Of a DNA stretch of 25,489 nucleotides, positions 1 to 25,489 are shown one piece after another; the first letter of the stretch is position 1, and every line of letters begins with the position of its first letter. The notes under the pieces were generated by a model. The model was given only the letters and a program-made list of their open reading frames with translations. It had not been told where the DNA came from and searched no databases. The position numbers were made by a program, and so were the translations under genes. Source of the DNA: a virus. The stretch spans positions 1 to 25,489 of the IMG/VR virus record IMGVR_UViG_3300043313_000520, one strand, 5' to 3'.

Positions 1-1506
1 CAGGGCATCCCCGGCGTCAAGGGCGACACCGGCGCGACCGGCGCGACCGGTCTCACCGGCGCGCAAGGCCCGCAGGGCGTGAAGGGCGACACCGGCGCCC
101 CCGGCGCCACCGGTGCGACGGGAGCCCAGGGCGACACCGGCCCGCAGGGTCCGCAGGGTGTGAAAGGTGACACGGGCACCCCCGGCGCCACCGGCGCTAC
201 CGGCCCGAAGGGTGACACCGGAAATACCGGCCCGCAGGGTGTGCAGGGTCCCGCCGGACCCACCGGCCCCACCGGACCGACCGGCCCCACCGGACCCAAG
301 GGTGACACCGGCGCGGGTGTGAGCATCAAGGGCACCATCCCCACCGGCGGCCCGCCGACGATTGAGCAGGTACCCAACCCCGCCCCGGGCGACATGTGGA
401 TCGACGCCAACGGCAACGGCTGGGTGTGGGACGGCTCGCAGTGGACGAACGTCGGCCCGATCCGCGGCCCTGTCGGTCCCGCCGGACCCACCGGCCCCAC
501 CGGACCGCAGGGCATCCAAGGCCCGCAGGGTGTGCAGGGTGTGCAAGGTCCCACCGGGCAGGCGGAACGCTGGTGGGCCGGACCCACCCCGCCGTCCTCT
601 GGCACCGGTGCGATCGGTGACTGGTTCCTGAACACCAGCAACGGCGACGTCTACGAAAAGACCGCCGCGACAGTGTGGACGCTCACCACCAACATCAAGG
701 GACCGAAGGGCGACACCGGCCAGCAGGGACTCCAAGGCGCGCAGGGACTCCCCGGCGAGACGGGCGCCACGGGTCCACAGGGTCCGCAGGGCACCGCGGG
801 TGCCACCGGCGCGCAGGGTCCGAAGGGCGACAAGGGCGACACCGGCGCCACCGGTCCCACCGGCGCTACCGGCACCGCGGGCGCCACCGGCGCGCAAGGC
901 CCCAAGGGCGACGTCGGCGCGCAAGGTCCGCAGGGCATCCAGGGTCCGGCAGGCCCCACCGGCCCCGCAGGATCGCAAGGCCCGCAGGGTCCGCAAGGTG
1001 TGGCCGGTGTGAACGCGACCGCCCCCGCCGGTGCGGTGTTCCCCTACGCCGGAGCGGTGCCACCGAACGGGTACCTGCTGTGCGATGGCAGGTCCATCAG
1101 CCGCACCACCTACGCCAAGTTGTGGACCGCGATCGGTGCCGTGTACGGCTCGGTCGACGGCGCGAGTTTCAACCTGCCCAACATGAACGGTCGCGTGCCG
1201 GTGGGCCGGAACGCCGGTGAGACCGAGTTCAACGCGCTCGGCAAGGTCGGCGGCGAGAAGGCTCACCTGCTCACCGTGGCGGAGTTGGCCTCGCACAACC
1301 ATGAGTGGACCTACGGCGGCAACTACCTCGGCGCGGGCCTCGCGGGTGGCAACACGGGCAACTCCTACGTCAACTGGTTCCTCGGCAGTTCGCAGTACCA
1401 GGCCCCGGCGAACATGCTCGGCATCGCATTCAACGGCGGCAACCAGGCGCACAACAACCTCCAGCCGTACATCACCCTCAACTACATCATCGCGACCGGT
1501 GACTAG
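1..1506 (+). CDS. Collagen-like tail fibre with C-terminal tail-collar domain (5' partial)
   Basis: The reading frame is open from base 1, so the gene starts upstream of the window; the GTG at 79 is only an internal codon. Nearly the whole N-terminal part is Gly-X-Y collagen repeats (GDTG, GPQG, GATG), expected to form a trimeric fibre shaft. Two non-repetitive islands interrupt it (about nt 325-460 and 565-690), each with a short Trp-rich motif ([16 protein letters not shown] and [14 protein letters not shown]). The last 160 residues carry the hallmarks of the phage tail-collar family: [39 protein letters not shown]. Its role is presumably receptor binding at the tail tip. It is followed after 9 nt by a carbohydrate-binding protein and then the lysin, as in many actinophages. 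Family call is firm; the receptor is unknown. Confidence 0.93.
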
Positions 1507-1515
1507 GAGCCACGC

Positions 1516-1977
1516 ATGAGCGACCCCATGAACGACCCCGCGCTGGCGGACCCGCGGCTCGGTACCCCTGAGGTGTTGGCCGCGTCCGAGGCGTACAACC
1601 GAGCGCTGGCGCTCCTGGTTGAACCGGAACTGCACGCCCTGCAAGCGGCGATCATGGACGCCGAGGGCATCGAATCGGGCGACCCGTGGCGTCAGCCGCT
1701 CGGTGCCATGGACGCCTATCCGCTCGGCGCGATCGTCTCCCACAACGGCGGCACCTGGGAATCGACGGTCGCCGCGAACGTCTGGGAGCCGGGGGTGTCC
1801 GGCTGGAAACCGTCCGGTCCCGGCATCCCACCCTGGGTGGCGCCGACCGGCGCGCACGACGCGTACGCGAAAGACGACGTCGTCACCCATGAGGGGAAGA
1901 CGTGGCGCTCCAACATCGACGCGAACGTGTGGGAGCCGCCCGAGCAATGGACCGACATCACAGATGAGGAGGAATGA
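1516..1977 (+). CDS. Tandem carbohydrate-binding (CBM5/12-like) tail-associated protein
   Basis: 153 residues, preceded by an AGGAG at 1505-1509. Residues 58-98 and 107-147 are two copies of the same module, each with the order Trp, acidic-Ala-Tyr, hydrophobic-Val-x-His, Gly-(Gly/Lys)-Thr-Trp, Ala-Asn-Val-Trp-Glu-Pro, Trp. This is the aromatic pattern of chitin-binding CBM5/12 domains (GDVVxHxGKxWxS type). The N-terminal 50 residues are a helical acidic region without a recognised domain. Placed between the tail fibre and the lysin, it is probably a minor tail or fibre-accessory protein that binds cell-envelope glycans. It could instead work with the lysin as a separate wall-binding subunit. 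Domain call good, exact role inferred. Confidence 0.8.
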   Translation: MSDPMNDPALADPRLGTPEVLAASEAYNRALALLVEPELHALQAAIMDAEGIESGDPWRQPLGAMDAYPLGAIVSHNGGTWESTVAANVWEPGVSGWKPSGPGIPPWVAPTGAHDAYAKDDVVTHEGKTWRSNIDANVWEPPEQWTDITDEEE

Positions 1978-1978
1978 G

Positions 1979-2740
1979 ATGGGATACGCACTGCCCACCG
2001 ACACGGACTACGTCTCGGCGAGTTGGCAGAGTCACCGCAACCGCAACCCACCGTCGACAGAACCCGGCACCGACTATGCCAGTGGGTATGGTTCACCCCT
2101 GTTCGCCCCGGGCGACGGCACGATCGTCGACCTGAAGTCGTCGACGTCCAGTGCCACCGGCCGGTACCTCGCGATCGACCTCGACGACGGCCGCCGGGCG
2201 CGGTCCCTGCACCTCGCGGAGATATGGGTGCACAACGGCTGGCGGGTCGGCCGCGGCCAACAGATCGGCCTCACCGGCGCGTCCGGCTGGGGGAGTGAGT
2301 GGGGCTACGGCAGTCACGTTCACGAGACGCTGTGGAACTTCCACGGCTACCAGTTCTGCCCCGACTGCACCATCGACTTTGCACCCTACGTCGGCGGCGA
2401 CACGCCGCCACCGGAACCAGAACCAGAACCAATACCAGAGGAGGAAGACGACATGCCCAAGAACAGTGGGTACTCATACAAGCGGGAAAGTGACGGCCAG
2501 ATCATCTGCGGAATCCTGAACACCGGTTCGGGATTCATCACCGAATGGTGGGACGGCGGCGGCGCGTACAACAGCGCCATGGCGGCCGCGTTCGATACGC
2601 CGACGTTCGCGGCGATCAGCGAGTCGCACCGCAATGCGATCTACGCGTCGATTGTGGGGGTGCGGCCGCCGACGAGTCTCGCGGTGGACCTCACCGACAT
2701 CCCCGATCTGACCCCGGCGAGAGTGAGCGAAGATGGCTAG
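1979..2740 (+). CDS. Endolysin, M23-family peptidase with C-terminal domain
   Basis: The chosen start is ATG 1979, one base after the previous stop and behind GAGGAGGAA; the frame is open further upstream but only as a shadow of the previous gene. Residues 20-137 fit an M23/LytM metallopeptidase: PGTDYASGYGSPLFAPGDG with Asp32, then LHL with His78, GQQIGLTGASG, and SHVHE with His113/His115. The usual first zinc ligand of HxGxD is Glu28 here. A Pro-Glu linker (residues 143-157) leads to a 95-residue C-terminal domain, probably wall-binding. An ideal Shine-Dalgarno and ATG at 2453 lie exactly at the domain border (see findings). It should cut peptidoglycan cross-links at lysis; a tail-associated role is also possible because it abuts tail genes. 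Confidence 0.85.
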   Translation: MGYALPTDTDYVSASWQSHRNRNPPSTEPGTDYASGYGSPLFAPGDGTIVDLKSSTSSATGRYLAIDLDDGRRARSLHLAEIWVHNGWRVGRGQQIGLTGASGWGSEWGYGSHVHETLWNFHGYQFCPDCTIDFAPYVGGDTPPPEPEPEPIPEEEDDMPKNSGYSYKRESDGQIICGILNTGSGFITEWWDGGGAYNSAMAAAFDTPTFAAISESHRNAIYASIVGVRPPTSLAVDLTDIPDLTPARVSEDG

Positions 2741-3080
2741 TTTCACGGTCACCGTCACGGTCCTCACCCACGACGGCCGCACCCTGGTCGCGACCCGCAC
2801 CCCGACGATCCCGCCGGACTATGCGGATCGGGATATCAAGCACTTCTACGCGCAACAGGTGGAGGCCACCGCGCACGATCTGATCCGCAATCAGGGTGAC
2901 CCGGATTGGGTGGCGCCGTTCCTGCGGGCGGCGCTCCTGAACGATGCCCGGATGACACTGATCGAACGGCTCATCCAAGGGTGGCCGGAGGCCAGCCCGG
3001 AGCGGCAGGCGGTCATGGCGATCATCCTGAAGGACGAGGAGGAACTGCTGGCGGAGGCTGGACCTCCCGACGAGGGGTGA
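2733..3080 (+). CDS. Hypothetical protein, lysis-region
   Basis: 115 residues, overlapping the lysin stop by 8 bases, so translation is probably coupled. The N-terminal 25 residues are beta-prone (alternating Thr/Val), the rest is helical with many acidic residues (KDEEELLAEAG). No transmembrane segment, signal peptide or known motif is seen. It sits between the lysin and a one-TM protein, so a structural or lysis-accessory role is possible, but I do not recognise the family. Confidence 0.75.
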   Translation: MASFTVTVTVLTHDGRTLVATRTPTIPPDYADRDIKHFYAQQVEATAHDLIRNQGDPDWVAPFLRAALLNDARMTLIERLIQGWPEASPERQAVMAIILKDEEELLAEAGPPDEG

Positions 3081-3083
3081 ACG

Positions 3084-3281
3084 GTGGCGCCGGAGGAGGG
3101 TGAGCGGCCGCGGTGGTCGTTCACCTGGCTCCTGCGTGTGCAACGCACCGGCCGGAACCGGCCGCCCGACGGCGGGGATGGTCCGGGCCGGAACTTCTCC
3201 CGCTGGTTCCCGTGGGCGGTGGTGCTCCTGCTCATCGTGCAGGTGACTGTGCTGGTGTGGCTGGGGGTTCTGCCGCGCTAA
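3084..3281 (+). CDS. Small membrane protein, holin-like candidate
   Basis: 65 residues with a GTG start 3 nt after the previous stop. The first 40 residues are basic and hydrophilic (many Arg, RPPDGGDGPGRN); residues 44-63 form one strongly hydrophobic helix (WAVVLLLIVQVTVLVWLGVL). A single-TM protein just behind the lysin is a reasonable holin or lysis-accessory candidate, but the orientation (long soluble N-terminus, TM at the very C-terminus) is not diagnostic. Two other small membrane proteins in the window (18537 and 19327) compete for the holin role. Confidence 0.72.
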   Translation: MAPEEGERPRWSFTWLLRVQRTGRNRPPDGGDGPGRNFSRWFPWAVVLLLIVQVTVLVWLGVLPR

Positions 3282-3350
3282 CCCCAGTTTGGTAAATAGG
3301 GTTAGGCCCTGTATACTAATAGGAGTAAGCCCGGTTAGGAAAGGAACCCC
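3278..3350 (+). promoter_or_regulatory. Promoter with operator and conserved leader (gene at 3351)
   Basis: Operator CTAACCCCAGTTTG at 3278-3291 overlaps the previous stop codon. Its right arm runs into the -35-like TTTGGT (3288-3293), 18 bp before the -10 TATACT (3312-3317). The conserved leader begins with GTAAGC at 3325 and ends with AAAGGAACCCC directly before ATG 3351. TAGGGTTAGGCCCTG (3296-3310) in the spacer resembles the second palindrome family. Confidence 0.75.
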
Positions 3351-3611
3351 ATGAGTCTGTTCGTCCAGGACACGTTCGCTGAGGCCCGTAAGCAGGGTCT
3401 GCTCGAACCTGGTTTCGTCGGCACCTACGCCGACATCGTCGACATCCTCAACGGCTGGGCGGAGTCCGCCGCCGAGGTCGCCGCGGAACTTCGCGCCGAG
3501 CAGTATTACGAGTCCGGCCGGGCTGGTGCCGACCAGTACCGCTGGGAGGAAGAACAGGACCGCTTGCGGAACCCGTTCGACATGCAGACCGGTTATGCGG
3601 TGGCCGCATGA
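3351..3611 (+). CDS. Hypothetical protein
   Basis: 86 residues, first gene behind a complete promoter/leader module with an AAAGGAA ribosome binding site. Acidic and helical (AESAAEVAAELRAEQYYESG), rich in Tyr and Glu; no TM segment. The stop overlaps the next start by ATGA, so 3351, 3608, 3787 and 3948 form one translationally coupled operon. Family not recognised. Confidence 0.78.
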   Translation: MSLFVQDTFAEARKQGLLEPGFVGTYADIVDILNGWAESAAEVAAELRAEQYYESGRAGADQYRWEEEQDRLRNPFDMQTGYAVAA

Positions 3612-3790
3612 GCGCCCCAGTGGAAGGCACCAAGGGTCTCGGCGTCGGCGACCTGATGCCCCCCGAAATCCTGCGTGAGAACGAGGACCCGTTCCACTCC
3701 ATCGTCTGGTTCCCCTACAGCGAACGCGCCGCGGCTGAGGAGTTCGCCGCCCAGTTCGGCTACGTCGTCCGCGAGGGGGTGCCGCTGTGA
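3608..3790 (+). CDS. Hypothetical protein
   Basis: 60 residues, ATGA overlap with the gene before it and GTGA overlap with the one after it. Short acidic protein ending AAEEFAAQFGYVVREGVPL; no TM segment or motif that I recognise. Coding is supported by the tight overlaps and the high-GC third-position bias. Confidence 0.7.
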   Translation: MSAPVEGTKGLGVGDLMPPEILRENEDPFHSIVWFPYSERAAAEEFAAQFGYVVREGVPL

Positions 3791-3951
3791 TCACCGCGGC
3801 CGCCCTGAAGCCCGGCGACGTCTTCACCCTGCCCTCCGGCGCCTCGCATGAGGCCGTCAAGGTCAACGTCCTATCCCATCGAGTCAGCATCCTGACGGTG
3901 CTCGGTGAGTGGGTGATCCTGTTCCCGAGAGTGAGAGTGACACTGCCGTGA
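3787..3951 (+). CDS. Hypothetical small protein (54 aa)
   Basis: GTG start overlapping the previous TGA (GTGA), 54 codons, ending in TGA at 3949-3951 that again overlaps the next GTG. The product begins MITAAALKPGDVFTLPSG and is beta-rich (KVNVLSHRVSILTVLGEWVILF). KPGDVF-type starts are common in small phage beta-barrel proteins, but no function can be assigned. Confidence 0.68.
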   Translation: MITAAALKPGDVFTLPSGASHEAVKVNVLSHRVSILTVLGEWVILFPRVRVTLP

Positions 3952-4091
3952 CCGACCCTGATCTGCCCCGCGACCTCGGCCATCCCCGCCAGGACAATCT
4001 GGCGGGATTGATCGCCGGTGTTGTCATAGGCTTAGCCCTGTTAGGACTGTGCCTGCTGGGGCTGGCGCTGTCCGTCTTCGGCGGCATCTGA
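3948..4091 (+). CDS. Small single-TM membrane protein
   Basis: 47 residues from GTG 3948, chosen because it overlaps the previous stop as GTGA; an in-frame GTG at 3909 would add 13 residues. Residues about 18-43 are a long hydrophobic helix (LIAGVVIGLALLGLCLLGLALSVF) behind a polar Asp/Arg-rich N-terminus. Last gene of the 3351 operon. Function unknown; membrane insertion is the only firm prediction. Confidence 0.68.
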   Translation: MTDPDLPRDLGHPRQDNLAGLIAGVVIGLALLGLCLLGLALSVFGGI

Positions 4092-4110
4092 GCCTGGAGT
4101 GTGCACGCTT

Positions 4111-4140
4111 CACCCACCCTCTCTGGGGGCTGGGTGGGTG
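4111..4140. repeat. Inverted repeat, possible weak terminator
   Basis: CACCCACCC (4111-4119) and GGGTGGGTG (4132-4140) form a perfect 9-bp stem with a 12-nt loop in the gap between 4091 and 4180. No T-tract follows on either side, so intrinsic termination is uncertain; it may cap the upstream mRNA or be a structured leader of the next gene. Confidence 0.5.
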
Positions 4141-4179
4141 CGGCGTGGACAAATCCAGTCCGCCCTCGAAAGGAATCCC

Positions 4180-5121
4180 ATGACTGACAACATCACCCCG
4201 CCCGCGGGCTGGTATCCCGACCCGTCCGGTGCGCCCGGCAACCGCTGGTGGAGCGGCACCGAATGGAAGGACGACGTCCAGCCCGTCGTCGAACCTGCCG
4301 CCGAGCCCGCCAAGCGGCCCTGGTTCAAGCGCAAAGCCATCATCATCCCGGTCGCCGCGGTCGCCGGTGTCATCTTCCTGAGCGGTGCGATCGCATCCGC
4401 CAACGGTGGCGCCGACCCGGTCGACAAGCCCGCCGCGGTCAAGCCCGCCGACAAGCCCGCCGACAAGCCCTCCGACGAGGAGAAGATCAAGACCGTCGAG
4501 ATGGTGTCCCTGGAGGGCATGACCGTCGCCGAGGCCCGCGTGGTCATGGATTCGTTCGGGCTGGTGCTCGTGGCTCCCGACGGTGCCGCCGACGACTGGA
4601 TCATCACGACGCAGTCCCAGCGCGCCGGGGCACTCGCCCTGGACGGTTCCACCGTCACCGTGAACGCGGCCGCTCCCGAGGGCGGCACACTGGCCCACCC
4701 GTTCCCGGCCGGGTATGTCGTCTCTGTCTTCCAGGGGTCCGAGGACAACACCCTCGCCAACATCACCGCCGCGGTGAAGGACTGGAACGCTGGTGCCGCG
4801 ATCGCGCAGGCGAACCAGTTCAACGATCCCGCCCAGCCCGGGTACCACTACGTCGCCGTCGAGTACACCGTAACTGGGGCTAACAAGACCGAGCCCGCCG
4901 ACGTCTCGATGCTGATGTACGACTGGACGCTGGCGCAGACCGACGGCACACTGATCGCCGAATCCAACTCGGTCGTCATGCCCGACGACTGGAACCAGAC
5001 CTACGACCTGCCCGACCTGTACGAGGGTCAGTCCGGTTCGTTCGTCATCGTCTACCAGGTGCCCGATGCCTACACCGGCGCTCTGCTCGCGCAGGCGTAC
5101 GGCAAGTACCTGTCGCTCTAA
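4180..5121 (+). CDS. Membrane-anchored DUF2510-PASTA-DUF4352-like protein
   Basis: 313 residues from ATG 4180, chosen because AAAGGAATCCC precedes it exactly as in other genes here; the open frame extends to 4099 but lies in the hairpin. Residues 7-35 are a DUF2510 motif (PPAGWYPDPSGAPGNRWWSG), 53-74 a transmembrane helix, 75-103 a KPADKPADKP-type linker, 108-162 a PASTA-like domain (LEGMTVAEARVVMDSFGLVL ending in GSTVTVN), and about 168-313 an immunoglobulin-like region resembling DUF4352 extracytoplasmic domains. Such proteins belong to actinobacterial cells rather than virions. Topology implies an outward-facing protein able to bind peptidoglycan precursors; surface modification or superinfection exclusion is my inference. 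A terminator follows and a new promoter starts 55 nt later, so this may be a monocistronic unit. Confidence 0.82.
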   Translation: MTDNITPPAGWYPDPSGAPGNRWWSGTEWKDDVQPVVEPAAEPAKRPWFKRKAIIIPVAAVAGVIFLSGAIASANGGADPVDKPAAVKPADKPADKPSDEEKIKTVEMVSLEGMTVAEARVVMDSFGLVLVAPDGAADDWIITTQSQRAGALALDGSTVTVNAAAPEGGTLAHPFPAGYVVSVFQGSEDNTLANITAAVKDWNAGAAIAQANQFNDPAQPGYHYVAVEYTVTGANKTEPADVSMLMYDWTLAQTDGTLIAESNSVVMPDDWNQTYDLPDLYEGQSGSFVIVYQVPDAYTGALLAQAYGKYLSL

Positions 5122-5133
5122 CCGGAGTTCGAG

Positions 5134-5163
5134 GGGGGTCGCCTGCGGGCGGCCCCCTTTCGT
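5134..5163 (+). terminator. Rho-independent terminator
   Basis: A 10-bp GC stem (GGGGGTCGCC at 5134-5143, GGCGGCCCCC at 5148-5157, one G-T wobble) with a TGCG loop is followed by TTTCGTCGTCT. It lies 12 nt after the stop of the DUF2510 gene and before the next promoter. Confidence 0.8.
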
Positions 5164-5175
5164 CGTCTCTGGGTA

Positions 5176-5249
5176 CTAACCCCGATTAGGTAATGTCGGT
5201 CGTAGGCTGTAGCATGTTGAGGTAAGCCCGGTTAGGAATGAGGATTCAA
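5176..5249 (+). promoter_or_regulatory. Promoter with operator and conserved leader (exonuclease gene)
   Basis: Operator CTAACCCCGATTAG (5176-5189) merges with -35 TTAGGT (5186-5191); spacer 18 bp; -10 TAGCAT (5210-5215); leader begins GTAAGC at 5222. Alignment of this leader to the others makes GTG 5250, not ATG 5238, the likely start codon. Confidence 0.72.
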
Positions 5250-6308
5250 GTGCTGACTACGATCACCGCGGCCGCCCCGACGATGGGTCCGGCCTACGAC
5301 AAGACCGATCCGTCGACCCGACAGCCGTGGCTGGACTTCCGCCGCGGCGGGATCACCGCCACCGAGATTCGGGACTGGCGGCAGGGATCGAAACGTCGCG
5401 CCATCATCACCACGAAGGTCACCGGCGAGGACATCGACGACATCGGTCACATCGCCGGGGTCCGCCACGGCAACCTGCGGGAGCCGGTCATCGGCGAGTG
5501 GGTGGAACGGGAGTTCGGGATCACCCCGGTGCAGAACGTGTTCTCCCACGCCGACAACCCGCGCTACATCGCCTCACCCGACGGCGTCACCCTGGACTTC
5601 AGCGGCAACCTGGTCGTCGGCACGCCCGACACTGCCCTGCTCGAAATCAAGACCGACTCCGAGTCGCTGGACCCCGGTCCTGTCGACGCCCACCGGGTGC
5701 TGATCCACGTCGCACCGGGCTCCAAGTTCGACCGGCTCGGCTACTACGCCCAGATTCAGTGGCAGATGTTCGTGATGAACGCGGCCACCACCCTGTTCGT
5801 CTGGGAGCGGCACACCGGCGAGGTCGACCCTGAGACCGGCACGTACACCCCGGTGGGTGTCCCTGAGTACGCGTGGATTCCTCGCGACCAGGCTGTCATC
5901 GACACGCTGGTGGAGATGGCCGACGACGCGCTGGCCCAGATCGACGCGGCGCGGCTGACCGCGTCGGGGGAGTTCCTGCCGGAGGCGTCCGACCTGCCCA
6001 CCGAGCACGCCGTGCTGGTCGCCGACTACCTGGCATCCCTGGACGCGGAGAAGGTCGCCGCGGCCGCCAAGGTCGCCGCGTTCCGTGCCCTCCAGGACTC
6101 CTACCTGGGACAGCCGGACACCTCGATCGACGCCGGGTTCGCGACGGTGACACTGTCGACCACCTCGAAGACGGTCCGGTCGTTCGATGAGGACGCCGCT
6201 CGCGCTGAGGCCCCTGAGGTGCTGGAGGCGTATGCCCACCTGGTGAAGAAGTTCACCACCACCTCGACGACGTCGACGCAGTCGCTGACGATCCGCCGGA
6301 AGAAGTGA
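5250..6308 (+). CDS. YqaJ/lambda-exonuclease-like recombination nuclease
   Basis: 352 residues from GTG 5250; ATG 5238 is an in-frame alternative adding four residues, but the conserved leader places its Shine-Dalgarno (GAGGA) for 5250. Motifs of the YqaJ/RecB-like nuclease fold are visible: RxGGITATEI (33-40), GNLREPVIGEW with Glu78, ASPDGV with Asp111, LLEIKT with Glu132 and Lys134, and YYAQIQWQMFV with Gln168/Gln170. It should resect double-stranded DNA 5'-3' to make 3' overhangs for the ERF annealing protein encoded directly downstream, an Exo/Bet-type two-component recombinase. The C-terminal 100 residues (Ala-rich helices, then a Ser/Thr-rich strand) are an extension of unknown role. 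Confidence 0.88.
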   Translation: MLTTITAAAPTMGPAYDKTDPSTRQPWLDFRRGGITATEIRDWRQGSKRRAIITTKVTGEDIDDIGHIAGVRHGNLREPVIGEWVEREFGITPVQNVFSHADNPRYIASPDGVTLDFSGNLVVGTPDTALLEIKTDSESLDPGPVDAHRVLIHVAPGSKFDRLGYYAQIQWQMFVMNAATTLFVWERHTGEVDPETGTYTPVGVPEYAWIPRDQAVIDTLVEMADDALAQIDAARLTASGEFLPEASDLPTEHAVLVADYLASLDAEKVAAAAKVAAFRALQDSYLGQPDTSIDAGFATVTLSTTSKTVRSFDEDAARAEAPEVLEAYAHLVKKFTTTSTTSTQSLTIRRKK

Positions 6309-6323
6309 TGTCGGTACCCGCTG

Positions 6324-6380
6324 TTAGGGTAACCCATGTTAGCATTGGAACTAGTAAGCCCACCTGAAAGGAATCCCGCC
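6324..6380 (+). promoter_or_regulatory. Promoter with operator and conserved leader (ERF gene)
   Basis: Operator variant GTAACCCATGTTAG (6329-6342); its right arm forms the start of -10 TAGCAT (6340-6345). Leader begins GTAAGCCC at 6354 and ends with GAAAGGAATCCC before GTG 6381. No TTAGGT-like -35 is seen at the usual distance; TTAGGG (6324-6329) is too close. Confidence 0.65.
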
Positions 6381-7163
6381 GTGCCCACGACGACAACCCC
6401 CAAGTCCACCACTCCCGAGCCGACGACGTTCGCCAACCTGGTCGCCGCCCTGGCCGCGTTCCAGGCCGACCTGCCCTCGGTTCGCAAGAATCAGACCGCC
6501 GACGTCCGCGGCCGCGAGGGGAAAGCCTCGTACTCCTACGACTACGCCGACCTCACCGACGTGTCCGAGGCGGTCCTGCCCGCCCTCGCCGCCGTCGGGC
6601 TCGCCTGGCACACCGGCCTCGACACCGTCGACGGCAACGTGGTGATCCGCTGGGAACTCTCCCACGCCGCGTCCGGGGAGGCCCGCATCGGCACCCTGCC
6701 GGTCGGCCGTGCCGGGAACGACTGGCAGTCGATGGGTTCCTCGATCACCTACGCCCGTCGCTACGCCCTGCTCGCGGCCACCGGTGTGGCACCGGGTGGC
6801 GACGACGACGACGCCAAGTCCGCGTCGACCGCCGGGAACCGTCCGGCACCGGTACAGAAGCCGGTGGAGCGTCCCGCGGCGGTGCAGTACCTGCCGGAGG
6901 GGCTGTATGACCTCAGTGGGATCAACTCCAAGGCTGACGCTGAGGCGCTGTTCTACCGGGCTCGCGGCGCGGGTCACCTGAACCTCGCCATCCAGATCGA
7001 CGGCCAGCCCCGTCCGTTCGGCGCCTGGCTCCAGGAGACCGGCCGTGCGTTCGCCGACGCCGAGGCCGCCGACCCGGACGCGGCCGCTGTCGCCGAGCAC
7101 GAGGCCACCCTGACCGGCGCGGGCACCCCGCTCGCACTCCAGGGGGATGACACCCCGTTCTGA
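6381..7163 (+). CDS. ERF-family single-strand annealing protein with SSB-like C-terminal tip
   Basis: 260 residues from GTG 6381, right behind AAAGGAATCCC; the longer frame to 6336 lies in the promoter. ERF signature: YSYDYADLTDVSEAVLPALA (51-70), then GLAWHT, and MGSSITYARRYALLAATGV followed by GGDDDDA (118-144). Residues 145-185 are a Pro/Ala linker and the C-terminal part has an LysM-unlike helical domain of unknown function. The last six residues, GDDTPF, match the acidic tip of SSB proteins and almost equal the SDDTPF end of the SSB encoded at 12460. Works with the exonuclease at 5250 in strand annealing. Family call firm; the tip function is inferred. Confidence 0.9.
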   Translation: MPTTTTPKSTTPEPTTFANLVAALAAFQADLPSVRKNQTADVRGREGKASYSYDYADLTDVSEAVLPALAAVGLAWHTGLDTVDGNVVIRWELSHAASGEARIGTLPVGRAGNDWQSMGSSITYARRYALLAATGVAPGGDDDDAKSASTAGNRPAPVQKPVERPAAVQYLPEGLYDLSGINSKADAEALFYRARGAGHLNLAIQIDGQPRPFGAWLQETGRAFADAEAADPDAAAVAEHEATLTGAGTPLALQGDDTPF

Positions 7164-7177
7164 TGAGGTGAGTTAGC

Positions 7178-7540
7178 GTGAGCGGCGGCGACGTTCTGAA
7201 CCCTGTTCAAGTGGAACAGGCGATCGTCGCCGCCGCGAACGAGGTCACCGAGGGCGTCGCTGTCGTCTCGCAACGCCTGGAAACCTACCGGGCCGCCGAG
7301 CGCCAGTTCGACGCCGCCTGGGCCGCCTGCTACATGCAGGCGAAAGGACCCGTCGAGGAGCGCAAGCAGACCTGCGTGCTCGCGACCATCGCCGAGCGCG
7401 AGGCGCTGGACATCGCCGAGGTGTCGTACAAGTACGCTGACCGCCGATGCAAAGCCGCAGAGTCGCGACTGTCCGCCTTCCAATCCATCTCGAAGTCCGT
7501 GCGGGCGATGTACGGGTCCGCCGGAACCGGGGATTACTAA
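7178..7540 (+). CDS. Helical protein, recombination operon
   Basis: 120 residues, GTG start 14 nt after the ERF gene behind GAGGTGAG. Almost entirely helical and coiled-coil-like (VVSQRLETYRAAERQFDAAW, EERKQTCVLATIAEREALD), with Cys residues at about 51, 66 and 91. Small helical proteins commonly sit next to exonuclease/ERF pairs, where they may assist recombination, but no family can be named. Confidence 0.75.
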   Translation: MSGGDVLNPVQVEQAIVAAANEVTEGVAVVSQRLETYRAAERQFDAAWAACYMQAKGPVEERKQTCVLATIAEREALDIAEVSYKYADRRCKAAESRLSAFQSISKSVRAMYGSAGTGDY

Positions 7541-7541
7541 C

Positions 7542-7910
7542 GTGAGTTTCTACCACTGGACCTGTCGCCACTCCGCCGAGTCGATCGACGAGACGCTGAT
7601 CCTGCGTCCACGGCGACAGCCGCTCCTCGCTGATCTGCCGCTGATCTGGTTCACCACTCTGCGGGACGCGAAGCGGGCGCAACTGGGGCTGTCGTCGGTG
7701 ACGTTGGAGTGCGATCGGATGGACCGGCTGTACCAGGTGATCCCCGAGGATGAGCACTTGATCGTGCGGTGGGGCGACCTGAAGCGTCACCCGCAGTTCT
7801 CCGGCTATCTCGCCGGAGCCCGCCGACTGGAGTCGGTGCGCGGGACCTGGCCTGGACTGTGGGCCGTCGCGGTCGACGAGATTCGCGTGGTTGCGATCCC
7901 GGCTAAGTAG
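7542..7910 (+). CDS. Hypothetical protein (FYHWTC-type)
   Basis: 122 residues, GTG start one base after the previous stop. The N-terminus FYHWTCRHSAESI followed by ILRPR and LIWFTTL resembles the opening of small ART-like or phosphotransferase folds (Tyr-His-x-Thr, then helix, then a Trp-Phe-Thr strand), and the C-terminal half has alternating strands (WAVAVDEIRVVAI). The resemblance is too weak for a functional call. Its end overlaps the promoter of the HNH gene. Confidence 0.72.
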   Translation: MSFYHWTCRHSAESIDETLILRPRRQPLLADLPLIWFTTLRDAKRAQLGLSSVTLECDRMDRLYQVIPEDEHLIVRWGDLKRHPQFSGYLAGARRLESVRGTWPGLWAVAVDEIRVVAIPAK

Positions 7911-7926
7911 GGGTAGACCCTATTAC
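7891..7926 (+). promoter_or_regulatory. Leaderless promoter with palindrome (HNH gene)
   Basis: Possible -35 TTGCGA (7891-7896), 17-bp spacer, -10 TAGACC (7914-7919), then only 7 nt to GTG 7927. The imperfect palindrome TAGGGGTAGACCCTA (7908-7922) covers the -10. No Shine-Dalgarno stands at a good distance, consistent with a leaderless mRNA. Confidence 0.55.
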
Positions 7927-8271
7927 GTGGCGCACGAGTTCAACCGCCGGGTTCGGCTGGCGATCCTCACAAGGGACCTGAACCGGTGCGTGCGGTGCGG
8001 CCGCTACATGCCCGAGGGTGCACACCTGCACCACCGGAAACTGCGGTCGCAGACCGGCGGCGGCTGGGTCGAGAACGGCGTGACCCTCTGCCCCGGATGC
8101 CACATCTGGGTGCACGCGAACATCTCGGCGGCCAAAGCCACCGGGCTGATCGTGCCGTCCTGGGCCGACCCGGAAGCGACGCCGGTGATGACCTGGCGCG
8201 GCCCCGGCCTGCTCAACACCTCCGGTGAGTTCGTCATGCACAGCCCGCCCTACGTCCCGGCGGAATGGTGA
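7927..8271 (+). CDS. HNH endonuclease
   Basis: 114 residues from GTG 7927 (an in-frame TTG at 7891 is less likely because it lies inside the upstream gene). Domain in order: CVRC zinc knuckle (Cys21, Cys24), the catalytic HH of GAHLHHRKLR (35-36), Asn50 in the ENGVTLC strand, CPGCH (Cys55, Cys58, His59) and His63 in WVHAN. This is a compact HNH fold of the zinc-stabilised type. It lies between recombination genes and the replication gene rather than next to the terminase, so it may be a free-standing nicking/homing enzyme rather than the packaging-associated HNH. Confidence 0.88.
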   Translation: MAHEFNRRVRLAILTRDLNRCVRCGRYMPEGAHLHHRKLRSQTGGGWVENGVTLCPGCHIWVHANISAAKATGLIVPSWADPEATPVMTWRGPGLLNTSGEFVMHSPPYVPAEW

Positions 8272-8369
8272 CTGAGACGCGCTGTGCGCCCCGTGGACGC
8301 GATAGAACCTGCAAGATGCCCACCGATGTAGGGTTAGCCCCTACAGGCCGTGAGAGGCGACACGGCTAA
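8268..8369 (+). CDS. Possible 33-aa ORF downstream of HNH gene
   Basis: GTG at 8268 overlaps the HNH stop as GTGA and opens 33 codons (start MTETRCAPRGRDRTCKMP) to TAA at 8367-8369. Two Cys flank a basic loop, similar to the first half of the zinc-knuckle proteins at 13534 and 16639 but without their GHxGPH end. The palindrome at 8328 lies inside it and the terminator-like hairpin begins at once, so it may be spurious or a remnant. Confidence 0.3.
   Translation: MTETRCAPRGRDRTCKMPTDVGLAPTGRERRHG
8328..8344. promoter_or_regulatory. Palindrome of the GTAGGGG/CCCCTAC family
   Basis: GTAGGGTTAGCCCCTAC has 6-bp outer arms (GTAGGG/CCCTAC) and belongs to the second palindrome family found before several leaderless promoters. 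Its role here is unclear; it lies 33 nt before the minus-strand terminator-like hairpin. Confidence 0.45.
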
Positions 8370-8471
8370 AGAAAAGCCCGGCCCCTAACCAGGATTGCCT
8401 GGAGGGGCCGGGTACACTTCGAGTTACCACGCTCGCGTAGGCACCAGTCTACGCGAACCAAACGTAGATTA
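8365..8471 (-). ncRNA. Candidate minus-strand small RNA ending in a terminator hairpin
   Basis: Read on the minus strand, a -10-like TAATCT (8471-8466) is followed by a perfect 8-bp hairpin (arms 8456-8449 and 8440-8433, CTACGCGA on the plus strand pairing with TCGCGTAG), then a strong composite hairpin (10-bp stem CCCGGCCCCT/AGGGGCCGGG at 8377-8412 with an inner CCAGG/CCTGG stem) and the T-rich CTTTTCTTTAG. This has the shape of a roughly 90-nt RNA with an intrinsic terminator. No minus-strand gene is nearby to need it. It could instead only be a barrier to plus-strand transcription. Confidence 0.4.
8377..8412 (-). terminator. Intrinsic terminator, minus-strand orientation
   Basis: 10-bp GC-rich stem plus inner 5-bp stem; only the minus strand has the following T-tract (plus-strand AAAGAAAA at 8368-8375). 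On the plus strand the hairpin is followed by TACACTTCG, with no T-run. Confidence 0.65.
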
Positions 8472-8481
8472 GGACCCATTC
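8459..8481 (+). promoter_or_regulatory. Operator/promoter before the replication gene
   Basis: CAAACGTAGATTAG (8459-8472) is a one-mismatch variant of the CTAAC-N4-ATTAG operator. Its right arm starts a -10-like TAGGAC (8470-8475), 6 nt before GTG 8482, the geometry of the leaderless promoters elsewhere in the window. Confidence 0.45.
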
Positions 8482-8523
8482 GTGAACAGTTTCTTTGGCG
8501 TGTCTGAAAATCGGCGATCCTGA
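8482..8523 (+). CDS. Possible 13-codon upstream ORF coupled to the replication gene
   Basis: GTG 8482 opens a 13-codon frame (MNSFFGVSENRRS) whose TGA (8521-8523) overlaps the ATG of the next gene as TGATG. The downstream gene has no visible Shine-Dalgarno, so termination-reinitiation from this short ORF would explain its translation. No similarity can be expected at this length; the evidence is architecture only. Confidence 0.4.
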   Translation: MNSFFGVSENRRS

Positions 8524-9197
8524 TGGGCGCACGTCTGATCATGGTCGCCGTCGACCTGGCCGCAGACAAGAAGATCGGGCACGCGGCCGCCCGCCTATTG
8601 AACCGCATGGCCATCAGCGCGTTGGATGACGCCGACCGCCCGTGGTCGCAGTTGACCATGGATGAACTCATCCACGCGATGGGCGCCGAACCTGGCGAGG
8701 CGGGCAAGCGCGTCGTGATGCGTGCCCGGCGCGAACTGGTGGCCGCCAAACTCATCAAGGCCGATGGGGGTGGTCACCGCACCAGCGCCGCCCGGTACGA
8801 TCTGCTGTTCTCCGCCGACAGCACCGTCCTAACCCCAGTTACGGTGGGTGAGAAAGGGGGACGAAATCGGTCGGAAAGGGGGACGAAATCGGTCGGAAAG
8901 GGGGACGAAAAGCGTACGCCCCGCCTTATAGAGGATTCTGAGGATCAGGAGGAGGGCACCTGCCCGAATCATCCAACCGGCTGGCACCATGATGAACCGT
9001 GCCGTCGGTGCGCGAAGAATCGACAAGACGCCGAGAACCGTCCGACCCAGTCTCAGATGCAGACCGTCCAGCCCAACAGCCCCTGCGTCTACGGCCCTCA
9101 GCACCGCCTCGTCGCCGACGGCACCTGCATCGGCTGTGACACCCGCGACTTCTTCAGACCCGACTCGATCACCGCACTCCAGGAAGCCCGATTCTGA
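8523..9197 (+). CDS. Winged-helix replication-initiator-like protein with zinc clusters
   Basis: 224 residues. Residues 1-100 look like a helix-turn-helix/winged-helix domain of the phage replication protein type (AARLLNRMAISALDD, LTMDELIHAMGAEPGEAGKR, VMRARRELVAAKLI, then a basic wing before YDLLF). Residues about 105-135 are a Lys/Arg/Gly linker encoded by 22-bp iterons. The C-terminal half has two Cys/His clusters (CPNH..CRRC from residue 147, CVYG..CIGC from residue 188). Lambda O shows the same plan: an N-terminal DNA-binding domain and origin iterons in the middle of its own gene. Position between recombination genes and the DnaT/coiled-coil-like gene at 9197 fits replication. It could instead be a transcription regulator. 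Confidence 0.72.
   Translation: MGARLIMVAVDLAADKKIGHAAARLLNRMAISALDDADRPWSQLTMDELIHAMGAEPGEAGKRVVMRARRELVAAKLIKADGGGHRTSAARYDLLFSADSTVLTPVTVGEKGGRNRSERGTKSVGKGDEKRTPRLIEDSEDQEEGTCPNHPTGWHHDEPCRRCAKNRQDAENRPTQSQMQTVQPNSPCVYGPQHRLVADGTCIGCDTRDFFRPDSITALQEARF
8829..8842. promoter_or_regulatory. Intragenic operator copy next to the iterons
   Basis: CTAACCCCAGTTAC matches the operator palindrome with a one-base change in the last position. It lies inside the replication-like gene, 10 bp before the first iteron. Confidence 0.5.
8852..8910 (+). repeat. 22-bp iterons, candidate replication origin
   Basis: Two perfect tandem copies of a 22-bp unit (8852-8873, 8874-8895; begins GAAAGGGGGACGAAAT) and a third partial copy identical over its first 15 bases (8896-8910). 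Because 22 is not a multiple of three, the copies are translated in different frames, so the repetition is conserved as DNA, not protein. Downstream, CCTTATAGAGGATTCTGAGGAT (8924-8945, quoted here only by its AT-richer character) could be the unwinding region. Confidence 0.7.
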
Positions 9198-9829
9198 TGC
9201 CCGCCACCTTGATCATCACCAGCACCGGGACACTCCACGCCCCGACCTGCAAATCGGCCGTCACCTCCAGCACCGCCAGGCCGCTCACCATCGAAGCCCT
9301 GCCGTACCTCAAAGCCGGTTACAAGCGGTGCCGCAGTTGCCTTGACCAGATGACCTGGGTCAGTGACAGCGTGCTCATCGCGTCGATGAACACCTGGAAC
9401 GACGCTCGGCACGCCGAACGTCGTCGTGAATGGGCGGCCGCGGAGGAGGCTCGCGCCGCCGAACAGGAAGCCCGCCAAGCCGCTCAGGCCGCCGCCGCTC
9501 AGGCCGCGGTGACCCAGGCGATGTCCAGCCGGGAGCGGGACATCCACCGCATCAGGACGTCGAACGTCGACGACGCGGTTGTTCTCGCGATCTTCGAGGA
9601 TGTCGTGGACTTGCTCGAAGGACTAAGCGAGGGGGGGAACCCGATTGAGTGGGAGCCCGGTGAGGCTGAACTTCTGATCCGCGGTGGATGTACCCTGGTC
9701 GACTTCCAGACCGGCGTCGACGCGGCGATCAAGGCTGGGTCCTACCGCAAGGGTCCAGTCTGGGGCTACATCCGCAACACCGCAATCCGGCGGCGCGTCA
9801 CCTTGACGGCCGATCGCCGCGACGGCTGA
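9197..9829 (+). CDS. Zinc-knuckle and coiled-coil protein, replication region
   Basis: 210 residues, TGATG overlap with the replication-like gene. The N-terminus has a His/Cys set (HAPTC at 14-18, CRSC at 45-48) around ALPYLKAGYKR, a pattern seen in small zinc-binding phage domains. Residues 68-110 are a highly charged Ala/Glu/Arg coiled coil. The C-terminal 90 residues form a separate domain ending KGPVWGYIRNTAIRRRVTL, which resembles replication- or primase-accessory C-termini that contact DNA, but I cannot name a family. Coupling to the upstream gene suggests the two proteins act together, perhaps as initiator and helicase-loader-like partner (inference). Confidence 0.75.
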   Translation: MPATLIITSTGTLHAPTCKSAVTSSTARPLTIEALPYLKAGYKRCRSCLDQMTWVSDSVLIASMNTWNDARHAERRREWAAAEEARAAEQEARQAAQAAAAQAAVTQAMSSRERDIHRIRTSNVDDAVVLAIFEDVVDLLEGLSEGGNPIEWEPGEAELLIRGGCTLVDFQTGVDAAIKAGSYRKGPVWGYIRNTAIRRRVTLTADRRDG

Positions 9830-9842
9830 CCGGCGCGGCGTT

Positions 9843-9878
9843 CTAACACCGGTTAGTGATCTGGCATGATGTCTCCTC
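9843..9878 (+). promoter_or_regulatory. Operator and leaderless promoter (gene at 9879)
   Basis: CTAACACCGGTTAG (9843-9856) is a perfect copy of the palindrome arms. A -10-like CATGAT (9865-9870) stands 8 nt before GTG 9879 and there is no Shine-Dalgarno, so the transcript is probably leaderless. Confidence 0.6.
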
Positions 9879-10151
9879 GTGGACCAGAACCCGTTGTCGT
9901 GGATGAACTCGCCGGTGATGCCTGCCGAGTGGGCGCAGGATCAGCGGCTGTCGTACGGCGCCCGCGGCGTGCTGGCCGAACTGGTCGACACCGCGCCGGG
10001 TGGCGAGATGTCGCTGGAACGCCTCGCCGCGATGCCGGGCGCCGAGTCCGCCGACGTCGTCGAGGGCTACCTGGTGGAACTGGAGAAGGTCGGCTACCTG
10101 GTCCGCGACGACCAGTGCTGGTACCTGTACGACCCGCACCGATTCCAGTAG
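9879..10151 (+). CDS. Winged-helix DNA-binding-like protein
   Basis: 90 residues, GTG start behind a leaderless-type promoter. The pattern RLSYGARGVLAELVDTAPGG, MSLERLAAMPGAESADVVEG, YLVELEKVGYLVRDD matches a helix-turn-helix with a wing as found in phage replisome-organiser-like and MarR-like small proteins. Short length leaves room only for the DNA-binding domain. It may regulate or assist replication; it is one of several candidate DNA-binders for the window's operators. Confidence 0.75.
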   Translation: MDQNPLSWMNSPVMPAEWAQDQRLSYGARGVLAELVDTAPGGEMSLERLAAMPGAESADVVEGYLVELEKVGYLVRDDQCWYLYDPHRFQ

Positions 10152-10191
10152 GGGCTTCCCCTACCGCGGTAATCGGGGTTAGCCTCATGCC
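10148..10191 (+). promoter_or_regulatory. Double palindrome and leaderless promoter (gene at 10192)
   Basis: GTAGGGGCTTCCCCTAC (10148-10164) is a perfect palindrome of the second family, overlapping the upstream stop codon. It is followed by an operator variant GTAATCGGGGTTAG (10169-10182) whose right arm forms -10 TAGCCT (10180-10185), 6 nt before GTG 10192. Confidence 0.6.
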
Positions 10192-10401
10192 GTGGACCCG
10201 GTCAATCGGGATGACCCGCGGTACGACAAACCGTCGTACTTCGATGACGCAGTCGCGGCGGCCGCCGCCGCGGCCCGAGCCGCACGCGCCGCGGGTGCTG
10301 ATCCCGAGACCGTCAAACTGTCCGCCAAGGCCGCCGCGTTCCAAGTCGCCGGACTGCGGACCCAGGATGACCCGTGGCAGTCGCGGATGGACCTGGACTG
10401 A
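10192..10401 (+). CDS. Hypothetical Ala-rich protein
   Basis: 69 residues, GTG start at leaderless spacing from its -10 box. Acidic/basic N-terminus, an Ala-rich helix (AVAAAAAAARAARAAGADPE), then a short tail. The composition suggests a helical protein or linker. The stop overlaps the next start (TGATG). Family not recognised. Confidence 0.7.
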   Translation: MDPVNRDDPRYDKPSYFDDAVAAAAAAARAARAAGADPETVKLSAKAAAFQVAGLRTQDDPWQSRMDLD

Positions 10402-10610
10402 TGTGGACCTCCAGCGTGCTGTCCACCTGCGAGTCGAACGACCCGGAACTGCGGGGGAGGGACGGCCAGAAGGTGGAGGTGCTGGGCATCTCCGTCGATC
10501 GCACCGGGCTCCAGGTGATCACGTTCGCCGACGTCCGAGCGGTCGCCGACGGCGCCCTGCTCACGGTGCCGGTGTTCCAGATGCGACGGCTCCGCGAGGA
10601 ACGTGACTGA
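10401..10610 (+). CDS. Hypothetical protein
   Basis: 69 residues from ATG 10401, which overlaps the previous stop; an in-frame GTG at 10374 would need a longer overlap. Beta-rich (GQKVEVLGISVDRTGLQVIT, ALLTVPVFQMRR), likely a small beta-barrel; no motif recognised. The stop overlaps the next ATG (TGATG), so the 10192-10401-10610 genes are coupled. Confidence 0.7.
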   Translation: MWTSSVLSTCESNDPELRGRDGQKVEVLGISVDRTGLQVITFADVRAVADGALLTVPVFQMRRLREERD

Positions 10611-10894
10611 TGCAAGTCGACATCCCGGACGACGTCTACTACGTCCTGGAGGAACGTGCCGCGCACCTGCACGTCGACGTCAACCTGGTGATCGCGTCCG
10701 CGATGGCAGACATCACCAGCGGCCACCACGCACTGTCGATGCCGGTGCGGCAGGCCATCGGCATCCTGGTCGACCACGGCCTGTGTGACGCCGACATCGC
10801 GAGGCTGACGCACTACACACCGGGCTATGTCGCGATCGTCCGGCGCCGTCTGGGGAAGAAAGCAAACCGCCGTTATGGGGCTAAGCCGGATTAG
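10610..10894 (+). CDS. Small DNA-binding protein (ribbon-helix-helix-like plus HTH), candidate operator regulator
   Basis: 94 residues. The N-terminus QVDIPDDVYYVLEERAAHL followed by VDVNLVIASAMADI fits a ribbon-helix-helix strand and two helices; residues 48-83 (AIGILVDHGLCDADIARLTH then YTPGYVAIVRRRLG) fit a classic helix-turn-helix, and the C-terminus is basic (KKANRRYG). Its final codons contain an operator copy (CTAAGCCGGATTAG at 10881-10894) and the next gene's promoter carries another, so self-linked control by this protein is plausible. This is inference; a role as nucleoid- or replication-associated protein is equally possible. Confidence 0.72.
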   Translation: MQVDIPDDVYYVLEERAAHLHVDVNLVIASAMADITSGHHALSMPVRQAIGILVDHGLCDADIARLTHYTPGYVAIVRRRLGKKANRRYGAKPD

Positions 10895-10952
10895 GTTTCT
10901 AACCCTAGTTCGGATAGGATGGGACACGTAAGCCCAACCGAAAGGAATCCCC
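10881..10952 (+). promoter_or_regulatory. Promoter with tandem operators and conserved leader (DUF932 gene)
   Basis: Operators at 10881-10894 (CTAAGCCGGATTAG) and 10899-10912 (CTAACCCTAGTTCG) are spaced 18 bp. The first supplies -35 TTAGGT (10891-10896); spacer 18 bp; -10 TAGGAT (10915-10920); leader begins GTAAGCCC at 10928 and ends GAAAGGAATCCCC before GTG 10953. Confidence 0.75.
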
Positions 10953-11963
10953 GTGTCTCACGGCATTACAGAAACAGACAAGATGTTCTCCGTCCGTCGC
11001 CCTACGTGGCATGGACTGGGGGAAATCCTCGACGACTACCCGACTCGCGCCGCGGCGCAGAAGTTGGTGCACGACTGGGAGCCGATCCCGGAGCCGATCT
11101 ATCGCGCCACCCCTGTCGTCACCGCCGAGGGCGACCTGAAGACCGAGTACGAGGTCATCCCCGGCAAACTGGAGTACCGCCGCTCCGACAACGGTGCCCA
11201 CCTGGCCGTGAACAACGAGTCGCTGGCGATTGTCACCAACACCGAGGTCTGGGATGCCGCCGAGGCGCTTCAGGGTGGCCCCGCGTCCGACGTGCTCTAC
11301 GAGACCGCCGGTTCGCTGAAGGGTGGCGGCCTGGTCTGGATCATGCTCCGCCTCGCCGAGCCGCTGAAGATCAAGGGCGACCTGTCGCTGAGCCTGCCGT
11401 ACTACCTGCTCCAGAACGGCCACGACGGCATGACCGCGTTCAAGGGCTCCGCCACCTCGGTGCGAGTGCAGTGCGCCAACACCGTCCGGTTCGCCGACCT
11501 GGACGCGAAGGCCCGCGGCACCGAGTTCACGTTCCGTCACACGGTCAACGTCAGCGACCGTGTCGAGGAGGCCCGCAACGCCCTCGCCGGATGGCGTGAG
11601 TCGATCGAGGCGTACCAGATGCTCGCCGAGCACATGATCACCGAGAAGGTCACCAAGCGCGGTGAGGTCGCGTTCCTGGAGCGCTTCATCCCGGCCCCGC
11701 TGTCGACCATGACGTCCGACCGGGTCAAGCACAACATCGAGGTCGCCCGCGGCGAGTTCATGGGCGTGTACAACTCCCAGACGAACGAGGGCATCACCGG
11801 CACCGCCTGGGGTCTGATGCAGGCCGCGTCCGAGTGGAGCGAGCACATCCGCCGCGCCAAGGGCAACCAGATGGAGTCGAAGTTCAAGCGTGCCCTGCTC
11901 ACCCCGAACACGGTGATGACGCACGCGAAGACGTTCGCTCTGGAAGCCGCCCGCGTCGGCTGA
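10953..11963 (+). CDS. DUF932 / phage-plasmid-like protein
   Basis: 336 residues from GTG 10953. The order of motifs is that of the DUF932 family (phage/plasmid-like protein TIGR03299): RRPTWHGLGEI near the N-terminus, RRSDNGAHLAVNNESLAIVT, FETAGSLKGGG-type segment (LYETAGSLKGGGLVWIMLRL), then the domain core KGSATSVRVQCANTVRFADL and FTFRHTVNVSDRVEEARNAL. These proteins are common in phages and plasmids near recombination and replication genes; their biochemical role is not established. The gene has its own strong promoter module and terminator, so it is probably an abundant monocistronic product. Confidence 0.88.
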   Translation: MSHGITETDKMFSVRRPTWHGLGEILDDYPTRAAAQKLVHDWEPIPEPIYRATPVVTAEGDLKTEYEVIPGKLEYRRSDNGAHLAVNNESLAIVTNTEVWDAAEALQGGPASDVLYETAGSLKGGGLVWIMLRLAEPLKIKGDLSLSLPYYLLQNGHDGMTAFKGSATSVRVQCANTVRFADLDAKARGTEFTFRHTVNVSDRVEEARNALAGWRESIEAYQMLAEHMITEKVTKRGEVAFLERFIPAPLSTMTSDRVKHNIEVARGEFMGVYNSQTNEGITGTAWGLMQAASEWSEHIRRAKGNQMESKFKRALLTPNTVMTHAKTFALEAARVG

Positions 11964-11970
11964 CGGACTG

Positions 11971-12005
11971 CGGGCCGGAGGTCCCTCGACCTCCGGCCCG
12001 TTTCC
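11971..12005 (+). terminator. Rho-independent terminator after DUF932 gene
   Basis: Perfect 13-bp stem (CGGGCCGGAGGTC at 11971-11983, GACCTCCGGCCCG at 11988-12000) with a CCTC loop, followed by TTTCCCT. Confidence 0.85.
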
Positions 12006-12052
12006 CTGCCGCTCCCCAGTAACACCTATTCATAGCAGGAAGCGAATACCAG

Positions 12053-12460
12053 ATGGCAACCCCGATCGCCGACGAACCCCGCCCCCTCCGGCCGGTCACG
12101 AACGTGGACACGATCCTCGCCGATATGACCCGGCGCGGCGCCCGCGGAACCACCACCGAGGAGGCGTCCTACCGTCTCAGCGTGCAGGTCAATTCGTACA
12201 CCGGACGTCGTGCCGAACTGCACCGCCGCGGTGTGGTGGAACGTCTCGCCGAGAAGCGCGACGGCCAGCACGTCTACGTGATGCCGGAGTTCGTCGACGG
12301 CCGCCCGATCGCCCCGTTCGTGCCGCACCGGACCGCCGCGCCGATCTGGCTCCATGACGCCGTGGATCACCTGGATGAGTGGCTGACCTACGCCGACGTC
12401 GACGCCGACGTGAAGCGTTCCATTAGTAGCCTGATTGAGTACGCCAAGGAGGACCTGTAA
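12053..12460 (+). CDS. Winged-helix DNA-binding protein
   Basis: 135 residues, AGGAAG 10 nt before the ATG. Residues 18-85 read as a winged helix: [37 protein letters not shown] (recognition region), [15 protein letters not shown], then a wing strand HVYVMPE. The C-terminal 50 residues are helical and acidic ([16 protein letters not shown]), perhaps a dimerisation part. Stop overlaps the SSB start (TAATG). It may regulate the SSB operon or act in replication; no closer family is recognised. No copy of the operator or leader stands right before it, unlike most control genes here. Confidence 0.75.
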
Positions 12461-12939
12461 TGGCTGGTGAAACCATCATCACTGTCGTCGGCAACCTGAC
12501 CGCCGATCCCGAACTGCGGTACACCCAGAACGGCCTGCCCGTCGCCGGGTTCACGATCGCGTCGACACCCCGCAACTTCGACCGGCAGTCGAACGAGTGG
12601 AAGGACGGCGAGTCGCTGTTCATGCGGTGCTCCGCGTGGCGTGACCTCGCCGAGCACGTCGCTGGATCGCTGACCAAAGGCTCCCGTGTGATCGCCACCG
12701 GCCGCCTGCGGCAACGCTCCTACGAGACCCGTGAGGGGGAGAAGCGCACCGCCATCGAACTGGAGGTCGACGAGGTCGGCCCCAGCCTGCGGTACGCCAC
12801 CGCCACCGTCACCCGTGCCGCCAGCAACCCGCCCGCCGCCGCGGCCGCGCAAGCCGACTCATGGTCCGCCACCGGATCGGCTAACGGGCAGGATGCCTGG
12901 GCACCGGCTGGCGCGTATTCCGACGACACGCCGTTCTAG
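12460..12939 (+). CDS. ssb: Single-stranded DNA-binding protein
   Basis: 159 residues with the OB-fold order of bacterial/phage [85 protein letters not shown] (read as consecutive elements), and [19 protein letters not shown]. The Gly/Ala/Pro linker (about 110-150) ends in SDDTPF, the acidic tip through which SSB recruits partner proteins. The same tip occurs on the ERF protein. Coats single-stranded DNA during replication and recombination. Start ATG overlaps the stop of the winged-helix gene. Confidence 0.95.
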
Positions 12940-12970
12940 GCCCTACCCCATGTTCGAGTAGACTCAGACC
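12934..12970 (+). promoter_or_regulatory. Promoter of the candidate small RNA
   Basis: -35-like TTCTAG (12934-12939), operator variant CTACCCCATGTTCG (12943-12956), and -10 TAGACT (12959-12964) are in the usual order. Transcription would begin near 12971, but no start codon or leader follows. Confidence 0.5.
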
Positions 12971-13075
12971 AGCCCGCGACGGTCCTTTTTTGGGATTCCG
13001 CCGACGTGTGGCTAGGGGGTCGTGGCCGGGCTTACCACCCAATCGGGTGCCGCTACACGACCCCCACCTTTTTGC
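12971..13075 (+). ncRNA. Candidate phage small RNA (about 100 nt)
   Basis: Downstream of a TAGACT promoter, no credible protein frame begins. The stretch holds a small hairpin around the T-run at 12985-12990, then a perfect 10-bp stem GGGGGTCGTG (13015-13024) / CACGACCCCC (13056-13065) enclosing an inner CACCC/GGGTG hairpin (13036-13048), followed by ACCTTTTT (T-run 13069-13073). This is a promoter-structured RNA-intrinsic terminator unit. It does not fold as a tRNA as far as I can see. A plain terminator for read-through from ssb is the alternative. Confidence 0.5.
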
Positions 13076-13140
13076 TCTCAATAGAGACTCCCTTAGCGTC
13101 TCGTTTGCGCCCTGTGCAAGCCCATTCACTTGCGTTAGCC

Positions 13141-13249
13141 CTAACCCAGTACACTGCGACACGCGCACCTTTAGCGGGGTTAGCCCCTACCGGGTTAGAC
13201 TGTGGCCTAATAGGTGTAAGCACCAACCCTGGAAAGGAACTGGAAGACC
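13141..13249 (+). promoter_or_regulatory. Complex promoter region (AlpA-like HTH gene)
   Basis: The 310-bp gap before this gene also holds small hairpins (GAGAC/GTCTC 13084-13102, GCAAG/CTTGC 13116-13133). GTTAGCCCTAAC (13134-13145) leads into operator-like CTAACCCAGTACAC (13141-13154) with a possible -10 TACACT (13149-13154). A second set has TTAGCG (13171-13176), the palindrome-like GGGGTTAGCCCC, -10 TAGACT (13196-13201) and a divergent leader (GTAAGCAC at 13216, GGAAAGGAACTGG) before GTG 13250. Confidence 0.6.
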
Positions 13250-13507
13250 GTGCCCACTGACTTCCTCACACTCACACAGATCGCTGAAATACTGGACGTA
13301 AAGCCAGCCTCAGCGCGGGTGTACCACGAAGTAGCATCCCGAAACCGACGAGAGAACCAGGTGCGTCCCACCGACATGCCAGCCCCGATGAACCGCATCG
13401 GGAACACGCCAATCTGGGACCCCAAGTCGATTGACGAATGGATGACGAGGCGAACGCCACGTCGTCGCGCTGAGACACCGCAAACTGACTCAGAAGCCGC
13501 CGCGTAA
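13250..13507 (+). CDS. AlpA/excisionase-like helix-turn-helix protein
   Basis: 85 residues, GTG start behind AAAGGAAC. FLTLTQIAEILDVKPASARVY is a MerR/AlpA-type helix-turn-helix, then an Arg/Asn loop, MPAPMNRIGNTPIWDPKSIDEWMTRR gives the wing and closing helix (MPxPxxRxGxxxxWxxxxIxxW pattern), and the tail is basic then acidic. Such proteins act as excisionases or small transcription regulators. It has the most elaborate promoter region of the window. An integrase is not present here, so excision cannot be argued from context. Candidate regulator of the repeated operators. Confidence 0.8.
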   Translation: MPTDFLTLTQIAEILDVKPASARVYHEVASRNRRENQVRPTDMPAPMNRIGNTPIWDPKSIDEWMTRRTPRRRAETPQTDSEAAA

Positions 13508-13533
13508 CTAAGCGACTTTCCTCCCCCGGATAA

Positions 13534-13800
13534 ATGATTCAGTGCACTGAAAGAACCCCCGACGGGACAGTTCAGTGCGCCCGCGAACGGGGTCATCGTG
13601 GCCCGCACAGCATCAGTCAAACGATGGACGTGCCCGAAGCGATGACCCCGTTCCTGGAACAAGCGTGGAACAACCTGCAAGCCGATCAACAGAGACTCGA
13701 TAAAGCGATCCGAAACCAGCGAATCATCAACCTGGTGATGCTCGCGGCGACGCTGTTCTACCTCGGCATGATCGTCGGCGAAGTCCTGGAGCATGTGTAG
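13534..13800 (+). CDS. Zinc-knuckle protein with C-terminal TM helix
   Basis: 88 residues. The N-terminus has Cys4, Cys15 and the motif ERGHRGPHS (a CxnCx5GHxGPH knuckle shared with the proteins at 16639 and 17916). Residues 40-62 are a charged helix and 64-86 a hydrophobic membrane helix (IINLVMLAATLFYLGMIVGE). The shape implies a cytoplasmic metal-binding head anchored to the membrane. Function unknown. No strong Shine-Dalgarno is visible; CCCCCGGATAA precedes the ATG. Confidence 0.7.
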   Translation: MIQCTERTPDGTVQCARERGHRGPHSISQTMDVPEAMTPFLEQAWNNLQADQQRLDKAIRNQRIINLVMLAATLFYLGMIVGEVLEHV

Positions 13801-13811
13801 CGGGTTTGCCG

Positions 13812-13841
13812 ATAATGAGGATTATGTCAACTTAGGTTGAC
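13812..13841. promoter_or_regulatory. Two adjacent palindromes upstream of the toxin-antitoxin pair
   Basis: ATAATGAGGATTAT (13812-13825) and GTCAACTTAGGTTGAC (13826-13841) are both perfect inverted repeats with 4-nt centres, placed head to tail without a gap. They differ from both operator families and from the local GC-rich background. Confidence 0.5.
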
Positions 13842-13861
13842 GCGGCCAATGACGGCCGAGT

Positions 13862-13938
13862 TATAGGGGTTACCCCTATAGAAGGCGGCTCCCGTTGTCG
13901 GCATGGACTCTGGCCAGAACTCCGGCTAAACTGGAACC
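13862..13938 (+). promoter_or_regulatory. Palindrome and leaderless promoter (antitoxin gene)
   Basis: TATAGGGGTTACCCCTATA (13862-13880) is a perfect palindrome of the second family. A -35-like TGGACT (13904-13909), 17-bp spacer and -10 TAAACT (13927-13932) follow; the ATG at 13939 is 6 nt after the -10, giving a leaderless mRNA. Confidence 0.55.
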
Positions 13939-14217
13939 ATGCAAACCGTGCCCCTCAGTGAAGCGAAAGACGGCCTCTCCGGCCTGGTCGACCGTGCCGA
14001 GCGTGAACATGAGACGTTCGAGATAACCCGTCACGGCCGCACCGCCGCGGTGCTGATCAGCAAGGACGCCCTGGAGTCGCTGTACGAGACGCTGTTCTGG
14101 CTCTCCGAGCCCGGAACCCGCGAGGCCGTCGCCGAGGCTCGCGAGATGATCGCGACCGGCAAGGGTGGCCACAGCGCCGCCGAGACGCTGGCTCGGTATG
14201 GAATGAAACCGCGGTGA
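13939..14217 (+). CDS. Phd/YefM-family antitoxin
   Basis: 92 residues. The N-terminus VPLSEAKDGLSGLVDRAEREHETFEITRHGRTAAVLIS is the characteristic Phd/YefM DNA-binding fold (strand, helix, TRHGRxAAVLIS hairpin), and the C-terminal helical part (ETLFWLSEPG, AEAREMIATGKGG) is the usual toxin-neutralising tail. It overlaps the toxin start as GTGA, so the two are cotranslated, antitoxin first. It should bind its own promoter together with the toxin; palindromes at 13812-13880 are candidate sites. Confidence 0.88.
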   Translation: MQTVPLSEAKDGLSGLVDRAEREHETFEITRHGRTAAVLISKDALESLYETLFWLSEPGTREAVAEAREMIATGKGGHSAAETLARYGMKPR

Positions 14218-14495
14218 CGTGGGACGTCTCATTCACCGACGCAACGTGGCGTGACCTGGATAAACTGCCCGAGAAGGTCAGGCAGGCTATCGTCGAGTTC
14301 GCCGTGTACACCCTCCCGGAGAACCCCCTGCGGATGAGCAAGCCCCTGCATGACGAGTTCAAGGGCATCCAGTCCGCCCGGCGCGGCGACTACCGCGTGC
14401 TGTTCGTCCTGGATGACGAGACGGGCAGGCTGGTGGTCGTCCGAGCCCGCCACCGCCAGCACGCCTATCGACTGCCCGTCCCGATCTGGGAGTAA
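14214..14495 (+). CDS. RelE/ParE-family toxin
   Basis: 93 residues from GTG 14214. Sequence order matches the RelE/ParE superfamily: WDVSFTDATWRDLDKLPEKVRQAIVEF, NPLRMSKPLHDEFKGIQSARRGDYRVLFVLDDE, and LVVVRARHRQHAYR (read as separate elements). The basic ARRGDYRVLF strand and RARHRQHAYR end are typical of ribosome-dependent RelE mRNA interferases, suggesting the RelE branch rather than gyrase-poisoning ParE. In a phage it could secure maintenance of a prophage or plasmid state, or block competing phages; neither is shown. Confidence 0.88.
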   Translation: MTWDVSFTDATWRDLDKLPEKVRQAIVEFAVYTLPENPLRMSKPLHDEFKGIQSARRGDYRVLFVLDDETGRLVVVRARHRQHAYRLPVPIWE

Positions 14496-14497
14496 CC

Positions 14498-14698
14498 ATG
14501 ACCGACACGCCGATCCAGAAGCCCGACGTGACCCGCGTCGAGGTCATCGACGACCGCGGCCGCGTGTTCGTCGCGTACTACCGGACCGTCGGCGTGGAGG
14601 TTCACACCCAGGACGACGGCCGGACCATCAAGGTGTTCGCCGGTGAGCCCCAGCCTGAGGGATGGACTCCCCCGTGGCCGCTGTTCCCGGAGCGCTGA
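14498..14698 (+). CDS. Hypothetical protein downstream of toxin-antitoxin
   Basis: 66 residues, ATG 2 nt after the toxin stop. Beta-rich (TRVEVIDDRGRVFVAYYRTV, GVEVHTQDDGRTIKVF), ending in a Pro/Trp-rich tail (WTPPWPLF). Likely a small beta-barrel. It belongs to the toxin-antitoxin transcript by spacing, but nothing indicates a third TA component. Confidence 0.72.
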   Translation: MTDTPIQKPDVTRVEVIDDRGRVFVAYYRTVGVEVHTQDDGRTIKVFAGEPQPEGWTPPWPLFPER

Positions 14699-14718
14699 TC
14701 GCTAGCAAAGCGAGTGGT

Positions 14719-14732
14719 CTAACCCCTAGTAG
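14719..14732. promoter_or_regulatory. Operator copy, isolated
   Basis: CTAACCCCTAGTAG, identical to the copy at 17102-17115. A TAGTAGACCC -10-like run follows, but no gene starts nearby; it lies 32 bp before the next promoter. Confidence 0.5.
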
Positions 14733-14763
14733 ACCCGCCTCTCCCGTGGGCGTACCATGCCAA

Positions 14764-14826
14764 TTAGGCACCTAACCGGGGTTAGTATAGACTGTAGGGG
14801 TAAGCCCGGTTCAGAAAGGAACCCCC
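14764..14826 (+). promoter_or_regulatory. Promoter with operator and conserved leader (gene at 14827)
   Basis: -35 TTAGGC (14764-14769), 18-bp spacer containing the full palindrome CTAACCGGGGTTAG (14772-14785), -10 TAGACT (14788-14793), leader from GTAAGCCCGG at 14800 through AGAAAGGAACCCCC to ATG 14827. Confidence 0.78.
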
Positions 14827-15051
14827 ATGGACTTCACTCTCAGCCCTACCGAGGTCGCCTGCGGCGTCACCGTCGACGAGGTGCGCCGGGTGCGCGCCGA
14901 GGCGTACGTGATGCACGACAAGCGCTCCGTCGCGATCGGCCGCAACGTCGGCCCGGCTGTCGCTGGTGCGGCCGCACGTCTCGCGCTCGGTGGACCCGTC
15001 GAGTTCGACACCATCAACATCTGGGGGCAACCCCTCTACCGACTCGCCTAA
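14827..15051 (+). CDS. Hypothetical protein
   Basis: 74 residues, behind a full promoter/leader. Starts FTLSPTEVACGVTVDEVRRV, middle is basic and Ala-rich (GRNVGPAVAGAAARLALGG), ends INIWGQPLYRLA. No TM segment or named motif. Flanked on both sides by operator-bearing promoters, so it is a monocistronic, individually controlled gene. Confidence 0.75.
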   Translation: MDFTLSPTEVACGVTVDEVRRVRAEAYVMHDKRSVAIGRNVGPAVAGAAARLALGGPVEFDTINIWGQPLYRLA

Positions 15052-15125
15052 CCCCGATTAGGCACCTGACCCTAACGTGGGTTAGACTATAGATGTAAGC
15101 CCGGTTCGATGAAAGGAACCCTCCC
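15048..15125 (+). promoter_or_regulatory. Promoter with tandem operators and conserved leader (gene at 15126)
   Basis: Operators CTAACCCCGATTAG (15048-15061, overlapping the previous stop codon) and CTAACGTGGGTTAG (15072-15085) are spaced 24 bp. The first gives -35 TTAGGC (15058-15063); the second gives the start of -10 TAGACT (15083-15088); spacer 19 bp. Leader from GTAAGCCCGG at 15095 to ATG 15126. Confidence 0.8.
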
Positions 15126-15566
15126 ATGAGCACCACGCTCGATAACGTACTGAAGCCCCGGCTGGCGCTGTTCGCCAAGGACCTGCTCGCCGCCGGGTTC
15201 AAGGTCTACCTGTACACCTCCGACATCAAGCGTGTCCGCGACGGCGGCCTGCCGCAGGTCGGCAACGGATTCCGGTTCTCCCGCGAGGTCGAGGGCCAGA
15301 CCTGCTACGCCACCGTGTCGCTCGGATTCTTCGAGTCCGCGTCGTTCTCCATGCCGATCAAGCCCTCCACCCAGAACGGCTCCAGCATGTGGGTCCAGCA
15401 CCGCGGCCTGCGTGAGAACGCCGGACCCGGCGACTACTCCGAGGCGCTGACCGTCGAGAACGCGACACTGTACGCCTCGCCGTTCAACTCGAACCCCCTC
15501 GTCGGCCGTCAGGCCAACTACGAGGACACCCGGTTCCCCAACCTGTACACCGAGGTGACCCCATGA
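15126..15566 (+). CDS. Hypothetical protein
   Basis: 146 residues, first gene of an operon running to about 17012 (15126, 15563, 15849, 16445, 16639, 16812, mostly with 4-base overlaps). Mixed alpha/beta: a helical start (LKPRLALFAKDLLAAGFKVY), strands with Tyr/Ser (YATVSLGFFESASFSMPIK), and a Tyr/Asn-rich end. No catalytic motif or TM segment is visible. Not recognised. Confidence 0.78.
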   Translation: MSTTLDNVLKPRLALFAKDLLAAGFKVYLYTSDIKRVRDGGLPQVGNGFRFSREVEGQTCYATVSLGFFESASFSMPIKPSTQNGSSMWVQHRGLRENAGPGDYSEALTVENATLYASPFNSNPLVGRQANYEDTRFPNLYTEVTP

Positions 15567-15856
15567 GCGCCGACGGCAGGTTCCCCGAGCACGAGAAGAT
15601 GGCCAAGATCACCGACAAGTCCCAGGCGATCGGCGAGTTCCTGACCTGGCTCGGCGATGAGAAGTCGATCTATCTGACCGATCACTCCGACTACCGGCTG
15701 GAGGGCATCCCGGTGCAATGGGGTCCGCTCCTCTACGAGTTCTTCGAGATTGACCCGGTCAAGATCGAGACCGAGAAGCGCGCCATGCTGGACGAGATGC
15801 GCGCCACGTTCGCCGAGGCCGAGGTCAAGCACGAGGAGGACACCCCGGATGCCTGA
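15563..15856 (+). CDS. Hypothetical protein (DKSQAIGEFLTWL type)
   Basis: 97 residues, ATGA overlap with the previous gene. The segment KITDKSQAIGEFLTWLGDEK followed by IYLTDHSDYR resembles a small helical protein type often seen in actinobacteriophage genomes, sometimes with a Leu-Tyr-Glu-Phe-Phe-Glu-Ile-Asp segment as here. Acidic C-terminus. Function unknown. Confidence 0.75.
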   Translation: MSADGRFPEHEKMAKITDKSQAIGEFLTWLGDEKSIYLTDHSDYRLEGIPVQWGPLLYEFFEIDPVKIETEKRAMLDEMRATFAEAEVKHEEDTPDA

Positions 15857-16448
15857 GATTGCCCAGGACATGCCGCAGGACGTCTTCGACCTGATGGCGG
15901 GGATCGGGTTCCCGTTCGACAAGGTGGCGCACAACTGCCACGCCGTTTCCGTCGCCATCGTGAAGCACCGGCTGTACGACAACGCCCGCGTCGCCCGCGG
16001 CTGGGCGAAAGGCGTCGGCTCCCAGCACTCCTGGGTCGCGATCGACGGCGACCCGTACGACCCCGACGGCCGGATCATCGACGCCACACTGTGGTCCTAC
16101 GACCCGACCGTGAGCCGGGTGTGGGCCGGACGCCTGAGCGATGGCGTGCACAAGCCGCACGGCGCCGGACACTTCATGACCGTCGGGATGCCGTACAACC
16201 ACGGCGACCGCGAAATCCGGCTGATCATCAACCGGCCGATGTCGGAACGGGCACGCAACTTCCTGCGGATGCTGGGACCCCTGGACTACAAGGGCTGGTG
16301 GCAAGTCGCACACCTGCCCGTCGAGGGCTGGCCCGCCCGCGAAATCATCGAGGCGATGCTGGACACCCCCGCCCTCGCCGTCCTCGTTCCCGTCGACATC
16401 GTCGGCATGATCACCGACCGCAACCCGCAAGGAATCTACCTGCCATGA
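15849..16448 (+). CDS. Papain-like (Cys-His-Asp) fold protein
   Basis: 199 residues from ATG 15849, overlapping the end of the previous gene by 8 bases. Three short motifs stand in the order of papain-like/NlpC-type hydrolases: HNCHAVSVAIV (Cys30 at the start of a helix), GSQHSWVAIDG (His60 in a strand), RIIDATLW (Asp78 in the next strand). The remaining 110 residues (helical, with MPYNHGDREIRLIINR) are an extension. If active it would cut an amide bond; small phage proteins of this kind have been proposed to act on host proteins or metabolites, but no substrate can be inferred from context. Confidence 0.7.
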   Translation: MPEIAQDMPQDVFDLMAGIGFPFDKVAHNCHAVSVAIVKHRLYDNARVARGWAKGVGSQHSWVAIDGDPYDPDGRIIDATLWSYDPTVSRVWAGRLSDGVHKPHGAGHFMTVGMPYNHGDREIRLIINRPMSERARNFLRMLGPLDYKGWWQVAHLPVEGWPAREIIEAMLDTPALAVLVPVDIVGMITDRNPQGIYLP

Positions 16449-16642
16449 GCCTGTTCGACCGTCAAGTCCGCCGCTACGCCGACGCCATCATGATCCTCCG
16501 TACCGGGACCCCGGCAGAGCAGGAGCGCGCCGCCGCACGGCAGGAGCAGATCACTCGCATCCTGGAACAGTCCGGCATCGAGTTCACACCGTTCCTCGCC
16601 GCCGTCGACCGCCGGGTTGCTGAACTGGAGAACGCGCTGTGA
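16445..16642 (+). CDS. Hypothetical helical protein
   Basis: 65 residues, ATGA overlap upstream and GTGA overlap downstream. Basic N-terminus (SLFDRQVRRYADAI), then an Arg/Glu-rich helix (AEQERAAARQEQITRILEQS) and acidic end. Coiled-coil-like; no family recognised. Confidence 0.72.
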   Translation: MSLFDRQVRRYADAIMILRTGTPAEQERAAARQEQITRILEQSGIEFTPFLAAVDRRVAELENAL

Positions 16643-16812
16643 CCGAGCAGGTGTACCTGACGATCGCGCAGTACGAGGCGCTGGAGAAGGCGCAGGCCGA
16701 CCGGCGGTCCCGCGGGCTATGCGCCGAGTTCCACCCGCCGACCGGCGACATCTGCACCCGCCCGATGGATCACGACGGCCCGCACCGCAGTGGCGTCGAG
16801 TGGGGAGCCTGA
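16639..16812 (+). CDS. Zinc-knuckle protein (57 aa)
   Basis: GTG 16639 overlaps the previous TGA; 57 codons to TGA 16810-16812, which overlaps the next ATG. Helical first half (YLTIAQYEALEKAQADRR), then CAEFHPPTGDICTRPMDHDGPH: Cys28, Cys39, His45 and His49 form the same knuckle as in 13534 and 17916. Probably a metal-binding adaptor; target unknown. Confidence 0.7.
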   Translation: MTEQVYLTIAQYEALEKAQADRRSRGLCAEFHPPTGDICTRPMDHDGPHRSGVEWGA

Positions 16813-17012
16813 TGGCCAAGCCGCAGACGATCAGCCTCACCCTCACCCAGCCGCAGTTCGACGTGCTGATGAACGCCATCGACTCGCACTATCAGGACCT
16901 CAGTGGCAACGCGGCCAACGGGGACCGTGACGCATCCCGGCAGGCGGCGACCCTGAACCGTGCGGCAGACCGGCTCCAGACCGCGTGGGATCGCGCCGTC
17001 GACGGGTTCTGA
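16812..17012 (+). CDS. Hypothetical helical protein
   Basis: 66 residues from ATG 16812 (TGATG overlap). A short strand (TISLTLTQPQFDVLMNAID) followed by two helices (NRAADRLQTAWDRAVDGF). Last gene of the 15126 operon. No family recognised. Confidence 0.72.
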   Translation: MAKPQTISLTLTQPQFDVLMNAIDSHYQDLSGNAANGDRDASRQAATLNRAADRLQTAWDRAVDGF

Positions 17013-17061
17013 CCCGCTGTCAAGTCCCGTGTCCATGGCCCTGGAATGCCCAAACCCGCGA

Positions 17062-17125
17062 TAGGGTTTAGCCCTACACAACGCCTATTCGGACATTCAC
17101 CCTAACCCCTAGTAGAATCAAGGCC
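17062..17125 (+). promoter_or_regulatory. Palindromes and leaderless promoter (HTH gene at 17126)
   Basis: TAGGGTTTAGCCCTA (17062-17076), then -35-like TTCGGA (17088-17093), 19-bp spacer, operator CTAACCCCTAGTAG (17102-17115) whose end forms -10 TAGAAT (17113-17118), and ATG 17126 only 7 nt later. Confidence 0.62.
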
Positions 17126-17356
17126 ATGACCACAACGACGCAAGCCAGCAACCCCGCCCTGGATGACATCGCTCTGGCGTACGACAAGCGGCGAGACCTT
17201 GCCAACCGTCTCGCCGAGCAGGACACGTACATCGGACAGATCGTCCGCGAAGCGCGGGCCGCCGGTGCCACCTGGGCGGCGATCGCCGAGCAGGCCGGAA
17301 CCTCCGACGTCGCAGTGCTGAAGGCCGCCCGCAGGCTCCCGAAGAAGAAGACATGA
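17126..17356 (+). CDS. Small helix-turn-helix protein
   Basis: 76 residues, leaderless-type start. An N-terminal helix (ALDDIALAYDKRRDLANRLA) is followed by IGQIVREARAAGATWAAIAEQAGTSDVAVLKAARRL (two consecutive segments), a homeodomain-like helix-turn-helix as in small actinobacterial and phage DNA-binding proteins, then Lys-rich end. Stop overlaps the next ATG (ATGA). Possible local regulator. Confidence 0.75.
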   Translation: MTTTTQASNPALDDIALAYDKRRDLANRLAEQDTYIGQIVREARAAGATWAAIAEQAGTSDVAVLKAARRLPKKKT

Positions 17357-17532
17357 CAGACACGCTGACCACCCACGATGGCGAACTGGTGACCGCTCAC
17401 GTCGGCCCCATCCACCTCGACCGCACAGACCGCGGCGTCGAGGTCACACTGGTGGGCGCCGTCAACCCCACCGCTCTGCTCACCCCCGCGCAGGTGCGTC
17501 GCCTGCACCAGGTGCTGGGCACGTTCCACTAA
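17353..17532 (+). CDS. Hypothetical protein (59 aa)
   Basis: ATG 17353 overlaps the previous stop; 59 codons to TAA 17530-17532. Begins MTDTLTTHDGELVTAHVGPI, beta-rich with a final helix (TPAQVRRLHQVLGTF). Its stop codon is part of an operator copy. No family recognised. Confidence 0.7.
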   Translation: MTDTLTTHDGELVTAHVGPIHLDRTDRGVEVTLVGAVNPTALLTPAQVRRLHQVLGTFH

Positions 17533-17542
17533 CTGGAGTTAG
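17529..17542. promoter_or_regulatory. Operator copy overlapping stop and ribosome binding site
   Basis: CTAACTGGAGTTAG has perfect CTAAC/GTTAG arms. It contains the TAA of the previous gene and the GGAG Shine-Dalgarno of the next (ATG 17545, 2 nt downstream). No separate -10 is obvious, so binding here could act on elongation or translation rather than initiation. Confidence 0.6.
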
Positions 17543-17544
17543 CC

Positions 17545-17919
17545 ATGAGCGCCGAGATGTATCCCATGGAACCCGGCAATGCCATGGACCTCCCTCGCGC
17601 CCAGTGCCGTGCACACAACCGCGCCGGAACCCAATGCCGCAACCGCGCCATCCTCGGCGGCACCGTCTGCCGGATGCACGGCGGCGCGATCCCCCGCGTG
17701 CAGAACGCCGCGAAACTCCGGCTGATGAGTCTGATCGACCCGGCCATCGGCGTGCTCGCCACCGAGATGGACAAAGCCGACTCCTCCGCCGACCGGCAAC
17801 GCGCCGCGAACTCGATCCTGGACCGCGCCGGTTTGACCCGTGGTTCCACCGCTGACGCCGACGTGCTCCGTGCCCTGATCATCGACCGGCTGACAGCCCT
17901 CGCCACCGGTGAACAGTGA
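17545..17919 (+). CDS. Zinc-binding HGG protein, possible small-terminase-like
   Basis: 124 residues. Zinc motif QCRAHNRAGTQCRNRAILGG then TVCRMHGGAIPRVQ (Cys-x2-His, Cys, Cys-x2-His), followed by a helical region RLMSLIDPAIGVLATEMDKA and RAANSILDRAGLTRG. Proteins with this CRMHGG start and LDRAG end are frequent in actinophages, sometimes just before terminase genes, and some are suspected small terminase subunits or nucleases. Here the large terminase is 2 kb downstream with several genes between, so the role is open. Confidence 0.72.
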   Translation: MSAEMYPMEPGNAMDLPRAQCRAHNRAGTQCRNRAILGGTVCRMHGGAIPRVQNAAKLRLMSLIDPAIGVLATEMDKADSSADRQRAANSILDRAGLTRGSTADADVLRALIIDRLTALATGEQ

Positions 17920-18191
17920 ACTACTGGACCCCCGTCGCTGATGACGACGGCATCTACGTGGCGCTGATCGAACCCGACGGCCGGGTGCTGAGACGGCATC
18001 CGATCGAGTTCGACACCGACCGGGAGGCACTGCGTGCCGCGGCCCGGCTGAACGCCCGCGACACGGCCGAGGAATGCCCTGCCACCATGGTCGTGGAGAA
18101 GATGGCTGGCCTGCCGCTGGACTGCGTTCTGGAGCGCGGCCACGACGGGCCGCACGTCGACAGCGTCACCGATGCGAGGTGGGTGCCGTAA
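17916..18191 (+). CDS. Zinc-knuckle protein
   Basis: 91 residues, GTGA overlap with the previous gene. N-terminal strand-helix part (YWTPVADDDGIYVALIEPDG, REALRAAARLNARDTAE), then CPATMVVEKMAGLPLDCVLE and RGHDGPHVDS, the same CxnC-GHxGPH knuckle as in 13534 and 16639, with a longer loop between the cysteines. Function unknown. Confidence 0.73.
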   Translation: MNYWTPVADDDGIYVALIEPDGRVLRRHPIEFDTDREALRAAARLNARDTAEECPATMVVEKMAGLPLDCVLERGHDGPHVDSVTDARWVP

Positions 18192-18406
18192 TGGCGATCG
18201 CACACCTGTCGTACGTGATCTGCGACTCCTGCGGCACCCCGGCCAGCCAGCCGGAGGACGATGCCCGCACCGCCCGGCAGATGATGTCGTCCGAGTGGAC
18301 CCGTGTCAACGGCCGCGACTTCTGCCCCATCTGCTCGGTTCTGCCCACCCGGGATACCCCGCACCCGCTAGCCCTCGCCGGACTGGAGAACTGCTGTGAC
18401 GAATGA
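18191..18406 (+). CDS. Zinc-ribbon protein
   Basis: 71 residues from ATG 18191 (TAATG overlap). CDSC near residue 11 and CPIC near residue 46 form a two-knuckle zinc ribbon with a helix between (DDARTARQMMSSEWTRV); a further CC stands at the C-terminus. This is the shape of small phage zinc-ribbon proteins of unknown role, which often recruit nucleic acids or polymerases. Confidence 0.72.
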   Translation: MAIAHLSYVICDSCGTPASQPEDDARTARQMMSSEWTRVNGRDFCPICSVLPTRDTPHPLALAGLENCCDE

Positions 18407-18515
18407 CAAGCCGAAACCCGAGCCGAAACCGGAACCCCTGCCCGACACGGAGCCGATCCAGCATCTGGAGCCCGGCGACGCGCCGGTCCCGCACGTCCAC
18501 ATGGACGAGCACTAG
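18396..18515 (+). CDS. Pro/Glu/His-rich small protein (39 aa)
   Basis: GTG 18396 overlaps the end of the previous gene; 39 codons to TAG 18513-18515. Composition is extreme: PKPEPKPEPLPDTEP followed by a His-rich end (VPHVHMDEH). Disordered, acidic; the His cluster could bind metal. Coding is plausible from overlap and frame bias, but a short protein of low complexity cannot be confirmed by sequence alone. Confidence 0.55.
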   Translation: MTNDKPKPEPKPEPLPDTEPIQHLEPGDAPVPHVHMDEH

Positions 18516-18536
18516 CACCCCACCAAGGAGCACATC

Positions 18537-18761
18537 ATGATCACTTTCCTCAGCGTCATCGCCCTGCTCGGCCTCGTTCTGTTCGTCATCGGCGCGGTGA
18601 TGTGGTTCACCTCACGCGACACCAACCCCACCACCGGCGTCGCGCACCCTGCCGTACAGCGCGCTCGCACCGCCGTCACCCTCGCCGTCAGCGGCCTGGT
18701 GGTCTGGGCGGTCATTACGATCATCCTCGGCATCATCGCTCTCGTGGATGCGTGGACCTGA
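18537..18761 (+). CDS. Two-TM small membrane protein, holin-like candidate
   Basis: 74 residues with AAGGAG 8 nt before the ATG. Two hydrophobic helices (about 2-26, FLSVIALLGLVLFVIGAVMW, and 48-70, LAVSGLVVWAVITIILGIIA) joined by a polar loop of about 20 residues. This is the size and topology of class II holins, but it lies far from the lysin. Could equally be a small envelope protein. Confidence 0.78.
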   Translation: MITFLSVIALLGLVLFVIGAVMWFTSRDTNPTTGVAHPAVQRARTAVTLAVSGLVVWAVITIILGIIALVDAWT

Positions 18762-18765
18762 TCAC

Positions 18766-19140
18766 ATGACGATGTTCTGGGACCGGGACAACACCCCGAT
18801 CGAGGACGTCCTGGTGTGGGCTCGGAAGTTCGAGGACCACGACTACCGGCAGATCGCCCTCGACGTGGAGGGCGAGTGGAAGGTGTCGACGATCTGGCAG
18901 GGCCTGGACCTGGCCCGGTCGCTTCACGCCACCGACGACACGGCGATGATCTTCGAGACCGCCGTGTTCAACGAGGGTGTGTGGACGGACTCCGGCATCT
19001 GGCACACCAAGGACGAGGCGATCGCCGGGCACGGGATGTTCTGCTACCGCTACCTGCCGCACCGGCTCCTGCCGGGTGCGGAACATCTCCTCGCCGCTCC
19101 CCCGATCGAGGGTCCGCATGATCCTCCACTACCCGGGTAG
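18766..19140 (+). CDS. Hypothetical protein (phage accessory family)
   Basis: 124 residues from ATG 18766, just after the previous stop; an in-frame ATG at 18748 would overlap the upstream gene. It contains TIWQGLDLARSLHATDD, IFETAVF and TKDEAIAGHGMFCYRYL, an arrangement (STxWxGLD, FET-VF, TxxEAxAGHxxxC) I associate with a common actinophage protein of unknown function. No TM segment. Confidence 0.75.
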   Translation: MTMFWDRDNTPIEDVLVWARKFEDHDYRQIALDVEGEWKVSTIWQGLDLARSLHATDDTAMIFETAVFNEGVWTDSGIWHTKDEAIAGHGMFCYRYLPHRLLPGAEHLLAAPPIEGPHDPPLPG

Positions 19141-19285
19141 ACCGGGCCGGGCCTACTGCGGCGGGCACAAGCAACCGCGGGAGTTCGCGAAAGACTGGTC
19201 GTCGGTGACGTGCGTGAACTGTCTGGCGGCCGCGAGGGCGGACAAACTCACGTTGCCTAGACATCTGCGGGCATCCGCCGCCTAA
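19118..19285 (+). CDS. Small zinc-binding protein (55 aa)
   Basis: ATG 19118 overlaps the end of the previous gene by 23 bases. Begins MILHYPGRPGRAYCGGHKQP and has TCVNC downstream, a Cys-x2-His plus Cys-x2-Cys set that would bind one zinc ion. Basic C-terminus. Resembles many small phage zinc proteins; function unknown. Confidence 0.65.
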   Translation: MILHYPGRPGRAYCGGHKQPREFAKDWSSVTCVNCLAAARADKLTLPRHLRASAA

Positions 19286-19326
19286 CCCCAGTACGGGATT
19301 GTAGGGGCAACCCCTACAATCGGAGG
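19282..19326 (+). promoter_or_regulatory. Operator, 25-bp palindrome and near-leaderless promoter (gene at 19327)
   Basis: Operator CTAACCCCAGTACG (19282-19295) supplies -35-like TACGGG (19292-19297). A perfect palindrome with 11-bp arms (GATTGTAGGGG / CCCCTACAATC, centre CAA, 19297-19321) contains -10 TACAAT (19315-19320). ATG 19327 is 6 nt after the -10, with GGAGG in between. Confidence 0.68.
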
Positions 19327-19644
19327 ATGAGCCTCTGGCAGAAGATTCAGGGCGATCCGGTCTGGATGCGCTCAGTCAACGGCTGGCTCGTCTGGTTCTG
19401 GTTCGCGAACTTCCCCCCGGTCATCCTGATCTACGCACTCGCACCGGACGTGTGGAAGCAGGCGTCCATCCTCTACCTCGCCCTGGTCTCGATCTACGCC
19501 AACGTGGCTGGGCACTGGGCCGCGTGGCAGGCGAGCCGCGCCGAGGTTGCGCTTCAGGAGGAGTCAGAGGAGGACGTCGCCGACGAGGTTGTAGAGCGAA
19601 TGGTGGAGCGCACCAACGTCGAGGCCGAGGGTGACCGGGAGTGA
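19327..19644 (+). CDS. Two-TM membrane protein upstream of terminase
   Basis: 105 residues. Trp-rich amphipathic start (WLVWFWFANFPPVILIYALA, about 20-40) and a second hydrophobic helix (ASILYLALVSIYANVAGHWA, about 46-66), then a strongly acidic C-terminal tail (EESEEDVADEVVERMVE). Two TM helices and a charged tail fit a holin; the own tightly controlled promoter with a 25-bp palindrome would suit a gene that must be timed. No direct evidence for lysis. Confidence 0.76.
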   Translation: MSLWQKIQGDPVWMRSVNGWLVWFWFANFPPVILIYALAPDVWKQASILYLALVSIYANVAGHWAAWQASRAEVALQEESEEDVADEVVERMVERTNVEAEGDRE

Positions 19645-19880
19645 GCGCGCACACCCCGCAGGAATGGCGCGAACTGGTCGCCCGGCTCACCGCCATCCGC
19701 GACAACCCCGCCGAGTCCGGCGACCGCCGAGCGCACGCCACCGACATCCTCGCCTCGATCCGCAAGAACCCCGCCGCGCAGATCGCCCTGAAGGAAGCCC
19801 CCACCGGAGCGCCGCCACCGCCACCGCCACCGAAGGTGACCGACCTGACCTGGCAGGAGTTCGACGACTCATGGCTTTAG
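19641..19880 (+). CDS. Possible terminase small subunit
   Basis: 79 residues, GTG start overlapping the previous stop (GTGA) and overlapping the large terminase start. Helical, Arg-rich first half (TPQEWRELVARLTAIRDNPA, RRAHATDILASIRKNP), then a poly-Pro stretch and an acidic Trp-containing end (DLTWQEFDDSWL). Position directly before the large subunit is the only argument for the small subunit; the HGG protein at 17545 is the alternative. Confidence 0.6.
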   Translation: MSAHTPQEWRELVARLTAIRDNPAESGDRRAHATDILASIRKNPAAQIALKEAPTGAPPPPPPPKVTDLTWQEFDDSWL

Positions 19881-21505
19881 ACCCACGGTTCGTCGCCGAC
19901 CTCCAGGAGCGGATCAAGGGCAACCCCGCCCTGGTGATCGACGTCGTCGACACGTTCCCCGCGGAACTGTACGGCCAGTTGCTGGAGGCGATCGGCGGTG
20001 CCCCCGGTGCCGCCCTGCCGTCGACGCCGCTGGAGCAGGCGATGCAACTGGACCCGATGTACGTGCCCCGGGACCATCTGGTGTATCTGTCCAACCGGCT
20101 GGCCCGTGCCGCGGAGGACCTGCGGGCGGGCAGGTCGTCGAGGATCGCGGTGTCGATGCCGCCGCGGTCGGGGAAGTCGACGCTGGCGTCCACCTACCTG
20201 CCGCTGTGGCTCCTCCGTCAGGACGCGTCCCGCAAAATCGGCATCATCTCCCACGACCCGACGCTGTCGACCAACTGGGGGCGCCAGATCAGGAACCTGA
20301 TCGAGAACCATCCCGAACTGGGGTTGGCGATCGCGCCGGACGCCGGTGCCGCATCCGAGTGGCAGACCACCGGCCGCGGCGGTGTCACCTCTCGCTCCGT
20401 CGGCCAGTCCGTCGTCGGCCGCGGGTTCAACATCATCATCCTCGACGACCTGGTCCGCGACTTCGCGGCCGCGCACTCGGAGGCGAACCGCCGGGCGGTG
20501 TGGGAATGGTGGACAGCGAACGCGTACACCCGGCTGGAGCCGCCGTTCATCATCCTCGCCGTCGGCACCCGCTGGCACGAGGACGACGTCATCGGCCGTC
20601 TCCTCTCCCCCGACTACGACGGCGACCCGACCGAGTGGGATGTCATCTCGTTCCCCGCGATCGCCGAGGAGGCCGACGTGCTGGGCCGCCTGCCCGGCGA
20701 CCCGCTCCTGTCGCCGCTGATCGTCACCGAGACGCCGGAGAAGGCGTTGGTGCGGTGGGCGGACACCAAGCGCGCCGTCGGGTCGTACAACTGGGTGGCG
20801 CAGTTCCAGGGCCGCCCGTCCCCGGCCGAGGGTGCCGTGTTCAACATGGGCTGGTGGCGCTACTGGACTACTAACCCCAGTTTGGCGACCGATGACGGCA
20901 CGGTCCGGTTGATCGACTTCGACAACATGATCGGCGGCACCTGGCTGTCCTCGTGGGATGCCGCGTTCAAGGGCTCCGACCAGTCCGACTACGTCGTCGG
21001 GCAACGCTGGGTGCGGCAGGGCGGCAACCGCTACCTGGTCGGCCAGACCCGCAACCGGATGTCGTTCACGCAGACTCTCGCCGAGATGCGCCGGTTCCAC
21101 GACCCAAGGGTGCACGTCCACCTGATCGAGGACAAGGCGAACGGCCCCGCCATCATCGACACGCTCCGCGATGAGATAGCCGGGCTGAAGCCGATCAACC
21201 CCACCAACTCCAAGGAAGCCCGAGCCCGCGCGATCACCCCCGAGATTGAGTCCGGCAACGTGTACCTGCCGCACCCGGTGCAGTTCCCCTGGGTCGCCGA
21301 CCTGCTCTCCGAACTGCGGTCGTTCCCCACCGGCGCGCACGACGACCAGGTGGACGCGATGACTCAGGCGCTGTGGGAACTGCGGGACGCGGGCGCCGGG
21401 ATGGTCACCAACCTGGCGCGCCGGGAGATGCCGAACGTGGAGGCGCAGGCAGGCGGCCGGACGATCGCGAGGGCGGCCGCGGCTCGCACTATGCGCCGAC
21501 GCTGA
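19871..21505 (+). CDS. terL: Terminase large subunit
   Basis: 544 residues from ATG 19871; the frame extends to 19631 but that part is a shadow of the previous gene. ATPase: Walker A-like SMPPRSGKST (95-104), Walker B NIIILDD (187-193), then a coupling motif region ILAVGTRWHEDD. RNase H-like nuclease: SWDAAFKG (about residue 360), LIEDKANGPAII, and the terminal HDDQVDAM acidic motif (about 488-495). Packages DNA into the prohead through the portal. An operator copy lies in its coding sequence at 20871. Portal and capsid genes do not follow within the next 4 kb, so the packaging gene is separated from the structural block, which is unusual. Confidence 0.95.
   Translation: MALDPRFVADLQERIKGNPALVIDVVDTFPAELYGQLLEAIGGAPGAALPSTPLEQAMQLDPMYVPRDHLVYLSNRLARAAEDLRAGRSSRIAVSMPPRSGKSTLASTYLPLWLLRQDASRKIGIISHDPTLSTNWGRQIRNLIENHPELGLAIAPDAGAASEWQTTGRGGVTSRSVGQSVVGRGFNIIILDDLVRDFAAAHSEANRRAVWEWWTANAYTRLEPPFIILAVGTRWHEDDVIGRLLSPDYDGDPTEWDVISFPAIAEEADVLGRLPGDPLLSPLIVTETPEKALVRWADTKRAVGSYNWVAQFQGRPSPAEGAVFNMGWWRYWTTNPSLATDDGTVRLIDFDNMIGGTWLSSWDAAFKGSDQSDYVVGQRWVRQGGNRYLVGQTRNRMSFTQTLAEMRRFHDPRVHVHLIEDKANGPAIIDTLRDEIAGLKPINPTNSKEARARAITPEIESGNVYLPHPVQFPWVADLLSELRSFPTGAHDDQVDAMTQALWELRDAGAGMVTNLARREMPNVEAQAGGRTIARAAAARTMRRR
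20871..20884. promoter_or_regulatory. Intragenic operator copy in the terminase gene
   Basis: CTAACCCCAGTTTG followed by G is identical over 15 bp to the promoter operator at 3278-3292. It encodes TNPSL and is not accompanied by a -10 box, so it would work as a roadblock rather than a promoter operator. Confidence 0.5.
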
Positions 21506-21544
21506 GTGGAGTTAGGCTAACCGCTATTCAGGGAAGGACTCTCG
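21506..21544 (+). promoter_or_regulatory. Operator-like site before the coiled-coil gene
   Basis: GTTAGGCTAAC (21511-21521) runs into the degenerate operator CTAACCGCTATTCA (21517-21530). AAGGA at 21534-21538 is the ribosome binding site for ATG 21545. No clear -10 is visible, so read-through from terminase is likely. Confidence 0.45.
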
Positions 21545-22072
21545 ATGACCCGTGGGAAATACGCCGATCGTGCCACCGCCGCGCAGGCTCGCGAAGCCGC
21601 CGAGGTCGAGGCCGCCCGTGTCAAACACCAGTTGTTCTTGGCGCAGGGCGACCTCCGGGACCTCCGAGCCACCCTGGAGCGGGAGCGGGAGATTCATGAC
21701 GCCCGTGTCGTCGCCCTCACCGCCGACATCGCCGCGGCCACCGGCGATCGTGTGCGTGAACTGGAAAAGGAACTGGAGGTACAGCGGCTCCTGGTGGAGG
21801 CGTGGAAGGGGGCATCGGAGAGGCACCGAAGGGTGATCAGTTCCGCGCTCAACCGGGTTCGAGACTTCACGTTCAAGACCCCCGGCCTGGGGTCCCAGCC
21901 GAAGCGCGAGAAACTGTTCGAGGAGTTGCTGGTCATCTTTGGCGACCCCGAGAAGGACGAGGGCATTCACCGGGAGTACATGAAGGACGCGATCCACGAG
22001 AAGGGCCAGGAGGAACATGTGGCATCCGGGTTCGGTCGCGGCGGCGGCTCCGTGTACAAGGTGAGCGCGTGA
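21545..22072 (+). CDS. Coiled-coil protein
   Basis: 175 residues. Residues 8-90 are a long charged coiled coil (AREAAEVEAARVKHQLFLAQ, LRATLEREREIHDARV, ELEKELEVQRLLVEAW), then a helical domain with FTFKTPGLGSQ and LFEELLVIFGDPEK, and a Gly-rich tail. Immediately downstream of terminase in phages one often finds head-related helical proteins, but no scaffold or portal motif is present. Function unknown. Confidence 0.75.
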   Translation: MTRGKYADRATAAQAREAAEVEAARVKHQLFLAQGDLRDLRATLEREREIHDARVVALTADIAAATGDRVRELEKELEVQRLLVEAWKGASERHRRVISSALNRVRDFTFKTPGLGSQPKREKLFEELLVIFGDPEKDEGIHREYMKDAIHEKGQEEHVASGFGRGGGSVYKVSA

Positions 22073-22500
22073 CCCGCGGGTACCACTTTGCTCGCGACAA
22101 AGACCTCACCGACAACCAGGAGGGGAAGGTCGACCCGGTCTACCTCGCCCAGGTGGAGAAGATGACGGACCGCCGGGAGCGGGCGTACCGGCTCCGCGAA
22201 CAGCGGGACGCCGCGAAGGCCGCGCTAGTCGCCGCGGAGGACCAGGTGGTGGTCGCGAAGCGGAGCAAGAACCGGGCCGCGATCCGTGAGGCGTGGGCGC
22301 TGGTGAAGCGCCGTCAGGATGAACTGGCGTACATCGAACGACTGATGACCGGCGTGCCCGGTGCGTCGAGTAAGCATCGTGGCGTGAAATCCACCTGGCC
22401 GGTCGCCGACCCTGAAGGGGTTCAGCGGGGCGACCCTGAGCGGTGGATGCCGCGGACCAGTGACGGCAAGCGGCACCCGGTCAACTCGACGCGGCCGTAG
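22069..22500 (+). CDS. Coiled-coil basic protein
   Basis: 143 residues from GTG 22069, overlapping the previous TGA (GTGA). Charged helices (RRERAYRLREQRDAAKAALV, KRSKNRAAIREAWALVKRRQ), net basic, then a Pro/Gly-rich end. It probably partners the protein before it. Its 3' end overlaps the convergent minus-strand gene at 22481 by 20 bp, and no terminator separates them. Confidence 0.72.
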   Translation: MTRGYHFARDKDLTDNQEGKVDPVYLAQVEKMTDRRERAYRLREQRDAAKAALVAAEDQVVVAKRSKNRAAIREAWALVKRRQDELAYIERLMTGVPGASSKHRGVKSTWPVADPEGVQRGDPERWMPRTSDGKRHPVNSTRP

Positions 22501-22711
22501 TGCCGCTGATCGTAGCCCACTCCTCGGCGGTGCCGAACTCGGCGTCGATGATGTCGTCCAGCGACTCGCCGTCACCGAACACCTGGATGAACAGGTGCCC
22601 GCCGTTCTCGGTGGTCCAGGTCAGTACGCCGTTGGTGGGTGTCGGGCCGTGGCCGACGTCGACGTTGGTGACGAACGGGTAGAACCGTCGGGAGCCGGGG
22701 TCGATAGCCAT
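22481..22711 (-). CDS. Hypothetical protein, minus strand
   Basis: 76 residues on the minus strand, one of only two convincing genes in that orientation. Strand-rich N-terminal half (RRFYPFVTNVDVGHGPTPTN, GVLTWTTENGGHLFIQVFGD), then an acidic helix (ESLDDIIDAEFGTAEEWATI). No motif recognised. Reality is supported by a minus-strand -10 TAGGAT 6 nt before the ATG and an operator across it. Convergent with the coiled-coil gene. Confidence 0.72.
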   Translation of the reverse strand: MAIDPGSRRFYPFVTNVDVGHGPTPTNGVLTWTTENGGHLFIQVFGDGESLDDIIDAEFGTAEEWATISGTTAASS

Positions 22712-22738
22712 ACGCCCATCCTAACAGGGCTTAGTGCG
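22712..22738 (-). promoter_or_regulatory. Leaderless minus-strand promoter with operator
   Basis: On the minus strand, -10 TAGGAT (22723-22718) is followed after 6 nt by ATG at 22711. The operator CTAACAGGGCTTAG (22721-22734, plus-strand reading) overlaps the -10. The upstream gene's stop is at the edge of the site. Confidence 0.55.
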
Positions 22739-22925
22739 TGGCGTAGGCGATCAGCGCCCGGTCGTACTCCGGCTGGGTGATCCGGGACCGGGACTCCCCC
22801 GTCAGTGCGGTGCCGTGCTGGACGAGGATCGTGAACCCGAGGACGTCGAACCCTACGTCGCTGAGGAGGTCCTGCACCTGATCGCCGAGGAGGATGAGCC
22901 GGTCGCGAAGTTCTTCTACTTCCAT
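22731..22925 (-). CDS. Hypothetical helical protein, minus strand
   Basis: 64 residues from the ATG at 22925, chosen because the minus-strand -10 TAGGAT lies exactly 7 nt upstream; an in-frame ATG at 22934 would sit inside the -10. Helical first part (MEVEELRDRLILLGDQVQDL), a hydrophobic middle (VGFDVLGFTILVQHG) and an Arg/Thr-rich end. Divergent from the plus-strand gene at 23009, sharing the operator at 22936. It could be a small regulator of that operator, but no DNA-binding motif is visible. Confidence 0.7.
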   Translation of the reverse strand: MEVEELRDRLILLGDQVQDLLSDVGFDVLGFTILVQHGTALTGESRSRITQPEYDRALIAYATH

Positions 22926-23008
22926 GCTGAGCATCCTAACTGGGATTAGGTATATAGGTCCAGAGCCGGTAGACTGTAGGTGTAAGCCCGGTTAGGAAAG
23001 GAATCTGT
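22926..23008. promoter_or_regulatory. Divergent promoter pair sharing one operator
   Basis: CTAACTGGGATTAG (22936-22949) lies between two starts. Plus strand: -35 TTAGGT (22946-22951), 18-bp spacer, -10 TAGACT (22970-22975), conserved leader from GTAAGCCCGG at 22982 to ATG 23009. Minus strand: -10 TAGGAT (22938-22933) in the left arm, 7 nt before ATG 22925, leaderless. A protein bound here would block both. Confidence 0.72.
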
Positions 23009-23191
23009 ATGACCACCCTGCTCGAATCCCCCGTCCGTCGCGAGACGCTGGAGGAGTTCATGGCCCGCAAGCACGACCCGAAGTGGAAGCCGAAGGCCCT
23101 CCCCCGTTCCCGCTCCGCCCGCCTGTCGGACGCCAAGTTCTCGGCGCTCCTGCGTCAGTACGGCGGCTCCGGGATCGTCAAGGTGAAGTGA
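23009..23191 (+). CDS. Small basic protein
   Basis: 60 residues behind a full promoter/leader module (AAAGGAATCTGT before ATG). Strongly basic in the middle (ARKHDPKWKPKALPRSRSAR), suggesting nucleic-acid or acidic-protein binding. The stop overlaps the next ATG (TGATG). No family recognised. Confidence 0.75.
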   Translation: MTTLLESPVRRETLEEFMARKHDPKWKPKALPRSRSARLSDAKFSALLRQYGGSGIVKVK

Positions 23192-23484
23192 TGACCGTCC
23201 TGGACCGCGTCACCTTGTACGACGTCGAGGATCGCCTGCGTGGCGAACTCGGTGTCGACGCCGTCGAGTTGCGGCGCGACTACTCCGGCCGCGGCATGGC
23301 CGGACGGCACTGCGTCGGGTTCGCCTGCGACGACGCCGGTGATGTCCGCGTCGCCCTCGCCCACCTCACCCACGACGACAACCCCGAACTGGCGGCCGCC
23401 GCCGCGGTGCTCGCCGAGACCCCGGCCGAGGATGCCATGGGCATGGGCGCGATCGTCTACTGGCCCTGGGTGGCCGCCGCGTAA
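23191..23484 (+). CDS. Hypothetical protein
   Basis: 97 residues from ATG 23191 (GTG 23188 is an adjacent alternative). Alternating strands and helices with one Cys pair (HCVGFACDDAGDVRVALAHL), an Ala-rich helix and hydrophobic end (MGMGAIVYWPWVAAA). Second gene of the 23009 operon. Not recognised. Confidence 0.73.
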   Translation: MTVLDRVTLYDVEDRLRGELGVDAVELRRDYSGRGMAGRHCVGFACDDAGDVRVALAHLTHDDNPELAAAAAVLAETPAEDAMGMGAIVYWPWVAAA

Positions 23485-23558
23485 CTAACCTGGATTAGGT
23501 TCCTAACCCCTATTCGGGTATACTTGGAGAGTAAGCCCGGCCAAGGAAAGGAATCCCC
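23485..23558 (+). promoter_or_regulatory. Promoter with tandem operators and conserved leader (23559 microORF)
   Basis: Operators CTAACCTGGATTAG (23485-23498) and CTAACCCCTATTCG (23503-23516), spaced 18 bp. -35 TTAGGT (23495-23500), 18-bp spacer, -10 TATACT (23519-23524), leader from GTAAGCCCGG at 23531 through GGAAAGGAATCCCC to ATG 23559. Confidence 0.8.
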
Positions 23559-23612
23559 ATGTGTGACTACGAAGCCGAAGAAATGCTCGCGGAGTGGGAG
23601 GCGGCACAGTGA
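23559..23612 (+). CDS. 17-residue microprotein or leader peptide
   Basis: ATG 23559 stands at the exact position where the conserved leader puts a start codon, and opens a 17-codon frame (MCDYEAEEMLAEWEAAQ) to TGA 23610-23612, which overlaps the GTG of the next gene. The peptide is acidic and would form one amphipathic helix. It may be a functional microprotein or a leader peptide that couples translation of the next gene, which lacks its own obvious ribosome binding site other than GGGAGG in this ORF. Confidence 0.65.
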   Translation: MCDYEAEEMLAEWEAAQ

Positions 23613-23914
23613 CCGCCTACGTCAACTACCCGCTCACCGCGTCCGACGACGACGAGTTCTTCGACGCCCCCGCCGGATCGCTCCTGATCCTCTGCGACGA
23701 GGACCACATCGAGAAAGCCCGATTCGAGAAAGTCGGCGACGACTTTGAATGGTTCTCATCCGCCGGGTCGACCTACCAGGCCGGTGAGGTCTGGTCCAGC
23801 CTGTTCGCCGACGGCAACCCGTTCGGTGACCACGGCGTCCGGCCCAACACGGTCCTGCGGGTCCCGCTGGAATGGGCGCAGGCGTACGGCACGTTCGGGG
23901 TGTACGCCGCATGA
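23609..23914 (+). CDS. Hypothetical protein
   Basis: 101 residues from GTG 23609 (GTGA overlap with the microORF); a GTG at 23594 in frame is possible. Acidic N-terminal third (SDDDEFFDAPAGSLLILCDE), strands with aromatic residues (GDDFEWFSSAGSTYQ), and a C-terminal LEWAQAYGTFGVYAA. Stop overlaps the next ATG. No family recognised. Confidence 0.74.
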   Translation: MTAYVNYPLTASDDDEFFDAPAGSLLILCDEDHIEKARFEKVGDDFEWFSSAGSTYQAGEVWSSLFADGNPFGDHGVRPNTVLRVPLEWAQAYGTFGVYAA

Positions 23915-24426
23915 CCACCTGGTCCGAGGTGTCCGCCCGTCAGCCGCGTCGCGACCTGCCCTACCTGCTCGCGATGGCCGTGCTGGTCGACGGCGCCATC
24001 GTCGATCAGGAGGAGGTCGCCAAGGGTGTCGCCGACGCGTGGGTGATGCCCGAATGGCCCGGCCTCGCGCTGGACTACTCCATCTGGGGCAACCTGTTCG
24101 GGGAGGCGCTGGGTGCGTTCGACGACTGCTACCTCACCGACGACGGCGAAGTGCAGTCCCGCGAGGACCTGCCCGAGACGCTGGTCCTGTACCGTGGCGC
24201 CGCCGCCGGGTACGAGGACGGCATGGCGTGGACGACCGACCTGGCACGCGCCACCTGGTTCGCGACCCGGTTCAACGGGAACGTCGGCGGGGCGCACACG
24301 GTGCGCCGGATCGAGGTTGACCGGGATGCCGTGCTCGCGGTGTTCCACCGTCGGGGTGAGGACGAGTACGTCCTGGACCCGGGCGCGATCGAGGACTACG
24401 AGGTCACCGAGGTCGAGGCGTCCTAA
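23911..24426 (+). CDS. ADP-ribosyltransferase-like protein
   Basis: 171 residues from ATG 23911 (ATGA overlap). The C-terminal 80 residues show the R-S-E signature of ADP-ribosyltransferases in order: TLVLYRGAA with Arg95, GMAWTTDLARATWFATRF with Trp-Thr-Thr 107-109 (the STS position), and RRGEDEYVLDP with Glu150-x-Glu152 (the ExE position), separated by a strand VRRIEVDRDAVLAVF. The N-terminal 90 residues are a helical, acidic extension. If active it would transfer ADP-ribose from NAD to an arginine or another target in the host. The canonical Ser of STS is Thr here. A degenerate, inactive fold is the main alternative. Confidence 0.68.
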   Translation: MTTWSEVSARQPRRDLPYLLAMAVLVDGAIVDQEEVAKGVADAWVMPEWPGLALDYSIWGNLFGEALGAFDDCYLTDDGEVQSREDLPETLVLYRGAAAGYEDGMAWTTDLARATWFATRFNGNVGGAHTVRRIEVDRDAVLAVFHRRGEDEYVLDPGAIEDYEVTEVEAS

Positions 24427-24499
24427 CTGGGATTAGGTAAGTAGGGCTAACCCATGTTAGACTAGGGATGTAAGCCCGAGTTCGAGAGTCAGGAATCCC
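24423..24499 (+). promoter_or_regulatory. Promoter with tandem operators and conserved leader (gene at 24500)
   Basis: Operators CTAACTGGGATTAG (24423-24436, overlapping the previous stop codon) and CTAACCCATGTTAG (24447-24460), spaced 24 bp. -35 TTAGGT (24433-24438), 19-bp spacer, -10 TAGACT (24458-24463), leader from GTAAGCCCG at 24470 through CAGGAATCCC to ATG 24500. Confidence 0.8.
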
Positions 24500-24667
24500 A
24501 TGAGAAATCACACCGTGTTCATCAGGCACGAGAACCAGGCGCAACAGCACGTCACGGTCTCCGCGTTCGGTGAGAACGACGCCGTTCAGAAGGTCTCCAA
24601 GATGGGCCTCGGTGGCGTGATCTTCGCCGTCAGGGACCAGTGGTCGACCATGCCTGCCCCCGTCTGA
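24500..24667 (+). CDS. Hypothetical protein (55 aa)
   Basis: ATG 24500 at the standard place behind the leader; 55 codons to TGA 24665-24667. Begins MRNHTVFIRHENQAQQHVTV, basic-polar, then VSKMGLGGVIFAVRDQW. Mixed strand/helix small domain with no recognised motif. The strong promoter supports it although it is short. Confidence 0.75.
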   Translation: MRNHTVFIRHENQAQQHVTVSAFGENDAVQKVSKMGLGGVIFAVRDQWSTMPAPV

Positions 24668-24678
24668 AAAGGAACCCC

Positions 24679-24837
24679 ATGACCCTCAGTTATCTCGAAG
24701 CCGCCGCGCTCCCCCAGTTCAACGACGAGAACGATCCCGACGGTGAAGGCTGGAACGCCTACTGCGAACGGCAGGGCGAACTCGCCGCCGAGGCCAAAGC
24801 CTCTGCCTGGTTCGACTTCCCCGGCGATCGCTACTAA
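24679..24837 (+). CDS. Hypothetical acidic protein (52 aa)
   Basis: ATG 24679 behind AAAAGGAACCCC, the same SD-plus-CCCC box that ends the conserved leaders; the open frame extends to 24640 but that part overlaps the previous gene. Acidic (FNDENDPDGEGWNAYCERQG) with a C-terminal Trp/Phe motif. Its stop codon lies in an operator variant. Confidence 0.7.
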   Translation: MTLSYLEAAALPQFNDENDPDGEGWNAYCERQGELAAEAKASAWFDFPGDRY

Positions 24838-24856
24838 CCCCAGATAAGGAATCCCC
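24834..24856 (+). promoter_or_regulatory. Degenerate operator and ribosome binding box
   Basis: CTAACCCCAGATAA (24834-24847) has the left arm intact and the right arm degenerate, continuing into AAGGAATCCCC directly before ATG 24857. No -10 is seen, so only the leader end is kept. Confidence 0.45.
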
Positions 24857-25087
24857 ATGCCGAAGCCCTACCCCACCGCCACGATCGGCCAGCCCGGTCC
24901 CGACCAGTACGGATACCTCGCCGGACTCCACGGCGCGAAGTTGGAAATCTACGCATCGAACAAGGCCGCCGCGATGCGCGCCGCGCTGGAGTTCTGGAAG
25001 CCGTTCAAGAAAGACCGCCCCTACCTGTGGGTGGAACTGTGCGAGACGCCCGCCGGTGAGCCCGTCGTGCACACGGCGGTGAACTGA
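24857..25087 (+). CDS. Hypothetical protein
   Basis: 76 residues. Strand-helix-strand (AKLEIYASNKAAAMRAALEF, DRPYLWVELCET), with a Pro/Tyr-rich start (PKPYPTATIGQPGPDQYGY). Typical of small phage proteins with a compact alpha/beta fold; no family recognised. Stop overlaps the next ATG (TGATG). Confidence 0.74.
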   Translation: MPKPYPTATIGQPGPDQYGYLAGLHGAKLEIYASNKAAAMRAALEFWKPFKKDRPYLWVELCETPAGEPVVHTAVN

Positions 25088-25377
25088 TGACCGCCACCAC
25101 GTTCCGTCTCAGCGACGTCACGATCGCCGTCCAGGACAACCTCGCCTACCCGCTGACGCCGTGCTGTGGCGCGTCAGGCAAGGGCTCCTCGAACGTGGAG
25201 TCCGGCGTGGTCTGCCGCTCCTGCTACCAGGAGGTCGACCCGATGTTCGGCGACTGTGCGCCGCTGTACAGCGTGCCGATGGCGCGGCCGACCGAGGACA
25301 TCATCGCCTCGTGGACCAGCGCGTACGGCGCCGACCTCGCCGCGGTGGTCGCCCAGATCAAAGCGATGGCCGCCTGA
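25087..25377 (+). CDS. Zinc-ribbon-like protein
   Basis: 96 residues from ATG 25087. TPCCGASGKGSSNVESGVVC and RSCYQEVDP form a Cys-x-Cys-like pair and Cys-x2-Cys pair that would build a zinc ribbon, followed by Pro-rich linker and a C-terminal helix (ADLAAVVAQIKAMAA). Resembles small phage zinc-ribbon proteins; function unknown. Stop overlaps the next ATG. Confidence 0.72.
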   Translation: MTATTFRLSDVTIAVQDNLAYPLTPCCGASGKGSSNVESGVVCRSCYQEVDPMFGDCAPLYSVPMARPTEDIIASWTSAYGADLAAVVAQIKAMAA

Positions 25378-25489
25378 TGGCCGAGTCACGGGCCACCGTC
25401 CAGATGCACCTGGAGACGCTGGAGCGCACCATCCGCAACATGCGAGCGTCCGGCCCCGGCGGCACCCTCGCCCTCCGGGGAGAGCGGCG
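25377..25489 (+). CDS. Partial gene at window end
   Basis: ATG 25377 overlaps the previous TGA (TGATG) and the frame stays open for 37 codons to the end of the window. The visible part begins MAESRATVQMHLETLERTIR and is helical and basic. Nothing more can be said. Confidence 0.6.
   Translation, partial: MAESRATVQMHLETLERTIRNMRASGPGGTLALRGER

Follow-up and report, generated by a model that had tools for sequence, protein, structure and literature searches.

Do short direct repeats lying inside an open reading frame of a viral genome mark an origin of replication, and does that frame encode the initiator? We addressed this question for a locus in the IMG/VR record IMGVR_UViG_3300043313_000520, whose 25,489 bases were analysed as a whole and are referred to below as the window. 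The record probably derives from a virus of soil actinobacteria, and is probably a fragment of a larger genome. An earlier note on this DNA had proposed that 22-bp direct repeats within an initiator-like gene constitute a candidate phage origin. Based on the findings discussed below, we consider it quite probable that the ORF at 8523-9197 encodes the replication initiator of the phage, and that positions 8852-8910 represent the iteron part of an origin embedded in that gene.

Results

The linker-encoding part of ORF 8523-9197 contains a 15-bp core (GAAAGGGGGACGAAA) that is present three times at exactly 22-bp spacing between positions 8852 and 8910. When applied to the window, TRF returned this same interval with a period of 22, 2.7 copies and a 100% match. 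Iteron 1 (GAAAGGGGGACGAAATCGGTCG; 8852-8873, + strand) and iteron 2 (8874-8895, + strand) are identical in sequence, and iteron 3 (8896-8910, + strand) is partial, consisting of the first 15 of the 22 bases. The periodicity score of the array was 37. Scores did not exceed 10 across 60 dinucleotide shuffles, nor 13 across 400 synonymous-codon resamplings of the gene, and none of 140 further 350-base stretches taken from the window reached 37. TRF, shuffles and resampling thus confirm the two exact and one partial 22-bp repeats that had been reported. The array is not forced by protein coding. The 15-bp core was absent from the remainder of the window, even allowing 3 mismatches, and the exact 22-mer was absent from IMG/VR.

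The three copies occupy codon phases 2, 0 and 1, or one copy per phase, and as a result the encoded peptides differ, as the earlier note had observed. Its further argument, that selection must for this reason act on the DNA, does not follow from the identical window copies alone, because recent slippage would give the same result; it instead needs the diverged copies of phages Megan and Margaery discussed below.

Directly after the array lies an AT-richer stretch (8907-8946) that, judging from its position in relatives, is a weak candidate for an unwinding element. The AT enrichment claimed for this DNA is real but modest, reaching at most 47% in the best 40 bp compared to 33% for the whole window, and relatives carry more AT-rich DNA near their arrays. 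Around the window array, a search for DnaA boxes allowing up to 1 mismatch returned none. GC skew, which had been suggested as a check of the origin, displayed no minimum at the array (8.9 kb) in the window. Since the record is only a 25-kb fragment, another origin may lie outside of it.

A copy of an operator was said to lie 10 bp upstream of the array. The element in question, CTAACCCC (8829-8836, + strand), instead lies 15 bp upstream of iteron 1 and belongs to a separate, dispersed motif: CTAACMCC occurs 14 times in the window (positions 3278, 5176, 8829, 9843, 10175, 13176, 14719, 14778, 15048, 17102, 19282, 20871, 23503 and 24834), compared to 0.74 occurrences expected and a maximum of 3 in 100 shuffles. 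These sites are mostly positioned 17-108 bp before + strand ORF starts and are often extended as CTAACCCCnnTTA(G/C)G. The motif resembles an operator, stoperator or promoter-linked element scattered through the phage DNA, and the copy at 8829-8836 is probably a separate regulatory element outside the array.

The ORF (+ strand), which we classed as initiator-like based on its homology to Megan gp53 and its slot after an HNH gene, encodes 224 aa arranged as an N-terminal winged-helix-type domain, the repeat-bearing linker and a C-terminal Cys/His domain. The N-terminal domain (aa 1-100; 8523-8822, + strand) is the predicted DNA reader, and its profile finds ~50 relatives. We infer a winged helix-turn-helix from the sequence pattern together with one profile comparison, in which hhalign matched this domain to the HTH_36 domains of proteins encoded in the same slot of other phages (E 9e-5, probability 59%, 39 columns). 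The C-terminal domain (8961-9137, + strand), as delimited by alignment with Megan gp53, contains two clusters of metal-ligand-type residues (C147, H150, C160, C163 and C188, H194, C202, C205), all 8 of which are conserved in gp53; a similar CxxH..PCxxC pattern is present in the tail of one further family member (L149). This domain is predicted to bind zinc, and may serve as the contact to the replisome. The protein had no match in Pfam (E up to 1), including the RepA_N domain (PF06970), or in NCBIfam, and its best matches in PHROG were sub-threshold (E 0.018 and 0.035), with no O-like family among them. A sequence search of the PDB using the family profile returned nothing convincing. A single-sequence AlphaFold model of the protein was unreliable (pLDDT 44) and was left out of the analysis.

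The + strand genes of the window encode a collagen-like tail protein, the recombination proteins RecE and ERF, an HNH endonuclease, DUF932 and SSB; a terminase-like ORF is also present, judging from its sequence. The RecE-like exonuclease and ERF annealing genes (5238-7163, + strand) belong to the same early module as the initiator-like ORF. The HNH gene (7891-8271, + strand) is the slot marker and lies directly upstream, separated by a non-coding gap (8272-8522) that presumably holds the promoter of ORF 8523-9197; no sigma-70-like site was found within this gap. Megan and the sister phages likewise have a gap of ~170-220 bp in front of their slot genes. Downstream, the DUF932 and SSB genes (10953-12939, + strand) are syntenic with Microbacterium phages. 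The collagen-like ORF (79-1506) is of the Gly-X-Y tail-fibre type and bears 9- and 81-bp repeats. A 90-aa stand-alone winged-helix-like gene (9879-10151), located ~680 bp downstream of the initiator gene, resembles the N-terminal domain of Kozie-type initiators (phrog_37920, E 3e-7), and is possibly a remnant of, or a regulator derived from, this other type of initiator.

The sole phage homologue of the window protein was gp53 of Microbacterium phage Megan (NC_073368.1; E 6e-20, 34% identity over 96%), which is annotated only as a hypothetical protein. It shares the MGA start and the domain order, and its gene is embedded in a syntenic region comprised of RecE, ERF, small genes, HNH, the gap, the slot gene, further genes, DUF932 and SSB. 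Within its linker, gp53 carries AAAGGTACACGCT(C/G)A four times, spaced by 35, 22 and 23 bp and alternating between two codon phases. The repeat sequence (AAAGGTACACGCTCA) differs between Megan and the window, while the spaced arrangement within the linker is common to both. The Megan copies retain the core AAAGGTACACGCT despite variation in the intervening sequence and in spacing; since they have diverged outside of the core, they make selection on this DNA more plausible than do the identical window copies alone. Megan has no strong AT-rich tract, the richest 40 bases past the domain reaching 45% AT, and no DnaA box downstream of the domain. Its GC-skew minimum is broad (~35-46 kb) and surrounds gp53 at 40.1 kb, which is weakly compatible with an origin at this position. 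Searches of phages at the DNA level, of viral contigs using the single protein and a two-row alignment, and of genome contigs failed to identify relatives; close relatives of the window phage were absent from the collections searched.

A gene of similar size, mostly annotated as helix-turn-helix, is located behind HNH in the Mementomorivirus phages Kozie, MementoMori, Margaery, Cinna, Matzah, Terij and MO526, and in Nicole72. All four slot-mates tested matched PHROG replication initiation families, the Margaery protein with E 5e-16 to phrog_270 and 2.5e-10 to an O-like family. This position therefore looks like the initiator slot of the group, filled by different proteins. Margaery gp51, whose winged helix differs from that of the window, carries a 22-bp linker array, CCCCGCCAGGAG(A/C)GGGCG, that occupies all three codon phases. 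Several other slot genes carry 15-bp linker arrays; as these comprise whole codons they are less telling, since a peptide repeat is possible. Like the window gene, those of Margaery (gp51), Kozie (gp52) and MementoMori (gp54) combine the slot, a winged-helix initiator as classified by PHROG, and linker repeats; in contrast to it, they encode an HTH_36-type N-terminal domain and a different C-terminal domain. The C-terminal domain of Margaery is common to Kozie and MementoMori, and its N-terminal domain and array differ from theirs, as if N-terminal domain and origin had been exchanged as a cassette, by analogy to pPR9 (PMC5703833).

We gathered a wider family using a protein profile of the N-terminal domain, and the arrays thus played no part in its selection. 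Starting from a profile built on the window protein and Megan gp53, we detected relatives in genomes belonging to one bacterial order; enlarged N-domain profiles recovered them from 12 of 57 genomes in one genus, from 25 of 400 (~6%) in the family to which that genus belongs, and from single genomes when the orders around two other actinobacteria were searched. The family comprises 51 loci, including the window and Megan, of which 35 are non-redundant and 34 were testable for arrays. Within 300 bases spanning and following the end of the domain, the best repeat period was 20-26 bp in 28 of the 34 members, compared to 122 of 713 (17%) control stretches drawn from the same loci (Fisher P 1.6e-15); the median array score was 16.5 compared to 7.5 for the controls (Mann-Whitney P 1.5e-17). 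Members without a clear 20-26 bp array include L136, L167 and L172. Where a C-terminal part is present the arrays lie inside the gene, while in many members without one they are found near the stop codon or beyond it. Variation across the family extends to the linker peptides and even to the C-terminal domains, and array sequences differ widely. The expectation that relatives would keep the repeats while the linker changes was accordingly borne out for repeat length (20-26 bp in 28 of 34; spacings of 35, 22 and 23 bp in Megan), but not for repeat sequence, the relatives being distant. The recognition sequence of initiators is expected to change rapidly. Similarity in iteron sequence tracked similarity in the domain no more tightly than did control DNA (Mantel 122/2000), and for this reason we do not claim the shared GGGGGAC-type cores as proof of shared specificity.

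Of the 35 members, 10 carry a perfect DnaA box (TTATCCACA) no more than 350 bp downstream of the domain, in one orientation throughout, compared to an expectation of 0.0026 per member and one other copy across the 135 kb of these loci. In the box-bearing members the richest 40 bases past the domain reached 53-70% AT. None of the 8 members with long C-terminal parts possessed the box, compared to 10 of the 27 without, a difference that is suggestive only (Fisher P 0.07).

Each of three elements inspected encodes a tyrosine integrase; one of them has an SSB gene, one a phage capsid gene and one a phage tail gene, indicating that the inspected elements are integrated and mobile, of ICE-like or prophage-/satellite-like character. 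The loci L134-L148 and their relatives are integrated elements that share a highly regular layout consisting of an AlpA-like gene, the winged-helix gene, an AGGGG-type array (22-24 bp), a TAACAGTA AT-rich stretch, CGCGCG, a perfect DnaA box and an SSB gene; this is likely an uncharacterised replicon of actinobacterial mobile elements. The integrated elements L187 and L188 combine an integrase, the winged-helix initiator and isolated phage structural genes, a capsid gene in the case of L187 and a tail gene in that of L188, and are possibly phage satellites. A scan with a degenerate C-terminal motif returned 87 loci, none of which were confirmed as relatives by profile, and tblastn of the N-terminal domain of one relative against plasmids and phages returned none.

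Discussion

Taken together, the Megan array, the slot-mates including Margaery, the repeat period of the family and the DnaA boxes make a phage origin within an initiator gene the most likely reading of this locus. The candidate origin put forward by the earlier note is hence supported by the arrays of relatives, the PHROG matches of the slot-mates and the DnaA boxes. Weak points of this reading are the modest AT-rich stretch and the absence of a DnaA box in the window, a GC skew that is uninformative, the lack of a Pfam or NCBIfam match for the protein, and an array of three copies only, one of them partial.

In the predicted scheme, the N-terminal winged helix would bind each 22-bp iteron, and the copies would fall on nearly the same helix face. 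The resulting nucleoprotein complex would strain the adjacent AT-richer DNA (~8907-8946) open, and the C-terminal Cys/His domain, probably binding zinc, would recruit the host replicative helicase or its loader, such that replication would start at the array (8852-8910). We propose recruitment of a host helicase because the window ORFs that were tested yielded no helicase, primase or polymerase and none is annotated in Megan, whose annotated genome likewise lists no replication initiator.

The anatomy of this locus has precedents. In lambda, the iterons and an AT-rich tract of ori lie in the middle of gene O (PMC7466680). The window resembles lambda in that the gene of a predicted DNA-binding initiator carries iterons at its centre, with modestly AT-richer DNA beside them, but differs in lacking a detectable relation to O-like PHROGs, in its Cys/His C-terminal domain, in its much weaker AT-rich tract, and in that no P-like gene was identified. 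In pSK41 rep, the Rep boxes are central and bound by the N-terminal domain, the linker being encoded by ori, and in the pPR9 chimera the N-terminal domain plus origin were exchanged as a block (PMC5703833). The window shares with pSK41 Rep the predicted winged-helix N-terminal domain, the central repeats, a linker that the candidate origin encodes and a separate C-terminal domain, and the slot-mates suggest that pPR9-type exchange may occur here too. In contrast to RepA_N initiators, the window protein has no RepA_N Pfam match, has a different C-terminal domain, and belongs to actinobacterial phages and integrated elements. By analogy of anatomy, the window initiator most likely works like lambda O and pSK41 rep; we nevertheless file it under neither lambda O nor RepA_N, because sequence homology to either was looked for and not found. 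For mycobacteriophage RepA, origins have been suspected, without demonstration, in or just upstream of repA (PMC7157519).

A winged-helix protein with direct repeats could be a repressor together with its sites, in which case the protein would be a transcriptional autoregulator and the repeats intragenic operators controlling early transcription, with replication not involved. Putative regulatory motifs of the CTAACCCC type are indeed common in the window genome. However, the arrays of the family are found inside the gene or immediately behind it, downstream of the part encoding the DNA-binding domain and not at the promoter; in 10 members they are followed by a perfect DnaA box, with AT-rich DNA near; and the slot-mates match replication initiators. 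We therefore regard pure autoregulation as improbable, although the initiator may in addition regulate its own gene.

We attach still less weight to neutral tandem duplication, whereby polymerase slippage in a permissive, disordered linker produced the repeats. The identical window copies are what recent slippage would leave, and linkers tolerate frame-varied peptides, but this explanation, which we rate very unlikely, must contend with arrays in Megan and Margaery that occupy this position yet differ in sequence, with the core AAAGGTACACGCT maintained in Megan despite differing intervening sequence and spacing, and with a 20-26 bp period in 28 of 34 family members compared to 17% of controls. 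Little credence is likewise due to the repeats being a partition (centromere-like), packaging or recombination site instead of an origin. Although direct-repeat arrays are also known at parS-like sites, and some mycobacteriophages bear an extra parS locus of five direct repeats just downstream of repA (PMC7157519), none of the ORFs examined next to the array was recognised as a ParA/ParB-type gene, and the arrays are associated instead with a winged-helix domain, AT-rich DNA and DnaA boxes.

The embedded-origin reading of the window has a wider, tentative and rather doubtful extension: the loci gathered here might constitute an unnamed initiator family of actinobacterial phages, ICE-like and prophage-/satellite-like elements, built from a winged-helix-plus-iterons cassette with interchangeable helpers, in which short members would lean on host DnaA via the box, and window-type members would have replaced DnaA by a helicase-recruiting C-terminal zinc domain. 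The findings provide a concrete candidate origin for phages such as Megan, tied to integrated elements in ~6% (25/400) of the genomes sampled from one bacterial family. A short, self-contained block of initiator plus origin would be a candidate replicon for actinobacterial vectors, and the period of the array offers a simple route to initiators that are unnamed in domain databases.
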